From positions 744,001-808,000 of the forward strand of contig NZ_SACL01000001.1 in assembly GCF_004005855.1 (NCBI RefSeq): a stretch of 64,000 nt of DNA, written 5' to 3'. Each line of letters begins with the position of its first letter. Positions within the stretch are counted from its first letter, which is position 1. Below the pieces are notes generated by a model that was not told the origin of the DNA, did no database searches, and was given only the letters and a program-made list of their open reading frames with translations. Below are positions 1-64,000 of this stretch, one piece after another. The DNA comes from Rhodovarius crocodyli (lineage in GTDB: Bacteria; Pseudomonadota; Alphaproteobacteria; Acetobacterales; Acetobacteraceae). A program made the position numbers and the translations under genes.

Positions 1-16
1 AGGGAACCGTCCGGCA

Positions 17-742
17 TCAGCGCCTCGTGGAAAGCTGGATCTGGGCGAGGATGCCGCGCGCCACGCAATCATGCAGGCGGGCCACGGTCACGGGCCGGGT
101 CTGGGCGGGCGCGCGCTCGACATCCAGCACGCCTTCATCCGCCCATTCGCGCATCCAGTCCCAGCGGCGCAGCAGGGGCACCGCCTCCGTGGCGGCGGTC
201 AGGCGCAGGGCGTCGCGATAGGCGTCGATGTCTGCGTTGGCGCGCAGAAAACGGCTGAATTGGGGGTCCATGACCATCACCTCCGCACCGGCGGCGCGCA
301 GGCGAGCGATGCCCGTGGACAGGGTGTCCGTCATCGCCTCGATCGGCAGGCCGCGCACGGCTTCGACCGTGCCTGTCTGCCATAGGACCAGATGCGGGCG
401 GAAATCCGGCAGCAGCGGGGCGATGAGCGCCAGAATTTCCAGCGCGTTGGCACCGCGCCTTCCACGTGCCTCAACCCGCACCTGCAGGCCGGGATACTGC
501 TCCCGCAGCAGCGCCTGCAGACGTTCCGGATAACGTTCAGCGCTGCCGCCCTGCTCTGCGCTGGCACTGCCGCCGATCAGCACGCGGAACTCGGGGCCGG
601 CGAGCGCCCGGCGCAGACGCGGCTGCATCGTGGGGTCCAGCAGGTCCTGCGGCACGTCGCAGCCCGCCGCCCAGGCGGAGGTGACCCCCAACGGGGCGAT
701 GCACAGCATCAGCAGCAGGATCGCCCGTCGAGCCATGTTCAT
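17..742 (-). CDS. SGNH/GDSL-family hydrolase, exported
   Basis: 241-residue protein with a hydrophobic N-terminus and a likely signal peptide ending near the AWA-A motif around residue 25. The segment VLIGGSAS near residue 54 resembles SGNH block I with Ser as nucleophile, although the usual Gly-Asp-Ser is Gly-Gly-Ser. LWQTGT near residue 120 resembles block III, and the His in ARLHDC near the C-terminus could be the catalytic His. Family members are periplasmic esterases or O-acyl hydrolases. Its ATG overlaps the stop of the upstream OpgC-like gene by 4 nt (ATGA), so the two are co-translated and probably work on the same acylated glycan. The substrate is not visible. Confident on fold, moderate on activity. 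Confidence 0.75.
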   Translation of the reverse strand: MNMARRAILLLMLCIAPLGVTSAWAAGCDVPQDLLDPTMQPRLRRALAGPEFRVLIGGSASAEQGGSAERYPERLQALLREQYPGLQVRVEARGRRGANALEILALIAPLLPDFRPHLVLWQTGTVEAVRGLPIEAMTDTLSTGIARLRAAGAEVMVMDPQFSRFLRANADIDAYRDALRLTAATEAVPLLRRWDWMREWADEGVLDVERAPAQTRPVTVARLHDCVARGILAQIQLSTRR

Positions 743-1890
743 GCCCTATCCGCCACAGGGGCCAGGGGCAAGGGTTTCCGCGCACCGGAAACGCGCCGGT
801 CGTACCAGCGCGACAGCCACGCCACCCCGGCCAGGGCCGCGAGGCCCGCGACATTCACCGCCAACTGCATGGGCCCGCGGTCATCCGCCTCCAGCGCCAG
901 GCGCCCCAGGAAGGAAAGAAATATGCCCGCGCAGAACACCGGCAGGGATTGCTGCCCCAGCAGGATGAACAGCCTTGCCAGCCGCCCTTCCAGCAGCCTG
1001 GCCCCTCGCGGCAGCAGATGCGCGGCCAGATAGGCCAGGGCCAGCAGAGAGAGCAGCCGCAGCGGATGCAGGGCGGTCTTGTCTACGCCGTCCAGGAAGG
1101 TGGCCCAGGGGCCCGGCAACTGCGCCAGCCAGTCCGGCGCGTGCCAGACCGCCAGCATGGTGCCCGCGCAGGGCAGCAGCAGAAGCGCGCACAAGGCAGC
1201 CCCCCACCAGCGCCAAGGCAGCAGGATGGGCCGCCCGCCATGCGGCGCGAACCCGACCACGGCGCCGCACATATAGAGGATCTGCCAGGCGAACGGGTTG
1301 AAGTACCAGCCCTCACCATTCACGGAGGGCAGGTTGATGCCCGTCGCACGGACCAGCGCGTATCCCAGCGCAGACAGGCCCAGCAGCAGCCAGGGCCAAC
1401 GCAACAACGGCATGACAAGCGCGAAAATGGCCATCAGCGCGACATAGAGCGGCAATATATTCAGGAATGCGGGCTGGAAGCTCAGCAGCAGGGCATGCAG
1501 CAGCGCCTGATAGGGATCTGCCCCCAACGCGTCCATCTGCAGTTCATCGAGATACATGCCGCGGTCGAGCCGCGCGGCCGAGAAGCCGACCTGGGCCGTG
1601 AACACCACGAACAGGAAGATGTGCGCCACATAGAGGGTGCCGACCCGCCCCATGACGCGCGCAGCGGCAAACAGCCAGCCATCTCGCTCCATCTGCCGGC
1701 CATAGGCGATTCCGCCGGCATAGCCGGCCAGGAAGACGAACAGCTCGGTGGCGTCCGCGAAGGCGATGTTGCGCAGGGTGAACCAGCCCAGCGCATTGCC
1801 GGGCACATGGTCAATGAAGATGAACCACAGGGCGATCCCGCGGAACAGGTCCGCCCGAAGGTCGCGCGTGGTGCCGGCCATGGGCTGCAT
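739..1890 (-). CDS. OpgC-domain integral membrane acyltransferase
   Basis: 383 residues with about ten hydrophobic segments. The N-terminus carries the acyltransferase signature R-x-D-x-x-R-G-I-A with the FIDHVPGN His-containing motif typical of the OpgC (acyltransferase-3 related) family. OpgC proteins transfer succinyl or other acyl groups to periplasmic glucans at the cytoplasmic membrane. The gene is the first of a two-gene minus-strand operon with an SGNH hydrolase that overlaps it by 4 nt. This pairing of an acyltransferase with an exported hydrolase is often seen for glycan O-acylation. The glycan itself is unknown here and no glucan synthase (OpgG/H) is in the window. An internal ATG at codon 4 is an alternative start. 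Confidence 0.85.
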   Translation of the reverse strand: MQPMAGTTRDLRADLFRGIALWFIFIDHVPGNALGWFTLRNIAFADATELFVFLAGYAGGIAYGRQMERDGWLFAAARVMGRVGTLYVAHIFLFVVFTAQVGFSAARLDRGMYLDELQMDALGADPYQALLHALLLSFQPAFLNILPLYVALMAIFALVMPLLRWPWLLLGLSALGYALVRATGINLPSVNGEGWYFNPFAWQILYMCGAVVGFAPHGGRPILLPWRWWGAALCALLLLPCAGTMLAVWHAPDWLAQLPGPWATFLDGVDKTALHPLRLLSLLALAYLAAHLLPRGARLLEGRLARLFILLGQQSLPVFCAGIFLSFLGRLALEADDRGPMQLAVNVAGLAALAGVAWLSRWYDRRVSGARKPLPLAPVADRA

Positions 1891-1995
1891 AGGGTCAAGC
1901 TACCGCATCGGGAGCATCGGATATACGCCCGGCCACACGGGGAGTTTCATAACCTCGCCTTCTTTTCGGCATGATCGCCGGGATAGGCTGCCGCC

Positions 1996-3960
1996 ATGAA
2001 ACGTCTCCCGGCCCTGATCCTTCTGTTGCCGCTGGCCGCGCATGCCGAAGAGCTGCCCGTCCGCACCGTCACACTCTCCAATGCCGGCCTGGTGGAAATC
2101 CAGCGCGCCGGCCAGTTGTCCGCCGACGGGGTGGTCACGCTGACCATCCCCACGCCCCAGGTGGACGACATCCTGAAATCCTTGCTGGTCCTCGACAGCC
2201 AGGGAACGGTCCTCGGCCTGTCCCTGCCGGCTCGCGAATTGGAGGAGGAGGCCTTTCGAGGCCTGCCGCTGCGGCCGGACGACTTCGCCGATCGGCTTTC
2301 GATGCTGCGAGCGCTGCGCGGGCAGCGGGTCGAGGTCGGCGGCACGCGGGGGCTGCTGATCGATGCCGCCGAGGCTGAGAACGCCCTCTCGCTGACGGTC
2401 CTGGGCGAGCGCGGCCTGGCCAACGTCATGCTGCGCGAAGGCGACGCGCTGCGCCTGACGGACAGCGAGCTGGCCGGTCGCGTCGAACGCGCCGCCGCCG
2501 CCATGGCCGCGGCCCGCCTGGCCGATACCCGCCGCGCCGAGATCACCTTCCGCGCCTCCGCGGCACGGCAGGTCGCGCTGGCCTATGTAACGGCGGCGCC
2601 TTTGTGGAAGCCGAGCTGGCGCCTGACGCTGGATGGCGATCAGGCCCGGCTGCAGGGATGGGCCGTGGTCGAGAACCGGTCGGGCGCCGATTGGCAGGAT
2701 GTCCGCCTGTCCCTGGTATCGGGCAATCCCGCGGCCTTTGCCCAGGCGCTCTACACCCCGATCATGCGGCCGCGGCCCGAGATGCCGGTGCGCGGCGCCG
2801 AGACGATCCGCCCCCAGGCCGACACCGCGCCGGTGCCGTTTCTGCCGGCACCCGCCCCCGTGGCGCCCGTGCGGCCGCTGGTCGGCGGCGTGGCGGCCAT
2901 GGCCCGCGCCGCACCGCCGCCGGCACCGGCCGAGATGGCGCAGGTGGACCAGGCGGCAGCCGAAAGCACCTCCGGCCGCGTTTCCTTCACGCTGCCGAAC
3001 CCGGTTTCCGTCCGCGCCAGCGAGACGGCGAACTTTCCCTTCATGGACGCACGCATCCCGGCCCAGCGCGTGTGGTGGATGCAGAACCCCGGCGCCCGCA
3101 ATCCGCTGAACGCCGTGCGCATCACCAACAACACCGGCAACACGCTGCCTGACGGGCTGGTCTCCATCTCCGGCCCGGCCTTTCTGGGCGACGCGGAATT
3201 GCGCGCCATGCCGGACGGCGAAACACGCCTGCTGGCCCATGCGCTCGACCGCGACGTGACGGTGAACAGCCGTCGCGACTCGGTTCAGCGGGTCACGCGG
3301 GTCGGGCTCTCCAGGGCGGTGCTGACGCTGCAGGGTGAGGAGGAAGTGAGCTGGGCCCTGGCCGTCAATCCGCGCACGGCGGGGCGGCTGGTGCTGGATA
3401 TGCCCAACATGCCCGGCTACGAGCCGCGCTTCGACATCGCCTCTCGCGGTGATTTCGGCCTTCGGCACGAGGTGGCGCTGACTGCCGGCGAGCAGACGCT
3501 GCGGCTGCCCTATCGCCGGGACACGCGCAGCACGCTGGTGCTGTGGGACCCGGGGCTGGGCCAGCCGCAATTGCTGCCGTGGCGGGGGGCTGCGCTGGAC
3601 GGCGACCTGCGGCGGCTGCCGGGCGGGCCTGGCAGCCTGGAGCGCATCCAGGAAGTGCTGACACGGACCGCCGAAGGCACGCCGGGTCGGGCGCTGCTTT
3701 CCGACATGGTGACGCGTCTGACGCGGCTGCGCGAGCAGCTGGACGCGGCGAGGCTGGCGGTTGGCGAGGCGAAAGCGGCCGAGACGGCGCTGGAACGCGC
3801 CCGCGCCGCCGTGCAGGACCGCACCGGCGCGGAACGTGAGGAGGCGCGTCGGCTGCTGAACCAGGCCAGCCAGGCCGCCGAACGGACAGGCGCCGCGGCG
3901 GAACGCGCCTGGCAGGCGTGGCAGCAGGGCGTCGTCGCGCTGCTGGCGGTCAGCGGATAA
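1996..3960 (+). CDS. DUF4139 domain-containing exported protein
   Basis: 654-residue protein with a clear Sec signal peptide (cleavage after AAHA, near residue 17). It is followed by the beta-rich DUF4139 region, an Ala/Pro-rich linker around residues 275-320, and a C-terminal helical segment (about residues 545-645) rich in Ala, Glu and Arg that should form a coiled coil. The family is widespread in Proteobacteria and has no established function; export to the periplasm is the only firm inference. The gene stands alone, facing away from the OpgC gene and converging on nfuA, with a strong hairpin between the two stops. Confidence 0.8.
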   Translation: MKRLPALILLLPLAAHAEELPVRTVTLSNAGLVEIQRAGQLSADGVVTLTIPTPQVDDILKSLLVLDSQGTVLGLSLPARELEEEAFRGLPLRPDDFADRLSMLRALRGQRVEVGGTRGLLIDAAEAENALSLTVLGERGLANVMLREGDALRLTDSELAGRVERAAAAMAAARLADTRRAEITFRASAARQVALAYVTAAPLWKPSWRLTLDGDQARLQGWAVVENRSGADWQDVRLSLVSGNPAAFAQALYTPIMRPRPEMPVRGAETIRPQADTAPVPFLPAPAPVAPVRPLVGGVAAMARAAPPPAPAEMAQVDQAAAESTSGRVSFTLPNPVSVRASETANFPFMDARIPAQRVWWMQNPGARNPLNAVRITNNTGNTLPDGLVSISGPAFLGDAELRAMPDGETRLLAHALDRDVTVNSRRDSVQRVTRVGLSRAVLTLQGEEEVSWALAVNPRTAGRLVLDMPNMPGYEPRFDIASRGDFGLRHEVALTAGEQTLRLPYRRDTRSTLVLWDPGLGQPQLLPWRGAALDGDLRRLPGGPGSLERIQEVLTRTAEGTPGRALLSDMVTRLTRLREQLDAARLAVGEAKAAETALERARAAVQDRTGAEREEARRLLNQASQAAERTGAAAERAWQAWQQGVVALLAVSG

Positions 3961-3966
3961 GAAAAA

Positions 3967-3984
3967 GGGGGGCTTACGCCCCCC
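3967..3984 (-). terminator. Hairpin terminator between DUF4139 gene and nfuA
   Basis: A 7-bp perfect G/C stem (six G plus C pairing with G plus six C) closes a TTAC loop. On the minus strand the hairpin is followed by five T (the A-run at 3962-3966), so it fits a rho-independent terminator for nfuA. On the plus strand no T-run follows. Confidence 0.7.
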
Positions 3985-3990
3985 GGATAA

Positions 3991-4554
3991 TCAGGCCTCG
4001 ACCTGTTCCACGGACAGAACTTCCGGGATGTAGTGGCGCAGCATGTTCTCCACGCCATGCTTCAGCGTGGCGCGGGAGGACGGGCAGCCCGAGCAGGCGC
4101 CCTGCATCTTCAGTTTCACGACACCTTCACGGAAGCCGCGGAACACGATGTCACCGCCGTCGCCGGCGACGGCCGGGCGCACGCGGGTGTCCAGCAGGTC
4201 CTTGATCATGGCGACCACCTCGGCATCGGCCGGGTCGGTATCCTCGGCGGTGCCGGGGTCGCCCTCACCCTCGATGATGGGCAGTTCGGCCATGTAATGG
4301 GCCATGATGGCGGCCAGGACGGTGGGGCGCAGGTCGCGCCAATCGGCCATCCCGCCCTTGGTCACGGTCACGAAATCCTCACCGAGGAACACGCGCTCCA
4401 CGCCCTCCAGGGCGAAAAGGCGCGTGGCCAGCGGGCTGCGAACCGCAGTCTCGGCCGAGGCGAAATCCGCCGTTCCGAGCGCGCCCATCACGTCCTTGCC
4501 GGGAATGAACTTGAGCGTGGCGGGGTTAGGGGTGCCTTCGGTCTCGATGAACAT
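3991..4554 (-). CDS. nfuA: NfuA-type Fe-S cluster carrier (NifU family)
   Basis: 187 residues. An N-terminal Nfu_N domain (starts [16 protein letters not shown], residues 1-90) is followed by a NifU C-terminal domain with the cluster-binding pair Cys154-x-x-Cys157 in GACSGCPSS. It binds and transfers [4Fe-4S] clusters to target enzymes in the cytoplasm. Length and domain order match the alphaproteobacterial/mitochondrial NFU1 type. It is a single gene with its own terminator, transcribed away from metK. Confidence 0.93.
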
Positions 4555-4792
4555 GCGATCAGCCCTCGGGGTCTATTCCGGACTGCATTTGGTCTGTTTC
4601 CAGCGAAGGGGCAAGGGGCAGCCGGGGCACGGCATGCGCGGCATGCACGGGTCAGCCCTGTCCCGCGTGCTCAGGCGGGGCCTTGACCCCTTTTCGCTGC
4701 GCTGCCACACGACCCGTCGCACACGCGGCCGAATGCCGCGCGGGCCATGCCGGGGTGCTCCCGGGGCAGCGACAAGAGGCCGAACCAAAGCC

Positions 4793-5980
4793 ATGCGCGA
4801 CAAGGGCGAATATCTCTTCACGTCGGAGAGCGTGTCCGAAGGCCATCCGGATAAGGTGGCGGACCGGATCAGCGACACCGTTCTGGACACCTTCCTGGAA
4901 GCCGATCCCTACGCGCGCGTCGCGTGTGAGACCCTGGTTACCACCAACCGCATCATCATCGCCGGCGAGACGCGCGGCCCGGGCCACATCACGCCCGAGC
5001 TGCTGCTGCACCGCGCCCGCCTGGCCGTGGCCGACATCGGCTATGAGCAGGAAGGCTTCCACTGGGCCAACGCCCATGTCGAATGCCACCTGCATGCCCA
5101 GTCCGCGCACATCGCCCAGGGCGTGGACGCGGCCGGTAACAAGGACGAAGGCGCCGGCGACCAGGGCATCATGTTCGGTTATGCCTGCACCGAAACCCCG
5201 GACCTGATGCCGGCCCCGCTGTACTACGCGCACCTGATCCTGCGCCGTATCAGCGAGCTGCGCCGCAACGGCGACGTTTCCGTGAAGGGCCTGCTGCCCG
5301 ACGCGAAGAGCCAGGTGACCCTGCGCTATGTCGACGGCAAGCCCGTGGGCGCCACTTCCATCGTGCTGTCCACCCAGCACGAGGAAGGCATGGACCAGGC
5401 CCAGATCAAGGCGATGGTGAAGCCGCTCATCGAGAGCAGCCTGCCCGCCGGCTGGATGCCCGCCGACAGCGAGCTGTACGTGAACCCGACCGGCACCTTC
5501 GTGATCGGCGGCCCGGACGGCGACTGCGGCCTGACCGGCCGCAAGATCATCGTGGACACCTACGGCGGTGCGGCCCCGCATGGCGGCGGCGCGTTCTCCG
5601 GCAAGGACCCCACCAAGGTGGACCGCTCGGCCGCCTATGCCGCGCGTTATGTCGCGAAGAACGTCGTGGCCGCGGGCCTGGCCGACAAGTGCACCATCCA
5701 GGTCAGCTACGCGATCGGCGTGGCGAAGCCGCTCTCCGTGTACTTCGACCTGCACGGCACGGCGAAGGACGTGGATGAGGAGAAGCTGGCGAAGGTGGTG
5801 CAGGAGCTGGTGAACCTGTCTCCGCGCGGCATCCGCGAGCATCTGCACCTGAACCGCGCGATCTATGTCCCCACGTCCAGCTACGGCCATTTCGGCCGCA
5901 CGCCGGACCTGGAGAAGGGCACCTTCACCTGGGAAAAGACCGACCTGGTGGACGAGCTGAAGCGCGCCTTCGGCCGCTGA
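4793..5980 (+). CDS. metK: S-adenosylmethionine synthetase
   Basis: 395 residues; makes SAM from methionine and ATP. Family motifs are all present: the GHPDK substrate-binding motif at the N-terminus, [12 protein letters not shown] around residue 120, [10 protein letters not shown] and [12 protein letters not shown] in the C-terminal third. The open frame continues upstream to 4304, but homology begins only at the ATG of [12 protein letters not shown], so 4793 is chosen as start. The 238-bp region between nfuA and metK holds the promoters for both. I could not match it to any SAM riboswitch class by eye. A terminator follows the gene. Confidence 0.96.
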
Positions 5981-6003
5981 TCCGCCTTCCGGTAGGATTT
6001 TTG

Positions 6004-6032
6004 GCGCTGGCCCTCGCGGGCCGGCGCTTTTT
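6004..6032 (+). terminator. Rho-independent terminator after metK
   Basis: A 10-bp stem (gcgctggccc / gggccggcgc, one G-T pair) with a TCGC loop, directly followed by five T. It separates metK from trmB. Confidence 0.8.
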
Positions 6033-6050
6033 CGTTATAGAGCACCCGCC

Positions 6051-6734
6051 GTGACCGACCCCGAATTCCCCGAAGGCATCCCCAACCGCCTCTACGGCCG
6101 CCGCCGTGGCCACAAGCTGCGCCCGCGCCAGGAGCTGCTGCTCTCTGAGGCGCTGCCCCGCATGCGCTATGAGAGCCTGGATTTCGCCAAGGGCGCGGCG
6201 CGCACCTGGCTGGAAGTCGGCTTCGGCGGCGGCGAGCACACGCTGGCCCTGATGGCCGCGAACCCCGACACCGCCATCATAGCCAGCGAGGTCTATGAGC
6301 ACGGCCTGTGCTCCCTGCTGACGCAGATCATCCCGGATGGCCAGGAAGCGACCTGCGACGTCCCTGCCCGCCTGCGGCTATGGCCCGAGGACGCGCGCGC
6401 CCTGCTGCTGTCCCTGCCCGAGGCCAGCCTGGACCGGATGTTCCTGATGTTCCCGGACCCCTGGCCCAAGGCGCGCCATTCCAAGCGCCGCTTCGTGCAT
6501 CCGGAAATCCTGCCCATCGTCGCCCGCGCGCTGAAGCCGGGCGCGATCTGGCGCATCGCCTCTGACGACCCGACCTATCAGGCATGGGTGGAGGAGGTGC
6601 TGCGCGCCTCGCCGCTGTTCGAGGCCGCCGAACCGGCGAAGGAACGCCCCGAGGGCTGGCCGCCGACGCGCTATGAAGCGAAGGCTATCGAAGCCGGGCG
6701 GCACCCGATGTATTGGGAGTGGGTGCGGAAATAG
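6051..6734 (+). CDS. trmB: tRNA (guanine-N7)-methyltransferase
   Basis: 227 residues; methylates G46 of tRNA with SAM. SAM-binding motif LEVGFGGGEH lies near residue 50 and the family motif FPDPWPKARHSKRRF around residues 135-150. The PTRYEAKA motif is near the C-terminus. The start is GTG at 6051, the only in-frame start that keeps the conserved N-terminal NRLYGRRRG segment. The gene follows the metK terminator, so it likely has its own promoter in the short gap. Confidence 0.95.
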   Translation: MTDPEFPEGIPNRLYGRRRGHKLRPRQELLLSEALPRMRYESLDFAKGAARTWLEVGFGGGEHTLALMAANPDTAIIASEVYEHGLCSLLTQIIPDGQEATCDVPARLRLWPEDARALLLSLPEASLDRMFLMFPDPWPKARHSKRRFVHPEILPIVARALKPGAIWRIASDDPTYQAWVEEVLRASPLFEAAEPAKERPEGWPPTRYEAKAIEAGRHPMYWEWVRK

Positions 6735-6961
6735 GTCCTCACGGGGGGCGTGGCCCCCTCATTGCACGGCCTCCATGGGCAACTGCCTGATTTCGCGGCG
6801 CAGCATCCTGTTTTTGCGATATCACCCTTGCAAGCAGCCCCTGCCGTGGTTTCGCCATCATGCTTATGTTAACGACCGCCGCCATAGGACATGGTCGGCA
6901 GCGTCTGCCGCAGACAGGAATGAAAGGGCCGGACCGCCGTAAGGCGGGCCCGGGTTGAAGA

Positions 6962-9859
6962 ATGGCCGGAGTGGACATCCTCGCGAGCGCGATGACGGGT
7001 GGCAATGCTGCCTATCTCGCTGACCTCTACGCGCGGTGGGTGGAGAAACCCGACAGCGTGGAGCCCTCCTTCGCGGAGCTGTTCGCTGCCCTCGACGACG
7101 ACGCCCATGCGGTGATGCAGGACGCCATCGGCGCACCCTGGCAGCCCCGCGCCCGCGGCGGCTTCGCCCCTGAGGAGCCGGCGCCCGCCGCCGGCAAGGA
7201 CGCCAAGGGCGCGAAGGGCGGCAAGCCTGCCGCCGCCGCCCCCGCGGGCGCCGATGCCGAGACCGTGCGCAAGGCGCAGCTCGACAGCATCCGCGCCCTG
7301 ATGCTGATCCGCAGCTATCGCGTGCGCGGCCATCTGGAAGCCCAGCTCGACCCGCTCGGCCTGCAGCAGCCCAAGCCGCACCCCGAGCTGTCGCCGGAGT
7401 TCTGGGGTTTCGGCCCCGCCGACATGGACCGCCCGATCTTCATCGACGGCGTGCTGGGGCTGGAGACCGCCTCCGTCCGCCAGATCCTGCAGGTGGTCCG
7501 CGCGACCTATTGCGGCCCGATCGGCGTGGAGTTCATGCACATCCAGGATCCGGGCCAAAAGAGCTGGATCCAGCAGCAGGTCGAGGGCGCGCCCTGGAAC
7601 ACGGCCTTCGACAAGGACGCCAAGCGCAAGATCCTGACGCAGCTGACCGAGGCCGAGGGCTTCGAGGCCTTCTGCGCCAAGAAGTATGTCGGCACCAAGC
7701 GCTTCGGCCTTGAGGGCGGCGAGGCGACCATCCCCTCGATCCAGACCGTGATCGAGGTGGCGGCCGGCCTGGGCGTGAACGAGATCGCGATCGGCATGGC
7801 CCATCGCGGCCGCCTGAACGTGCTGGTGAACGTGGTGAAGAAGTCCTTCACCAAGGTGTTCAGCGAGTTCAAGGGCGCCAGCTACAAGCCCGACGACGTG
7901 CAGGGCTCGGGCGACGTGAAGTACCACCTGGGTACCTCCACCGACGTCGAGATCGGCGGCCGCAAGGTCCATCTCTCGCTGCAGCCCAACCCCTCTCACC
8001 TTGAATGCGTCGACCCCGTGGTCGCCGGCAAGGTGCGCGCGCGCCAGGACATGGCGGGCGACGTGAAGGATCGCGGGTCGGTCATGGGCATCCTGCTGCA
8101 TGGCGACGCGGCCTTCGCCGGCCAGGGCGTGGTGTACGAGACGCTGGCGATGTCCCAGCTGGTCGGCTACCGCACCGGCGGCACGATCCATATCGTCACC
8201 AACAACCAGATCGGCTTCACCACGGTGCCGGTGCATGCCTATTCCGGCCTGTACTGCACCGATGTCGCCAAGAGCGTGCAGGCGCCGATCCTGCACGTGA
8301 ACGGGGACAACCCCGAAGCCGTCGTGTGGGCCAGCCGCATGGCCGCCGAGTACCGCCAGAAGTTCAAGGCGGACATCGTGCTGGACATCGTGTGCTATCG
8401 CCGCCACGGCCACAACGAGAACGACGAGCCGGCATTCACGCAGCCCGTCATGTACGCCCGCATCAAGGGCCTGAAGTCGACCCGCACGGTCTACGCCGAC
8501 CGCCTGGCCACCGAGGGCAGCATCACGGCCGACGAGTCCAAGGCCATCCTGGACGGCTTCAACACCACGATGGAGGAGGCCTTCCAGGCCTCGCAGGACT
8601 ACAAGCCCAACAAGGCGGAGTGGCTGGAAGGCCACTGGTCCGGGCTGAAGGCCGATACCGGCGACGTGGAGCAGGAAGAGCCGACCGCCGTGTCGCTCGA
8701 GACCCTGCGCGAAGTGGGCGCCCGCCTGACCAGCGTTCCGGCCGACTTCACCCTGAACCCCAAGATCGCCCGCCAGATGGAGGCCAAGAAGACCTCCATC
8801 GACACCGGCGAGGGTCTGGACTGGGCGACCGGCGAGGCGCTGGCCTTCGGCACCCTGCTGATGGAAGGCCATCGCGTCCGCTTGTCCGGTGAGGACGTGC
8901 AGCGCGGCACCTTCAGCCATCGCCATTGCGTGCTGATCGACCAGAAGACCCAGGCCGAGTACGCGCCGCTGAACTTCCTGAAGGACGGCCAGCCGAAGTT
9001 CGAGGCCTTCAACTCCCTGCTCTCCGAGTTCGGCGTGCTGGGCTTCGACTACGGCTACTCCCTGGCGGACCCCAACTCCCTGGTGCTGTGGGAAGGCCAG
9101 TTCGGCGACTTCGCGAACGGCGCGCAGGTCATCATCGACCAGTTCATCGCCAGCGCGGAGACGAAGTGGCTGCGCATGTCGGGCCTGGTGATGCTGCTGC
9201 CGCATGGCTATGAGGGCCAGGGTCCGGAGCACTCCTCCGCCCGCCTGGAGCGCTATCTGCAGCTGTGCGCCGAGCGCAACATGCGGGTGTGCAACTTCAC
9301 GACGCCGGCCAACTACTTCCACGCGCTGCGCCGCCAGCTGAAGGCGAACTACCGCAAGCCGCTGGTCGTGATGTCGCCGAAGTCGCTGCTGCGCCACAAG
9401 ATGGCCGTCTCCTCGCTCGCCGAGTTCGGTCCGGGCACCGGCTTCCGCCACGTGATCCCCGAGATCGACGCGATCGCGCCCGAGGAGAAGGTGAAGCGCG
9501 TCGTGCTCTGCACCGGCAAGGTCTACTACGACCTGCTGCAGGCCCGCCGCGACGCCAATGTGCAGGATGTGGCGCTGGTCCGCGTGGAGCAGATGTTCCC
9601 GTTCCCGGCGAAGTCCCTGGCCGCCACGCTCGCCCCGTACAAGAACGCGGAGGTGATCTGGTGCCAGGAGGAGCCCGAGAACATGGGCGCCTGGACCTTC
9701 CTCGACCGCAAGATCGAGAAGGTGCTGACCAAGCTGGACATCAAGGCGAAGCGCCCCGAATACGTCGGCCGCGAGGAAGCGGCGAGCCCGGCCACCGGCC
9801 TCGCCAAGGTTCACGCTGCCGAGCAGGACACTCTGGTGAAGCAGGCTCTCGGCCTGTAA
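6962..9859 (+). CDS. sucA: 2-oxoglutarate dehydrogenase E1 component
   Basis: 965-residue thiamine-diphosphate enzyme that decarboxylates 2-oxoglutarate in the TCA cycle and passes succinyl to the E2 lipoyl arm. Visible family segments are the N-terminal subunit-binding segment (AAYLADLYARWVEKP), an Ala/Lys-rich linker, the MAHRGRLNVLVNV motif, LLHGDAAFAGQG with the TPP/Mg region and IVTNNQIGFTT. The C-terminal transketolase-like half carries the E2 contact. Length fits full-size OdhA/SucA. sucB follows 30 bp downstream. The 227 bp upstream have a G/C hairpin near the trmB end, and I recognise no other site there. Confidence 0.96.
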   Translation: MAGVDILASAMTGGNAAYLADLYARWVEKPDSVEPSFAELFAALDDDAHAVMQDAIGAPWQPRARGGFAPEEPAPAAGKDAKGAKGGKPAAAAPAGADAETVRKAQLDSIRALMLIRSYRVRGHLEAQLDPLGLQQPKPHPELSPEFWGFGPADMDRPIFIDGVLGLETASVRQILQVVRATYCGPIGVEFMHIQDPGQKSWIQQQVEGAPWNTAFDKDAKRKILTQLTEAEGFEAFCAKKYVGTKRFGLEGGEATIPSIQTVIEVAAGLGVNEIAIGMAHRGRLNVLVNVVKKSFTKVFSEFKGASYKPDDVQGSGDVKYHLGTSTDVEIGGRKVHLSLQPNPSHLECVDPVVAGKVRARQDMAGDVKDRGSVMGILLHGDAAFAGQGVVYETLAMSQLVGYRTGGTIHIVTNNQIGFTTVPVHAYSGLYCTDVAKSVQAPILHVNGDNPEAVVWASRMAAEYRQKFKADIVLDIVCYRRHGHNENDEPAFTQPVMYARIKGLKSTRTVYADRLATEGSITADESKAILDGFNTTMEEAFQASQDYKPNKAEWLEGHWSGLKADTGDVEQEEPTAVSLETLREVGARLTSVPADFTLNPKIARQMEAKKTSIDTGEGLDWATGEALAFGTLLMEGHRVRLSGEDVQRGTFSHRHCVLIDQKTQAEYAPLNFLKDGQPKFEAFNSLLSEFGVLGFDYGYSLADPNSLVLWEGQFGDFANGAQVIIDQFIASAETKWLRMSGLVMLLPHGYEGQGPEHSSARLERYLQLCAERNMRVCNFTTPANYFHALRRQLKANYRKPLVVMSPKSLLRHKMAVSSLAEFGPGTGFRHVIPEIDAIAPEEKVKRVVLCTGKVYYDLLQARRDANVQDVALVRVEQMFPFPAKSLAATLAPYKNAEVIWCQEEPENMGAWTFLDRKIEKVLTKLDIKAKRPEYVGREEAASPATGLAKVHAAEQDTLVKQALGL

Positions 9860-9889
9860 AACGCCGCCAACGAGACGAGGCTAGATACT

Positions 9890-11137
9890 ATGACCGAGAT
9901 CCTGGTTCCTACCCTGGGCGAGAGCGTCAGCTCCGCCACCGTGGCGCGCTGGCTGAAGCAGGCCGGCGAGGCGGTTGCCGCCGACGAGCCGCTGGTCGAG
10001 CTCGAGACCGACAAGGTCACCGTCGAGGTGAACGCGCCGGCCGCCGGCGTGCTGGAAGCCATCGCGGCTGCCGAGGGCGCCGAGGTTGAGCCCGGCGCCG
10101 TGCTGGGCAGCATCGCTGCCGGCACCGGCAACGCCGCCGCCAAGCCCGTCGGCACCGCCGGCGGCTCCGTCACCGGCTCCGCCACGGCCTCCGCTCCGCC
10201 GCCGGCCCCGGCGCCCGCCCCGGCCGCCCCTGCCGCGGCCCCCGCCGCCGCTTCCAGCCATGCCCCGCTGCCCGCCGCCGCGAAGCTGATGGCCGAGAAC
10301 AACGTGTCCGCCGCCCAGATCGGCGCCGGCTCCGCCAAGGACGGCCGCATCGCCAAGGGCGATGTGCTGTCCTTCCTGACCAACCCGCCGGCGGCCGCTG
10401 CCGCCGCCCCCGCCGCCAAGCCCGCCCGTGCGCTGGCCGCCGGCGAGGAGCGGGTGAAGATGACCAAGCTGCGCGCGACCATCGCGCGCCGCCTGAAGGA
10501 AGCGCAGAACACCGCCGCCATGCTCACCACCTTCAACGAGGTGGACATGGGTGCGGCGATGGCGCTGCGCGCCGAATACAAGGACGCCTTCGAGAAGAAG
10601 CACGGCACCCGCCTCGGCTTCATGTCCTTCTTCGTCCGCGCCTGCATCGTGGCGCTGAAGGAATTCCCGGCGATCAACGCCGAGATCGACGGCGACAGCG
10701 TGGTCTACAAGAACTTCGTCAACATGGGCGTGGCCGTCGGTGGCCCGAACGGCCTGGTCGTGCCCGTGCTGAAGAACGCGGACCAGCTGTCCTTCGCCGG
10801 CATCGAGAAGACGATCGCCGACTTCGGCAAGCGCGTGCGTGACGGCCAGCTGAAGCTGGAGGAGATGGCGGGCGGCAGCTTCACCATCACCAACGGCGGC
10901 GTCTACGGCAGCCTGATGTCGACCCCGATCCTGAACCCGCCGCAGTCCGGCATCCTGGGCATGCACAAGATCCAGGAACGCCCGATGGCCGTCGGCGGCA
11001 AGGTCGAGATCCGCCCGATGATGTACATCGCGCTCAGCTACGATCACCGCATCGTCGACGGCAAGGAAGCCGTCAGCTTCCTGGTGCGCGTGAAGGAGTG
11101 CATCGAGGACCCGCGTCGTCTGATCCTCGACATCTAA
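9890..11137 (+). CDS. sucB: Dihydrolipoyllysine-residue succinyltransferase (E2 of 2-oxoglutarate dehydrogenase)
   Basis: 415 residues with the normal E2 order. The lipoyl domain (residues 1-80) carries the lipoylated Lys42 in ETDKVTVE. A long Ala/Pro-rich swinging linker (about 85-125) follows, then the E3/E1-binding domain around 130-165. The acyltransferase core ends with the catalytic His-Asp pair in [11 protein letters not shown]. It is in one operon with sucA. The E3 gene (lpd) that commonly follows is absent, and a hairpin terminator stands downstream instead. Confidence 0.96.
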
Positions 11138-11179
11138 TCACGGCAGGGCCGGAACCCACCGGCCCGCCACCGCTGGCAA

Positions 11180-11206
11180 GGGTCCGTCAAAAGCGGGCCC
11201 TTTCTT
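11180..11206 (+). terminator. Terminator after sucB
   Basis: 7-bp stem (gggtccg / cgggccc with one G-T pair) and a 7-nt loop, followed by TTTCTT. It lies 43 bp after the sucB stop, so the sucAB transcript probably ends before the next small gene. Confidence 0.6.
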
Positions 11207-11242
11207 GCGGGCAGTAACCACTCAAGTCACACGGATACCGCC

Positions 11243-11491
11243 ATGCGCTCGCGTGAAGGCCAGCTCAGCGACAACCGTCCCATCCCGCGCAATCGGGTGG
11301 AGAAGGAAAAGCAGCTGCGGGACCTCAAGGAGGTCTATGCCAACCTGAAGCCTTACACCTCGCCGGAACTGCGCGCGTCCATCGCGACCAAGATCCGCGA
11401 GCTGTCCGAGGAAATGAAGCAGCCCGCCCCGCCCCCGCGCGAGGAACGCGGGCCGCGCCGGCCGCCGCGCCGCGAACCGCGGAAGTTCTGA
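11243..11491 (+). CDS. Small charged hypothetical protein
   Basis: 82 residues, very rich in Arg, Lys, Glu and Pro. A predicted amphipathic helix runs over residues 20-56 (KEKQLRDLKEVYANLK and following), and the tail is Pro/Arg-rich (about residues 58-82). There is no signal peptide or membrane segment. A basic, partly disordered protein of this kind could bind nucleic acid or another protein, but I do not recognise a family. It lies between the sucB terminator and its own strong terminator, so it is an independent small transcription unit. Codon use matches its neighbours. Confidence 0.65.
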   Translation: MRSREGQLSDNRPIPRNRVEKEKQLRDLKEVYANLKPYTSPELRASIATKIRELSEEMKQPAPPPREERGPRRPPRREPRKF

Positions 11492-11502
11492 GGCTGACCA
11501 AA

Positions 11503-11533
11503 GCGCCCCGCCGTCCCGGCAGGGCGCTTTTTT
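11503..11533 (+). terminator. Rho-independent terminator after small charged protein gene
   Basis: A GCGCCC stem pairing with GGGCGC, extended by GCC/GGC across one mismatch, and followed by six T. It is well placed 12 bp after the stop of the 82-residue protein. Confidence 0.8.
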
Positions 11534-11601
11534 CTTGGTCAGGCTTTGTTAACCAAGCTGGCTGACACTCGCCTCCTCGACATCTGGCCGAGGAGTTGAC
11601 G

Positions 11602-12267
11602 ATGTCCCTGACCCTTCCTGTGCCGGAAACCGTCGGCCTGGCACTGCCGGATTTCGCGCTTCCTGATCTGGCGCAGGGCCTGACGCCCGCCCCCATGCAG
11701 CCCGCCATGTCGGGTGCCGAGCAGGCGCTGCTGCGCGCTGCCGCGGCAGGGGCACGCAGCATGCTGGAGTTCGGTTGCGGCGGCAGCACGGGTCTGTTGC
11801 TGGATGCGAGCGAGGGCCGCCTGCTGTCGGTCGATTCTGACCGCGCCTGGCTGAACCGCGTGGCCGAGGGTGCCGCCGCCGCTCGCGCGCTGCGCCAAGG
11901 CCGGCTGACGCAATGGCATGCGGAAATCGGGCCGACCCGGGAATGGGGCTGGCCGCTGATGGCGCCTTCGGCCGATACCGGCTGGCGCTATTGGGGCGCC
12001 CCCTGGTTCAGCATGCCGCGCGCGGATTTCGTGCTGGTCGACGGCCGCTTCCGCATCGCCTGCGCCCTGTCTGCCCATGGCCGGCTGGATGCTGAAGGCC
12101 ATGTCGCCATCCACGACTACTGGCCCCGTCGCGCCTATCAGGAGGCCCTGGCCCCCTTCTTCGAGGTGGTCGGGTCAGCCGGCACGCTGGTGCTGCTGAA
12201 GCCGCGCGCCGTCGTACCGGAAGAACTGCAGCAGGCCATCACCACCCACGCCGCGGATCCGCGCTAG
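11602..12267 (+). CDS. Class I SAM-dependent methyltransferase-like protein
   Basis: 221 residues. SAM motif I appears as MLEFGCGGSTGLLL near residue 53, then an acidic motif II (LSVDSD) and a downstream ADFVLVDGRFR segment. This matches a small group of Rossmann methyltransferase-like proteins with no assigned substrate. The start ATG at 11602 has AGGAG 6 nt upstream; a TTG two codons earlier is less likely. The 3' end overlaps the convergent methyltransferase gene at 12264 by 4 nt. Confidence 0.65.
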   Translation: MSLTLPVPETVGLALPDFALPDLAQGLTPAPMQPAMSGAEQALLRAAAAGARSMLEFGCGGSTGLLLDASEGRLLSVDSDRAWLNRVAEGAAAARALRQGRLTQWHAEIGPTREWGWPLMAPSADTGWRYWGAPWFSMPRADFVLVDGRFRIACALSAHGRLDAEGHVAIHDYWPRRAYQEALAPFFEVVGSAGTLVLLKPRAVVPEELQQAITTHAADPR

Positions 12268-13133
12268 GCGGGCAGCGCCAGCAGGTCCAGATGGGGCACG
12301 ACCAGCGACAGCCGCCGCAATTCGGCGTGGCGGCTGCGCATCTCGGCCCAGGCCGCGATCCGCTTGCGGGCGCCGGGCAGCGCGCGGGCAGCAGCCTCCG
12401 CATGACCGATGGCCAGCTCATGGGTCATGGCGACCTGCCGGCGATCAATCTGCCAGGGGCTCGGCGCCAGCCGAACCTTGTAGCCATGGCGGGCAAAGGC
12501 GGCAGCGATGGCCTGGGGCGCGGCCTCACCCAGCGCCTTGCCGCCGAAACCCTTGTCCCGCGCCTGATCACGCGCGAAGCCGCGCCGCACCAGCACATCA
12601 TCGGGATGAGCAGGGAAAAAGCGCGTGCCGCCTGAGACATTCAGCGCCGCATAGAAGGGCAGACCATACTCGGCACAGCCGGCGGCCACCTTCTCCACCC
12701 AATCGGTTGTGACCAGGTCACACAGCGCGGTCGTCACCACCGCGTCCACCTTCTCCAGCGGAAGCTGGTCCGCGGCCTCGCGCAGGTCGGCCAGCAGGCC
12801 CTCGATGCGCCAATGCCCGCCCGGGGCCTTCACCACCAGGGTGCGCGCATCGGGCCAGGCGGTCTGCCAGCCGACCAGATCGGCACGGTCGGCCAGGGTG
12901 GCGAAGGCGCGGTAGACCAGCTCGGCATCGGCATCGACCAGGGTCCAGCTTTGCCCTCGGCCCAGGATGGGCCCCAGCCAGCGGGTGAGCGAGCCGGTGC
13001 CCGCGCCCAGATCGAGCAGGCGCGGCCGCGCCGGCAGCGCGGCGGAGAGCGCCTCAGCCAGGCCAGGGGCGCGGGCCGCGGCGTCGAATGGCTCGCGCAG
13101 GGTCAGCCAATCAGCGGAAAAACTCTCAGTCAC
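12264..13133 (-). CDS. SAM-dependent methyltransferase, last gene of pterin-like operon
   Basis: 289 residues with SAM motif I LLDLGAGTGSL around residue 40 and an acidic loop (LVDADAEL) further on. The GTG at 13133 (VTESFSADWLTL) is chosen because it overlaps the end of the glycosyltransferase by 8 nt, while the upstream extension of the frame is low-complexity shadow sequence. It is the sixth and last cistron of the overlapped operon at 12264-17075. By position it should methylate the glycosylated product or its precursor. The substrate is unknown. Confidence 0.75.
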   Translation of the reverse strand: MTESFSADWLTLREPFDAAARAPGLAEALSAALPARPRLLDLGAGTGSLTRWLGPILGRGQSWTLVDADAELVYRAFATLADRADLVGWQTAWPDARTLVVKAPGGHWRIEGLLADLREAADQLPLEKVDAVVTTALCDLVTTDWVEKVAAGCAEYGLPFYAALNVSGGTRFFPAHPDDVLVRRGFARDQARDKGFGGKALGEAAPQAIAAAFARHGYKVRLAPSPWQIDRRQVAMTHELAIGHAEAAARALPGARKRIAAWAEMRSRHAELRRLSLVVPHLDLLALPA

Positions 13134-14142
13134 GGGCAAGTTCCTGTGCGAAGGCCTCGGCGCGATCGGCCCAGCGGGGCAGGCTGCCGGCGGCTTCCCA
13201 GGCCGCGTCGGACATCTCCTGCCGCAGGCCGGGGTCAAAGATCACGCGGCGCATGGCGCGCGACAGTGAATTGGCGTCACCCGGCTGCGCCACCACGCAG
13301 GCAGCACGCGGAACGACATCGGTAATGGCGCCACCGGCCGTCAGGGCACAGGGCAGGCCGCGTGCGATCGCCTCGGCGGCGGCCATGCCATAGCCTTCCC
13401 AGTGGGTCGCCAGGGCGAACAGGTCCGTCCTGTCATACGCTGCGGCGAGCGTGGCATCGTCCAGCTCGCCCAGGAACTCGACTCGCTGGGCCAGACCCAG
13501 CTCCTCGGCCAGCCCCTTCAGGCCGTTCGCATGCACCTCATCGCGCGCTCCGCCCGCAATGCCCAGGGACCAGTCGAGATCAGCCAGGCGGGCCAGCGCC
13601 CGCAGCAGCACATCGTGCCCCTTGCGCGGCACCAGCGTGCCCACGGCCAGGATCCGCACGCCGGGGCCGCCCGAGCCCTTCGCCCGCTCGGCGGCATCCG
13701 TACCCGGCTCCACCACCCCGACCTTCGCGGCGTCCACGCCGAAGTCGGCGGCCAGGCGCTCGGCGGTCAGGCGCGAGGTGGCGACGAGGCGCTTCATGGC
13801 CGGGAACAGCGCCAGCTCCTTCTCGCGCAGCGCGTCGCGGTTCAGGCCCTTTTCCAGCGCCGTCGGGTGATGGATCAGCCCCACGGCGCGGCCCAGATCC
13901 AGCCCTGCGAAGGCGGGCAGGCCCAGGCCGTCGATCACCGGCAGCTCGTCCTCGGCAATTCCGGCCCAGGCGGCACGGGCGGCCGCCTCGGCCGTGTCGT
14001 CCGGCATGGGGTGGTTGCCGGCCAGTTCGATGACCCGCACCGCATGGCCGTTGGCCCGCAGCCCCGCGATCAGCCGCCGGTCGTAGTTGTAGCCGCCCGA
14101 AACCGTCTCGATGGGGGCCGGGACCAGCAGGGCGATCTTCAC
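13126..14142 (-). CDS. GT4-family glycosyltransferase
   Basis: 338 residues in a GT-B fold. The N-terminal Rossmann half begins MKIALLVPAPIETVSGGY, a typical GT4 donor-retaining start. The C-terminal half has VGTLVPRKGHDVLL and the E-x7-E motif in EGYGMAAAEAIARG. There are no membrane segments, so it acts in the cytoplasm with a nucleotide sugar. It overlaps the pterin-synthase-like gene by 4 nt (ATGA) and the methyltransferase by 8 nt. Together with those neighbours it suggests glycosylation of a small molecule rather than of a cell-surface polymer. Confidence 0.85.
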   Translation of the reverse strand: MKIALLVPAPIETVSGGYNYDRRLIAGLRANGHAVRVIELAGNHPMPDDTAEAAARAAWAGIAEDELPVIDGLGLPAFAGLDLGRAVGLIHHPTALEKGLNRDALREKELALFPAMKRLVATSRLTAERLAADFGVDAAKVGVVEPGTDAAERAKGSGGPGVRILAVGTLVPRKGHDVLLRALARLADLDWSLGIAGGARDEVHANGLKGLAEELGLAQRVEFLGELDDATLAAAYDRTDLFALATHWEGYGMAAAEAIARGLPCALTAGGAITDVVPRAACVVAQPGDANSLSRAMRRVIFDPGLRQEMSDAAWEAAGSLPRWADRAEAFAQELARD

Positions 14143-14540
14143 GCGACGGGCCCTTCGAAGGCGGCCCAGGCCACATGGCTCTCACGCAGCAGCACCTTGA
14201 TGCCGGTCACGCCCGCACCGCCGGGGCCCATGCGGCCGTCGCGGCAGGCCTCGGCCAGCAGGCCATGGATGTGCAGGCACAGATACTCGGTGGTGGTGTT
14301 CTTGCCGGCGAAGACGGGTTCCTCGTCCAGGTTCCGGTAGTCGATCGCGGAGAGGATCTTCCGCAGCTCATCCTTCGCCAGCCCGATGTCGATCAGCAGG
14401 TGCAGATCGTCCAGCTTCGGCGCGCGGAACTCCGCCTCCACCACGAAGGTCGCGCCATGCAGCCGCTGGGCCGGGCCGAATTCCTTACCGCGGAAGCTGT
14501 GCGCGACCATGATGTGGTCGACGACGGTCAGGCTGAACAT
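14139..14540 (-). CDS. 6-pyruvoyl-tetrahydropterin synthase/QueD-like protein with altered active site
   Basis: 133 residues, the length and layout of the PTPS/QueD T-fold family. Canonical enzymes bind zinc with three His (x-AAH and HGH), use a Cys four residues before HGH, and use a His in the L-D-H motif. Here His14 and His28 remain, but the HGH motif reads HGA (Ala30). The Cys position is Ala24 and the catalytic His is Tyr68 (IDYRNLDE). The substrate-anchoring C-terminal Glu (Glu120) and the NTTTEYL segment are kept. It could bind a pterin or similar purine-derived substrate but is unlikely to do the standard reaction. Its neighbours (RibD-like, BchC-like, GT4, methyltransferase) overlap tightly. 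Confidence 0.8.
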   Translation of the reverse strand: MFSLTVVDHIMVAHSFRGKEFGPAQRLHGATFVVEAEFRAPKLDDLHLLIDIGLAKDELRKILSAIDYRNLDEEPVFAGKNTTTEYLCLHIHGLLAEACRDGRMGPGGAGVTGIKVLLRESHVAWAAFEGPVA

Positions 14541-15505
14541 CAGGCGGTGGTCTCCGGATAGGTCACGAGCGGGCAGAGGGCTGGGCGTTCCAGCAGCGCG
14601 GCATAATGCCGGGGCAGGTCGGCAAAGGCGATGGGGGGTTCCAGCAGGCCATCCAGCCTGTCATCGCGCAGCAGATCCAGCGCGAGGGCCATGCGCTCTC
14701 CATGCGTGCGCCGCCCCCGCATGGCGGGCGAGACGCTGCCGACCTGGGTCGAGATGATCTGCAGGCGCTTCTGATGGAAGGCCTCACCCAGCGGCAGGGC
14801 CGGGCGCGCGGCGCCGAACCAGCTGGCTTCGATGAGGCGTGCCTCGAAACCCGCGCGCGACAGGGCCAGGTTCAGCCCGGCCTCCGTGGCGCTGGCATGG
14901 ATGATGAGTTCCTGGTCGGCCGGCGCCTCGGCCGGCGCGCGAAAATCCGCGCCCAGCGCGCGGGCAATGGCGGCACGGGAGGCGTCAGGGTCCACCACCG
15001 TGACCTGCACGCCCGGAAACCGCGCCAGCAGAAACGCCGCGAGCAGCCCGACAACCCCCGCACCGATCACCAGGGCGCGCTCGCCGGCCAGGGGCCGGGC
15101 ATCCCACATGATGTTCAGCGCCGTTTCCATATTCGCGCCCAGCACCGCGCGGTGCGTCGGCAGGGCATCGGGCAGCGGCGTGCAGAAATGGGCGGGGGCG
15201 ACCAGAGCCTCCTGATGCGGGGCCAGCACAAACACACGCCGGCCCGACAGCGCCCCTTCCTCCACCATCGCCACGCCGCAATAGCCATAGGCGACCGGCC
15301 CGCCGAAATCCCCCAGTTGCAGAGGCGCGCGCATGACGGCGTACTGGCTTTCGGGGACGCGGTGGTGCAGCACCAGCCGCTCCGTCCCGCGTGAAATGCC
15401 GCTGGCCAGCATGCGCAGGCGCAATTGGCCGTCGGCGCGCGGCGGCAGGGGGGCGTCGAGCAGCGCCACCTCTCCGGCGGCGGTCACCCAAAGGGCGCGG
15501 GGCAT
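14540..15505 (-). CDS. Zinc-free medium-chain dehydrogenase, BchC-like
   Basis: 321 residues, an MDR-superfamily oxidoreductase. The NAD(P) motif ALVIGAGVVGLLAA lies around residue 145. The usual catalytic-zinc Cys region reads SGISRGTERL, with no Cys, and the structural-zinc lobe with four Cys is absent. This resembles the bacteriochlorophyllide dehydrogenase (BchC) subgroup more than alcohol dehydrogenases. No photosynthesis genes are nearby. It shares 1-nt overlaps (TGATG) with both neighbours. It probably oxidises or reduces a side-chain hydroxyl on the operon's product. Confidence 0.75.
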   Translation of the reverse strand: MPRALWVTAAGEVALLDAPLPPRADGQLRLRMLASGISRGTERLVLHHRVPESQYAVMRAPLQLGDFGGPVAYGYCGVAMVEEGALSGRRVFVLAPHQEALVAPAHFCTPLPDALPTHRAVLGANMETALNIMWDARPLAGERALVIGAGVVGLLAAFLLARFPGVQVTVVDPDASRAAIARALGADFRAPAEAPADQELIIHASATEAGLNLALSRAGFEARLIEASWFGAARPALPLGEAFHQKRLQIISTQVGSVSPAMRGRRTHGERMALALDLLRDDRLDGLLEPPIAFADLPRHYAALLERPALCPLVTYPETTA

Positions 15506-16260
15506 CAGGGACAGACCATGGGGGGGCGGGCGCGGTTCACCGCCATATCGAACAGCACATCCGGGGCGATGTCATGGCAGGTCCAGGAGAGCTTGAGGCC
15601 GTCGCTGATCCGCGCGGCCTCGGGGAGGGCAAAGGCCGGGCGACCCGAGCCCAGGATGATGGGGGCGACCGTGACATGCAGCCGGTCGATCAGCCCGGCG
15701 ATGAGAAAGCGGGACACCGTGATGCCGCCGCCCTCCACGAAGATCCGGGTCAGGCCCTGGGCGGCCAGCGAGGCCAGCAAGGCCGGCAGATGCAGCCGCC
15801 CTTCCCCGCAGCGCGGCACCGGCAGGATATCGGCGGTGCCATGGCGGGTGCCGCGCGCCGCGTCCTCCGCCACCGCCAGGATCGTGCGCGGGCCGCCCTG
15901 GAACACCTTGCGTTCCAGCGGCAGCTCCTGCCGGGTGTCGAGGATGACGCGCACCGGGTCCGGCCCCGGCACCAGCCGGGTGGTCAGTTGCGGGTCGTCA
16001 TTGGCGACCGTCGCGGCACCCACCAGCACCACGTCGCACAAGGCACGCAGGCGATGGGTGTGCATGAGGTCACCCGGCCCGCCGATCCATTGGGATGAGC
16101 CGCTGCGGGTCGCGATGCGGCCGTCCAGCGTCTGTGCCAGGCGGCCGATCACCAGGCATCCGTCAGGGGTGTCAGGCGCCGCCAGCAGCGGCGCGAACAG
16201 AGGGGCAAGCGGGCCCTCGGCCCGCCCCTCCAGCAGCGCGTTCCAGCCTGGGTCGCTCAA
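15505..16260 (-). CDS. RibD C-terminal-type reductase (dihydrofolate-reductase fold)
   Basis: 251 residues. Family motifs: RLAQTLDGRIAT, the GSSQWIGG segment, LCDVVLVGAATVANDDP and the nucleotide-binding IFVEGGG loop near residue 170. RibD_C proteins reduce ribosylaminopyrimidines or related heterocycles with NADPH. The deaminase half of riboflavin RibD is missing, and about 35 extra residues precede the core. It overlaps EipB by 4 nt and the dehydrogenase by 1 nt, so it belongs to the operon. A reduction step on a pteridine or pyrimidine intermediate is a reasonable inference. Confidence 0.8.
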   Translation of the reverse strand: MSDPGWNALLEGRAEGPLAPLFAPLLAAPDTPDGCLVIGRLAQTLDGRIATRSGSSQWIGGPGDLMHTHRLRALCDVVLVGAATVANDDPQLTTRLVPGPDPVRVILDTRQELPLERKVFQGGPRTILAVAEDAARGTRHGTADILPVPRCGEGRLHLPALLASLAAQGLTRIFVEGGGITVSRFLIAGLIDRLHVTVAPIILGSGRPAFALPEAARISDGLKLSWTCHDIAPDVLFDMAVNRARPPMVCP

Positions 16261-17075
16261 CAGCCACCGGGGGTTGGCGCCAGCTCCAGCAGCTCACCGG
16301 CGACGCTGAACTCGCCGAAATCCATGTGGACGTCATCGGCCACGCCATTGGCATAGTAGCGCAGCGCGACCTCATAGTTCGGCGTGCCGGCGCCTGCCTG
16401 GGAGCCGGGCTCAAAGAAGGAAATGCGCATGCGCTGCGCTGCCTGGCCCGCCATGGCGGGGAAGCGGGGGTTGGCCTGCGGCTCCTGCATCGCGCCGATC
16501 ATGAAGGTGCTGGTTTCCTGCGCGCCGTCCTCATCCGTGCCGTCCATCAACGGCGCGGCCAGGATGCGCTGCCCGGCGCGTGCGGTGGCCAGGGCGCGGA
16601 TGGTGTGCATCATCGGGAACAGCGTGCCGCGCGGCAGCTGGGTCTCGTTGGGCGCGGGGTCCTGGTAGGTGACGCGGCCGGTGCCGTCCGGGTTGCGCGT
16701 CGCCTCGCCGGAGATGCGCTGGGTGACGGCGCCCTCGGTCATCTGCGTCAGGGAGAAGCGCAGGCGGGAACCGTCCTTGGCCTCGAAGGTGGAATAGTCG
16801 CTGCTGGTCTCGATGCGGTTGCCGTCGCGGTCCGTGACCACCAGGGTGAAGCGCTGGCGCGTGGTCCAGCCTTCGCAGGCGTCCTGGATCTCGAAGACCA
16901 TGGCGCCCTCGGCCCGCTGCACGCCGCCCTGGTCGCGCACGCGGTCCAGGTTCAGCCGGTACGCCGCGCGGTGGGCGAGCATGGCGCCCGCCCCCTCCTG
17001 CGGTTCGGCAGCGGTGGCGGGCAAGGCCCAGGCGAGGGAGACGGCGGCGATGCCGGCCAGGAGGATGCGACGCAT
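16257..17075 (-). CDS. EipB-type (DUF1849) envelope integrity protein
   Basis: 272 residues with a signal peptide (MRRILLAGIAAVSLAWA, cleavage after ATA near residue 23). The mature part begins with a HRAAYRLNLDR segment typical of DUF1849/EipB, a periplasmic beta-barrel-like protein needed for envelope integrity in Brucella and relatives. A Cys in DACEGW and a C-terminal Cys as last residue may form the disulfide known for EipB. The start ATG at 17075 is chosen because the upstream frame is shadow sequence. Its stop overlaps the RibD-like gene (ATGA), making it the first cistron of the six-gene operon. Confidence 0.85.
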   Translation of the reverse strand: MRRILLAGIAAVSLAWALPATAAEPQEGAGAMLAHRAAYRLNLDRVRDQGGVQRAEGAMVFEIQDACEGWTTRQRFTLVVTDRDGNRIETSSDYSTFEAKDGSRLRFSLTQMTEGAVTQRISGEATRNPDGTGRVTYQDPAPNETQLPRGTLFPMMHTIRALATARAGQRILAAPLMDGTDEDGAQETSTFMIGAMQEPQANPRFPAMAGQAAQRMRISFFEPGSQAGAGTPNYEVALRYYANGVADDVHMDFGEFSVAGELLELAPTPGGC

Positions 17076-17134
17076 CCAGCCAATGTAGGCATTTTTGCGC
17101 CGCGTTGCAGTGGGCTGGGTGTTACTGGGGTATT

Positions 17135-17470
17135 TCAGTCCACAATGAACAGCTTCGCGCCCTTGTCGCCGGTCTTGGAGCGGTGGGGCGAGTCGCCGAA
17201 ATCGGACACCTTGTACCCCTGGCCCGGCGTCATCGGGAATTCGCGGCCGTCCTGCAGCTCGCTGGTCAGCTCGCCTTCCAGCAGCAGCATCACATGGCCG
17301 CGGTCGCACCAATGGTCCGCCAGATAGCCCGGGGAATACTCCACGATGCGGATGCGGACGTCGCCCATGGTCACGGTGCGCCACAGGGCGAAGCCCGTGG
17401 TGCCTTCGTGGCGGGTGGGCTCGACCTTGGACCAGTCGATCGCGGTAAACGGGGATTCCGGGAGTTTCAT
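17135..17470 (-). CDS. DHCW-motif cupin-fold protein
   Basis: 111-residue single-domain cupin. The motif D-H-W-C-D-R-G-H around residue 52 holds candidate metal-binding His and is typical of a small family named for this motif. A PMTPGQGYKVSDFGDSPHRS segment follows. No substrate is known. Its start overlaps the stop of the SnoaL-like gene by 4 nt, so the two are co-translated. Confidence 0.75.
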   Translation of the reverse strand: MKLPESPFTAIDWSKVEPTRHEGTTGFALWRTVTMGDVRIRIVEYSPGYLADHWCDRGHVMLLLEGELTSELQDGREFPMTPGQGYKVSDFGDSPHRSKTGDKGAKLFIVD

Positions 17471-17871
17471 GCACCCACCTGCTGCAGCCAGTCGGCCAGG
17501 TTGTAGAAGTTGCTGACGCGCGCGATGCGCCCGCCGCGGATGTCAAAGAAGGCGCCCGCCGGCAGAACGTAGCGCTGGCCCGTGGCCGGCGGCAGCCCCT
17601 CGTCGGTTGCCTTATAGGTGCCATGCACCACGAACTCAGCCGACGCCCGGGCGCCATCCGGCGCCGCCATCACCACGATGTCCCGCAATTGCTCGGCATA
17701 GGAGCGGTCCATGCGCGCCAGGAAGGCACGGAAGGCGTCCATGCCCACCTCACGCCCGCCCTGGTTGATGTCGTGCGCCACGTCATCCGTCAGCAGCGAG
17801 AGCATGGTTTCCCACTCGCCCGCGTTGAAAGCGGCATAATAGCGGCGGATCAGGTCGATGGTCTCGGTCAT
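17467..17871 (-). CDS. SnoaL/NTF2-like (ketosteroid-isomerase-related) protein
   Basis: 134 residues with the alpha+beta cone pattern: an N-terminal helix ([17 protein letters not shown]), [11 protein letters not shown], and beta strands ending in [12 protein letters not shown]. Members are isomerases, cyclases or small-ligand binders. It starts the two-gene unit with the cupin and diverges from glyQ across a 77-bp promoter region. Confidence 0.75.
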
Positions 17872-17948
17872 GTGGCTTCCGGGATGGGTGCTGCATGTTT
17901 ATGTTGCACCGCCTCAGACTGCGCCAGCCCAGGGTTACCAAGCCGGAC

Positions 17949-18806
17949 ATGACCAAAGCTCTTTCCTTCCAGGACATGATCCTGACGCTGCACCGCTACT
18001 GGTCCAGCCAGGGCTGCCTCATCCTCCAGCCCTATGACATGGAAATGGGCGCGGGCACCTTTCACCCGGCCACCACGCTGCGCGCGCTGGGCGGCACGCC
18101 CTGGAAGGCGGCCTATGTCCAGCCTTCCCGCCGCCCGTCGGATGGCCGCTATGGCGAGAACCCGAACCGGCTGCAGCACTATTACCAGTACCAGGTCATC
18201 ATGAAGCCGAGCCCGCGTGACCCGCAGGCCCTGCTGCTGGAAAGCTACAAGGCGCTGGGGCTGGACCCCGCCCTGCACGACATCCGCTTCGTCGAGGATG
18301 ACTGGGAAAGCCCGACGCTGGGCGCCTGGGGCCTGGGCTGGGAAGTCTGGTGCGACGGCATGGAGGTGACGCAGTTCACCTATTTCCAGCAGGTCGGCGG
18401 CATCCCGTGCGAGGTGCCGAGCTGCGAGCTGACCTACGGCCTGGAACGGCTGGCCATGTACATCCAGGGCGTCGAGAACGTGTACGACCTGCGCTTCAAC
18501 GACGACGGCGTGACCTATGGCGAGGTGTTCCTGCGTGCCGAGCAGGAATACAGCGCCCACAACTTCGAATTCGCCAACATCGACCTGCTGAAGAAGCAGT
18601 TCGAGGAAGCCGAGCAGGAATGCCTGGCGCTGGTGGAGAAGGGCCTGGCCATGCCGGCCTATGACCACTGCATCAAGGCCAGCCACCGCTTCAACCTGCT
18701 GGACGCGCGCGGCGCCATCAGCGTGACGGAGCGCGCGGCCTATATCGGCCGGGTGCGCACGCTGGCAAAGGCCTGCTGCGAAAGCTGGCTGGCCAAGGCC
18801 GCCTGA
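17949..18806 (+). CDS. glyQ: Glycyl-tRNA synthetase alpha subunit
   Basis: 285 residues; the catalytic subunit of the bacterial alpha2beta2 glycyl-tRNA synthetase. It begins with [18 protein letters not shown] and has the invariant [16 protein letters not shown] and [18 protein letters not shown] segments. Start is the ATG at 17949, because upstream codons do not match the family. glyS follows 50 bp downstream. Confidence 0.97.
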
Positions 18807-18809
18807 CCC

Positions 18810-18857
18810 ATGACCCCGCGTGACGTTCCGACCATCGAAGTGAAGGCTGCGATCTAG
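18810..18857 (+). CDS. Candidate 15-residue mini-ORF between glyQ and glyS
   Basis: ATG at 18810, three bases after the glyQ stop, opens 15 codons (MTPRDVPTIEVKAAI). They end in a TAG whose G is also the first base of the glyS GTG start (TAGTG). It could couple glyS translation to ribosomes leaving glyQ. There is no homology claim, and chance is a real alternative for so short a frame. Confidence 0.3.
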   Translation: MTPRDVPTIEVKAAI

Positions 18858-20932
18858 TGCCCGAACTGCTTCTTGAGCTCCTCACCGAGGAAATCCCGGC
18901 CCGTATGCAGGCCCGCGCGGCAGAGGATCTGTGCCGCCTGGTGGGCGCCGCCCTGGCGCCGATCGCCCAGGGCGCGCCCCGCGGCTTCCATGGTCCGCGC
19001 CGGATCGGCCTGGTGATGCAGGTGGCCGCCAGTGCCGAGACCGCGCCGAAGGAAGAGCGCGGCCCGCGCACCAGCGCGCCCGAGGCCGCGCTGACCGGCT
19101 TCCTGCGCAAGCATGGCGCGACCAAGGAAGACCTCACCCAGCAGGGCGATTTCTGGGTGCTGGTGAAGCCCGGTTCCAGCACGGAGGCCGCGGCGCTGAT
19201 CGCCGGCGCGCTGCCGGGGGTGCTGTGGTCCTTCCCCTGGCCGAAATCCATGCGCTGGGGCATCAGCGGCTTCACCTGGGTGCGGCCGCTGCAACGCATC
19301 CTGTGCCTGCTGGATGGCCAGGTAGTGCCCTTTGCCCTGGCGCGCGAGGACGACGCGGCGCATGGCATCGCCTCCGGCGACGAGACCGAGGGGCATCGCG
19401 TGCACGGCCCCGGCGCCTTCCGCGTCTCGGGCTATGCGGATTTCGTGAGCAAGCTGCGTGACCGTTTCGTGGTGGTGGAGCCCGAGGAGCGGCTGGCCGC
19501 GATCCGCGAGGGCATCGCGGCGCTGGCCTCGGCCGAGGGGCTGGACGTGGTGCCCGATGAGGGTCTGCTGAACGAGGTGGCCGGGTTGGTCGAATGGCCG
19601 GTGCCGCTGCTGGGCCGCATCGACGACGATTTCATGGACCTGCCGGCGGAGGTCATGCGCACCTCCATGCGCGTCAACCAGCGCTATTTCGCGCTGCGCA
19701 AGGCTGATGGGTCGGCGGCGCCGCGCTTCGCGCTGGTGGCCAACATCGCGGCGGCCGATGGCGGTGCCGCGCTGGTGGCGGGCAATGAGCGCGTGCTGCG
19801 CGCGCGCCTGTCCGATGCGCGCTTCTTCTGGGACCATGACCTGAAGGCGCCGCTGGAGAGCCTGCTGCCGAAGCTGGATGGCGCGGTGTTCCACGCGAAG
19901 CTGGGCACGCAGGGCGACCGCGTGCGACGGTTGGAAGAACTGAGTCGTAGTCTGGCCCCGTTTGTTGGCGCTGACCCGGATCTCGCAGCGCGTGCCGCCA
20001 AGCTCGCGAAAGCAGATCTTGCGAGCGGCATGGTAGGCGAGTTCCCGGAACTACAAGGCATCATGGGTGGCTACTATGCCGCGCGCGGTGGCGAGACACC
20101 GGAAGTGGCCGAGGCTGTCTCCCAACACTATCGTCCGCTGGGCCCGACCGACGCCGTGCCGACCGGCCCGGTGGCCATCGCCGTGGCGCTGGCTGACAAG
20201 CTGGACCAGCTGGCGGGCTTCTTCGCGGTGGGCGAGAAGCCGACCGGCTCGGGCGACCCCTTCGCGCTACGTCGTGCTGCGCTGGGTGTGATCCGAATTA
20301 TCCGTGAGAACAATCTGCGGCTCCGCCTATGGAGCAACGTGTTGTTCGCGGCGGGTGGCGTTCAAAGGTCTATCCGTAAGATTAGTGATGTCGACTTGGA
20401 CCTGAATGCCATCGCCAGCGATGTCACGGCCTTCATCCTCGAACGCCTCCGCGTCCAGCTCCGCGCCGAGGGCGGGCGCCATGATCTCGTCGCCGCCTCC
20501 ATCGGCACCGACGATGACATCCTGCGCATCCTTGCCCGGGCATCGGCCCTGCAATCCCTGGTTGAAACCGAGACCGGCGCCGCCCTTCTGGCCGCCGCGC
20601 GCCGGGCGCAGAACATCCTGCGCATCGAGAACAAGAAGGACGGGCCGCATGACGGTCCGGTGAATTCCGCCCTTCTGGCCGACGAGGCCGAAAAAGCGCT
20701 GTTTTCCGCGCTTGAGACGGCGGAACCCGCCGCCCGCGCCGCGCTGGAGGCTGAGAATTTCGCAGTTGCGGTGGAAACCCTGGCCGCCCTGCGCGTTCCC
20801 CTGGATGCGTTTTTCGAAAGCGTCATGGTGAACGCCCCCGATCCCGACCTCCGGGCCAACCGCCTGCGGTTGCTCCACCGTCTCGCCACATCCATGGCTG
20901 ATGTGGCAGAACTCTCCCAGATTGAAGCCTGA
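18857..20932 (+). CDS. glyS: Glycyl-tRNA synthetase beta subunit
   Basis: 691 residues; binds and positions tRNA-Gly for the alpha subunit. The family N-terminus PELLLELLTEEIPARMQ is at residue 2. RYFALRKADG, the HD-like middle region and the C-terminal anticodon-binding part are all present, so the gene is intact. Start is GTG. Two internal stretches (about 19920-20145 and 20265-20410) use codons unlike the rest of the gene (CGT, GGT, CTA, TTG, ATT, AGG) and are visibly poorer in G+C. The stop overlaps the ribosome binding site of ppdK. Confidence 0.96.
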   Translation: MPELLLELLTEEIPARMQARAAEDLCRLVGAALAPIAQGAPRGFHGPRRIGLVMQVAASAETAPKEERGPRTSAPEAALTGFLRKHGATKEDLTQQGDFWVLVKPGSSTEAAALIAGALPGVLWSFPWPKSMRWGISGFTWVRPLQRILCLLDGQVVPFALAREDDAAHGIASGDETEGHRVHGPGAFRVSGYADFVSKLRDRFVVVEPEERLAAIREGIAALASAEGLDVVPDEGLLNEVAGLVEWPVPLLGRIDDDFMDLPAEVMRTSMRVNQRYFALRKADGSAAPRFALVANIAAADGGAALVAGNERVLRARLSDARFFWDHDLKAPLESLLPKLDGAVFHAKLGTQGDRVRRLEELSRSLAPFVGADPDLAARAAKLAKADLASGMVGEFPELQGIMGGYYAARGGETPEVAEAVSQHYRPLGPTDAVPTGPVAIAVALADKLDQLAGFFAVGEKPTGSGDPFALRRAALGVIRIIRENNLRLRLWSNVLFAAGGVQRSIRKISDVDLDLNAIASDVTAFILERLRVQLRAEGGRHDLVAASIGTDDDILRILARASALQSLVETETGAALLAAARRAQNILRIENKKDGPHDGPVNSALLADEAEKALFSALETAEPAARAALEAENFAVAVETLAALRVPLDAFFESVMVNAPDPDLRANRLRLLHRLATSMADVAELSQIEA

Positions 20933-20942
20933 GGAACATCTG

Positions 20943-23600
<2,658 letters not shown>

Positions 23601-23628
23601 GGGGCACCGCCCCCGTCGGAGCTGCCGG

Positions 23629-24630
23629 ATGCGCGTTCTCATCACCGGCAGCGCCGGCTTCATCGGCTTCCACCTGGCCCGTCGCCTGCTGGCGAAGGGC
23701 CATACGGTGGCCGGCATCGACAACATGAACGCCTATTATGACGTGGCGCTGAAACAGGCGCGCCACGCCATCCTCTCCGAGGACCCGCGCTTCACCCCCC
23801 ATGTGCTGGACATCACCGACCGCCCCGCGCTGGAGGCGGTGGTGGACGGGCTGCGGCCGGAGCTGGTGGTGCATCTGGCCGCCCAGGCCGGTGTGCGCCA
23901 CGCGCTGAAGGCGCCGGAGGACTATGTCTCCAGCAACATCCAGGGCAGCTTCCATGTGCTGGAGGCCTGCCGGAAGCACCCGCCCGCCCATCTGCTGATG
24001 GCCAGCACCAGCAGCGTCTATGGCGCGACCGACAAGCTGCCCTTCCGCGAGGACGACCAGGCCGACACCGCCCTGAACATCTATGCCGCAAGCAAGCGCA
24101 GCATGGAGGTGATGGCCCATTCCCACGCGCATCTGTGGAAGCTGCCCGTCACCTGCTTCCGCTTCTTCACCGTCTATGGCCCCTGGGGCCGGCCGGACAT
24201 GGCGCTGTTCAGGTTCACCCGCGCGATCCTGGCCGGTGAACCCATCGAGGTGTACGGCCACGGCCGCATGGCGCGTGACTTCACCTATGTGGATGATCTG
24301 GTGGAGGCGATCACCCGCCTGGCCGCGCATCCGCCGGTGGAAGGCCACCAGGTGGGCGAGATGGACAGCCTTTCGCCGGTCGCACCCTTTCGCGTGGTGA
24401 ACATCGGCGGCGGCAATCCGGTGCAGCTGATGGATTTCATCGCGGCGGTGGAAAGCGCCCTGGGGCGCCAGGCGGAGAAGCTGTACCGCGACCGCCAGCC
24501 CGGCGAGGTGGAGACAACCTGGGCCGAACCCGCCCTGCTGCGCGCCCTGACCGGCGAAGTGCCCGAAACCCCGGTGACGCGGGGCGTGCAGGAATTCGTG
24601 GCTTGGTACCGGGAGTTCTACGGCGCCTAA
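23629..24630 (+). CDS. NAD-dependent epimerase of the UDP-glucuronate 4-epimerase type
   Basis: 333-residue extended short-chain dehydrogenase. It has the NAD motif TGSAGFIGFH at the N-terminus, the catalytic Ser/Thr region STSSVYG, and Y-x-x-x-K in YAASKRS. The FFTVYGPWGRPDMALF segment is typical of UDP-glucuronate 4-epimerases of capsule and LPS clusters. It follows ppdK by 28 bp, with a short G/C hairpin in between. No other sugar-nucleotide genes are adjacent, so the product could feed any surface glycan. The stop overlaps the convergent PepSY gene by 4 nt. Confidence 0.85.
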   Translation: MRVLITGSAGFIGFHLARRLLAKGHTVAGIDNMNAYYDVALKQARHAILSEDPRFTPHVLDITDRPALEAVVDGLRPELVVHLAAQAGVRHALKAPEDYVSSNIQGSFHVLEACRKHPPAHLLMASTSSVYGATDKLPFREDDQADTALNIYAASKRSMEVMAHSHAHLWKLPVTCFRFFTVYGPWGRPDMALFRFTRAILAGEPIEVYGHGRMARDFTYVDDLVEAITRLAAHPPVEGHQVGEMDSLSPVAPFRVVNIGGGNPVQLMDFIAAVESALGRQAEKLYRDRQPGEVETTWAEPALLRALTGEVPETPVTRGVQEFVAWYREFYGA

Positions 24631-24965
24631 CGCCGGTACTGGACATCCCCGCTGGTGCGCAGCACCGCCCCGGTGGCGGCATTCACCTCCACCCGGAACA
24701 GGCGGCCATTGGGCGGCAGGATCTTGAATTCATAGAGCCATATGCCGTCGTCGCGGTCGAGGTCGGCCTCGATCACGCGGCCCAGGAAGCGCGCTTCCAC
24801 CAGCTTCAGGATTTCCGACAGGGGCCTGATCTCTCCGGCCTCAAGCGCGGCACGCGCCCGTTCATGATCTCTGCGATCCTGCGCCGAGGCAAAATGGTCT
24901 GGCAGCAATGCAGCAGACGCAAACAGCGCCCCGAGCCCCAGCGTTAACAACAACTTGCGTCGCAT
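24627..24965 (-). CDS. PepSY-domain exported protein
   Basis: About 112 residues, signal peptide MRRKLLLTLGLGALFASAA with cleavage near residue 28. A single PepSY domain follows (ILKLVEARFLGRVIEADLDRDDG, then a beta segment with FRVEVNAATGAVL). Such one-domain PepSY proteins are periplasmic and often envelope-stress related. The ATG at 24965 is chosen; a GTG eight codons upstream is possible. It diverges from the small membrane protein gene across a region with a long inverted repeat. Confidence 0.75.
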   Translation of the reverse strand: MRRKLLLTLGLGALFASAALLPDHFASAQDRRDHERARAALEAGEIRPLSEILKLVEARFLGRVIEADLDRDDGIWLYEFKILPPNGRLFRVEVNAATGAVLRTSGDVQYRR

Positions 24966-24990
24966 GATTGACGATAACAGACCCCTCACT

Positions 24991-25029
24991 CTGAACCAAG
25001 GCTGAATGCCGCACTCAGCGTGGGTTCAG
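24991..25029. promoter_or_regulatory. Inverted repeat in divergent PepSY / small-protein promoter
   Basis: Arms ctgaaccaaggctga (24991-25005) and tcagcgtgggttcag (25015-25029) pair at 12-13 of 15 positions around a 9-bp centre. It lies 26 bp upstream of the PepSY start and 73 bp upstream of the small membrane protein. It probably serves as an operator for one or both genes; the regulator is unknown. Confidence 0.45.
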
Positions 25030-25101
25030 ACGCACATGGCTAAAAGCTCATCATCAGTCAGCGTCGTGACGACGCCGCACCGCAGACCAGGAGATAAAGC
25101 C

Positions 25102-25323
25102 ATGTTCGAACTGACCAGCCAATTCACCCCCGTCGTGTTGGGCGTGTTCATGCTGGCGTTGGCGCTGGCGCCCCTCGCCCTGGTCTGGTCCGACGGCCGG
25201 AAGGCTGCGCGCAACGCGCATCTTCGCCGGCTGAAGGCTGACGCTTCCCTGGCCTCGCTGCTGGCCAACCGCCAGCAGACCGGCCGGGCTCGCCTGACCG
25301 CTCTCAAGGCCCAGGCCGACTAA
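25102..25323 (+). CDS. Small single-pass membrane protein
   Basis: 73 residues starting at an ATG with AGGAGA upstream. One hydrophobic segment (residues about 8-27, VVLGVFMLALALAPLALVW) is followed by a basic Arg/Lys/Ala-rich tail, so the tail is likely cytoplasmic. No family recognised. It is an isolated unit with its own strong terminator. Confidence 0.65.
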   Translation: MFELTSQFTPVVLGVFMLALALAPLALVWSDGRKAARNAHLRRLKADASLASLLANRQQTGRARLTALKAQAD

Positions 25324-25349
25324 ACTTCCTTTTCCCAAGACCCACTAAG

Positions 25350-25382
25350 AGCCGGCCCTCTGCGGGGGCCGGCTTTTTTTTG
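25350..25382 (+). terminator. Strong rho-independent terminator
   Basis: 9-bp stem (agccggccc / gggccggct) closing a short loop, followed by eight to nine T. It terminates the small membrane protein gene just before the convergent EAL gene. Confidence 0.9.
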
Positions 25383-25386
25383 TGGG

Positions 25387-27030
25387 TCAGCTCCAGTCCT
25401 CGTGGCGGGTAATCACCTTGGCGGCCACGCGGCCGGCAGGGCGTTCAGGCAGCGGGCCGGGGCGGCCCAGGTGCCAGCCCTGGCCGAATTCCACCCCCAG
25501 CGCCAGCATGGTGGCCGCGTGCTCCTCGGTCTCGATGCGCTCCGCGATCACCTTGGCGCCGACGGCCAGGGAAAGGTCGACCATGGAGGAGACGAAGCTG
25601 CGGTCACGCGGGTTCTTCACTGCGGCCTCCACGAAGGCGCCATCCACCTTCACGTAATCCACCTTGAAGGCCTTCAGGTAACGGAAGGCCGCCGCCCCGG
25701 CACCGAAATCATCCAGGCAGGCCGGCACGCCGCGTTCGGACAGCGCGGCCAGGGTGCGCACGGCACCGTCCTCATGCTCGATCTCGGCGGTTTCCGTCAG
25801 CTCGACCATGATGCGCCGGCAGGCATCCGGCACGATGTCCAGCCGGCGCAGCAGCTCGGCACGGAAGGTCTCGCTCTGCATGGACAGGCCGGAGATGTTG
25901 ATCGCGATACGCTCGCCCGCGCCCAGGCGCGGAATGGCCCGCAGCGCGTGTTCCAGCACCGCCAGGTCCAGATCCTCGGTCAGCCCCACCATCTCGGCCA
26001 GGCTGACGAATTCGGCGGGGCCCTGGTTGCGGCCGAGCAGGCCGCGCTCCGGGCGCAGCAGTGCCTCGTAGTGGTGCATGCTGCGGTCGCTGAGGGAGGC
26101 GATGGGCTGGTATTCCAGGGCGAAGCGCCCTTCCCGGATGGCGCGGCGCAACACCTGGCTGCGCTGCGCGACATCGGCGACGAAGCCCGGCAGGCCGTCC
26201 TGGAAACCGGCTTCGGCCACGCCGCGAATGCCGCCGGCGGCGAAGGCGGACAGGCAGTTGCGCAGCGCGCGGGCCGCCTGCAGCGGTGACAGCCCGGCCG
26301 CCGAGAGCGGCAGCGCATCCACCCGGACATTGCCCTTGGCGTTCGCCGGCATCATGGCGTCCAGCTGCTGGGCAAGGGCTGCGGTGTCGGGCAGCCGTTC
26401 ACCGGCGCGGGGAAGCAGGGAGAACCGGCCCGGCGCGACCTCGGCCGCCAGGCACGCACCGCCGCCTGCATCGCCCACCACGCGGCGGATGTCGGGCATC
26501 AGCGCCTCGGGGATCTCGCCCCGGATCTCGACCATGCCGAGCTTGTCGGGGGCGTCGGGCACCGGCTCGCCGGTCGCGGCACGGCGCATCCTTTCCTCGG
26601 CATCCTGCAGCATGGCGGCACTGGCGGGGATGGCGGCGGGTGCGTCGGGCAGGCGCCCGGGCATGGGCGCGAAGCTGAGGCACAGCCGCGCGACGTGGCC
26701 CGGAAGGGCCAGGTGCAGGCCGGATACGACAAAGGGCGTCTGCGCCGCGTCCGCCAGGTGAAGCGTCGCGGGCTCAAGCCTGCCGCGCAGGGGCAGCACG
26801 GCCAATGCGGCGGTCAGGGCAGCGCGGTCGGCCGGTGCCACGACGCTTGCGACCGGGTGGCCGATCAGCTCCTCGGGCCTGCGGTTCAGGCGGGCTCGGA
26901 AGGCGCCGGTGGCGAAGATGATGCGCCCGCTGAGATCCGCCTCGACCAGCAGATCCGCGGCGGCGAAGGCGAAGGCGACGAAGCGCTCGCGTTCACCAAG
27001 GGGGCGATGGGGGGTGGTGGTATCGCTCAT
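25387..27030 (-). CDS. PAS-EAL cyclic-di-GMP phosphodiesterase
   Basis: 547 residues from the ATG at 27030 (upstream starts add up to 16 residues). An N-terminal PAS-like sensor domain (FAAADLLVEADLSGRIIFATGAF) is followed by an undefined linker, then a complete EAL domain over roughly residues 300-540. Catalytic and metal residues are conserved: the EALLR motif, the Asn in INIS, ELTE, DDFG, the Lys in VKVDG, AERIET and the Gln in FGQGWHLGRP. It should therefore hydrolyse c-di-GMP. No transmembrane segments, so it is cytosolic. It stands alone in its orientation. Confidence 0.88.
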   Translation of the reverse strand: MSDTTTPHRPLGERERFVAFAFAAADLLVEADLSGRIIFATGAFRARLNRRPEELIGHPVASVVAPADRAALTAALAVLPLRGRLEPATLHLADAAQTPFVVSGLHLALPGHVARLCLSFAPMPGRLPDAPAAIPASAAMLQDAEERMRRAATGEPVPDAPDKLGMVEIRGEIPEALMPDIRRVVGDAGGGACLAAEVAPGRFSLLPRAGERLPDTAALAQQLDAMMPANAKGNVRVDALPLSAAGLSPLQAARALRNCLSAFAAGGIRGVAEAGFQDGLPGFVADVAQRSQVLRRAIREGRFALEYQPIASLSDRSMHHYEALLRPERGLLGRNQGPAEFVSLAEMVGLTEDLDLAVLEHALRAIPRLGAGERIAINISGLSMQSETFRAELLRRLDIVPDACRRIMVELTETAEIEHEDGAVRTLAALSERGVPACLDDFGAGAAAFRYLKAFKVDYVKVDGAFVEAAVKNPRDRSFVSSMVDLSLAVGAKVIAERIETEEHAATMLALGVEFGQGWHLGRPGPLPERPAGRVAAKVITRHEDWS

Positions 27031-27091
27031 GCTGCCTGTGCCGTCCTGCCGGACAGGCTTACGCAGCATGGCTTGCAAAAGACTTAAAGTG

Positions 27092-27109
27092 AGGGGGGCA
27101 CGCCCCCCT
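27092..27109 (-). terminator. G/C hairpin after aminotransferase gene
   Basis: Near-perfect stem (agggggg-c paired with g-cccccct) 10 bp after the aminotransferase stop. On the minus strand a moderately T-rich stretch follows. It probably terminates or stabilises the aminotransferase mRNA 3' end. Confidence 0.5.
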
Positions 27110-27118
27110 CAAACCGGT

Positions 27119-28447
27119 TCAGGCCGCCTTGCGCAGGGCGTCGCCCAGCGTGTTGAAGATGCGGTCCACATGCGGCTTCTCGATGATCAGCGGCGGGGAC
27201 AGGGCGATGATGTCGCCCGTGACGCGCACCAGCAGGCCGTCGTCGAAGCAGCTGCGCAGGATGTCCATCGCGCGGGCGCCCGGGGCGCCGGGGCGGGAGG
27301 ACAGCTCGATGCCCGCGATCAGGCCGAAGTTGCGGATGTCCACCACATTCGGCGCATCCTTCAGGCTGTGCGCGGCCTGCTCCCAGTACGGCTCGATGTC
27401 GCGCACGCGGCCCGCCAGGTCTTCCTTCTGGTGGATGTCCACGCTCGCGATCGCGGCGGCGGCGGCCAGCGGGTGGCCGGAATAGGTGTAGCCGTGGAAC
27501 AGCTCGATGCCGGCCGGGCTGTTGTTCACGACGGTGTCGTACACCTCGTTCATCACGGCGACCGCACCCATGGGCACGGCGGCGTTGGTCAGGCCCTTGG
27601 CCATGGTGATCATGTCGGGGATCACTTCCAGACGCTCGCAGCCGAAGGGCGCACCGATGCGGCTGAAGCCGGTGATGACCTCATCGAAGATCAGCAGGAT
27701 GCCGTGCTTGGTGCAGATCTCACGCAGGCGCTTCAGGTAGCCCACGGGGGGCACCAGCACGCCGGTGGAGCCCGACACCGGCTCGACCATCACGGCGGCG
27801 ATGGTGTCGGCGCCGTGCAGGGCCACCAGGTCCTCCAGCTTGTCGGCCAGGAAGGCGCCATGCTCGGGCATGCCCTTGGCGAAGAAGTTCTCCTTCAGGC
27901 CATGGGTGTGCGGCAGGTGGTCCACATAGGGAAGCTGGCCGCCGAACTGGCGGCGGTTGCCGCCGATGCCGCCGACGGACATGCCGCCGAAGCCCACGCC
28001 GTGATAGCCGCGCTCACGCCCGATCAGGCGCACGCGGCTGCTCTGGCCCTTGGCCTTCTGATAGGCCAGCGCGATCTTGAGCGCGGTGTCGTCGCTCTCG
28101 GAGCCGGAATTGGTGAAGAAGACGCGGTCCATGCCGTCGGGCGTCATCTCGGCCACGCGGGCGGCGGCCTCGAAGGCGATGGGGTGGCCCATGTTGAAGG
28201 TGGGCGCGTAGTCCATCACGGCGGCCTGCTTCTGGATGGCTTCCGTGATCTCGGTGCGGCCGTGGCCGGCGTTGCAGCACCACAGGCCAGCGGTGCCGTC
28301 GATGACCTCCCGGCCCTCCGGCGTGTAGTAGAACATGCCCTTGGCACGGGCGAGCATCATCGGGTTCTGCTTGAAGGCCCGATTGTTGCTGAAGGGCATC
28401 CAGTAGGCGTCCAGGTTGTTGGGACGCGGGATGGAGATCTCGTTCAT
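27119..28447 (-). CDS. Class-III omega-amino acid:pyruvate aminotransferase
   Basis: 442 residues, PLP fold type I. Visible motifs: GTAGLWCCNAGHG, FFTNSGSESDDTALK, the DEVITGFSRIG motif with the cofactor Asp, and the PLP Lys in TMAKGLTN. It is closest by eye to the beta-alanine/omega-amino acid-pyruvate transaminase group. It transfers the amino group of a terminal amine or omega-amino acid to pyruvate in the cytoplasm. The ATG at 28447 (MNEISIPRP) is chosen over an upstream start. It diverges from the lut operon, and the shared 112-bp region holds a palindrome. Confidence 0.9.
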   Translation of the reverse strand: MNEISIPRPNNLDAYWMPFSNNRAFKQNPMMLARAKGMFYYTPEGREVIDGTAGLWCCNAGHGRTEITEAIQKQAAVMDYAPTFNMGHPIAFEAAARVAEMTPDGMDRVFFTNSGSESDDTALKIALAYQKAKGQSSRVRLIGRERGYHGVGFGGMSVGGIGGNRRQFGGQLPYVDHLPHTHGLKENFFAKGMPEHGAFLADKLEDLVALHGADTIAAVMVEPVSGSTGVLVPPVGYLKRLREICTKHGILLIFDEVITGFSRIGAPFGCERLEVIPDMITMAKGLTNAAVPMGAVAVMNEVYDTVVNNSPAGIELFHGYTYSGHPLAAAAAIASVDIHQKEDLAGRVRDIEPYWEQAAHSLKDAPNVVDIRNFGLIAGIELSSRPGAPGARAMDILRSCFDDGLLVRVTGDIIALSPPLIIEKPHVDRIFNTLGDALRKAA

Positions 28448-28534
28448 GGCGGCGCTACTCCGGCGGCGGATGGCCGAGGTAAGCCCAAGCGCCATGGCGT
28501 TGCAACAACCCCTTGGGCAACAACCCCTGTCGCA

Positions 28535-28546
28535 CCTGTCGACAGG
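28535..28546. promoter_or_regulatory. Perfect 12-bp palindrome CCTGTCGACAGG upstream of lutB
   Basis: Sits 13 bp before the lutB ATG in the divergent aminotransferase/lut region. A second, overlapping inverted repeat uses ccctgtcg at 28525-28532 and cgacaggg at 28540-28547. The same 12-mer occurs at 41761-41772 upstream of the gntR gene. A repressor operator is the natural reading; which regulator uses it is unknown. Confidence 0.5.
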
Positions 28547-28559
28547 GCGCTACTCTGCC

Positions 28560-29987
28560 ATGATGCAAGTGCATTCGCCGCAGTTCAAGGAACGAGCATC
28601 CGCCGCCCTGGCCGATGCCCCATTGCAGAAGGCGCTGACGCGCTTCCGCGACGGTTTCCAGGCCAAACGGGCCGCCGCCGTGGCCGGGCTGCCGGAATTC
28701 GAGGCGCTGCGCGACGTGGCGCGGGACATCAAGAACCACACGCTGGCGCATCTGGATTTCTACCTGGAACGCTATGCCGACAATGTGGAGCGCGCGGGCG
28801 GCGTGGTGCACTGGTGCCCGACCGCCGACGATGCGCGAGCCGCCGTGCTCAAGATCTGCCAGGATGCCGGGGCGCGCACCGTCACCAAGGGCAAGTCCAT
28901 GATCAGCGAGGAGCTGGGCATCAACGCCCATCTCGAAGCGCATGGCATGGAGCCGGTGGAGACCGACCTCGGCGAGTACATCCTGCAGGTGCGCGATGAG
29001 CCGCCGAGCCACATCATCGCCCCCGCCTTCCACCTGAACCGGGAGGATTGGGAGGACAGTTTCCGCCGCGCGCATACCGAGTTGCCGGCCGACCGCGAAT
29101 TCCACGAACGCCGGGACATCCTGACCGAGGCCCGCGCGCGGCTGCGCAACAAGTTCCTGACCGCCGATGTCGGCATCACCGGCGCCAACTTCCTGATCGC
29201 GGAAACCGGCACCAGCGTCATCGTCACGAATGAGGGCAATGGCGACCTGACGCAGACGCTGCCGCGCGTCCACATCGTGCTGGCCAGCATCGAGAAGATG
29301 GTCCCGACGCTGGAGGATGCCTGCACCTTCATCCGCCTGCTGGCGCGCAGCGCCACCGGCCAGGACCTGTCGGTCTACACCACCTTCTCGACCGGGCACC
29401 GCCGCGAACCCGATCTGGACGGGCCCGAGGAATACCATGTGGTGCTGATCGACAACGGCCGGTCGGGCATGCTGGGCACCGAGTTCCAGGACATGCTGCG
29501 CTGCATCCGCTGCGCCGCCTGCATGAACCACTGCCCGGTCTATGGCGCGATCGGCGGGCATGCCTATGGCTGGGTGTATCCGGGGCCGATGGGCAGCGTG
29601 CTGACCCCCACGCTGAAGGGCGTGGACAAGGCGGGCCACCTGCCCAATGCCAGCACCTTCTGCGGCCGGTGCGAGAGCGTCTGCCCGGTGAAGATCCCGC
29701 TGCCATCCCTGATGCGGCATTGGCGGGAACGCGAGTTCGAGCGCCACCTGACACCCCCGGTTGCGCGCCGCGCGCTGGGCTTCTGGGCGTGGTTCGCCAA
29801 GCGGCCGGCGGCCTATCGGCTGGCCACCAGGCTGGGGGCGCGCACGCTGAAGCTGCTGGGGCGCGGGCGGGGTGCCTTCCAGTCCCTGCCCTTCGCCGGC
29901 GGCTGGACCGCGGGGCGCGACCTGCCGGTGCCCGAGGGCGGCACCTTCATGGCGCAATACGCCCGGCGCCAGCGCGGCAAGACATGA
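28560..29987 (+). CDS. lutB: LutB-type iron-sulfur protein of L-lactate utilisation
   Basis: 475 residues. The N-terminal LUD domain (DARAAVLKICQDAGARTVTKGKSM and after) is joined to a ferredoxin-like part with two Cys clusters, CIRCAACMNHCP and CGRCESVCP, each suited to a [4Fe-4S] cluster. LutABC oxidises L-lactate to pyruvate. The start is ATG at 28560 or the next ATG at 28563. It overlaps or adjoins a 53-residue ORF and lutC. The lutA partner is not found beside it. Confidence 0.9.
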   Translation: MMQVHSPQFKERASAALADAPLQKALTRFRDGFQAKRAAAVAGLPEFEALRDVARDIKNHTLAHLDFYLERYADNVERAGGVVHWCPTADDARAAVLKICQDAGARTVTKGKSMISEELGINAHLEAHGMEPVETDLGEYILQVRDEPPSHIIAPAFHLNREDWEDSFRRAHTELPADREFHERRDILTEARARLRNKFLTADVGITGANFLIAETGTSVIVTNEGNGDLTQTLPRVHIVLASIEKMVPTLEDACTFIRLLARSATGQDLSVYTTFSTGHRREPDLDGPEEYHVVLIDNGRSGMLGTEFQDMLRCIRCAACMNHCPVYGAIGGHAYGWVYPGPMGSVLTPTLKGVDKAGHLPNASTFCGRCESVCPVKIPLPSLMRHWREREFERHLTPPVARRALGFWAWFAKRPAAYRLATRLGARTLKLLGRGRGAFQSLPFAGGWTAGRDLPVPEGGTFMAQYARRQRGKT

Positions 29988-29990
29988 GCG

Positions 29991-30152
29991 ATGTCCGAAC
30001 CGCCGAAAGCCCGATACCAGACCACGCTGCAATGGCTGCTGGCCGGCGAGCAGCCCCCTTCCGAGATCGAGGCGAAACTGAACCGCATCGAGGACGCGCT
30101 GAAACGCGCCGAGGCCGCGATGAAACCCAAGGCCCCCGCGCATGAGCCGTGA
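29991..30152 (+). CDS. Small ORF between lutB and lutC
   Basis: 53 codons, ATG at 29991 four bases after the lutB stop, ending inside the start of lutC (11-nt overlap). The peptide has a hydrophobic amphipathic start (QTTLQWLLAGEQ) followed by a predicted charged helix with alternating Glu/Lys/Arg (SEIEAKLNRIEDALKRAE) and a Lys/Pro tail. Heptad spacing suggests a short coiled coil. It has the spacing and codon bias of a real gene. No family recognised; it might assist assembly of the Lut complex. Confidence 0.6.
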   Translation: MSEPPKARYQTTLQWLLAGEQPPSEIEAKLNRIEDALKRAEAAMKPKAPAHEP

Positions 30153-30855
30153 CACAATCCTGAATTCCATCCGCCGCGGGCTGAAGCGCGGCCCGCTGCC
30201 GGCCGACCAGAAGGCGATGCTGGACTCGCGGCTGATGGCGCACCCCACGCACATCATCCCCGCGCGTTCACGCCTGCCGCGGCCGCAGCAGGTGGCGCTG
30301 TTCATCGCCAATCTGGAAAAGGAATTCGCCACCGCCGCGCGCGTGCCCGATGCCGATTCCGTGCCCGCCGCCGTGGCGGACTATCTGGCCGCACAGAACC
30401 TGCCGGCGCGCTTCGCCATGGCGCCGCACCCGATGCTGGCGGCCATGCCGTGGGACCGCTTCCCGATGCTCTCCTTCGAGGCGCGGCGCGGCCAGGGCAG
30501 CGACCAGGCCAGCCTGCAGCACGGCTTCGCCGGCATCGCGGAGACCGGCACGCTGATGCTGCCCAGCGCCCCCGAGCGCCCGACCAGCCTGAACCTGCTG
30601 CCCGATGCCGCCATGGTGGTGCTGCGCGCCAGCGACATCGTGGGCGCCTATGAGGAAGCCTGGGCGAAGCTGCGCGCGACCAACCAGGATGCGCTGACCG
30701 GCGGCTTCATGCCGCGCAACGTCATGCTGGTCACCGGCCCCTCTCGCAGCGCGGACATCGAGCAGACGCTGGAGCTCGGCGCCCATGGCCCGCGTAACCT
30801 GCATGTGATCATCGTGGACGACGACCCGGCCGCCATCCCTGACGCGCTGGCCTGA
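30142..30855 (+). CDS. lutC: LutC-type LUD-domain protein
   Basis: 237 residues. LUD (LutC/YkgG) domain recognised by GIAETGTLML, the DAAMVVLRASDIVGAYEEA stretch and MLVTGPSRSADIEQTLELGAHGP. It is the third component of the LutABC lactate oxidation system. Its ATG lies inside the end of the small ORF, and both follow lutB in one operon. uppP starts 28 bp downstream and may be read through. Confidence 0.9.
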   Translation: MSRDTILNSIRRGLKRGPLPADQKAMLDSRLMAHPTHIIPARSRLPRPQQVALFIANLEKEFATAARVPDADSVPAAVADYLAAQNLPARFAMAPHPMLAAMPWDRFPMLSFEARRGQGSDQASLQHGFAGIAETGTLMLPSAPERPTSLNLLPDAAMVVLRASDIVGAYEEAWAKLRATNQDALTGGFMPRNVMLVTGPSRSADIEQTLELGAHGPRNLHVIIVDDDPAAIPDALA

Positions 30856-30883
30856 ACCGCCAGACCGTTCTACACCGCAGGCC

Positions 30884-31693
30884 ATGGACATCACCGCCAT
30901 TGCCTCCGCCATCCTCATGGGCCTGGTCGAGGGGCTGACCGAGTTCCTCCCGATCTCCTCCACCGGCCACCTGATCCTGCTGGGTCATGTGATCGGCTTC
31001 GAGGGGCCGCCCGGCAAGGTGTTCGAGATCGGCATCCAGCTGGGTGCCATCCTGGCGGTGGTGGTGCTGTACTGGGGCAAGCTGTGGGGCATCGTGACCG
31101 GCATGGCGCGCCCCAACACGGCCGAGCGCTTCTACGCCACCAACATCATCCTGGCCTTCCTGCCGGCCATGGTGCTGGGCGCGACCCTGCATGGGCCCAT
31201 CACGCGGCTGCTGTTCAACCCCTGGGTGGTCAGCGTCATGCTGATCCTGGGCGGCATCGCCATCATCGCGATCGAGCGCAAGATGCCCGAGCCCGAGATC
31301 CATTCCGTGCCGCAGATCGGCCCGCTGGCCGCCGTCATCATCGGCCTCGGCCAGTCGCTGGCGATGATCCCGGGCACCTCGCGCTCCGGCGCCACCATCA
31401 TCACCGCCCTGCTGCTGCGCGTAGACCGCAAGACGGCGGCCGAATTCAGCTTCATCCTGGCCATCCCCACCATGCTGGCCGCCACCGCCTACAGCCTGCT
31501 GAAGGCGCGGGACGAGATCTCGATGGACGGCTTCGGCCTGGTGATCATCGGCTTCGTGGTGGCCTTCGTGGTGGCGCTGCTGGTGGTGCGCGCGGCCGTA
31601 GGCTTTATCGGCCGCGTGGGGTTCACACCCTTCGGCTGGTACCGGATCGTGCTGGGTGTGCTGATGCTGATCGCGCTGAGCGTGGTGGGATAA
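30884..31693 (+). CDS. uppP: Undecaprenyl-diphosphatase (bacitracin-resistance protein)
   Basis: 269-residue polytopic membrane protein of the BacA/UppP family; recycles undecaprenyl pyrophosphate to the monophosphate carrier for peptidoglycan and glycan synthesis. Signature regions are GLVEGLTEFLPISSTGHL near the N-terminus with the catalytic Glu pair, and PGTSRSGAT around residue 165 with the catalytic Arg. It ends in the AT-rich structured element shared with the convergent gene. Confidence 0.95.
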   Translation: MDITAIASAILMGLVEGLTEFLPISSTGHLILLGHVIGFEGPPGKVFEIGIQLGAILAVVVLYWGKLWGIVTGMARPNTAERFYATNIILAFLPAMVLGATLHGPITRLLFNPWVVSVMLILGGIAIIAIERKMPEPEIHSVPQIGPLAAVIIGLGQSLAMIPGTSRSGATIITALLLRVDRKTAAEFSFILAIPTMLAATAYSLLKARDEISMDGFGLVIIGFVVAFVVALLVVRAAVGFIGRVGFTPFGWYRIVLGVLMLIALSVVG

Positions 31694-31694
31694 T

Positions 31695-31810
31695 CTTCTT
31701 TTTCTGAAGAAAAAGAAGCAAAAAGACTTTTCGAGTTGTGGAGCGCATCCCTGGAAGTGATGCACCCCAAACTCTCAAAAGTTTTTTGGTTCTTTTTTAC
31801 AAAAAAGAAC
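31695..31810. repeat. AT-rich structured repeat at convergent gene ends, copy 1 (bidirectional terminator)
   Basis: Two arms of about 45-55 nt form an imperfect inverted repeat around 31740-31765. Each arm carries its own perfect 10-bp hairpin. One is cttctttttc/gaaaaagaag at 31695-31704 and 31709-31718; the other is gttctttttt/aaaaaagaac at 31789-31798 and 31801-31810. Base composition is far below the rest of the window. It starts right after the uppP stop and ends 8 bp before the convergent acyl-CoA synthetase stop. The 42-nt segment 31694-31735 recurs inverted at 42532-42573 with two mismatches. Confidence 0.8.
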
Positions 31811-31817
31811 GATACTC

Positions 31818-33455
31818 CTATCCCCTTATCTGCTTTCGCAGCACATGCTTCTGGATCTTGCCCGTGCTGGTCTTGGGCACTTCCTGGAAGATCACCCGTT
31901 TCGGCGCCTTGAAATGCGCGATCACGGTGCGGACATGGGCGATCAGCTCCATGTCCGATGCCTCGGCCCCCGCCTTCAGTTCCACGAAAGCGCAGGGAAC
32001 TTCGCCCCATTTGTCGTCCGGCTGGGCCACCACCGCCGCCACGGCCACCGCCGGATGCTTGTACAGCGCATCCTCCACCTCGATGCTGCTGATGTTCTCG
32101 CCGCCCGAGATGATGATGTCCTTGCTGCGGTCCTTCAGCTGGATGTAGCCGCCGGGGTGGCGCACCGCGAGGTCTCCGGTGTGGAACCAGCCGCCCTCGA
32201 AGGCCTTGGTCGTGGCGGCCTCGTCCTTCAGATAGCCCTTCATCACGACGTTGCCGCGCATCATCACCTCGCCCATCGTCTCGCCGTCGGCGGGCACGGG
32301 GGCGAGGGTTTCGGGGTCCAGCACCTCCAGCCCTTCCAGCGCGTGATAGCGCACGCCCTGGCGGGCCATCAGCGCGGCCTGGTCGGGGCCAGGCAGGGCG
32401 CGCCATTCGGCGTGCCACTCATTCACCACCGAGGGGCCGTAGCATTCCGTCAGCCCATAGACATGCACCACGCCGAAGCCCGCCTGGCGCATGGCGGCCA
32501 GCACGGCCTCTGGCGGGGGTGCGCCGGCCACGACGAAGCTGACCTCACGGCCCAGGTCGCGTTTCTCCTCGGCGGGGGTGGCCAGCAGCGTGGACATCAC
32601 GATGGGCGCGCCGCACATGTGGGTCACGGCGTGCTCGGCCATCAGCTGCCACATCAGCGGCCCGCGCACGGCGCGCAGGCACACATGGGTGCCGGCCAGC
32701 GCGGTGATGGTCCAGGGGAAGCACCAGCCGTTGCAGTGGAACATCGGCAGCGTCCAGAGATAGGACGGGTGGCGGGGAATATCCCCCGACAGCACATTGC
32801 CGATCGCCAGCAGATGCGCGCCGCGATGGTGATAGACGACACCCTTCGGCCGGCCCGTGGTGCCGGAGGTGTAGTTGAGGGTGATCGCGTCCCATTCGTC
32901 GGCCGGGGGCGTCCAGGCGAAATGCGCATCGCCGCGCCGCAGGAAATCCTCGTAATCCACGCCGCCAAGCGTTTCCTCGCTGGGGGCGGTGTGGTCGTTC
33001 ACCTCGATGATGGTGGGGCGGCGGGCGGTGTGTTCCAGCGCCTGGCGCAGCAGGGGCACCAGTTCCCGGTCCACCAGGATGGCCCGTGCCTCTCCGTGGT
33101 CCAGGATATAGGCGATGGTGTCGGCATCGAGCCGCGTGTTGATGGCGTTCAGCACGCAGCCGGCCATGGGCACGCCGTAATGGGCCTCCAGCATCTCCGG
33201 AATGTTGGGCAGCAGGGCGGCGACGGTGTCCCCGCGGCCGAGCCCCAACTGAGACAGCGCATCGGCCAGCCTCACGCAGCGGTCGCGCAGTTCGGCATAG
33301 TTACGCCTGATGGTTCCATGCACCACGGCCAACCGCTTCGGATGCACGGACGCCGCGCGCTCCATGAAATGCAGCGGCGTCAGCGCCTGATGGTTGGCGG
33401 GCATTTGGCCCAGCCCGTCCTCGAATTTCCGAGGATGCGGATGGAGATCCATCAC
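31818..33455 (-). CDS. Acyl-CoA synthetase (ANL superfamily)
   Basis: About 545 residues. AMP-binding motif YTSGTTGRPKGVVYHH lies near residue 190, the A8 hinge region HTGDLAVRHPGGY-x-x-LKDRSKD near 430, and the catalytic C-terminal Lys in TSTGKIQK. The sequence style (LPMFHCNGWCFPW) matches the medium/short-chain acyl-CoA and 3-methylmercaptopropionyl-CoA ligase group. It activates a carboxylic acid with ATP and CoA. GTG 33455 and ATG 33452 are both possible starts, and the stop of the hydratase overlaps them. It is paired with an enoyl-CoA hydratase under a nearby IclR gene, pointing to degradation of an acyl acid. Confidence 0.9.
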   Translation of the reverse strand: MMDLHPHPRKFEDGLGQMPANHQALTPLHFMERAASVHPKRLAVVHGTIRRNYAELRDRCVRLADALSQLGLGRGDTVAALLPNIPEMLEAHYGVPMAGCVLNAINTRLDADTIAYILDHGEARAILVDRELVPLLRQALEHTARRPTIIEVNDHTAPSEETLGGVDYEDFLRRGDAHFAWTPPADEWDAITLNYTSGTTGRPKGVVYHHRGAHLLAIGNVLSGDIPRHPSYLWTLPMFHCNGWCFPWTITALAGTHVCLRAVRGPLMWQLMAEHAVTHMCGAPIVMSTLLATPAEEKRDLGREVSFVVAGAPPPEAVLAAMRQAGFGVVHVYGLTECYGPSVVNEWHAEWRALPGPDQAALMARQGVRYHALEGLEVLDPETLAPVPADGETMGEVMMRGNVVMKGYLKDEAATTKAFEGGWFHTGDLAVRHPGGYIQLKDRSKDIIISGGENISSIEVEDALYKHPAVAVAAVVAQPDDKWGEVPCAFVELKAGAEASDMELIAHVRTVIAHFKAPKRVIFQEVPKTSTGKIQKHVLRKQIRG

Positions 33456-34222
33456 TGTTTTTTCCCTGGACGTTTATTCAGGAAGGCGTCGATCCCTTCC
33501 CTGGCATCTGCGGCCATCAGGTTTTCTACCATGACGGCCGACGCGATGTCATAGGCTTCCTGCAACGACCGCCCCTCCTGCGCCAGGAAGCCCGCCTTGC
33601 CCATGCGGATGGTGGTTTCGCCGCGCGCGGCGATGCCCGCGGCCAGTTCCAGCGCGGCGGCGCGGGCATCGGGCACCACGCGGTTGACCAACCCCAGGGC
33701 GGCGGCTTCCTCGGCGGGGACCAGCCGGCCGGTCAGCAGCATCTCCATGGCCTGCTTGCGCCCCGCATTGCGGGAAAGGGCGACGGCAGGGGTGGAACAG
33801 AACAGGCCGATATCCACGCCGGGCGTGCAGAACTTCGCGGCGGGGGTGGCCACGGCCAGGTCGCAGCTGGCCACCAGCTGGCAGCCCGCGGCGGTGGCGA
33901 TGCCTTCCACGGCGGCGATGACCGGCACGGGGTGTTCCACCACCGCGCGCATCGCGGCGGAACAGGCCGCCATGGTGCGGGTGAAGAAGCCGCGCCCGCC
34001 ATCGGGCTCCGCGCGGGCGGCGGTCAGTTCGCGCAGGTCATGCCCGGCGCAGAAGGCCGGGCCTTCGGCCAGCAGCACGACGGCGCGGGCGTCCTGTGCG
34101 CGGGCCAGCGCGGCGGACAGGGCCTGAAGCATCTCCAGCGACAGCGCGTTGCGCTGGGCCGGGCGGTCCAGGGTGATGAGCGCCACGCCGTCCGGCCGGC
34201 GCTCCTCGCGCAGCAGGGTCAT
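33452..34222 (-). CDS. Enoyl-CoA hydratase/isomerase family protein
   Basis: 256-residue crotonase-fold protein. The oxyanion-hole segment AFCAGHDLRELT is near residue 60 and VEGIATAAGCQLVASCD near residue 110. A Glu-rich active-site region follows. It hydrates or isomerises an acyl-CoA, presumably the one formed by the ligase downstream. Its stop overlaps the ligase start (GTGA), so they are co-translated. IclR lies 35 bp upstream on the same strand. Confidence 0.88.
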   Translation of the reverse strand: MTLLREERRPDGVALITLDRPAQRNALSLEMLQALSAALARAQDARAVVLLAEGPAFCAGHDLRELTAARAEPDGGRGFFTRTMAACSAAMRAVVEHPVPVIAAVEGIATAAGCQLVASCDLAVATPAAKFCTPGVDIGLFCSTPAVALSRNAGRKQAMEMLLTGRLVPAEEAAALGLVNRVVPDARAAALELAAGIAARGETTIRMGKAGFLAQEGRSLQEAYDIASAVMVENLMAADAREGIDAFLNKRPGKKQ

Positions 34223-34257
34223 GATCGTTTTCCTCCGTTGAACGGAGGATAGAGCGA

Positions 34258-35019
34258 TCAGCCCTCGCCGCCGATAGCCCCCGATATGGCGCGCGCCGCC
34301 GCCAGCACGGCGTCGGTGGCTTCCTGCACGGATTGGCCGGGCGCGGCCGCCGGGATCCAGGCGACGGAAATGGCCGCCACCGTGGTGCCCGCCGCATCCT
34401 TCACCGGCGCGCCGATGCTGGTCACGCCCGGCAGGTTCTCGCCCTGGATCATGGCATAGCCCTGGGCGCGGATGCCGGGCAGCTGGGCCACCACCTCCGC
34501 CGGGTCGGTCAGCGTGTCGGCCGTGACGGGGTGCAACGGGCCGGGGCCCAGCAGGGCCAGCGCCGCCTCATCGGACATGCCGGCCAGCAGGCATTTGCCC
34601 ATGGCGGTGGAATGCAGCCAGCCCAGGTCGCCGGGGGCGGAGCGGATGCCGATGGGGCCGTTGGACTGCAGCGTGACCATGTACAGCGCGCGTTCCCCGC
34701 GCAGGGCGCCCAGATAGGAATTGAACCCCCGCGCCGCCATGGGGGCGAAGGCCTTGGCGGCGGCCTCGGTCATGCGGTCGCGCACGTCCAGCCGGGCCGC
34801 GATGGCCATCAGTTTGGGGCCCAGCCGGTAACGGCGGCTGGCTTCCTCCTGTTCCAGCCAGCCCTCATGCGCCATCGTGTTGATCAGGCGCTGGGCGATG
34901 GCCGGCGCCAGGCCGGAACGGCGCGCCAGGTCCCGCACGCCCAGGGGGGCGGCCTCCGACAGCTCGGCCAATATGGCGAGGCCGCGCTGAAGCGATTGAT
35001 TCTGGCTGATGTCGCTCAT
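34258..35019 (-). CDS. IclR-family transcriptional regulator
   Basis: 253 residues from the ATG at 35019 (upstream frame is non-homologous). An N-terminal winged helix-turn-helix (QSLQRGLAILAELSEAAPLGVRDLARRSGL) is followed by the GAF-like effector domain with TAMGKCLLAGMSDEA. IclR proteins usually repress or activate catabolic genes in response to a small acid. It faces the TTT binding protein/hydantoinase operon across a 143-bp region with a perfect IclR-like operator, and precedes the hydratase/ligase pair on its own strand. Confidence 0.92.
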   Translation of the reverse strand: MSDISQNQSLQRGLAILAELSEAAPLGVRDLARRSGLAPAIAQRLINTMAHEGWLEQEEASRRYRLGPKLMAIAARLDVRDRMTEAAAKAFAPMAARGFNSYLGALRGERALYMVTLQSNGPIGIRSAPGDLGWLHSTAMGKCLLAGMSDEAALALLGPGPLHPVTADTLTDPAEVVAQLPGIRAQGYAMIQGENLPGVTSIGAPVKDAAGTTVAAISVAWIPAAAPGQSVQEATDAVLAAARAISGAIGGEG

Positions 35020-35108
35020 GCGATCATTCTGGCCGGATGATGTGCGCGCCGGGAAGGCATCATCTGGTGGCACCGTTCCGTTTTCTCCCATTGGCAGGTT
35101 GTCTAGGC

Positions 35109-35123
35109 TGGAACATCGTTCCA
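35109..35123. promoter_or_regulatory. Candidate IclR operator TGGAACATCGTTCCA
   Basis: Perfect 15-bp inverted repeat (TGGAAC-3-GTTCCA) in the IclR/TTT divergent region, 39 bp before the binding-protein ATG and 89 bp before iclR. Its size and outer TGGAA/TTCCA halves match the consensus of E. coli IclR-type sites (TGGAAAT-N-ATTTCCA). Autoregulation and control of the divergent operon are inferred. Confidence 0.65.
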
Positions 35124-35162
35124 TTATGCCTGTGTGCCGTTCCTCCGAGGGAAAATCAACCG

Positions 35163-36119
35163 ATGATCAGCCTCACCCGCCGCGCGGCGCTTGCCGCCCC
35201 GTTCCTGTCGGCGCCCGGAATGGCCCGCGCGCAATCCTGGCCGAACCGTCCCATCCGCATGATCGTCCCGTTTCCGCCCGGCGGCGGCGTGGACCTGACC
35301 GCCCGCCTGCTGGCGGAACCCCTGGGGCATGAGCTGGGCCAGACCGTTGTGGTGGAAAACCGCGGCGGGGCGGGCGGTGTGATCGGGGTGGAGGCGATGT
35401 CGCGTGCCGCCCCCGACGGCTACACCCTGTCGCTGGACGGCGCCGGCACCATCACGGCCGGGCCGCACCTGCGCCGCCTGCCCTATGATGCGCTGAACCT
35501 GGGGCACATCACCCGCCTGGTGCGCATGCCCTTCATCATGGCGGTGCGGAACACCCTGCCCGCGCATACCCTGCCGGAATTCCTCGCCCTCGCCCGCCAG
35601 GGCGGGCTGCGCTACGCCAGCGGCGGGCCTGGAACAAGCCAGCACCTGACCGGTGAGCTGTTCAACCAGATGGCCCGCGTCTCGATCGAGCACGTGCCCT
35701 ATCGCGGCACCGGCCCCGCGCTGAACGACCTCGCGGCCGGCATCGTCGATGTCTATTACGGGGACCCCGCGACGCTCGGCATCGTCAACAACGGCCAGGC
35801 GCGCGCCATGGCCGTGACCTCGCCCGAACGCTGGCCGCTGCTGCCCGACGCCCCCGCCGTGGCCGAGGCCGTGCCCGGCTATGTCAGTGAGAACTGGTAC
35901 GGGCTGGCCGCGCCCGCCGGCACGCCGGATGCCATTCTGGACCAGCTGAACGCCGCCATCGCCAAGGTCATGGCCGAGCCCGCCACCCATCGCCGCTTCG
36001 ACGAGGCCGGGCTGCACCCCGCCACGATGGGACGCGCCGCCTACCTCGACTTCCTTCGCCAGGACAGCGTGACCTGGGGCCGCGTGGTGACCACCGGCAA
36101 CATCCGGATCGGCGACTGA
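35163..36119 (+). CDS. TTT-type (Bug) periplasmic substrate-binding protein
   Basis: 318 residues with a Tat/Sec-like signal peptide (MISLTRRAALAAPFLSAPG, cleavage after ARA near residue 22). Mature part: the Bug-family segments RPIRMIVPFPPGGGVD, VVVENRGGAGG and AAPDGYTL. Bug proteins capture small carboxylates for tripartite tricarboxylate transporters. No TctA/TctB membrane subunits are nearby, as is common in species with many orphan Bug proteins. First gene of an operon with hydantoinase A/B and the likely target of the adjacent IclR. Confidence 0.9.
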   Translation: MISLTRRAALAAPFLSAPGMARAQSWPNRPIRMIVPFPPGGGVDLTARLLAEPLGHELGQTVVVENRGGAGGVIGVEAMSRAAPDGYTLSLDGAGTITAGPHLRRLPYDALNLGHITRLVRMPFIMAVRNTLPAHTLPEFLALARQGGLRYASGGPGTSQHLTGELFNQMARVSIEHVPYRGTGPALNDLAAGIVDVYYGDPATLGIVNNGQARAMAVTSPERWPLLPDAPAVAEAVPGYVSENWYGLAAPAGTPDAILDQLNAAIAKVMAEPATHRRFDEAGLHPATMGRAAYLDFLRQDSVTWGRVVTTGNIRIGD

Positions 36120-36159
36120 CCTTCCTCCTTCTCTCTCTACAGAACTAGCGAGACACCGC

Positions 36160-38208
36160 ATGCGCACCCGCTTGGCCGTCGATATCGGCGGCACCTTCAC
36201 CGACCTGGTGCTGGAAACCCCATCCGGCACCCATTCGCACAAGCTGCTGACCACCCCCGCCGCCCCGGAAAAGGCGGTGCTGGACGGCACCGAGCAGCTG
36301 CTGGCCAAGGCCGGTGTCTCGCCCGCCGCGGTGGAGCTGGTGCTGCACGGCACGACGCTGGCCACCAACGCCCTGATCGAGCGCAAGGGTGCCCGCACCG
36401 CGCTGATCACGACCGAGGGTTTCCGCGACAGCGTCGAAATCGCCTATGAGCACCGCTTCGCGCAGTACGACATCTACATGGAGCGCCCGGCCCCGCTGGT
36501 CGCGCGTCCGCTGCGCCTTGAAGTGCCCGAGCGTATCGCCGCCGACGGCGAGGTGCTGATCCCGATGGACGAGGCCGCCTTCGACGGCATCGTGGAAACC
36601 CTGAAGGCCAACCGCATCGAGGCGGTGGCCGTCTGCTTCCTGCACGCCTTCACCAATGACGCGCATGAGCGCCGCGCCGGTGAGATCCTGGCGGCGAAGC
36701 TGCCGGGCGTTTCCATCTCGCTGTCCTGCGACGTGTGCCCGGAAGTGCGCGAATACGACCGCGCCAGCACCACCATCGCCAACGCCTATGTCCGCCCGCT
36801 GATGGATACCTACCTGGCGCGGCTGCAGCAGGGGCTCGCGGCCTTCGGGGTGGCGTCTCCGGTGTTGATGATGATGTCCTCGGGCGGGTTGTGCACGGTG
36901 GAGGCCGCGCGGCTCTACCCCGTGCGCCTCGTTGAGAGCGGTCCCGCCGGCGGCGCCATCCTGGCCCGCCAGGTCGCCGCGCAGAATGAGCTGGAGAAGG
37001 TTCTCGCCTTCGACATGGGCGGCACCACCGCGAAGCTGACCCTGATCGAGAAGGGCCGGTTCCACATGGCCCGCAGCTTCGAGGTCGCGCGCGCCTATCG
37101 CTTCGTGCAGGGCAGCGGCCTGCCCATCCGCATCCCCGTCATCGAGCTGGTGGAGATCGGCGCGGGCGGTGGTTCCATCGCCCGGCGCGACGCGCTGGGC
37201 CGCATCCAGGTGGGTCCGGATTCCGCTTCCTCCGTCCCCGGCCCGGCCTGCTACGGGCTGGGCGGCACCGACCCCACCGTGACCGACGCCGACCTGCTGC
37301 TGGGCCGGCTGGACCCCGCGCGCTTCGCGGGCGGGCGGCTCGCGCTGCATGAGGACAAGGCGGCCGCCGCCATGGCGCCGCTGGGTTCAGATGGCGCGGT
37401 CGGCATCGCCGAAATCGTGGACGAGACGATGGCGAGCGCCGCGCGCGTCCATGCCGTGGAAAACGGCGAGGACACCGCGGGCCGCACCATGATCGCCTTC
37501 GGCGGCGCGGCCCCGCTGCACGCCGCGCGTCTGGCGCAGAAGCTCGGCATCCGGCGCGTGCTGGTGCCCAAGGGTGCGGGCGTGGGGTCTGCCTATGGCT
37601 TCCTCGCGGCGCCGATCGGGTTCGAGGTGGTGCGCACGCGCTACATGCGCATCGCGACGCTGGATGCCGCCGTGCTGGACGCGATGTTCGAGGACATGCG
37701 CGCCGAGGCCGAGGCGGTGGTGCGCCAGGCCGGCCCGAAGGGTGAGCTGGTGGAAACCCGCACCGCCTTCATGCGCTATCGCGGCCAGGGCCACGAGATC
37801 AGCGTGACGGTCACGCCCGGCGCCACCGCCGAAAGCCTGTATGCCGCCTTCGTCGAGAGCTATCGCGGCGTGTTCGGCCGCGCCATCCCCGGCCTGCAGG
37901 CCGAGGTGATGACCTGGGCGCTGTCGCTGAGCGAGCCGGTGGCCGACCCCGACAAGGTCGTGGCGGTGCCGGCCCTCGCGGCCCCCGCCCCCATCGCGCT
38001 TCGCCCGCTGACCGACCCGGCGGACGGCATCACCCGCGATGCCGCCGTGCAGCCGCGCGACAGCCTGCCCGCCGGGACCCAGGTGCCCGGCCCCGCCCTG
38101 ATCATCGAGGACGAGACCACCACCGTGGTGCCCTTCGGCTGGACGGGCACGATCAACGCCGCGGGCCAGATTCTGCTGGAACAGAGCCTGCTGGAGACCA
38201 CGCCATGA
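36160..38208 (+). CDS. Hydantoinase A/oxoprolinase-type subunit
   Basis: 682 residues. ASKHA ATPase fold: phosphate-1 motif DIGGTFTDLV at the N-terminus, HGTTLATNALIERKG, and FDMGGTTAKLTL in the middle. The family splits cyclic amides (N-methylhydantoin, 5-oxoproline) or carboxylates ketones using ATP. Subunit B overlaps by 4 nt (ATGA), the usual heteromeric arrangement. The gene follows the TTT binding protein by 40 bp, so the substrate is probably the imported compound. The exact compound is not readable from sequence. Confidence 0.9.
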   Translation: MRTRLAVDIGGTFTDLVLETPSGTHSHKLLTTPAAPEKAVLDGTEQLLAKAGVSPAAVELVLHGTTLATNALIERKGARTALITTEGFRDSVEIAYEHRFAQYDIYMERPAPLVARPLRLEVPERIAADGEVLIPMDEAAFDGIVETLKANRIEAVAVCFLHAFTNDAHERRAGEILAAKLPGVSISLSCDVCPEVREYDRASTTIANAYVRPLMDTYLARLQQGLAAFGVASPVLMMMSSGGLCTVEAARLYPVRLVESGPAGGAILARQVAAQNELEKVLAFDMGGTTAKLTLIEKGRFHMARSFEVARAYRFVQGSGLPIRIPVIELVEIGAGGGSIARRDALGRIQVGPDSASSVPGPACYGLGGTDPTVTDADLLLGRLDPARFAGGRLALHEDKAAAAMAPLGSDGAVGIAEIVDETMASAARVHAVENGEDTAGRTMIAFGGAAPLHAARLAQKLGIRRVLVPKGAGVGSAYGFLAAPIGFEVVRTRYMRIATLDAAVLDAMFEDMRAEAEAVVRQAGPKGELVETRTAFMRYRGQGHEISVTVTPGATAESLYAAFVESYRGVFGRAIPGLQAEVMTWALSLSEPVADPDKVVAVPALAAPAPIALRPLTDPADGITRDAAVQPRDSLPAGTQVPGPALIIEDETTTVVPFGWTGTINAAGQILLEQSLLETTP

Positions 38209-39758
38209 ACGACATCCGCCTGCAGGTGATGTGGAACCGCCTGCTTTCCGTGGTCGAGGAACAGGGCCGCACCCTGGTCCGCACCGCCTTCTCCACCAGC
38301 GCGCGCGAGGCCGGCGACATTTCGGCCGGCGTGTTCGACGTGCAGGGCCGCATGCTGGCCCAGGCCGTGACCGGCACGCCGGGGCACATCAACTCGATGG
38401 CGCGCAGCGTGAAGTTCTTCCTCGACCGCATCCCGGCCGAGACGATGAAGCCGGGCGACCACTATTTCACCAACGACCCCTGGATGGGCACGGGGCATCT
38501 GTACGACATCGTCGTCACCTCGCCCGCCTTCCATAAGGGCAAGCTGGTCGGCCTGTTTTCCTGCACCGTGCATGTCGTCGATATCGGCGGCATCGGCATG
38601 TCGTCGGACGCCAAGCAGGTCTATCAGGAAGGGCTGCGCCTGCCGATCATGCCCGTCGCCCGCCAGGGCGTGGTGGATGAATGGATCATGGACCTGGTGC
38701 GCGCCAATGTGCGTGAGCCGGTGCAGGTCGAAGGCGACATCTACGCGCTGATGGCCTGCAACGAGACGGGCGAACGCCGCCTGTCCGACATGCTGACCGA
38801 GAACAACCTCGACGACCTCGAAATGCTGGGTGAGCACATCATCACCCGCAGCCGGGCCGCGATGCAGGCCGAGATCGCGAAGCTGCCCAAGGGCAGCTGG
38901 TCCAGCCACATGCGCATCGACGGCATGGAGGCGCCGATCGACCTGCACGCCAAGCTGACGGTGCATGACGACCATATCGAGGTGGATTACGCCGGAAGCT
39001 CGGGCCAGAGCGGCTTCGGCATCAACTGCCCCTATTGCTACACCGATGCCTACACCGCCTTCGGCGTGCGCTGCATCGTGGGGCCGGAGGTGCCGAACAA
39101 CTACGGCAGCCTGGAAGTCATCAAGGTGACGGCGCCGGAAGGCACCATCGTGAACGCGATGTTCCCGGCTGCCGTGAACGCCCGCAGCACCATCGGCCAC
39201 ATGCTGCCCGACGTGGTCTACGGCGCGCTGGACCAGGCCCTGCCCGGCCGCGTGCCGGCCGAGGGCACGTCCAACCTGTGGAACCTGAAGCTGGGCGCGG
39301 GTTCCGGCCTGACCGGCCCCACCGAGAACCCCTTCATGGTGGTGATGTTCCATTCGGGCGGCGCGGGCGCGCGCCCGAACCAGCACGGCCTGTCGGCCAC
39401 GCCTTTCCCCTCCGGCGTGAAGAACGTGCCGGTCGAGGTCACGGAAACCGTGGCCCCGCTTGTGGTGTGGAAGAAGGCGCTGCGCGACGGTTCGGGCGGT
39501 GCGGGCAAGTGGCGCGGCGGCGACGGGCAGATCATGGAGGTCAGCCACCGCCATAATGAGCCCTTCGCGATCTTCGCCACCTTCGAGCGCGTGAAATACC
39601 CCGCGCGCGGCCGCAACGGCGGTGCGGATGGCGCGAACGGCGTGGTGCGTCTGGGCAGCGGGCCGGATCTGCGGCCCAAGGGCATGCAGGTGATCCCGGC
39701 CGGCGACCGGCTGGTGGTGGAAATGCCGGGCGGCGGCGGCATGGGCACGCCGGATTGA
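38205..39758 (+). CDS. Hydantoinase B/oxoprolinase-type subunit
   Basis: 517 residues. HyuB family: AFSTSAREAGDISAGVFD, TPGHINSMARSV, YFTNDPWMGTGHL (candidate metal and substrate residues) and the C-terminal GAGKWRGGDGQIMEV segment. Partner of the A subunit, with which it overlaps. Last gene of the three-gene operon; the 58 bp downstream hold no clear terminator. Confidence 0.9.
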   Translation: MNDIRLQVMWNRLLSVVEEQGRTLVRTAFSTSAREAGDISAGVFDVQGRMLAQAVTGTPGHINSMARSVKFFLDRIPAETMKPGDHYFTNDPWMGTGHLYDIVVTSPAFHKGKLVGLFSCTVHVVDIGGIGMSSDAKQVYQEGLRLPIMPVARQGVVDEWIMDLVRANVREPVQVEGDIYALMACNETGERRLSDMLTENNLDDLEMLGEHIITRSRAAMQAEIAKLPKGSWSSHMRIDGMEAPIDLHAKLTVHDDHIEVDYAGSSGQSGFGINCPYCYTDAYTAFGVRCIVGPEVPNNYGSLEVIKVTAPEGTIVNAMFPAAVNARSTIGHMLPDVVYGALDQALPGRVPAEGTSNLWNLKLGAGSGLTGPTENPFMVVMFHSGGAGARPNQHGLSATPFPSGVKNVPVEVTETVAPLVVWKKALRDGSGGAGKWRGGDGQIMEVSHRHNEPFAIFATFERVKYPARGRNGGADGANGVVRLGSGPDLRPKGMQVIPAGDRLVVEMPGGGGMGTPD

Positions 39759-39816
39759 TGCAACCCAGCGCGTGAGCGGCGTTTATCCTCTGGTGCCCAG
39801 AGGATAGGCGACGCCC

Positions 39817-40656
39817 ATGAACATCCTGCGCAAGGCGGCCACGGCACTTTTGCTGGCCGCCACGCTTTCGGCCTGCGCGATGACGCCGCCGGCCCCCGCC
39901 GAGAGGGTTCTCGCCTCCGGCCGCAACTACCTTCTGCTGGATGCGCGGCGGGGTCTGGGGCCCGCGCCGCTGGTGGTCGCCCTGCATGGCGGCGGCGGGT
40001 CAGCCAGCTTCATGATGCAGCGCTGGGCCGACACGGCGCGGGAACAGGGCTTCATCCTGGCCGTGCCCAACGGCACGGGCCGCATGCCCGGTGCCGGCAC
40101 CTGGAACGCCAGCGGCTGCTGCGGTGAGGCCCAGGGCCAGCGCGTGGACGACATCGCCTTCATCAATCAGGTGATCGCTGACGCGGTCGGCGCGGCGCAG
40201 GTCGATCAGTCACGCATCTTCGTGGTGGGCTTTTCCAACGGCGGCATGCTGGCCCACCGCATCGCCATCGCCGAGGGCCGGCGCCTGGCCGGGGTGGCGG
40301 TGGTGGCCGGCGGCATGTTCGGCGACGAGGCGCCAGCCCAGGCCCCGGTGCCCATGATGATGATCCATGGCCGGCGCGACACCGCCGTGCCGTATGAGGG
40401 CGGCGTCAGCCCCAACCCGCGCGTGGCGCGGTTCCAGACCCAGCCCTTCCTGCCGGTGCGGCAGGCGCTGGAGTACTGGCGCCGCGCCGACGGCTGCACC
40501 GATGCCCGTGCCGTGGAGACCGAGGGCGACGCGACCATCGAGAACTACGATGGCTGCGCCGTGCGCCTGGTCAGCCTGAACCAGGAGGAACATGGCTGGC
40601 CGCGGGGCACGACCGCCATGATCTGGAACTTCTTCCGGGCGCTGCCTAGTCGGTGA
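39817..40656 (+). CDS. PHB-depolymerase-like alpha/beta-hydrolase lipoprotein
   Basis: 279 residues with a lipoprotein signal (lipobox LSAC, Cys near residue 21), so likely membrane-anchored in the periplasm. It has an alpha/beta-hydrolase core with the nucleophile Ser in GFSNGGM, the oxyanion region ALHGGGGS and a catalytic His in EEHGWPRG. The pattern fits the LpqC/short polyhydroxyalkanoate depolymerase or feruloyl-esterase-like group. It is a single gene converging on and overlapping a TTT binding protein gene by 11 nt. Confidence 0.85.
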   Translation: MNILRKAATALLLAATLSACAMTPPAPAERVLASGRNYLLLDARRGLGPAPLVVALHGGGGSASFMMQRWADTAREQGFILAVPNGTGRMPGAGTWNASGCCGEAQGQRVDDIAFINQVIADAVGAAQVDQSRIFVVGFSNGGMLAHRIAIAEGRRLAGVAVVAGGMFGDEAPAQAPVPMMMIHGRRDTAVPYEGGVSPNPRVARFQTQPFLPVRQALEYWRRADGCTDARAVETEGDATIENYDGCAVRLVSLNQEEHGWPRGTTAMIWNFFRALPSR

Positions 40657-41614
40657 CGGTGATGCCCAGCTCCCGCACCAGCGGGCGCCAGCGGGCATCC
40701 TCGGCGGCCAGGTATCGCGCGCTTTCGGCCTGGCCCAGGCCGACCACCTCGGCGCCCTGCTGGGTCATGCGCTCCCGGAAGGCAGGCGCCAGGGCGGCCG
40801 TGGTGGCGGCTTCCGCCAGGCGGGCCATGATGGCGTCCGGCGTGCCGGCGGGGGCCATCAGCATGGACCAGATGGAACCGGAGATCGCGGGATAGCCCTG
40901 CTCGGCGGCCGTGGGCACGTCGGGGAGTGCCGCGGAACGGCGCGGGTCGAAGGTGGCCAGCGCGCGCAGGCGGCCTGCCTGGATGTTGGGCAGCACCTCC
41001 AGCGTCGGGCCAGGATAGAAGCGCAGGATGCCCGCGATGGTGTCCGTCATGCCCTGGGCCGGGGTGCGGTAGGATACCTGGACGAGGTCCAGCCCCTCCT
41101 GCTTCGCCAGCAGCGCGGTGATGAGGTGCAGCGGAGAGCCGGGGCCGGGCGAGCCGTAGGTGGCGCCGGGGTTCGCCTTCGCCCAGGCGATGAACTCCCG
41201 CATGTTGGTCGCCGGGATGGCCGGGTTCACGGTCAGCACCAGCGGGTAATAGGCCAGCAGCGAGATCGGCTTCAGGTCCTTCGCCGGGTCATAGCCGGCG
41301 TTCGGCATGAACATGGGCGTGATGTAGCTGGGCGGGGGCGCCAGCAGCAGCGTGTAGCCGTCGGGCGCCGCGCGGGCGACCTGTGCCGCGCCCAGCGTGC
41401 CGATGGCGCCCGGGCGGTTGTCCACCACCACAGGCTGGCCCCAGGCCTGCTGCAGGGCCTGGCCCAGGGCGCGGGCCATGATGTCGGACGCGCTGCCGGG
41501 GCCGAGCGGCACGATGATGGTCACGGCGCGCGCGGGGAAGCTCTGCGCCAGCGCGGGGGTGGCCAAGAGGGGCGAGGCAAGCAGGGACAGGCCCTGGCGG
41601 CGGGTCAGGCTCAT
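40646..41614 (-). CDS. TTT-type (Bug) periplasmic substrate-binding protein
   Basis: 322 residues from the ATG at 41614 (MSLTRRQGLSLLASPLLATPA, signal peptide ending after ALA). Bug family features: AVTIIVPLGPGSASDI, PVVVDNRPGAIGT and AAPDGYTLLL. It is divergent from the GntR gene; the shared 203-bp region carries a GTCATACAA box and a 12-bp palindrome. It could supply the substrate for the enamidase-like/DUF1185 enzymes. That link is inferred from position only. Confidence 0.88.
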   Translation of the reverse strand: MSLTRRQGLSLLASPLLATPALAQSFPARAVTIIVPLGPGSASDIMARALGQALQQAWGQPVVVDNRPGAIGTLGAAQVARAAPDGYTLLLAPPPSYITPMFMPNAGYDPAKDLKPISLLAYYPLVLTVNPAIPATNMREFIAWAKANPGATYGSPGPGSPLHLITALLAKQEGLDLVQVSYRTPAQGMTDTIAGILRFYPGPTLEVLPNIQAGRLRALATFDPRRSAALPDVPTAAEQGYPAISGSIWSMLMAPAGTPDAIMARLAEAATTAALAPAFRERMTQQGAEVVGLGQAESARYLAAEDARWRPLVRELGITVTD

Positions 41615-41674
41615 CGCTGGTTCTCCAACGGGCGCGGCGGCGCGGTTTCGCGGAATGCGGTTTCTGATACTACT

Positions 41675-41683
41675 GTCATACAA
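41675..41683. promoter_or_regulatory. GTCATACAA box in TTT/GntR divergent promoter
   Basis: GTCATACAA within the imperfect palindrome TCATACAATACGA (41676-41688). The same 9-mer is at 44398-44406 between the DUF1185 and EthD-like genes. FCD-type GntR regulators bind short AT-rich palindromes, so the box may be their site; assignment is inferred. Confidence 0.4.
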
Positions 41684-41760
41684 TACGATAATCTGGACAG
41701 GCGGACCGGTCCCTGTCAACAAACGGCTTGCACGCGAAATAAGCGCGCGGGGCCTCGCTG

Positions 41761-41772
41761 CCTGTCGACAGG
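41761..41772. promoter_or_regulatory. Perfect palindrome CCTGTCGACAGG upstream of gntR
   Basis: Identical to the site at 28535-28546. Another inverted repeat (gacagg around 41695 and cctgtc around 41712) lies just upstream. It is 45 bp before the chosen gntR start, consistent with autoregulation. Confidence 0.45.
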
Positions 41773-41817
41773 GCCCGCGTGCCGCATTACGCGGCAGCCG
41801 TGATGGAAAGAGATGAG

Positions 41818-42474
41818 ATGAACAAGTTCGACCTGCGCGTCTCCGAGGGGCCGAACCTGGTGCGGGACGAGGCGCTGCGCCGCCTGCGCGCCGCCATCGT
41901 CGACGGCGTCTACAACCCCGGCGACCGGCTGATCGAGCGCGAGCTGTGCGAGCGCATGGCCATCAGCCGCACCTCCGTGCGGGAGGTGCTGCGCCAGCTG
42001 GAATCCGAGCAGCTGATCCGGGTGGAGCCTCGGCGCGGGCCGGTGGTCGCGGCCATCTCGGCCGAGCAGGCGCGCGACATCTACGAATTCCGGCGCATGC
42101 TGGAGCCCGCGGCCGTCCGGCTGTTCATGGAGCGCGCCGGCAAGACCGAGCTGAAGCAGCTGCGCGCCGCGATCGAGGCCTTCCGCACGGCGGTGGAGAC
42201 GACCCATCTGGGCGGCATGGTGGAATCCATGGCCGACTTCTACGAGACCCTGTTCCGGGGCGCCGGCAACAGCGAAATCCGCGCCGTGGGCGGCCGCATG
42301 CTGGCGCGCATCAGCGCGCTGCGCCGGGCCAGCATGTCACGCCCCGGCCGCGCGCCGCACAGCCTGCGAGAGATGGAGCAGCTGTGCGCGGCGATCGAGG
42401 CCGGGGACAAGGACAAGGCCGCCGAGGCCGCGGCGCGGCATGTGGATGAGGCGCGGGCCGCGGTGCTGGGGTGA
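41818..42474 (+). CDS. GntR-family regulator, FCD (FadR-type) subfamily
   Basis: 218 residues. Winged HTH (LRAAIVDGVYNPGDRLIERELCERMAISRTSVREVLRQLESEQLI) is followed by an all-helical FCD effector domain, whose typical metal-ligating Asp/His positions are partly visible (FYETLF, HVDEA). The start ATG at 41818 has GGAAAGAG upstream; ATG 41803 is an alternative. FCD regulators respond to organic acids. It lies next to the enamidase-like gene and a TTT binding protein, and is the most likely regulator of this region. Confidence 0.9.
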   Translation: MNKFDLRVSEGPNLVRDEALRRLRAAIVDGVYNPGDRLIERELCERMAISRTSVREVLRQLESEQLIRVEPRRGPVVAAISAEQARDIYEFRRMLEPAAVRLFMERAGKTELKQLRAAIEAFRTAVETTHLGGMVESMADFYETLFRGAGNSEIRAVGGRMLARISALRRASMSRPGRAPHSLREMEQLCAAIEAGDKDKAAEAAARHVDEARAAVLG

Positions 42475-42573
42475 TTCTGTTCTTTTCTGGAAACTGGGTG
42501 TGGCGCCCGCGCTGAACGGCACCACACCAGGCTCGAAAAGTCCTTTTGCTTCTTTTTCTTCAGGAAAAGAAGA
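42475..42573. repeat. AT-rich structured repeat at convergent gene ends, copy 2
   Basis: Directly after the gntR stop and before the convergent amidohydrolase stop (42582). The segment 42532-42573 matches copy 1 (31694-31735, inverted) at 40 of 42 positions. Its hairpin is 42549-42558 with 42563-42572 (one T-G pair). An inner stem pairs ctgggtgtggcgcc (about 42493-42506) with ggcaccacaccag (42518-42530). It should terminate both converging genes. Confidence 0.75.
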
Positions 42574-42581
42574 TCACTGCT

Positions 42582-43778
42582 TCAATGCGCCGCCCCGGAG
42601 AAGTCCATCGGCAGCCTGCACTGTGCCACCCGCACATTGCGGATCGCCGCCGGAGTGTTCCGGCTGCGCCCGACGAAGCGCGGCACCGCATCGGTGAACA
42701 CCGCCGCCACCGCCGGCACGTCGCCGTTGCTCAGCGCCGTCAGGGCGTTGTCGCAGGCGCCGCCGGCGCAGGCGTCGATCAGCACCACATCCGCGTCCTT
42801 GCCCACCTGCAGGAATCCGCTGTTGAGGCGGTAGGTGCGGGCATTGTTGCCGGTCGCGGCCGCAATGGCGCGGGTGGGGTCCATCCCGGCCAGGCTGGCC
42901 AGGTGGCTGATGGTGTAGAGCATGCCGAGCGGCATGATGCCGCTGCCGGTCGGCGTGTCGGTGGCGATCAGGAGGCGCTCGGGCTGCCCCGCCTCGTCCA
43001 GCAGCTTCCAGGTCTTCAAGGCGGTGCGCAGATTGCCCGCGGTGCAGATCTGCATCGCGACATCGCTCTCATTCACCAACCGGGCGAAGCCTTCCTCAGG
43101 CATGGCGACGGGGCCGCCATTCACGTGGAAGGAGACATGGGCGTTGGCGGCAAGAACGTGTTCGGCCCAGATGCCCGAGGAGCCTGGGATGGAGGAGCCG
43201 CCCGTGTGCATGGTGGTGACCATGCCGTGCTTGCGGGCCCAGCCCATGGGTTCGGCATAGCCATAGGGCGTCTCGAAGGCGCCGAAACCGGCCTTGGCCA
43301 GCCACAGCCCGGCCGCCGCCAGCTCCGCGATATCGGCCTCGGTCAGGCCGGGCTCCAGGATGATGGAGCCGGCATGCACCCGCATCCCGCCGGGGCGGTA
43401 GTTCAGGAAACACGCGCGCGCGGCCAAAGCCAGCGCCTTCACCCCCGCCGGGTCCTTCGGGCGGCCGGGCACATGCACCTCGGAGGCGGTGATGGAGCTG
43501 GTCACGCCGCCATGCAGGTAGCTTTCCAGGAAGCCCACCACCTTCTGGCGCGGGGTATAGTCGCCGAAGGTGATGTGGACGTGGCTGTCGATCAGCCCCG
43601 GCATGGCGATGGTGCCGGCGGCATCCACCACCACATCGGCGGCCTCGATCTGCGAAGGCGTGACGCTGCCCACCGCGGTGATGACGCCGTCCTCCAGCAG
43701 GATGGCGTCACCCGGGGCGGTGGGGGCGTTGATGTCGCCCGTGACGATGCCGCCCAGGTTGACGATGGCGGTCCTCAA
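42582..43778 (-). CDS. Amidohydrolase resembling enamidase
   Basis: 398 residues of the amidohydrolase superfamily. Metal motif His66-x-His68 in DSHVHIT, later His191 (MHTGG), His218 (FHVNGG) and Asp274 (TDTPTGSG). The run TPRQKVVGFLESYLHGGVT, PGRPKDPAGVKALAL and HTGGSSIPGSS recalls the enamidase of nicotinate breakdown in Eubacterium barkeri, which opens a cyclic enamide; this comparison is from memory. Cytoplasmic; no signal peptide. Its start overlaps the upstream DUF1185 stop by 4 nt. A ring-opening role on an N-heterocycle is inferred. Confidence 0.8.
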   Translation of the reverse strand: MRTAIVNLGGIVTGDINAPTAPGDAILLEDGVITAVGSVTPSQIEAADVVVDAAGTIAMPGLIDSHVHITFGDYTPRQKVVGFLESYLHGGVTSSITASEVHVPGRPKDPAGVKALALAARACFLNYRPGGMRVHAGSIILEPGLTEADIAELAAAGLWLAKAGFGAFETPYGYAEPMGWARKHGMVTTMHTGGSSIPGSSGIWAEHVLAANAHVSFHVNGGPVAMPEEGFARLVNESDVAMQICTAGNLRTALKTWKLLDEAGQPERLLIATDTPTGSGIMPLGMLYTISHLASLAGMDPTRAIAAATGNNARTYRLNSGFLQVGKDADVVLIDACAGGACDNALTALSNGDVPAVAAVFTDAVPRFVGRSRNTPAAIRNVRVAQCRLPMDFSGAAH

Positions 43779-44347
43779 CGCAGGCCGTCCTTGCCCCCGA
43801 TCTCGCTGGCCTTCAGGCCACCGACGCGGGCACCGATACGGCCGCGATTGGCCAGCACGACGATCAGCGCGACCTCATCCGGGGCGGGGGTGTCGGGCGG
43901 CAGGGTGACGGAGACGCCGTCATAATGGCTGCGCACATACAGCGCGTCCTTATGCGCCAGCGGCACGTCGATCAGCACGCCAGGGCCGGCCAGCTTGGTG
44001 AAGGACGGGATCCAGGCCATGGCACCGCCGACCGCCAGGCGCATCGGCTCGGCGAAGGTGGTGGTCAGCATGGCGTTGGCGTGTTCCTGCTCGCCGGCGA
44101 TGCCGACGACGCCGCCCTTGCCGTAGCTCTCGATCGGCAGGCCGCCCATGGCCTCCACGGCGATCCTGGCCAGCAGCTCGCCCACGGCCTCGCTGTCGGC
44201 GGTCATCTGGGACAGGTCCTCGACATACCGGCCCGCGGCGGGGTTCTTCACCACCGCGATGGCCGCCACCTTGCGCAGCGGCGCCTCACCGCCCGGCGCG
44301 ATGCGGTTCTCGACGGTGGTCATCCAGCGGCGGATCTCGAGGGCCAT
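43775..44347 (-). CDS. DUF1185 'amino acid synthesis' family protein
   Basis: 190 residues. Recognised by KVAAIAVVKNPAAGRYVEDL, GGLPIESYGKGGVVG, HANAMLTTTF and a C-terminal ALIVVLANRGRIGARVGG. The family (PF06684 type) has structures but no proven reaction, and members often sit beside amidohydrolases and TTT binding proteins. It precedes and overlaps (ATGA) the enamidase-like gene, so they probably act in one pathway. Confidence 0.82.
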   Translation of the reverse strand: MALEIRRWMTTVENRIAPGGEAPLRKVAAIAVVKNPAAGRYVEDLSQMTADSEAVGELLARIAVEAMGGLPIESYGKGGVVGIAGEQEHANAMLTTTFAEPMRLAVGGAMAWIPSFTKLAGPGVLIDVPLAHKDALYVRSHYDGVSVTLPPDTPAPDEVALIVVLANRGRIGARVGGLKASEIGGKDGLR

Positions 44348-44397
44348 GGAATTTCCTTTGCAGGCTGCGTTGCGTGTTTCGGTGATCTTATCATATC

Positions 44398-44406
44398 GTC
44401 ATACAA
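44398..44406. promoter_or_regulatory. GTCATACAA box in DUF1185/EthD-like divergent promoter
   Basis: Second copy of the 9-mer found at 41675-41683, here preceded by a related TCATATC. It lies in the 86-bp region between the two divergent genes. Common control with gntR is suggested. Confidence 0.4.
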
Positions 44407-44433
44407 GAACACCGCAACCATGGAGTGGCGCGC

Positions 44434-45096
44434 ATGCAAGGCACCGGCATCCTGTTCTCCGAAATGACGCCCCCGCCGGGCCGTGAGGACGCGTTCCACG
44501 CCTGGTATGACGAGGAACACATCCCCCTGCGCATGGCCGTGCCGGGCTTCCTCAGCGGGCAGCGCTATGGCGTCGATGGCGGCTTCCTGGCGGTGTATGA
44601 GATGACGGACCTCTCGGCGCTGACTACCCCGGCCTATGATGTGGTGAAGAACCAGCCGAGCGCGCTGACGAAGGACATGCTGGCGAATGTGTCGGGCTTC
44701 ACCCGCTATCTCGCCCGCGAGATGTCGGTGCAGCGCAAGCCCGATCTGGGCGGCAAGGCGCTGATGGCCCCCCTGCTCTATTCCGTGTTCTTCAACGTGC
44801 CCGAGGACCGGCTGGCCGAGTTCGACGCCTGGTATGAGCAGGACCATGTGCCCCTGCTGATGGAAAGCCCGGATTGGTGGATGGTGCGCCGCTTCGCCAT
44901 CACGGTGGCCGACCCGGTGCCGTTCAACCGGCTGGCGCTGCATTACCTGGGCAGCATGGATGCCATGACCTCACCCGCGCGGGAGAAGGCGCGCAACACC
45001 CCCTGGCGCGCGAAGCTGGCCGCCGAGCCCTGGTTCAAGGGCACCTACAAGGTGTTCGAGCAGCACGGCCCGCGCCAGACGGGGCGCGTCGCCTAA
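44434..45096 (+). CDS. EthD-like protein with two internal alpha-beta barrel repeats
   Basis: 220 residues made of two similar halves. AWYDEEHIPLRM near residue 26 and AWYEQDHVPLLM near residue 133 mark the same helix in each. This is the dimeric alpha-beta barrel (ferredoxin-like) pattern with W-Y-x-x-x-H-x-P, as in EthD and related small proteins. ATG 44434 with GGAG 8 nt upstream is chosen; GTG at 44425 is possible. Proteins of this kind can be lyases, isomerases or monooxygenase helpers. Divergent from DUF1185; converges on cheA with a 4-nt overlap. Confidence 0.75.
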   Translation: MQGTGILFSEMTPPPGREDAFHAWYDEEHIPLRMAVPGFLSGQRYGVDGGFLAVYEMTDLSALTTPAYDVVKNQPSALTKDMLANVSGFTRYLAREMSVQRKPDLGGKALMAPLLYSVFFNVPEDRLAEFDAWYEQDHVPLLMESPDWWMVRRFAITVADPVPFNRLALHYLGSMDAMTSPAREKARNTPWRAKLAAEPWFKGTYKVFEQHGPRQTGRVA

Positions 45097-47534
45097 CCCA
45101 GCCCGTCGGGCTCCAGCACCAGCACCGGCTCGCCGGTGCCCAGCATGCCCACGGCCGACAGCGCCGGCAGCGCCGCCAGAGACGGATGCAAGGGCCGCAG
45201 CAGCAGATCGGTGCGCTGGGCCACCCGCTCCACCGTCAGGCCCAGCCGCCCGGCGGGGCGGTCCAGCACCACCGTGCCGCCCGGCGGGGCCTCCGGCAGG
45301 CCCAGCGCGGCTTCCAGCGTGACCAGCGACAGGCCTTCCGCCTCGGCGCCCGGCGGAAGCACCTCGACCACGCGCCCGGCCGGCAGGCCATAGGCATGAC
45401 CGCCCGCCTCCACCAGCAGCACGGGCTGGATGGCGGCACTCACCGGCAGGGTCAGGGTGAAGGAGGTTCCCTCACCCGGGCGGCTGCCGATCGCCATGTG
45501 CCCGCCCGCCCGGCGCACCGCGTCATGCACCACATCGAGCCCCACGCCACGGCCCGAAACCTCCGTCACCTCCGCCTTGGTGGAGAAGCCCGGGCGCAGC
45601 AGCAGCGCATGGGTCGCGGCCTCGGACAGGGCGGTGCCGGGCGGGATCAGGCCGCGCGCCTCGGCGGTGCGGCGCACGGCGGCGGCGTCGATGCCGCGCC
45701 CGTCATCGGCGATCACGATGCGCACCTGGCCCGGCAGGCGCTGGGCAGAGACGCTCAGCACCGCTTCCTCGGGCTTGGTGCCGCGCTGGCCGGGGGGCTC
45801 CACGCCATGGTCCACCGCATTGCGCACCAGGTGCAGCAGCGGGTCGGCCAGCATCTCGATCAGGCTGCGGTCGATGCGCACATCCTCACCCGACATTTCC
45901 AGCCGCACGGGCTTGCCCGCGCCCTCGGCCACGGCGCGCACCGCGCGCGGCAGGCGCTGGAACAGGGTGCCGAGCGGCACCACGCGCAGTTCCAGCACCG
46001 CCTCATCCAGCTGCCGCATGGACAGCGTCATGCGCGATTCGGTGGAGCTGACGCGGTTGCGCAGCCGCCTCAGCTGCGCGGAGGCATTGGCGATCTGCCG
46101 GGCGGGTTCGCCCTCGAGCCGGTATTCCAGCGCGGCCAGCGTGGCATGCGCGGCGGGGCCGGAGGGGTCCTTCAGCACTTCCGACAGCGCGGCGGCGGCC
46201 GCGCGCACCTCGGCGGCCAGGGTGATGATGTTGTCCACCACCTCCTGCCGCACGCGCAGGGTGGGGTGCAGGCTGGCGGGGGTCGCGGGCTCGGGCGGCG
46301 GCAGGGCCGCCGGCTGCAGGGACAGCACATGCCGCGCCTCAGGGTCCGCCAGGGTCAGGGCGGCACGCAGCGCCTCCTCCTCGGCGGCCGACGCCAGCAG
46401 AAGGTCCAGCTGCGGCGTGGCGGCACCGGGCACGGCCATGCTGCCCAGCACCTCACCGGCGCCGCGCAGCCAGAACTCCAGCGCGGCCTCGTCCTCGGCC
46501 GCGCCGCCCGTCACGGCGCGCACGCGCCACAGGCGCTGGCCGGAATCGAGCGCCAGCAAGGTGCGCCGCGCGGCATCGGCCGACAGGCTGGCCGCGAAAT
46601 CCGGCGGCAGCCGCGTATCCACCGCCAGGCCAGGCGTGGCCAGCGCGTCCAGCGCGCCGAGCGTGCCGGTCGCCAGCGCGGCCGCCAGGGCGGGGCGCCC
46701 GGCATCCAGCATGGCGCGCGCATCGGCATCGGCGGCGCGGAAGGCGAGGTCCTGCACGCGGCGCAGGGCGGTCTCGGCGGCCGCGTCGCCCAGCGCATGG
46801 GCGGCGTCGGCCGCGTCGCGCGCGCGGGCCATGTCATCCGGCGCGGCGGCCAGCCATTGCAGCACCGGCGCGGGCGGCAAGGCGGGCTGGGGCAGTGCGG
46901 GCAGCGGCTCGCCCGCCTGTTCGGCCAGCAGGGCCAGCATCGCCCACAGCCGGCCGATGGCCGGCAGGTCCATGGGCCCTTCCAGGGCACGGGCCAGGCG
47001 GGGCAGCCCGACCTCACGCGCGGCGAAGGCCAGGTCGGGGTCCGCCTCGCCCGCCGCCAGGCGGGGCGCCGATTCCAGTAGCAGGCCCAGCAGGCTGGCC
47101 TTCAGCGGATCGCCCCGCGGGGCGGCCGGAGCCGGCGCGGCAGGTTTCGCGGCGAGGGGGGCGGGCGCGCCCAGCAGGGCGGCCAGCGCATCCAGCACCG
47201 GCTGCGGCGCGGGCAGGTCCTCATCGCGGTTCAGCAGGGCGGCGCGGGCGGCGCGCAGCGCATCGGCGGCGGCCAGCAGCGGCAGGGCGGCGGCATCCAG
47301 CGCCAGCTCCCCCTTGCGGGCGGCACCCAGCGCATCCTCGGCCCGGTGCGCCAACGCCTTCATGCCGCCGGCGCCCACCGCGTCGCTCATGCCCTTCAGC
47401 GAATGGAAGGCGCGGAACAGCGCGTCCACCGTCGGCCGGTCGGTGCCGCCGCGCGACAGCGTGGCCTCGATGGTGTCGAGATGCTCCTCGCTCTCGGCGG
47501 CGAATTCGGCGCGCAGGCCGGGATCAAGCGGCAT
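45093..47534 (-). CDS. cheA: Chemotaxis-type histidine kinase CheA
   Basis: 813 residues. Order: HPt domain with phospho-His44 in FHSLKGMSDAVG; a long Ala-rich segment (about 130-400) with no visible P2; the dimerisation domain; the HATPase with HLVRNAVDHGVE, ADDGRGID and SGRGVGLDVV; then a CheW-like P5 end. It phosphorylates the receivers encoded upstream. The ATG at 47534 overlaps the receiver gene by 11 nt. Last gene of the chemosensory operon; no methyl-accepting receptor is in the window. Confidence 0.92.
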   Translation of the reverse strand: MPLDPGLRAEFAAESEEHLDTIEATLSRGGTDRPTVDALFRAFHSLKGMSDAVGAGGMKALAHRAEDALGAARKGELALDAAALPLLAAADALRAARAALLNRDEDLPAPQPVLDALAALLGAPAPLAAKPAAPAPAAPRGDPLKASLLGLLLESAPRLAAGEADPDLAFAAREVGLPRLARALEGPMDLPAIGRLWAMLALLAEQAGEPLPALPQPALPPAPVLQWLAAAPDDMARARDAADAAHALGDAAAETALRRVQDLAFRAADADARAMLDAGRPALAAALATGTLGALDALATPGLAVDTRLPPDFAASLSADAARRTLLALDSGQRLWRVRAVTGGAAEDEAALEFWLRGAGEVLGSMAVPGAATPQLDLLLASAAEEEALRAALTLADPEARHVLSLQPAALPPPEPATPASLHPTLRVRQEVVDNIITLAAEVRAAAAALSEVLKDPSGPAAHATLAALEYRLEGEPARQIANASAQLRRLRNRVSSTESRMTLSMRQLDEAVLELRVVPLGTLFQRLPRAVRAVAEGAGKPVRLEMSGEDVRIDRSLIEMLADPLLHLVRNAVDHGVEPPGQRGTKPEEAVLSVSAQRLPGQVRIVIADDGRGIDAAAVRRTAEARGLIPPGTALSEAATHALLLRPGFSTKAEVTEVSGRGVGLDVVHDAVRRAGGHMAIGSRPGEGTSFTLTLPVSAAIQPVLLVEAGGHAYGLPAGRVVEVLPPGAEAEGLSLVTLEAALGLPEAPPGGTVVLDRPAGRLGLTVERVAQRTDLLLRPLHPSLAALPALSAVGMLGTGEPVLVLEPDGLG

Positions 47535-48144
47535 CGGGCAACCCCAGCACGCGCCGTGCGGCGTCCAGCACGGCGTGGCCGCGCCGCTCGGCCATGTCCA
47601 GGCTGATGGCGCCCGACGGCTTGGCCACCACGCCGGCGGCACCCAGCCGCAGCGCCTGCAACGCCACCTCGCTGCCCGGCTGCGCGGCGGATGACACGAC
47701 CAGGACCTCTCCGGGGCCGGTCAGCGCCCAGCGGCGCAGCACGCCCAAGCCATCCAGCCGCGGCATCTCGATGTCCAGGAAGGTCAGGTCGGGCTTCAGC
47801 CCGGCCATGGCGGTCAGGGCGGCCTCGCCGTCCTCGGCCTCGCCCAGCAGGCGCAGGGCGGGTTCGGCGGCGATGATCTCCCGCATCAGGCGGCGCATAG
47901 TGGGGCTGTCATCCACGATCAGCACGCCCATGGGACCGCCGCCGGAGGCCGGGCCGTTCAGCGACTGCGGCAGGGCGGCCAGTTCCTCGGCCGAGAGCGC
48001 GTCGTCATAGGCAAGCCCCGCTGCCTCCGCGAGGCCGCGCAACGTCACGCGCGCGCCTTCGTCCCCGGCGGCGAGCCGGGCGCAGGCGGTGCCCCATTCC
48101 TCCATCAGCGCGGCGAGCAGTTCCTCGTCCATGCCGGGCATCAT
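47524..48144 (-). CDS. Response regulator receiver protein with N-terminal extension
   Basis: 206 residues. Residues 1-72 are an acidic, mostly helical extension unlike known output domains. The rest is a receiver with the acidic pair in LIVDDSP, phospho-Asp in TFLDIEMP, Ser in VVSSA and Lys in VAKPSG. The receiver resembles that of CheB (MP-x-LDGL, KPSGAISLDM), not CheY, but the methylesterase domain is absent. It begins ATGATG overlapping the cheB stop. It may be the phosphate sink or output partner of CheA in this system. Confidence 0.8.
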   Translation of the reverse strand: MMPGMDEELLAALMEEWGTACARLAAGDEGARVTLRGLAEAAGLAYDDALSAEELAALPQSLNGPASGGGPMGVLIVDDSPTMRRLMREIIAAEPALRLLGEAEDGEAALTAMAGLKPDLTFLDIEMPRLDGLGVLRRWALTGPGEVLVVSSAAQPGSEVALQALRLGAAGVVAKPSGAISLDMAERRGHAVLDAARRVLGLPDAA

Positions 48145-49184
48145 GGACCGGGGGCGGGCACGGCCGCCAGGGTGTTGATCCGCCGGCCGAGCTCGGTGGG
48201 GGTGCCGGTCTCGGCATCCGGGGCCACGGCCAGCAGGGCGCCGGGCATGCCGGGCACCACGCAGCTGGCCGCGCTCTGCGCCAGCAGGGCGAAGCCGCGC
48301 CGCGCCAGGCCGGCCGCGCCCTGGGCACCGTCCTGGCCCATGCCGGTCAGCACCACGGCGATGCCCCCGCGCGCGGCGATGGCGGCCGAGGCGAACAGCA
48401 CATCCACCGAGGGATGCGCCGCGCTGGATCGCGCGGAAAGCCGCAGCCAGAAGCCGTCGCTGCGGCGGACCAGGGCGCCGTCCTCGCCGCCCGGGATCAG
48501 CACCACCTGGCCTTCCGCCAGGCGCAGCCCATCGGCCGCGACGGAGACCGCGATGCCGCTCTGCCGCGACAGGGCACGGGCCAGGTCGGGCGCCATGCCG
48601 GCGGGCATGTGCTGGGCCACCACCACCGGCAGCGGCGGCCGGCCCATGGCGGACAGCAATTCCCCCAGCGCATCGGGCCCGCCGGTGGAGGCACCGACCA
48701 CCACGATTTCCGCGGCACCGCGCGGCGGCGGCTCCGCGCCCGGCACCGGCGGGGCGGCCGCGCGGCGTGCCTGATGCGCGGCACCCCAATGGCGCAGGCG
48801 CCCGCGCAGCTCGCGGTCCAGATGGCCCAGGTCCAGCCCGCCCAGCCCGGTTTCCTTGCTGACCCAATCCGTCGCGCCGGCGCGCATGGCGGCCAGCGCC
48901 ATGGCGGAGCCCTCGGAGGTATGGTGGCTGACCATCACCACCGCCGGCGGGCTGGGCGCGGCCATGATGCGGCGCGTGGCCTCCAGCCCGTCCAGGCCCG
49001 GCATCTCGATGTCCATGGCGATCACGTCGGGCTGCAACCGCGTCATCTGTTCCAGCGCGGCCGCGCCATCCGGGGCCTCACCCACCACGCGCAGGTCGCC
49101 GTCGGCCTCGATGATGCGGCGCAGGGCCAGGCGCATGAAGGCGCTGTCGTCCACCACCATGACCCTGATGGGCGCGGTGCTCAT
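48141..49184 (-). CDS. cheB: Protein-glutamate methylesterase CheB
   Basis: 347 residues. Receiver domain (VVDDSAFMRLAL, phospho-Asp in AMDIEMPGLDG, Lys in VSKETG) plus the C-terminal methylesterase with catalytic Ser in VGASTGGP, His in AQHMPAGM and Asp in TGMGQDGA. It removes methyl groups from chemoreceptors. Overlaps the tandem-CheW gene (ATGA) on one side and the receiver gene on the other. Confidence 0.93.
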   Translation of the reverse strand: MSTAPIRVMVVDDSAFMRLALRRIIEADGDLRVVGEAPDGAAALEQMTRLQPDVIAMDIEMPGLDGLEATRRIMAAPSPPAVVMVSHHTSEGSAMALAAMRAGATDWVSKETGLGGLDLGHLDRELRGRLRHWGAAHQARRAAAPPVPGAEPPPRGAAEIVVVGASTGGPDALGELLSAMGRPPLPVVVAQHMPAGMAPDLARALSRQSGIAVSVAADGLRLAEGQVVLIPGGEDGALVRRSDGFWLRLSARSSAAHPSVDVLFASAAIAARGGIAVVLTGMGQDGAQGAAGLARRGFALLAQSAASCVVPGMPGALLAVAPDAETGTPTELGRRINTLAAVPAPGP

Positions 49185-50167
49185 GCGCCGCGCGCCAGCC
49201 AGGCGGGAGAGAGCACGGGCACCGGCGCGCCGTCCACGAAGGCGCTGGCCAGGATCGGCGCGCCGGTGCCGGGGGTGATGTCGGCTTCGCGCACTTGGCG
49301 CAGCCCCTCGATGGCCGACACCGCGACGGCGACGGGCCCCATCAGCCGCAGCAGGGGCAATTCGGCCTGGCCGAGCACAGGCGGCAGGGACAGCGCCTCA
49401 CCCGCGTCCAGCACCGGCAGCACCTGGCCGCGATGGGCGACGGCTGCGTGCACGGTCTCACCGCCCGGGGTGCGGGCCAGCGGCTGCGGGGGCAGCACGG
49501 CCTCCACCTCCAGCGCCGGCAGGGCGAAGCGTTCGGCGCCGACGCGCCACAGCAGCAGCGGCTGGCTGGGCTGGGGCGGGGTCAGCGCGGGCTGGCGGGC
49601 GCGGGGCGCCAGGGGGCGCGCTTCCTCCGGAATGCTGTCCAGCGAGCCCTCATCGGCATCGGGCGCCGCATCCGTGACGGGCAGGCCGAACAGACCGCCA
49701 TCCAGTTCGACCAGCGCCAGCAGGGGCTGTTCCGCCGGCGCGGTCAGCACCAGCGCGGCGCCGCCGGGCACGGCGGCCAGCCCCGCCACCCCGGCCGGCG
49801 CGAAGGGCAGCGGGCGCAGCTCCGGCATCGGAACGATGCGGCGCAGGCGCGCACGCGGGATGACCAGCGCGGACGCCCCCTGCCGCAGCAGGCGCATGCC
49901 GGGGGTGGTGCCTTCCCGCACCCGGCGGGCGGGGGCGAGGGGCAGGCTGGGCAGCAGGTCCCGGCGCGCGCGCTCATGCTGCGGGCGCTCGGGGCCGGGT
50001 TCGGCCAGCAGGGTCTCGCCGTCGAAATGCCAGCGGGTGCCGGGGCGTTCGGCCACGCCCTCAGGGTCGATCACGGGCCAGGCCTGGCTGGCGTGAAAGC
50101 CCATCAGCCCCCCGCCCGGCAGGCGGCGCAGCAGCGGCGGGCGCAGCAGGCAGGTCGATTCAGCCAT
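49181..50167 (-). CDS. Tandem CheW-like adaptor
   Basis: 328 residues from the ATG at 50167. Two CheW-like units seem present. One covers about residues 85-165 (ALVIPRARLRRIVPMPELRPLPFAPAGVAGLAAVPG). A second covers about 220-315 (ERFALPALEVEAVLPPQPLARTP to QVLPVLDAGEAL). The first 80 residues carry no clear domain. CheW couples CheA to receptors; a double CheW could bridge two kinases or receptors. It overlaps cheR by 8 nt and cheB by 4 nt. Confidence 0.75.
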   Translation of the reverse strand: MAESTCLLRPPLLRRLPGGGLMGFHASQAWPVIDPEGVAERPGTRWHFDGETLLAEPGPERPQHERARRDLLPSLPLAPARRVREGTTPGMRLLRQGASALVIPRARLRRIVPMPELRPLPFAPAGVAGLAAVPGGAALVLTAPAEQPLLALVELDGGLFGLPVTDAAPDADEGSLDSIPEEARPLAPRARQPALTPPQPSQPLLLWRVGAERFALPALEVEAVLPPQPLARTPGGETVHAAVAHRGQVLPVLDAGEALSLPPVLGQAELPLLRLMGPVAVAVSAIEGLRQVREADITPGTGAPILASAFVDGAPVPVLSPAWLARGA

Positions 50168-50858
50168 GGCGGTACAGCCCATGGGCCAGCGGCACGAACG
50201 GCGCCCCCGCGCGGTCCGTGGGGCCGAGCGCCAGCAACCCGCCGGGCAGAACATGCCGCGCGAGGCCCTCCAGCACCGTCCGCTTCGCTGCCTCGGTCAT
50301 GTAGATCAGGACATTGCGGCAAAGCGCCACGTCGAAACAACCCAGATCATCCGGCAGGTCCGTCAGGCTGGCGCGGCGGAAGGCCAGGCAATCCCGCAGG
50401 GCCGGGTGCAGGCGCGGCACCTCTCCGGCGCCGCGGAACCAGGGGCGATAGGCGTCGGGCACCTGGGCCAGGGGCTGGCCCATGCGCAGCCCGATCTCGC
50501 CGGTCTCGGCGTCGTTCAGGGCGATGCGGCTGATGTCCAGGCCCAGAACCCGGATGGCGGTGCCGGGGGCGTGCAGCATGGCCGCATGCTGGGCGATGGC
50601 AGCCAGGGTATAGGCTTCCTCACCCGTCGCGCAGCCGGCGGAAAGCAGGGCAAAGGGGCGGCCGGCCGCGCGCGCGGCCAGCAGCAGGGGCGGCAGGGCG
50701 GCCTCCAGCGCCGCCAGCTGCCCCGGTGAGCGGAACAGGCTGGTTTCCTGCACCGTGGTGGCATCGAGCAGCGCCGCCCAGCCGGCATCATCCAGGCTGG
50801 GGTCCGGCGCGAGTTGCCGCAGCAACGGGGCGGCGCGGTCCAGCCGCGCCTCCAGCAC
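50160..50858 (-). CDS. cheR: Chemotaxis protein methyltransferase CheR
   Basis: 232 residues from GTG 50858. SAM motif I LLSAGCATGEEAYTLA, the FRSPGQL segment and CRNVLIYM are typical of CheR. Homologous-looking sequence continues in frame upstream of the GTG (SSRGRALAGLSALAGLAPSP) up to a CTG at 50921 that overlaps the STAS stop (CTGA). No ATG, GTG or TTG exists in that extension, so the protein may start at the rare CTG (253 residues) or at 50858. It methylates receptor glutamates. Confidence 0.85.
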   Translation of the reverse strand: MLEARLDRAAPLLRQLAPDPSLDDAGWAALLDATTVQETSLFRSPGQLAALEAALPPLLLAARAAGRPFALLSAGCATGEEAYTLAAIAQHAAMLHAPGTAIRVLGLDISRIALNDAETGEIGLRMGQPLAQVPDAYRPWFRGAGEVPRLHPALRDCLAFRRASLTDLPDDLGCFDVALCRNVLIYMTEAAKRTVLEGLARHVLPGGLLALGPTDRAGAPFVPLAHGLYRHG

Positions 50859-50917
50859 CGGGCTGGGGGCCAGCCCGGCCAGGGCGGAAAGCCCGGCCAG
50901 GGCGCGGCCGCGCGAAC

Positions 50918-51241
50918 TCAGCCCGCGGTCGCTTCGTCGAGCGTGGCGAAAGCCGGGATGATCTTGTCGAAGCCCGAGATCTCGAACACCTCACGCACGG
51001 CCGGCTGCAGCCCGGCCAGCGCGAACTTCGCGCCCTTGCCCTTGGCTTCCTTGGCCAGCTTCAGCAGCAGGCGCAGCCCGGCGGAGGAAACATAGCGCAC
51101 CGCCGTCAGGTCCAGCACCAGGCCGGGCGCCGCGATGGCGGGCAGCAGCGTGGTTTCGGCCTGGGGGGCGGTGGCGGTGTCGAGCCGCCCTTCCAGCTTC
51201 GCCACCTGCAGCCCGGCGGCGGAGGACATCGTGATCTGCAT
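50918..51241 (-). CDS. STAS-domain anti-sigma-factor antagonist (RsbV-like)
   Basis: 107 residues. Single STAS domain with the phosphorylatable Ser in RYVSSAGLRLLL, the hallmark of SpoIIAA/RsbV antagonists. An adjacent HATPase gene (RsbW-like) 34 bp upstream makes a partner-switch pair. The start ATG at 51241 is chosen over an upstream one by homology. The stop is 1 nt from the cheR CTG. Confidence 0.9.
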   Translation of the reverse strand: MQITMSSAAGLQVAKLEGRLDTATAPQAETTLLPAIAAPGLVLDLTAVRYVSSAGLRLLLKLAKEAKGKGAKFALAGLQPAVREVFEISGFDKIIPAFATLDEATAG

Positions 51242-51275
51242 GGTCGGTCCCGATCCTTGTGTGTGTAAGTCTAGC

Positions 51276-51689
51276 TTATTCCGCCGCCGCATCCAGGGTC
51301 AGGGCGAGGTGGTTTTTATCGCCCTGCCGGCTATAGGCCGCGCTGCTTGCCAGTTTGCGAACGAAGTGGACGCCCAGCCCGCCCACCTCGCGGTCCTCCA
51401 GCGCCGCCTCGGTGTCCGCTTCATCGGCGGCGAGAGGGTCGAAGGCCGGGCCGTCGTCGGTGAGGGAGAAGCGCAGCACCCCGCCCTCCAGCGCCAGATC
51501 GGCCTGGAAGAAGGTGGCGCCCGTGCCGTGCATCACGACATTCGCCGCCAGTTCCTCCGCCAGCAGCATGAGGCGGGAGGCCGCCTTGATGGGCAGCTCA
51601 TGCTCGTCGGTGAAGGCTTCCAGCGCCTCCAGCAGGGCGGTCACGCTGTCGGTGGTGGGCGGCAGATGGAGGCTGAGGGTCGCTGTCAC
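51276..51689 (-). CDS. RsbW-like anti-sigma serine kinase (HATPase)
   Basis: 137 residues from GTG 51689. GHKL ATP-binding motifs: N box EELAANVVMHG, G1 DDGPAFDP, G2 GGLGVHFVRKL. No dimerisation or His-box, so it is the SpoIIAB/RsbW class that phosphorylates STAS antagonists or binds a sigma factor. The GTG overlaps the aroKB stop (GTGA). No sigma factor or PP2C phosphatase gene is in the window. Confidence 0.85.
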   Translation of the reverse strand: MTATLSLHLPPTTDSVTALLEALEAFTDEHELPIKAASRLMLLAEELAANVVMHGTGATFFQADLALEGGVLRFSLTDDGPAFDPLAADEADTEAALEDREVGGLGVHFVRKLASSAAYSRQGDKNHLALTLDAAAE

Positions 51690-53398
51690 GGGGCGCAGCC
51701 CTCCTCGGCCAGGATCTGGCGGACGGTTTCCTCCGCCACGCCGTCGGCAGTGAACACATCCCCCGCGCCGCGCATCAGGATGAAACGCAGCGCGCCGTCG
51801 CGCGCCTTCTTGTCGGACCGCATGCGCCCGATCAGCCGGTCGATCGAGAAGCCGCGCGGCAGGTCGCGGATGCGGGCGGGGCCGCCCATCGCGGCAATGT
51901 GTTCGACCACGCGGCCGGGCCATTCCTGCGCCCCGTGGCCCAGGCGCGCCGACAGCATCGCGGCCAGGCCGAGGCCCACGCCCACCGCCTCGCCATGCAG
52001 CAGGCTGCCGTCATAGCCGCACTCGGCCTCAAGGGCATGGGCGAAGGTATGGCCCAGGTTCAGCAGCGCGCGGCCGCCTTCGGGGGCTTCCTCGAACTCG
52101 TCGGCCGTGACGACGGCGGATTTCAGCTTGCAGCTTTCCAGCACGGCGTGGGTCAGCGCGGCGGGGTCGCCGGCCAGGGCGGCGGCGCCATGCGCCTCGC
52201 ACCAATCCCACAACGGGCCCTGCAGCAGCCCGTGCTTGGCCACCTCGCCCCAGCCCGCGCGCAGCTCACGCACCGGCAGGGTCGTCAGCGTCGAGGTATC
52301 GGCCAGCACGGCGCGCGGCTGGTGGAAGGCGCCCAGCAGGTTCTTGCCCTGGGCGGTGTTGATGCCGGTCTTGCCGCCCACCGAGCTGTCCACCTGGGCC
52401 AGCAGCGAGGTCGGGCATTGCACGAAGGGCAGGCCGCGCAGCACGGAGGCCGCGGCGAAGCCCGCCAGGTCCCCCACGACGCCGCCGCCCAGCGCGAACA
52501 CCGCCGTGCGGCGGTCCGGGCGGGCGGCCAGGATGGCTTCCACCACCCCCTGCCAGACGGCCATGGACTTCGCGCCCTCACCGGGGGCGACCACGCATTC
52601 GGTCAGGATGGAGAAGCCCGCATCCTCCAGGCCCAGGCGCAGGCTGGGGCCCCAGACGCCCGCGACATTCTGGTCGGTGACGATGATGGCCTTCTTCGAG
52701 GGCAGCACATCCGCCAGCAGCCCGCCGGCGCGCGCCAGCAGGCCCGGGCCGGTCAGGATGTCATAGCCGTGCCGGCCGAGCGGGACATGCAGCTTCGCGG
52801 GCGCGCGGTGGGTGGCCAGCGCCTGTTCCACCCGGCGGGTGGTGGCGTCCGGGTGCTCATCGGTGCAGTCCACGATCAGGTCGGCCTCGGCGAAGATGGG
52901 GTGGCGGGCGGCGGCCAGGCGCGCCAGCACCTCGGCCGGGTCCTGGTTGACGAACATGGGGCGGTGCTCACGCCCGGCCACGCGCCGCTGCAGCACCGGA
53001 AGCGGGCAGCGCAGCCAGAGGGAGACCGCATCCGGGGCTTCCTTGATCGCGGCGCGGGTCGCGGCATCGGCGAAGGCGCCGCCGCCGGTGGCCAGCACCA
53101 GCGGCCCCTCGGCCAGCAGGCGCGTGATCACCCGGCGTTCGCCGTCGCGGAAATGCGGCTCTCCGTATTTGGCGAAGATCTCCGTGATCGGGATGCCGGC
53201 GGCGGATTCGATCTCATGGTCGGCATCACGGAAGGGCAGACCCAGCTTCGCCGCCAGGCGGCGGCCAATGGAGGTCTTGCCCGCACCGGGCATGCCGATG
53301 AGGACGATGGATTTCCGCCCGGACGCGGTATCCTCTTTTGATGGCAGGGGCGTTTCCTGCTGCGCCAGGTTGCGTGACACGGCACCCCGGTCTAGCAC
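51686..53398 (-). CDS. aroKB: Fused shikimate kinase / 3-dehydroquinate synthase
   Basis: 570 residues. N-terminal shikimate kinase (residues 28-200) has the P-loop GMPGAGKTS (Lys41) and LATGGGAF. C-terminal 3-dehydroquinate synthase (residues 205-565) has FALGGGVVGDLAGF, QVDSSVGGKTGIN, GWGEVAKHG and the zinc His in NLGHTFAHALE and LLHGEAVGVG. It does steps 2 and 5 of aromatic amino acid synthesis. The fusion is typical of Acetobacteraceae. Start GTG 53398 overlaps the LysR stop; GTG 53380 is an alternative. Heads the run of overlapping genes into the chemosensory operon. Confidence 0.95.
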   Translation of the reverse strand: MLDRGAVSRNLAQQETPLPSKEDTASGRKSIVLIGMPGAGKTSIGRRLAAKLGLPFRDADHEIESAAGIPITEIFAKYGEPHFRDGERRVITRLLAEGPLVLATGGGAFADAATRAAIKEAPDAVSLWLRCPLPVLQRRVAGREHRPMFVNQDPAEVLARLAAARHPIFAEADLIVDCTDEHPDATTRRVEQALATHRAPAKLHVPLGRHGYDILTGPGLLARAGGLLADVLPSKKAIIVTDQNVAGVWGPSLRLGLEDAGFSILTECVVAPGEGAKSMAVWQGVVEAILAARPDRRTAVFALGGGVVGDLAGFAAASVLRGLPFVQCPTSLLAQVDSSVGGKTGINTAQGKNLLGAFHQPRAVLADTSTLTTLPVRELRAGWGEVAKHGLLQGPLWDWCEAHGAAALAGDPAALTHAVLESCKLKSAVVTADEFEEAPEGGRALLNLGHTFAHALEAECGYDGSLLHGEAVGVGLGLAAMLSARLGHGAQEWPGRVVEHIAAMGGPARIRDLPRGFSIDRLIGRMRSDKKARDGALRFILMRGAGDVFTADGVAEETVRQILAEEGCAP

Positions 53399-54303
53399 AC
53401 CGAACCCCCGGGACTGAAAGGGACCCCTTGCCGATGTTTCGCCGGCCGATCCTGTTGATCTTGATTCTGCTGATCCTGGCGGGGGGAATCGGCCTGCATG
53501 CGCCGGTGCAGCTCGATGCTGATGTCCGGCAGCACCGGCAGCCCCTCATTCGGGCCCATCCAGACCAGGCCGGGCGGCAGGCGCGTGGGCGTGCTGACCG
53601 TGAGCGCGAGCCCCGCCAGCGCCACGGCGAAACAGCCGCTCTGCGTCGCGCTGTTGTAGCTGATGCGCGGCGTGCGGCCTTCCTTGGCCAGCGCCTCCAG
53701 CGTCGCGCGGCGCCAGGTGCAGCCGGGGTGGGCGACGGCCAGCGGCAGCGGGTCACGCTTGTGCAGGGCGTGGTGCGCGGGCCCCACCCAGTTCAGCGGG
53801 CCGCGCCACAATAATTCATGCTCGGTGTCCTTGGGCTTGTGGCCCTCGGTCAGCAGCGCGAGGTCGAGCGCGCCGGTGGTCAGCTTGTGGGACAGTTCCT
53901 CGGAGTTGAGGCACACCACATCCACCTCGATGCGCGGCTGGGCCTCCGCGAAGCGGGCCAGGATGCCGGGCAGCCATTGCAGCGCGTAGTCATCCGGGCT
54001 GCCGAGGCGCACCTGGCCGATCAGCGGCGCCAGGCGGAAATTGGCATGGATCTCGTCATGCAGGGCCAGCAGGTTGCGCGCGCGTTCCAGCAGCCACAGC
54101 CCGCGTTCGGTGGGCACCAGCCCGCGCGGGCCGCGCCGCAGCAGCTCGGTTCCCAGGATTTCCTCCAGCCGGCGCATCTGCATGGAAATGGCGGATTGGG
54201 TGCGTCCCACGCGCTCTGCCGCGCGCGTCACCGAACCGCCCTCCGCGACGATCACGAAGGAGCGCAGCACATCCGGATCCAGGCCGGGCGGGATGGTCAG
54301 CAT
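53392..54303 (-). CDS. LysR-family regulator with atypical C-terminus
   Basis: 303 residues. N-terminal winged HTH (FVIVAEGGSVTRAAERVGRTQSAISMQMRRLEE) and a LysR effector domain. The last about 34 residues (after IELHRRM, residue about 269) are Gln/Asp/Arg-rich low-complexity and do not look like a LysR end; the opposite strand there encodes a hydrophobic N-terminus. The 3' end may therefore be rearranged. It is divergent from the DUF1127 gene and the aroKB start overlaps its stop. Confidence 0.85.
   Translation of the reverse strand: MLTIPPGLDPDVLRSFVIVAEGGSVTRAAERVGRTQSAISMQMRRLEEILGTELLRRGPRGLVPTERGLWLLERARNLLALHDEIHANFRLAPLIGQVRLGSPDDYALQWLPGILARFAEAQPRIEVDVVCLNSEELSHKLTTGALDLALLTEGHKPKDTEHELLWRGPLNWVGPAHHALHKRDPLPLAVAHPGCTWRRATLEALAKEGRTPRISYNSATQSGCFAVALAGLALTVSTPTRLPPGLVWMGPNEGLPVLPDISIELHRRMQADSPRQDQQNQDQQDRPAKHRQGVPFSPGGSVC
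53434..53500 (+). pseudogene. Possible remnant of a small membrane-protein gene
   Basis: ATG at 53434 opens MFRRPILLILILLILAGG, a convincing signal/membrane N-terminus. After about residue 22 the frame only runs antisense to the LysR effector domain (to 53814). A small gene lost its 3' part here, or this is chance antisense coding. Confidence 0.3.
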
Positions 54304-54429
54304 GGTTGATTATCAAATCCGCTGATGAGCGCCGTCAAGAATAGTCGTTGGATTTGTTTGCGGCACTGCATCATATCAAGGCTCTCCCAGGGCCAGAGTG
54401 CCCAAAATCGACGCAAAAGGAATATTCCG

Positions 54430-54648
54430 ATGTCCGCCACCATGTTCTCCCCCGCTTCCGCGCCGGCCGCCGATGCGCGCCCTGGCCGCGTCGCGGCTTT
54501 CTGGGAGAAGGCGAAGGCAGTGCTCGCCGAGCGCGCGACCACCACGGAACTGGCCGAACTGGACCCGCGCCTGCTGCGCGACATCGGCGTGGCCCCGGAA
54601 CAGGCCCGCGCCTATGTGACGCGTGAGCTGTGGGACATGCACGCCTAA
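54430..54648 (+). CDS. DUF1127-type small protein
   Basis: 72 residues from the ATG with AAGGA upstream. C-terminal motif ELAELDPRLLRDIGVAPEQA is the DUF1127 (YjiS-like) signature; the N-terminal half is Ala-rich with AAFWEKAKAVLAERATT. Members are small, Arg-rich or acidic proteins; some bind RNA and affect phosphate or stress responses. It diverges from LysR. Confidence 0.85.
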   Translation: MSATMFSPASAPAADARPGRVAAFWEKAKAVLAERATTTELAELDPRLLRDIGVAPEQARAYVTRELWDMHA

Positions 54649-54670
54649 AAAACGGGCAGTCCAGCAAAAA

Positions 54671-54694
54671 CCCCGGGGAATTTCTCCCCCGGGG
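54671..54694 (-). terminator. Terminator between DUF1127 gene and MHS transporter
   Basis: 8-bp perfect stem ccccgggg / ccccgggg with an 8-nt loop. On the minus strand it is followed by five T (A-run at 54666-54670), so it terminates the transporter gene. On the plus strand no T-run follows. Confidence 0.7.
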
Positions 54695-54721
54695 CCAGTG
54701 TCATCCAGGACTTTATTGCTC

Positions 54722-56404
54722 TCAGCGGGCTTCGTCCTGGTTGATATCGTTGTCCTTGCTTTCGGGGACAAAGAAGATGCCGATCACCGCGCAGACCAGC
54801 GCAATCACGATCGGGTACCACAGCCCGTAATACACGTCGCCCGTCTGCGCGATCATGGCGAAAGCGGTGGCCGGCATCAGCCCGCCGAACCAGCCATTGC
54901 CGATGTGATAGGGCAGCGACATCGAGGTGTAGCGGATGCGGGTGGGGAACATTTCCACCAGCGCCGCGGCGATCGGGCCGTAGACCATGGTCACGTAGAT
55001 CACCAGGATCGTCAGCATCAGGATCAGCACGGCCACATGGCCGCGGAAGATGTCGAACGGCCCGCTCATCTTCACGACACTGTCGTTGCTGGCGCTGGGA
55101 TAGCCCGCGGCCGTCACGGCCGTGCCCAGCTGCGCCGCGAATTGCGGGTTGCCGACCGCGCTGATCGGCTGCTGGCCCGCGATGCTCACGACCACCGCCT
55201 CACCCGGCGTGTTCACCACCGAGTAGTTGACCGACAGCCGTGCCAGCGCCGCCTTGGCGATGTCGCAGGGCTGGGTGAAGCGCGCCGTGCCCGTCGGGTT
55301 GAACTGGAAGGAGCAGCGCGAGGTATCGGCGTTCACCGTGACCACGATCTCGGAATGCGCGCGGTGCAGGGCGGGGTTCGCCTCCGCGCTGATCATCTTG
55401 AAGATCGGGAAATAGGTGATGGCCGCCAGCACCATGCCGCCGATGATGATGGGCTTGCGCCCGATCTTGTCCGACAGCCAGCCGAACAGCACGAAGCCGC
55501 CCGAGCCCAGCAGCAGCGACCAGGCGATCAGCATGTTGGTGGTGAAGCCGTCCACCTTCAGCACGCTGCCCAGGAAGAACAGCGCGTAGAACTGGCCGGT
55601 GTACCAGACCACCGCCTGGCCCATGACGAGGCCGAGCAGGGCGAACAGCGCGATCTTGGCATTCTTCCACTGGCCGAAGGCCTCGCCGATCGGCGCCTTG
55701 GAGTGGGTGCCCTCCTCCTTCATCTTCTGGAAGGCGGGGCTTTCCTGCATCTGCATGCGGATCCAGACCGAGATGCCGAGCAGCACGACCGAGACCAGGA
55801 ACGGAATGCGCCAGCCCCAGTCGGCGAAGGCGGCCTCACCGATCATGGCGCGCACGCCCAGGATGACCAGCAGCGACAGGAACAGGCCGGCGGTGGCCGT
55901 GATCTGGATGAAGCTGGTGTAGAAGCCGCGACGTCCGTGCGGGGCGTGCTCGGCCACATAGGTGGCGGCACCACCATACTCGCCACCCAGCGCCAGGCCC
56001 TGAAGGCAGCGCAGGATGATCAGGATGATGGCGGCCGTGATGCCGATGCTCTCGGAACCCGGCAGCACACCCACCAGGAAGGTGGAGGCACCCATGATCA
56101 GGATGGTGACGAGGAAGGTGTATTTGCGCCCGACGAGGTCACCCAGCCGGCCGAAGACGAGCGCGCCGAAGGGGCGCACCAGGAAGCCGGCGGCGAAGGC
56201 GAGCAGCGCGAAGATGTTGCGCGTCGTCTCGTCGAACATGGAGAAGAACTTGGCGCCGATGAGGACCGCCAGCGAGCCGTACAGGTAGAAGTCGTACCAC
56301 TCGAAGACAGTGCCGAGGGAGGAGGCCAGGATGACCTTCTTCTCCTCCTTGGTCATCGGGCGCGGGCCAGCGGTGGCGGCCGCCGAATAGGACGTCGCAG
56401 ACAT
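54722..56404 (-). CDS. MHS-family MFS transporter with inserted periplasmic domain
   Basis: 560 residues, against about 430 for typical MHS carriers. TM1 begins with the MHS signature SSLGTVFEWYDFYLYG. The loop motif GRLGDLVGRKYTF follows TM2, and the 8-9 loop has GWLSDKIGRKP. An extra soluble segment (about residues 340-452) is inserted between TM9 and TM10 and is predicted periplasmic. It holds Cys364 and Cys380, which could form a disulfide. MHS carriers move organic acids or osmolytes with protons. The substrate is unknown. It is a single gene with its own promoter region. Confidence 0.88.
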   Translation of the reverse strand: MSATSYSAAATAGPRPMTKEEKKVILASSLGTVFEWYDFYLYGSLAVLIGAKFFSMFDETTRNIFALLAFAAGFLVRPFGALVFGRLGDLVGRKYTFLVTILIMGASTFLVGVLPGSESIGITAAIILIILRCLQGLALGGEYGGAATYVAEHAPHGRRGFYTSFIQITATAGLFLSLLVILGVRAMIGEAAFADWGWRIPFLVSVVLLGISVWIRMQMQESPAFQKMKEEGTHSKAPIGEAFGQWKNAKIALFALLGLVMGQAVVWYTGQFYALFFLGSVLKVDGFTTNMLIAWSLLLGSGGFVLFGWLSDKIGRKPIIIGGMVLAAITYFPIFKMISAEANPALHRAHSEIVVTVNADTSRCSFQFNPTGTARFTQPCDIAKAALARLSVNYSVVNTPGEAVVVSIAGQQPISAVGNPQFAAQLGTAVTAAGYPSASNDSVVKMSGPFDIFRGHVAVLILMLTILVIYVTMVYGPIAAALVEMFPTRIRYTSMSLPYHIGNGWFGGLMPATAFAMIAQTGDVYYGLWYPIVIALVCAVIGIFFVPESKDNDINQDEAR

Positions 56405-56640
56405 GAATTCCCCCTGGATCGCCGATTGAGCGGCGTTTCTTGGACGGAATCACACTGCTGTGCGCCGCAACGCAACGCAAGTCAGATGTTACGACCCAAC
56501 CATTTATTCATTTCATACATGGCAGGGCAAGCGATTGAACAGCCAGACGGAACGACTTGCTGCACCGCAATACAAGGTGCGATTCGGCAGTAAGGTGCTG
56601 CCGCGCGCCGGTTGTTCCGTTTGCATGATTATCTGCCCGG

Positions 56641-57456
56641 CTACATCGCCAGCAGGTCGCGCGCCTCGGCCTCCCGCACCAGCAGCCGGGCCGCGCAATC
56701 CTTCAGCGCGCCCGCATTCTGCAAGCGAACCGATTCGCGATGACGCCGTGCGACCTCACGCAACTGGGCCAGGCGTTCCGGCGCCTCGGCATGGCGGCGC
56801 CAGGCCGGGGGCAGGCGCTGTTCCATCATGATGCGCGGCACGCAGCCGACCGGCGCCAGGGCGGCCATGCGCAACCACAGGTCCCAGGGGGCGGCGCCGC
56901 CCAGGCCTTCGTCGAAGCCGCCCACGGCGCGCAGCAGGTCCGTGCGGGCCATCACGGTCGAGGTGCCGACGATTTCCTCGGAGAAGATCTGCGCCATCGC
57001 GTCGTCGCCCAGCGCGAAGGCCAGGCTGCGGAAGCCGTGGCGCTGGGCAAAGCCGCTCGCCATGGCCAGCATGCCCATGCTCTCACGCCCGCCGGCGCCG
57101 AACATGCGGTAATCGGTGAAGGAGAGGCCGAGTTCGGTCCGGGCGCTGTGCAGGGCCATCTGGGCCGCCAGCTTGCCGGGCATCCAGCGGTCCGCGGGGT
57201 TCAGGAAGGCGACCAGCGGCGCGCGCGCCACCTGCAGGGCCAAGTTGCGGGCCGCGTTGGGGCCCTGGTGCGCCGCCTTCAGCACGATGATGCGCGGATC
57301 ATCCGGCACCGTCATCGGCTCACGCTCCGTCACCAGCAGGATTTCCACATTGTCGGCGGGGCCGATGCTCTGCACGGCCTGGCGCAACGCCACGGCGGTG
57401 CCGCTGGCGGGGATGATGATGCTGACGTCGGGCGCCGCGGGGGCCATGTGCCGCAT
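56641..57456 (-). CDS. Family-2-type glycosyltransferase
   Basis: 271 residues from the ATG at 57456 (GAGGAG 7 nt upstream). GT-A fold start VSIIIPASGTAVALRQAVQS, the HQGPNAARNLALQVARAPLVAFLNPADRW segment holding the D-x-D-like metal region (NPAD, one Asp only), and VGGFDEGLGGAAPWDLWLRMA. Cytoplasmic. It probably adds a sugar to a lipid or surface glycan. It is 153 bp from the methyltransferase and preceded by a long inverted repeat. Confidence 0.8.
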   Translation of the reverse strand: MRHMAPAAPDVSIIIPASGTAVALRQAVQSIGPADNVEILLVTEREPMTVPDDPRIIVLKAAHQGPNAARNLALQVARAPLVAFLNPADRWMPGKLAAQMALHSARTELGLSFTDYRMFGAGGRESMGMLAMASGFAQRHGFRSLAFALGDDAMAQIFSEEIVGTSTVMARTDLLRAVGGFDEGLGGAAPWDLWLRMAALAPVGCVPRIMMEQRLPPAWRRHAEAPERLAQLREVARRHRESVRLQNAGALKDCAARLLVREAEARDLLAM

Positions 57457-57501
57457 GATGAAACTCCTCAACTCGCCATTGGCATGGCAAGGCGCGGGCC
57501 A

Positions 57502-57553
57502 GCGGTATTCGCAAAATGCAACGCAATTTGTCGTCGCAATTTGCAAATACCGC
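57502..57553. promoter_or_regulatory. 18-nt inverted repeat upstream of the glycosyltransferase
   Basis: Arms gcggtattcgcaaaatgc (57502-57519) and gcaatttgcaaataccgc (57536-57553) pair at 16 of 18 positions around a 16-nt loop. The loop holds a direct repeat of cgcaatttg (57522-57530 and 57535-57543). It lies 46 bp before the glycosyltransferase start and 57 bp after the methyltransferase stop. Operator, attenuator or terminator are all possible. Confidence 0.5.
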
Positions 57554-57609
57554 CCCTGGAGAAGCAGCATGACCATAAATGGGTGAATGGCGGGTTGCCG
57601 CCAAGCGGG

Positions 57610-58425
57610 TCAGACGCGCTGGTAGCGCCGGGCCAGGTATCGGACCATCCCGCGAGACAGCGCCCCATGCAGCGCCGTGCCCCGCATGCCGGCGAATTCG
57701 CGCATCACCGGCCGCAGCAACCGGTGGCGCGCCAGGGCCTGCTCTTTCTCGGCGTCCATCCGGTCCAGCGCGGCCAGCACGCCCTGGGTCAGGTCGCGCT
57801 CCTCCGCCAGCCGCAGGGCGGGATTGGCGAAGGCGGCCTCCGTGCCGTCCATCATGGTGGGCGCGCGCATGTCGGCCCAGGTGAACCAGCCGCCCGGCCG
57901 CAGCACGCGCGCGGCCTCCGCCACGAAACGGTCCATCCGGCCGTAGCAATGGGAGCTTTCGATATTCACCACCACGTCGAAGCTGCCGTCCGGGAAGGGC
58001 AATGCCTCGGCATCGCCCAGCTGGAAGGCCAGGCCCGGCACGCCCGCATTCATGCGGCGCGCGCGCGCGACGGTGGCCCGCGACAGATCCACCCCGGTCA
58101 GGCCGGCCGGCGCGAAATAGCGGGCGACATAGGAAGCACCGCCGCCATGGCCGCAGCCGACCTCGAGCACCCGCGCGCCTTCGACCGGCAGACCCTCCAC
58201 CGCCTGGTGATAAAGGCCGATGAAGGCACGCTCAGGCTCGTCGGCCGGGTGAAGCGGGAAGGGCTCTCCCGGAGGGATGTAGCCGTAGTTCATGAAGCGC
58301 CAGGGCGTCTTGCCCCAGTTCAGCGACAGCAGGTTATAGGCGCCCTTCCAGATCCAGCGGCGAAGGCCGGGGGCGGCACCACGCTCGGTCGCGCGCAGAA
58401 GGCGATGGAAGGCTGAAACGGCCAT
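57610..58425 (-). CDS. SAM-dependent methyltransferase (ubiE/sterol type)
   Basis: 271 residues. Motif I VLEVGCGHGGGASYVARYF, then the VDLSRATVARARR and DGSFDVVVNIESSHCYG motifs typical of lipid or sterol methyltransferases. The basic N-terminal 60 residues may contact membrane. It overlaps the preceding metal-dependent hydrolase by 1 nt (TGATG), forming a two-gene unit. Confidence 0.8.
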   Translation of the reverse strand: MAVSAFHRLLRATERGAAPGLRRWIWKGAYNLLSLNWGKTPWRFMNYGYIPPGEPFPLHPADEPERAFIGLYHQAVEGLPVEGARVLEVGCGHGGGASYVARYFAPAGLTGVDLSRATVARARRMNAGVPGLAFQLGDAEALPFPDGSFDVVVNIESSHCYGRMDRFVAEAARVLRPGGWFTWADMRAPTMMDGTEAAFANPALRLAEERDLTQGVLAALDRMDAEKEQALARHRLLRPVMREFAGMRGTALHGALSRGMVRYLARRYQRV

Positions 58426-59282
58426 CAGGCGGCAAGCGGCGCGGCCGGCACCGCGCTCTCGTCGGTATACTGCTCCAGCAGGCGACGCCCTGCCTCGATC
58501 ATCCGCGCATCCCGTGCGGGCAGGCCGCGGAAGCCGGGAATCATATAGGCAGCGTAGTACAACAGCCCTACCCGGCCGATACCGAAGGGGCCGATTTCCA
58601 GCCAGAGCAGCCGCAGCCAGTCACGCATGCGCATGGGCCTGCCGTTGCGCGCCATGATGGCGATCAGGTTGGTCAGCACCAGCCGTCCCAGTCTGACGAT
58701 GACGATGTTCAGGGCCATCACCCTGAACAGATAGCGCTTCACCGGGGAATAGTGCCCCGTCACGTCCCGCACCACCTGCAGCGCGACGCCGGAATGCTCC
58801 AGCTCCTCCAGGGCATGCCAGGCCCACAGACGACGATAGGCGGGCTTCATGCGCGCCAGCTGTTCCGGCCGCGACAGGAAGAAGTGCGAGAAGGTGTAGG
58901 TCAGATGCTCGATCGCGCAGGTGACCACGACACGGGACGGCAGGCCCTTCGTCGCGGCCAGCGCCGCCGCCACGCGGGCCTCCATTTCATCCACGTTGTG
59001 ACCGAGCGCCCGCATCGCGTCGTTGTAGCTTTCGTGCTCGCGGGTGTGGAAGGCCTCCTGGACGGCATAGCCCTGGATGCCCGCGCGCACTTCCGGATCC
59101 GTCACGGCGGGCAGGGCAGAGCGGAGGGCCTTGATGAAATAGCGCTCGCCCTCGGGCAGCAGCACGGCGAAGGAATCAAGCAGCGCTGAAAGCATCATGT
59201 CATCGCCGAACCAGGCACGATCGGCATGCTGGTCGATGCCGAAGCGCAGGTCCCGGGGGATGATGTCGGCGGCGATCGTCAC
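58425..59282 (-). CDS. Metal-dependent hydrolase of the PF10118 type
   Basis: 285 residues. Ferritin-like helices with possible diiron ligands: EAFHTREHESYND near residue 75-90, CAIEHLTYT near 120 and WHALEELEHSGVA near 155. The family is annotated as predicted metal-dependent hydrolase; no reaction is proven. A hydrophobic helix region in the C-terminal part may be membrane-near. Co-translated with the methyltransferase. Confidence 0.82.
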   Translation of the reverse strand: MTIAADIIPRDLRFGIDQHADRAWFGDDMMLSALLDSFAVLLPEGERYFIKALRSALPAVTDPEVRAGIQGYAVQEAFHTREHESYNDAMRALGHNVDEMEARVAAALAATKGLPSRVVVTCAIEHLTYTFSHFFLSRPEQLARMKPAYRRLWAWHALEELEHSGVALQVVRDVTGHYSPVKRYLFRVMALNIVIVRLGRLVLTNLIAIMARNGRPMRMRDWLRLLWLEIGPFGIGRVGLLYYAAYMIPGFRGLPARDARMIEAGRRLLEQYTDESAVPAAPLAA

Positions 59283-59349
59283 AATTACGTGATAAACACC
59301 GCCACCCAGTTCAGCAATTCGTGATTTCCATGCCCCCGCCTGGGCTGGC

Positions 59350-60678
59350 TCAGCACATCGCCACGTCGCGCGCGGCGGAGACGAGTGCCGCCTCGGCCAC
59401 CGCCTCGCCGATCACCAGCAGGGCCGGGCCGCCCGCCACCCAGCCGGGGGCCTGGGCCACCAGCTGCGCCAGCGGGCCGCGCAGCTCGCGCTGGTCTGGC
59501 GTGCCGCCGCGTTCGATCAGCGCGGCGGGCGTTGCGGCGGGCAAGCCGTGGCTGGTCAGCCCTTCCAGCAGCTGCGGCATGGTGGTGATGCCCATGTAGA
59601 TCGCCAGGGTCTGGCCCGGCCGCGCCAGGGCGGCGAAGTCCAGGTCCAGCCGGCCTTCCTTGGTGTGGCCGGTCACGAAGGTCAGCACGCGCGCCACGCC
59701 GCGATGGGTCAGCGGAATGCCGGCCTGGGCGGCGCAGGCCAGGGCGGCGGTCACGCCGGGCACCACCTCGAAGGCCACGCCCTCGCGCGCCAGTTCCTGC
59801 GCTTCCTCGCCGCCGCGGCCGAACACGAAGGGGTCGCCGCCCTTCAGCCGCACCACGCGCTTGCCCTGGCGGGCCAGGCGCACCAGCAGGCGGTTGATCT
59901 CCTCCTGCGGCAGGCAGTGGTTCGCGCGGGACTTGCCGACGAAGATGCGCTCCGCATCGCGGCGGGCCATGGCCATCACGGCCTCGCCCACCAGCTTGTC
60001 GTGCACGATCACATCGGCCTCGCCCAGCAGACGCTGGGCGCGCAGGGTCAGCAGGTCCGCCGCACCCGGGCCGCCGCCGACCAGATAGACCATGCCGGGC
60101 GGCGTCACGTCCGCGCTTTCCAGCTGCTCGGCGAAGGCGGCCTCGGCCTCGGCCTGGCGGCCGGCCTGGGCCAGCTCTGCCGGGCGGCCGGAGAAGGCGC
60201 GCTCCAGGAAGGCGCGGCGCGCCGGCAGGTTCGGCAGCCTGGCGCGCACGGCGGCCTGGAACTTCTCGCCCAGCGCTGCCACGCGGCCGATCATGGGCGG
60301 CAGCGCGGCCTCGATGCGGCTGCGGATCATGCGGGCCAGCACGGGCGCCGCGCCGCCGGTGGACACCGCCACCGTCACGTCGTCGCGCTCGATGATCGCG
60401 GGCATGATGAAGCTGCACAGCTCCGGCCGGTCCACGATATTCACCGGGATGCCGCGCGCCTGCGCGGCCTCGGAAAGCGCGAACAGCTCCGCCTCCGGCG
60501 CATCGGCACCGACGGCGAGCGCGCAGCCGTCCAGCAATTCGGGCGTGAACCGCGCGGCGCGGCGCAGCACGGCGCCGGCGGCGGCCAGGGGCTCGGCCTT
60601 GCGGTCCGAGACCTCACCCAGGCCGAGCACCAGAACGGTGCGGCCGTCGAGCTTCAGGAAGGCGGGGAAATGGCGCAT
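59350..60678 (-). CDS. cysG: Siroheme synthase
   Basis: 442 residues. The N-terminal dehydrogenase/ferrochelatase half (LVLGLGEVSDRKAEPL, usually GGGEVA) is joined to the uroporphyrinogen-III methyltransferase half with VYLVGGGPGAADLLTL, VVRLKGGDPFVFGRGGEE and PLTHRGVA. It makes siroheme for nitrite and sulfite reductases. It overlaps nasA by 1 nt, so it is part of the nitrate assimilation operon. The start ATG at 60678 is the first with homology. Confidence 0.95.
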   Translation of the reverse strand: MRHFPAFLKLDGRTVLVLGLGEVSDRKAEPLAAAGAVLRRAARFTPELLDGCALAVGADAPEAELFALSEAAQARGIPVNIVDRPELCSFIMPAIIERDDVTVAVSTGGAAPVLARMIRSRIEAALPPMIGRVAALGEKFQAAVRARLPNLPARRAFLERAFSGRPAELAQAGRQAEAEAAFAEQLESADVTPPGMVYLVGGGPGAADLLTLRAQRLLGEADVIVHDKLVGEAVMAMARRDAERIFVGKSRANHCLPQEEINRLLVRLARQGKRVVRLKGGDPFVFGRGGEEAQELAREGVAFEVVPGVTAALACAAQAGIPLTHRGVARVLTFVTGHTKEGRLDLDFAALARPGQTLAIYMGITTMPQLLEGLTSHGLPAATPAALIERGGTPDQRELRGPLAQLVAQAPGWVAGGPALLVIGEAVAEAALVSAARDVAMC

Positions 60679-63230
60679 CACGCTGGCTCCGGCTGGCGGG
60701 CAACTGCAATTAGTGAAGCGATCTCCGGCCTGCAACTGCCGCAGCCGGTTCCTGCATGGGTTGTTTCGCCGACGGCCGCGACCGAGCAGCAGCCGCCCTC
60801 GATCGCCGCCTCGATGGTGGCGCGGGAAACCCCGTTGCAGACACAGATGGTGGGCGACGGCGCGGGGCCGGAGGCGGGGGCGCCGGCCAGGATGGTACGC
60901 CGCGCGGCGCTGCCGATCGCGGTCTCGGCGAACAGACCGGCCAGCCACTCACGCGGGGGCAGCAGGTGGTCGGGCGCGATGAACACCACGGCCAGCAGAC
61001 GGCCGTCCTTCAGCGCGGCGGCGCGGAAATGCCCGCCCGCCGCGTCCTCCAGCACCACCCAGGCGGCGTCCGGCAGCGCACAGGCGTCGCGCAGCGCGGC
61101 GAAGCGCTGGGCGGGGGCATCGCCGCCCGCCAGCTCATGCCGCCACACGCCGCCCTCCAGCGGCACCACCGCCTGCCAGGCGGCATGCAGCGAAAGCTGG
61201 CGGCGCGCCAGCACGAAGCCCTGCCAGCGGATCGGGAAGGGTTCCACCGCGACCGGGCTGTGCTTCAGCTCGGGCTGGCCGCTGACGGGGTCCACCGCCG
61301 GGTTCACGGCGCTGTTGATGCGCGCACCCTGGGCGAAGGCCTCGGTCCAGTGCATCGGCGCGAACACCTCGCCCTGGCGCTGGCCGGCATCGTGGCGCAG
61401 GCGCAGCACCGCCTGGCCGTGGCTGCCCTCGACGCGCACCAGCGCGCCGTCGGGGGCGACCGCATCGGCCGGGTGCATGGCCAGGAAGGGCTCCGGCACA
61501 TGGGCCATCAGGCGCGGCACCTGGCCGGTGCGCGTCATGGTGTGCCACTGGTCGCGCAGGCGACCGGTGTTGAGGATGAAGGGCAGATCCCCACCCGGCG
61601 CGTTCACCGGGGCGCGGAAGGCGGTCGGCACGAAGCGCGCGGCGGGGGCGAGGCGCCCGCCCAGCTCGCCGCGCCGGGCCACCGGCCAGCGCGTGGGCTC
61701 CATCGCGTCGTATTCGGCGTCCGTCAGGTCAGCGAGGCCCGAGATGTCGAACACCCGGTTCGCCGGCCGCGCGAGGCCGGTCAGCGCCGCGTGCTCACGG
61801 AAGATCGCGGCCGGGTTCTTCCAGGCGAAGTGCCGCCCCCAGCCCAGGCGGGCGGCCACCTGGCTGACGATCCACCAATCCTGGCGTGCCTCGCCGGGGG
61901 CGGGCAGGAAGCGGCGCTGGCGGCTCATCACGCGCTCGCTGTTGGTCACCGTGCCGTCCTTCTCGCCCCAGCCCAGGGCGGGCAGGCGGATGCGCGCGAG
62001 GGCCAGCGTGTCACTGTCGGCCACGCAGTCGCTGACGGCCAGCATGGGCACGCACTTCAGCGCCTGGCGCACCGTGTCGCCGGCCGGCATGGAGACGGCG
62101 GGGTTGGTCGCCATCACCCACAGCGCGCCGATGCGGCCTTCGGCGGCGGCGTTGAACAGGTCCACCGCCTTCAGCCCGGCGCGCGGGGCCAGGCGCGGGG
62201 CCTGCCAGTAGTCGCGCAGCGCCTCGAACTCACCCGGGCGGTCCCATTCCAGATGCCCAGCCAGCATGTTGGCCAGCGCGCCGACCTCACGCCCGCCCAT
62301 GGCATTGGGCTGGCCGGTCACGCTGAACGGGCCGCCGCCCGGCAGGCCCAGGCTGCCATGGGCCACATGCGCGTTGATGATGGCATTGGCCTTGTCCGCC
62401 CCGGCCGAGGACTGGTTGGCCCCCTGGCTGAACAGCGTGACGGTGCGCGGGGTGGCCGCGAACCAGGCGTAGAAGGTGGCCAGCGCCTGGGCCGAAAGCC
62501 CGGTCAGCGCCGGCACATCCAACCCGCGCGCGGGCTCCAGCGCGGCTTCAGGCACCGGGAAGCCCGCGCTGTGCAGATGCGCCAGCAGGCCCAGATACAG
62601 CGCCACGTCGCTGCCCGGGCGCAGGGCCAGATGCAGGTCCGCGCCCTCGCAGGTCGCGGTGCGGCGCGGGTCGATGACGACGATGCGCTTGCCCGCCGCG
62701 CGCGCGGCCTGGATGCGCTGGAACAGCACGGGGTGGCACCAGGCGGTGTTGCTGCCCAGCAGCACCAGCAGGTCCGCCTGCTCCAGGTCATCATAGATGC
62801 CGGGCACCAGGTCCTCGCCGAAGGCACGGCGATGGCCGGCCACGGCGCTGGCCATGCACAGGCGGGAATTGCTGTCGATGTTGGCGGTGCCGAGGAAGCC
62901 CTTCGCGAACTTGTTGGCCGCGTAATAGTCCTCGGTCAGCAGCTGGCCCGAGACGTACAGCGCCACGCCGTCCGGCCCATGCTCGTTCAGCGCGGTGCGG
63001 AAGCCCTCGGCCATCGCGTCCAGGGCGGCATCCCAGCTGGCGCGCTTGCCGTCCACTTCAGGGAACAGCAGGCGGTTCGGGTGGTTCAGCGTCTCACCCA
63101 GGGCGGTGCCCTTGCTGCACAGCCGGCCGCGATTGGCCGGGTGGGCGGTGTCGCCCTTCACCGGGGCGCCGGGGGTGGCGAGCACCCCGCAACCCACGCC
63201 GCAATAGGGGCAGGTGGTGCGCGTGGTCAT
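60678..63230 (-). CDS. nasA: Assimilatory nitrate reductase, catalytic subunit
   Basis: 850 residues. N-terminal [4Fe-4S] motif CPYCGVGCGV with further Cys (GRLCSK), then the molybdopterin guanine dinucleotide domains, with LGSNTAWCHPVLFQRI and SQGANQSSAGADKANAI. A BFD-like [2Fe-2S] domain is fused at the C-terminus (ICVCNGVSRATI plus GCGSCRPEI). It reduces nitrate to nitrite in the cytoplasm. ATG 63230 is chosen; the upstream frame is shadow sequence. Overlaps the FAD oxidoreductase by 4 nt. Confidence 0.95.
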   Translation of the reverse strand: MTTRTTCPYCGVGCGVLATPGAPVKGDTAHPANRGRLCSKGTALGETLNHPNRLLFPEVDGKRASWDAALDAMAEGFRTALNEHGPDGVALYVSGQLLTEDYYAANKFAKGFLGTANIDSNSRLCMASAVAGHRRAFGEDLVPGIYDDLEQADLLVLLGSNTAWCHPVLFQRIQAARAAGKRIVVIDPRRTATCEGADLHLALRPGSDVALYLGLLAHLHSAGFPVPEAALEPARGLDVPALTGLSAQALATFYAWFAATPRTVTLFSQGANQSSAGADKANAIINAHVAHGSLGLPGGGPFSVTGQPNAMGGREVGALANMLAGHLEWDRPGEFEALRDYWQAPRLAPRAGLKAVDLFNAAAEGRIGALWVMATNPAVSMPAGDTVRQALKCVPMLAVSDCVADSDTLALARIRLPALGWGEKDGTVTNSERVMSRQRRFLPAPGEARQDWWIVSQVAARLGWGRHFAWKNPAAIFREHAALTGLARPANRVFDISGLADLTDAEYDAMEPTRWPVARRGELGGRLAPAARFVPTAFRAPVNAPGGDLPFILNTGRLRDQWHTMTRTGQVPRLMAHVPEPFLAMHPADAVAPDGALVRVEGSHGQAVLRLRHDAGQRQGEVFAPMHWTEAFAQGARINSAVNPAVDPVSGQPELKHSPVAVEPFPIRWQGFVLARRQLSLHAAWQAVVPLEGGVWRHELAGGDAPAQRFAALRDACALPDAAWVVLEDAAGGHFRAAALKDGRLLAVVFIAPDHLLPPREWLAGLFAETAIGSAARRTILAGAPASGPAPSPTICVCNGVSRATIEAAIEGGCCSVAAVGETTHAGTGCGSCRPEIASLIAVARQPEPA

Positions 63231-64000
63231 GCCGCATCCTTCAGATAGGCCTGGCCGAAGGCGAGGAGCTGGCGCTGCGCGCCCACATCGGCCCGACGCT
63301 TGATGAGGTCCATGTAGAAACCCGCATCGGCGGTGTCGCCATACAGCACGGCGCCCACCAGCCTGCCGTCGCGCAGCGACAGGCGGCGGTAGCAATCCTC
63401 CTGCTCATCCAGCAGGGTCAGGGTCTCGGTGTCCGCCGCGTCGATCTCGCCGGCGGACCACACGGCGGTGCCCGAGATCTTCAGCGCGGCGGAATCCGGG
63501 CGGGGCGCCCAGCGGGCGAGATCGCCGGCCAGGGCGTGGATCGCGGCCTCGGCCTGTTCCAGCGCGGGGGCGACGAGGCCCACGCACACGCCCTCCACCT
63601 CGGCGCATTCGCCTATGGCCTGGATGGCGGGGTCGGAACTGCGCAGCGCCGCGTCGGTGCGGATGCCCTGCCCCACATCAAGGCCGCAATCGGCCGCGAG
63701 CGCGGTGTTGGGGCGGATGCCCACCGCCATTACGACCAGCTCGGCCGGCAGCACGCGCCCATCGGCCAGGCGCACGCCGGTGGCGCGTTCCGTGCCCTCG
63801 ATGGCCATGGTGGCGGCGGGCATGACGAAGCGGATGCCGCGCCTTTCCATGCGCCCGCCCAGCAGGCCGCCGGCAAAGGCGTCGATCTGGCGGTTCATCG
63901 GCCAGGCGGTGCCGTGCACGACGGTGACGCGCATGCCCCGATGCGCCAGGCCCGCCGCGGCCTCCAGGCCCAGCAGCCCGCCGCCGATGACGACGGCGCG
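63227..64000 (-). CDS. NAD(P)/FAD-dependent oxidoreductase, nitrate assimilation (5' end cut off)
   Basis: The last 257 residues only; the start is beyond the window edge. The visible part begins with the NAD-binding motif VVIGGGLLGLEAAAG and includes a MAVGIRPNTALA motif and the FAD Asp motif IQAIGECAE. It resembles the N-terminal flavin half of NirB and the NasB/NasC electron donor. It ends cleanly before nasA with a 4-nt overlap, so it is probably the electron-transfer subunit rather than a full NirB. Confidence 0.85.
   Translation of the reverse strand, partial: RAVVIGGGLLGLEAAAGLAHRGMRVTVVHGTAWPMNRQIDAFAGGLLGGRMERRGIRFVMPAATMAIEGTERATGVRLADGRVLPAELVVMAVGIRPNTALAADCGLDVGQGIRTDAALRSSDPAIQAIGECAEVEGVCVGLVAPALEQAEAAIHALAGDLARWAPRPDSAALKISGTAVWSAGEIDAADTETLTLLDEQEDCYRRLSLRDGRLVGAVLYGDTADAGFYMDLIKRRADVGAQRQLLAFGQAYLKDAA

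Follow-up and report, generated by a model that had tools for sequence, protein, structure and literature searches.

Glycosylated pterins are made by the cyanopterin/biopterin glucosyltransferase systems, and the toxoflavin cluster combines GTP cyclohydrolase II (GCH II) and RibD with a methyltransferase; both gene sets appear to differ from the core described here. The early riboflavin pathway (GCH II, a BrbF or ArfB formamidase, and RibD_C) has three enzyme types in common with our cluster, the creatininase-family protein being likened to the formamidase by family only, but the cluster differs from it in lacking a deaminase domain and in having PTPS-IV, dehydrogenase, sugar and methyl steps in place. 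QueD (PTPS-I) and 6-pyruvoyl-tetrahydropterin synthase (PTPS-II) share the T-fold family and the ring-binding Glu with PTPS-IV, in which, however, the catalytic Cys is replaced by Ala, HGH by HGA, and the triad His by Tyr. The FGPAQ motif was named PTPS-IV (COG0720) in PMC5445326, which reports PF00925 and RibD_C in the neighborhood of a cluster of 561 PTPS-IV sequences. In the accessible portion of that paper, PF00925 is labelled GTP cyclohydrolase I/FolE2, whereas the enzyme beside the cores of relatives in the present analysis is GTP cyclohydrolase II; the same portion names no dehydrogenase, GT4, methyltransferase, creatininase, CDP-alcohol enzyme or product. So far as that portion describes them, the PTPS-IV proteins of PMC5445326, together with Streptomyces coelicolor SCO6650 (PDB 3d7j), resemble the protein studied here in the FGPAQ motif and in a full-length match, the family profile matching 3d7j at E 2.3e-61.

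The locus lies within a stretch of 64,000 nt (the window), to which all coordinates refer. It comprises six reading frames, all on the − strand, and the ORF read-out confirms the arrangement given in the initial annotation: from the gene for an EipB-like protein, through those for a RibD_C-type reductase, a BchC-like dehydrogenase, a PTPS-like protein and a GT4 glycosyltransferase, to that for a methyltransferase, successive frames overlap by 4, 1, 1, 4 and 8 nt. By consensus matching only, no sigma-70-like promoter was found between positions 11500 and 18000, and five terminator-like sites were found there against a shuffle mean of 2.3; three of these five consensus matches are on the − strand within the RibD-EipB-BchC coding region.

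The PTPS-like protein (14540-14139, − strand; 133 aa) matches PF01242 at 72.9 bits (3e-20) and carries the motif FGPAQ..HGA. FGPAQ occupies residues 21-25, of which F21, G22, P23 and A24 are invariant, and Q25 almost so, among 23 sequences. The window protein shows AxxxHGA in place of the QueD motif CxxxHGH, and neither the Cys nor the third His occurs in any of 103 sequences: the position of the catalytic Cys is taken by Ala in 102 and by Ser in one, and HGH is HGA in all; Glu85 and Glu120 are retained in all. The window protein scores 38.8 bits with the QueD/PTPS-I model TIGR03367 (cut-off 89.25) and lacks both the CxxxxxHGH motif and the Cys/Asp/His triad of PTPS-II. The genome's own QueD, with an intact CxxxHGH, is encoded elsewhere and adjoins a QueE-like gene. 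Judged by its sequence, the protein is a member of the PTPS-IV (FGPAQ) subfamily and an ortholog of SCO6650, not QueD. The initial annotation, which set this protein apart from ordinary QueD and regarded identity with QueD as counter-evidence, was thus right on this point, given the loss of the Cys in all 103 sequences and the presence of a separate QueD. It should be noted that four named public records label PTPS-IV proteins as 6-carboxytetrahydropterin synthase.

The distribution of the genes was assessed at 103 loci other than that of the window, comprising 80 named loci and 22 or 23 loci from a class sample, an even set of 192 genomes that includes 24 carriers (the window genome and 23 class relatives). 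The PTPS-IV and BchC-like genes occur in the identical 24 of these 192 genomes. The initial annotation took the enzyme genes for a single conserved unit and named scattering in relatives as evidence to the contrary. The unit is in fact what is seen: of the 23 class relatives, 22 keep the order BchC-PTPS-GT4-MT, which is more than chance, and it recurs at 65 of 80 named loci. The remaining relative (G028) has PTPS-GT4-MT together and the BchC-like gene on a separate contig. The shorter order PTPS-GT4-MT is found at 67 of the 80 named loci; GT4 or the methyltransferase is absent or unrecognized at 13. The core spans Proteobacteria and Actinomycetota and, according to the labels of metagenome-assembled genomes, Acidobacteria and Gemmatimonadota; Methylosinus trichosporium OB3b carries it on a plasmid. 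Pairwise distances of the core proteins correlate positively (0.33-0.69, with locus L050 left out and species descent uncontrolled). Five genes, those for RibD_C, the BchC-like dehydrogenase, PTPS-IV, GT4 and the methyltransferase, constitute the core of the system, and EipB stands outside it.

The EipB_like exported protein (17075-16257, − strand; ATG start seen; PF08904, 7.1e-72) had been proposed as the first cistron of the pathway, a proposal that did not hold. A single-sequence profile placed an EipB_like gene beside the core at none of the 103 other loci, and the EipB-RibD overlap likewise recurs at none of them. With the curated Pfam profile, 22 of the 23 other carriers were seen to encode EipB at a site apart from the cluster, and the 23rd lacks it; four of nine cluster-free genomes encode it too. 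On these grounds EipB was rejected as a member of the system, and the role in the envelope that the initial annotation suggested falls with it, because that argument was built on EipB membership. In Roseococcus, a close relative, the upstream genes look flagellar from a reading of the neighbors.

The RibD_C protein (16260-15505, − strand; 251 aa; TTG start inferred) has PF01872 as its sole Pfam match (2.2e-44, residues 37-214), and no deaminase domain was found in it. It scores 150.0 bits with TIGR00227 (cut-off 150.15), 121.5 bits with the archaeal reductase model TIGR01508 (cut-off 186.45), and 108 bits with TIGR00326 (cut-off 156), so that it does not qualify as a bifunctional deaminase-reductase RibD. 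Of 22 loci in the class sample, 19 have a RibD_C gene, as do 54 of the 80 named loci, but one is recognized at just 10 of 32 actinobacterial loci. In the window, RibD_C is adjacent to the other core genes and GCH II is not. Among relatives, GCH II lies near the core at 8 of 22 class loci and 29 of 80 named loci, and a creatininase-family gene at 4 of 22 and 23 of 80, respectively; at named loci of the Acetobacteraceae/Proteobacteria type, both counts are 0 of 43. In the window genome, the GCH II gene is on contig C7 and candidate genes of the creatininase family are on C1 and C44; a RibD of bifunctional length and a second GCH II-domain protein are encoded on C48, separate from the core. The GCH II of two cluster-free genomes (G021 and G132) equals that of the window genome in Pfam score; therefore, GCH II in this class may be a housekeeping enzyme.

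A Met at the Tyr105 position of GCH II makes the enzyme stop at the formylated intermediate FAPy. We examined what we take to be the position of E. coli Tyr105 at 27 actinobacterial loci with GCH II: Met or His is accompanied by a creatininase-family gene in 20 of 20 cases, and Tyr in none of seven. The ten other loci with GCH II always have Tyr, yet four of them have a creatininase gene. The Met/His/Tyr split tracks actinobacterial families and therefore represents few independent events. In Sinorhizobium meliloti, the creatininase-family protein BrbF deformylates FAPy, whereas a distant BrbF homolog gave no complementation, according to the accessible part of PMC9478397.

The BchC-like medium-chain dehydrogenase (15505-14540, − strand; 321 aa), with orthologs in 24 of 192 genomes, has a predicted alcohol-dehydrogenase fold, and a fold search returned only that general fold. 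BchC, the 3-hydroxyethyl bacteriochlorophyllide dehydrogenase, is its best equivalog model (TIGR01202), but the score of 39.1 bits is far below the cut-off of 291, and none of its partners in the core is an enzyme of photosynthesis. No Cys is invariant across 22 relatives. The GT4 glycosyltransferase (14142-13126, − strand; 338 aa; PF00534, Glycos_transf_1, 2.3e-28) has its best sequence matches among solved structures to Tll1590 and to a D-inositol 3-phosphate glycosyltransferase. The last frame (13133-12264, − strand; 289 aa; GTG start inferred) encodes a class I SAM methyltransferase whose Pfam methyltransferase matches are all sub-threshold (Methyltransf_23, 3e-4, under the curated cut-off). 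D41, G45 and G47 of its SAM motif are invariant in 28 sequences; the predicted fold (pLDDT 96.5) is that of class I methyltransferases, and a fold search returned only this general class. RebM and AtmM, which are sugar O-methyltransferases, ranked 3 and 11 at TM ~0.44, too weak to serve as a guide.

In our opinion, with a probability of roughly 0.6, a dedicated small-molecule pathway has these five genes (the "PTPS-IV cluster") as its core; in it, GTP would be opened and turned into a sugar-bearing, methylated pterin-like compound. Read from the enzymes, the gene set probably converts GTP to a glycosylated, methylated pterin- or pyrimidine-like product, in line with the decorated pteridine or pyrimidine of the initial annotation, which remains the best reading. 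GCH II would open GTP to yield FAPy or, directly, 2,5-diamino-6-ribosylamino-4(3H)-pyrimidinone 5'-phosphate; where it stops at FAPy, a creatininase-family enzyme would take off the formyl group, and RibD_C would then reduce the ribosyl to a ribityl chain. With no deaminase domain in the set, the ring would keep its 2-amino group and would thus be pterin-like, not flavin-like. PTPS-IV retains the Glu that anchors the ring but not the Cys/His/zinc chemistry by which PTPS and QueD act; it may bind the ring and perform or template ring closure or a side-chain rearrangement, a role at which we can only guess. The BchC-like dehydrogenase would oxidize or reduce a side-chain alcohol, GT4 would add the sugar, and the methyltransferase would cap the product. 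For the early steps, the window genome would draw on the GCH II and creatininase candidates encoded elsewhere. The pteridine route is modified in one respect: the GTP enzyme beside the core in relatives is GCH II, and therefore the route looks riboflavin-like and does not follow the FolE route to biopterin. As initially annotated, no named pathway that fits was found. No paper among those searched describes the pathway, which in this sense may be called undescribed; the PTPS-IV subfamily, its PF00925/RibD_C neighborhood (in the accessible portion of PMC5445326) and the 3d7j structure are already in print.

GCH II, the creatininase-type formamidase and RibD_C are all riboflavin-pathway types, and could instead supply extra flavin precursor to an accessory riboflavin or flavin-secretion branch, comparable to the parallel BrbF branch of S. 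meliloti described in the accessible part of PMC9478397. We consider this unlikely: deaminase, DHBP synthase, lumazine synthase and riboflavin synthase are absent among the recurrent neighbor families scanned, PTPS-IV, GT4 and the methyltransferase have no known role in riboflavin synthesis, a RibD and a GCH II-domain protein are encoded separately in the genome, and the core occurs in just 24 of 192 genomes. GCH II and RibD feed coenzyme F420 as well. A very improbable alternative is that PTPS-IV serves the synthesis of this deazaflavin, as was said of archaea in an unpublished note within the accessible text of PMC5041015. Of the 23 carriers tested (the 24th, G028, was left out), four encode both F420 ligase and an FO synthase (CofH) that scores above its cut-off, on contigs apart from the core, and 19, the window genome included, encode neither; an F420 role was therefore rejected for these bacterial genomes.

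Cyanobacterial pterin glycosides require a glycosyltransferase, which, with the PTPS fold family and the public annotation as 6-carboxytetrahydropterin synthase, would suit a 7-deazapurine (queuosine/preQ0-like) or FolE-derived biopterin-glycoside pathway. This reading likewise has a low probability in view of the lost QueD Cys and third His, the separate QueD beside a QueE-like gene, and the scanned recurrent neighbors, which include GCH II but neither FolE nor QueE. The loss of catalytic residues with retention of the ring-binding Glu would also be expected of a non-catalytic ring-binding or carrier protein in an operon that modifies or salvages a pterin or purine; we regard this as doubtful, since the RibD_C and GCH II neighbors suggest synthesis.

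Retention of the gene order over several phyla indicates that the product of the proposed GTP-derived pathway is probably useful. The enzyme list, the link to GCH II, the covarying creatininase, and the F420 and queuosine tests make the question open to deletion and metabolomics, and solving the pathway would assign a function to PTPS-IV and to structure 3d7j.

A CDP-alcohol phosphatidyltransferase subfamily (E up to 1e-15) is encoded in 11 of 192 genomes, all 11 being carriers, and in none of the remaining 13 of 24 carriers, the window genome among them; it hints at a lipid-linked form of the product in other carriers, not in the window genome. Cytochrome b561 is found near some clusters. We advance as a speculation, rather unlikely at present, that a new glycosylated pterin-like class becomes a membrane phospholipid head group in many lineages, giving a lipid-anchored redox pterin through CDP-diacylglycerol coupling, flippase-like transfer and electron exchange with cytochrome b561, and that 13 of 24 carriers would keep a soluble form. 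A flippase-like protein is unsupported as a marker of the cluster in the class, being encoded in 30 of 192 genomes, seven of them carriers (P 0.056). The clusters of actinobacterial, gammaproteobacterial and Gemmatimonadota loci do include such a gene, and on an Agrobacterium plasmid one lies close to the cluster.

Re-reading of the window reproduced exactly six minus-strand frames with overlaps of 4, 1, 1, 4 and 8 nt, assigned to EipB_like (17075-16257), RibD_C (16260-15505), a BchC-like medium-chain dehydrogenase (15505-14540), PTPS (14540-14139), GT4 (14142-13126) and a class I methyltransferase (13133-12264). The last, weakly recognized by family search, is supported by a high-confidence structure prediction and by full conservation of the SAM motif. 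The initial annotation took all six genes for one pathway with a hinted use in the envelope. Gene order in relatives upholds a single unit for five of them and sets EipB apart: it adjoins the core (the BchC-like, PTPS, GT4 and methyltransferase genes, with RibD_C) in none of 103 other loci, some of them short. Of the 24 carriers of the core, 23 encode EipB, as do 4 of the 9 non-carriers examined, and the gene stands beside the cluster only in this genome; neither its membership nor an envelope use is thus borne out.

The core is conserved and its genes co-occur across the class. Among 192 evenly sampled genomes of the class, an ortholog search with the BchC-like protein identified 24, this genome included, all at 157 bits or more (the next listed match scored 40 bits), and PTPS-IV, the FGPAQ subfamily of COG0720, is present in exactly the same 24. 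The shared order that the initial annotation suggested looking for is indeed there: BchC-PTPS-GT4-methyltransferase is intact in 22 of the 23 other class copies, and in the 23rd (genome G028) PTPS-GT4-methyltransferase lie together near a contig end, with BchC on another contig. With the start codons chosen, 10 of the 22 class loci have a PTPS/GT4 overlap of precisely 4 nt, and 16 a GT4/methyltransferase overlap of 4 or 1 nt. RibD_C accompanies the core in 19 of these 22 loci: in 8 it lies upstream and is read from the same strand, and in 11 it lies downstream of the methyltransferase on the opposite strand (within 0.9 kb, the gap being at least 0.5 kb in 3).

Beyond the class, BchC-like profile matches were obtained in 22 of 299 genomes sampled across the phylum; 14 of these belong to the class and 8 to other classes. 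In named genomes, a search returned at least 586 stretches (not counted genes) encoding a PTPS-IV relative; among the matches listed, the closest PTPS is that of Roseococcus thiosulfatophilus (94% identity). The best 80 of these stretches, from Acetobacteraceae, other Proteobacteria, Actinomycetota, and MAGs labelled Acidobacteria and Gemmatimonadota, contain BchC-PTPS-GT4-methyltransferase in 65 cases and PTPS-GT4-methyltransferase in 67. BchC is nearby but inverted in L099 and L136, and 13 loci have no recognized methyltransferase or GT4; L086 is cut by a contig end, while most others have room. Judging by the translations, the place after GT4 that usually holds the methyltransferase is occupied in L087 (11446-12732) and L094 (11439-12722) by a sugar-acid-kinase-like gene and, after it, an aldolase-like one. 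In genome G359 the BchC-like gene (contig C1, 3776773-3777736) is broken into two matching parts, one of which contains an internal stop codon; thus, the cluster may be decaying there.

The PTPS-like protein is not an ordinary QueD. It has Ala at the catalytic Cys and HGA where HGH is expected, and the genome's own QueD, with a CxxxHGH motif, adjoins a QueE-like gene on contig C43. Of 103 PTPS-IV sequences (the window, 22 class loci and 80 named loci), 102 have Ala and one has Ser at the Cys position; HGA is invariant, and so are His14, His28, Glu85 and Glu120, whose counterparts in PTPS serve as zinc ligands and ring anchor. Aligned with a solved PTPS, PTPS-IV has Tyr in place of the triad His. 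These losses contradict plasmid records L217, L218 and L219, where PTPS-IV-place proteins are annotated as 6-carboxytetrahydropterin synthase and given a queuosine GO term. The PTPS-IV profile matches PDB 3d7j ('Uncharacterized protein SCO6650', Streptomyces coelicolor) with an E-value of 2.3e-61, against 2e-7 for the solved PTPS that ranks next; Spoonamore and colleagues (2008) reportedly described it as lacking the zinc and the triad and as having a pterin-like site. According to PMC5445326, FGPAQ is the PTPS-IV signature, and the neighbourhood with PF00925 and RibD_C was already seen in 2017. PMC5041015 gives PTPS-IV, as an unpublished finding, a role in archaeal F420 synthesis. As a check of such a role in these genomes, 23 carriers were searched for CofH and F420 ligase: both (CofH over cut-off) turned up in the same 4, and neither in this genome.

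The pterin-like pathway initially proposed can be kept, moved from the FolE to the riboflavin-type branch, since the recurrent neighbour in relatives is GTP cyclohydrolase II (GCH II; 8 of 22 class loci, 29 of the best 80 named loci). We infer that the core turns a GCH II product into a decorated 2-amino-4-oxo-pyrimidine or pteridine; a sugar and a methyl group would be added, putatively in that order, with ring closure also presumed. No description of such a PTPS-IV cluster pathway was found in the literature searched, which consisted mainly of papers outside subscription.

A creatininase-family protein is near the core in 4 of 22 class loci and 23 of the best 80 named loci. Among actinobacterial loci that have GCH II, the position that we equate with Escherichia coli Tyr105 holds Met in 14, His in 6 and Tyr in 7, and a creatininase is present in 20/20 Met/His loci versus 0/7 Tyr loci (Fisher 1e-6, families not being independent). 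In SCO6655, Met at this place reportedly halts the reaction at FAPy (Spoonamore 2006). The pairing would be expected if the GCH II reaction were split in two and the creatininase carried out the later part. Yet in the other loci GCH II has Tyr in 10/10, with a creatininase in 4, which counts against this simple story. According to PMC9478397, the Sinorhizobium creatininase-family protein BrbF takes formate off FAPy, and a distant homolog failed to complement; the cluster proteins share with BrbF the assignment to this family. Neither GCH II nor creatininase was found in the 43 Acetobacteraceae/Proteobacteria-type named loci, those nearest to the window locus. This genome encodes a cluster-type GCH II on contig C7 (364 bits) and creatininases on C1, C44 and C33 (158, 144 and 64 bits), separate from a bifunctional-length RibD and a second GCH II-domain protein, putatively RibBA, on C48. 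In the cluster-free relatives G021 and G132, GCH II scores just as high by Pfam; the enzyme encoded on C7 may therefore be housekeeping.

Other lineages add membrane-linked neighbours. A CDP-alcohol phosphatidyltransferase profile gave 40 matches near the core, 22 of them its own training set, in 39 of 103 loci and none in the window; 38 have the catalytic motif. In the class it occurs in 11 of 192 genomes, all carriers (P 1e-11; one, G116, gave a training sequence), on a different contig from the core in at least 3. The same profile search of the 192 genomes did not find it in this genome or 12 other carriers. Actinobacterial, gammaproteobacterial and Gemmatimonadota clusters include a flippase-like LPG_synthase_TM protein; as a cluster marker in the class it is not supported, not being specific to carriers in that sample. 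Agrobacterium tumefaciens plasmid pAt has in one run a sulfatase, the flippase-like protein, the CDP-alcohol enzyme, GCH II, the four-gene core, RibD and cytochrome b, and Microbacterium, Streptomyces and Methylosinus plasmids have parts of this set.

Several minor features were also observed. A cytochrome b561 gene lies near RibD in several alphaproteobacterial clusters: L043 (3538-4107), the only one assigned by Pfam, L046 and L053, whose ORFs were joined by similarity grouping, and L220 (12978-13511). A large divergent GT2-type protein (family F7; Pfam for L046) is encoded upstream of BchC in L043, L046, L051 and L053, its place being taken in Methylosinus by an mdoH-annotated gene, and an FkbM-type methyltransferase is near some clusters (L110, 16057-16977; L053, 11764-12702). 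In the window, a 223-aa ORF at 11596-12267 (+), without a Pfam or NCBIfam match at E 0.001, converges on the methyltransferase gene with a 4-nt overlap. Upstream of EipB, a DHCW-motif cupin and a ketosteroid-isomerase-related SnoaL protein (17135-17470 and 17467-17871, minus strand) overlap by 4 nt.
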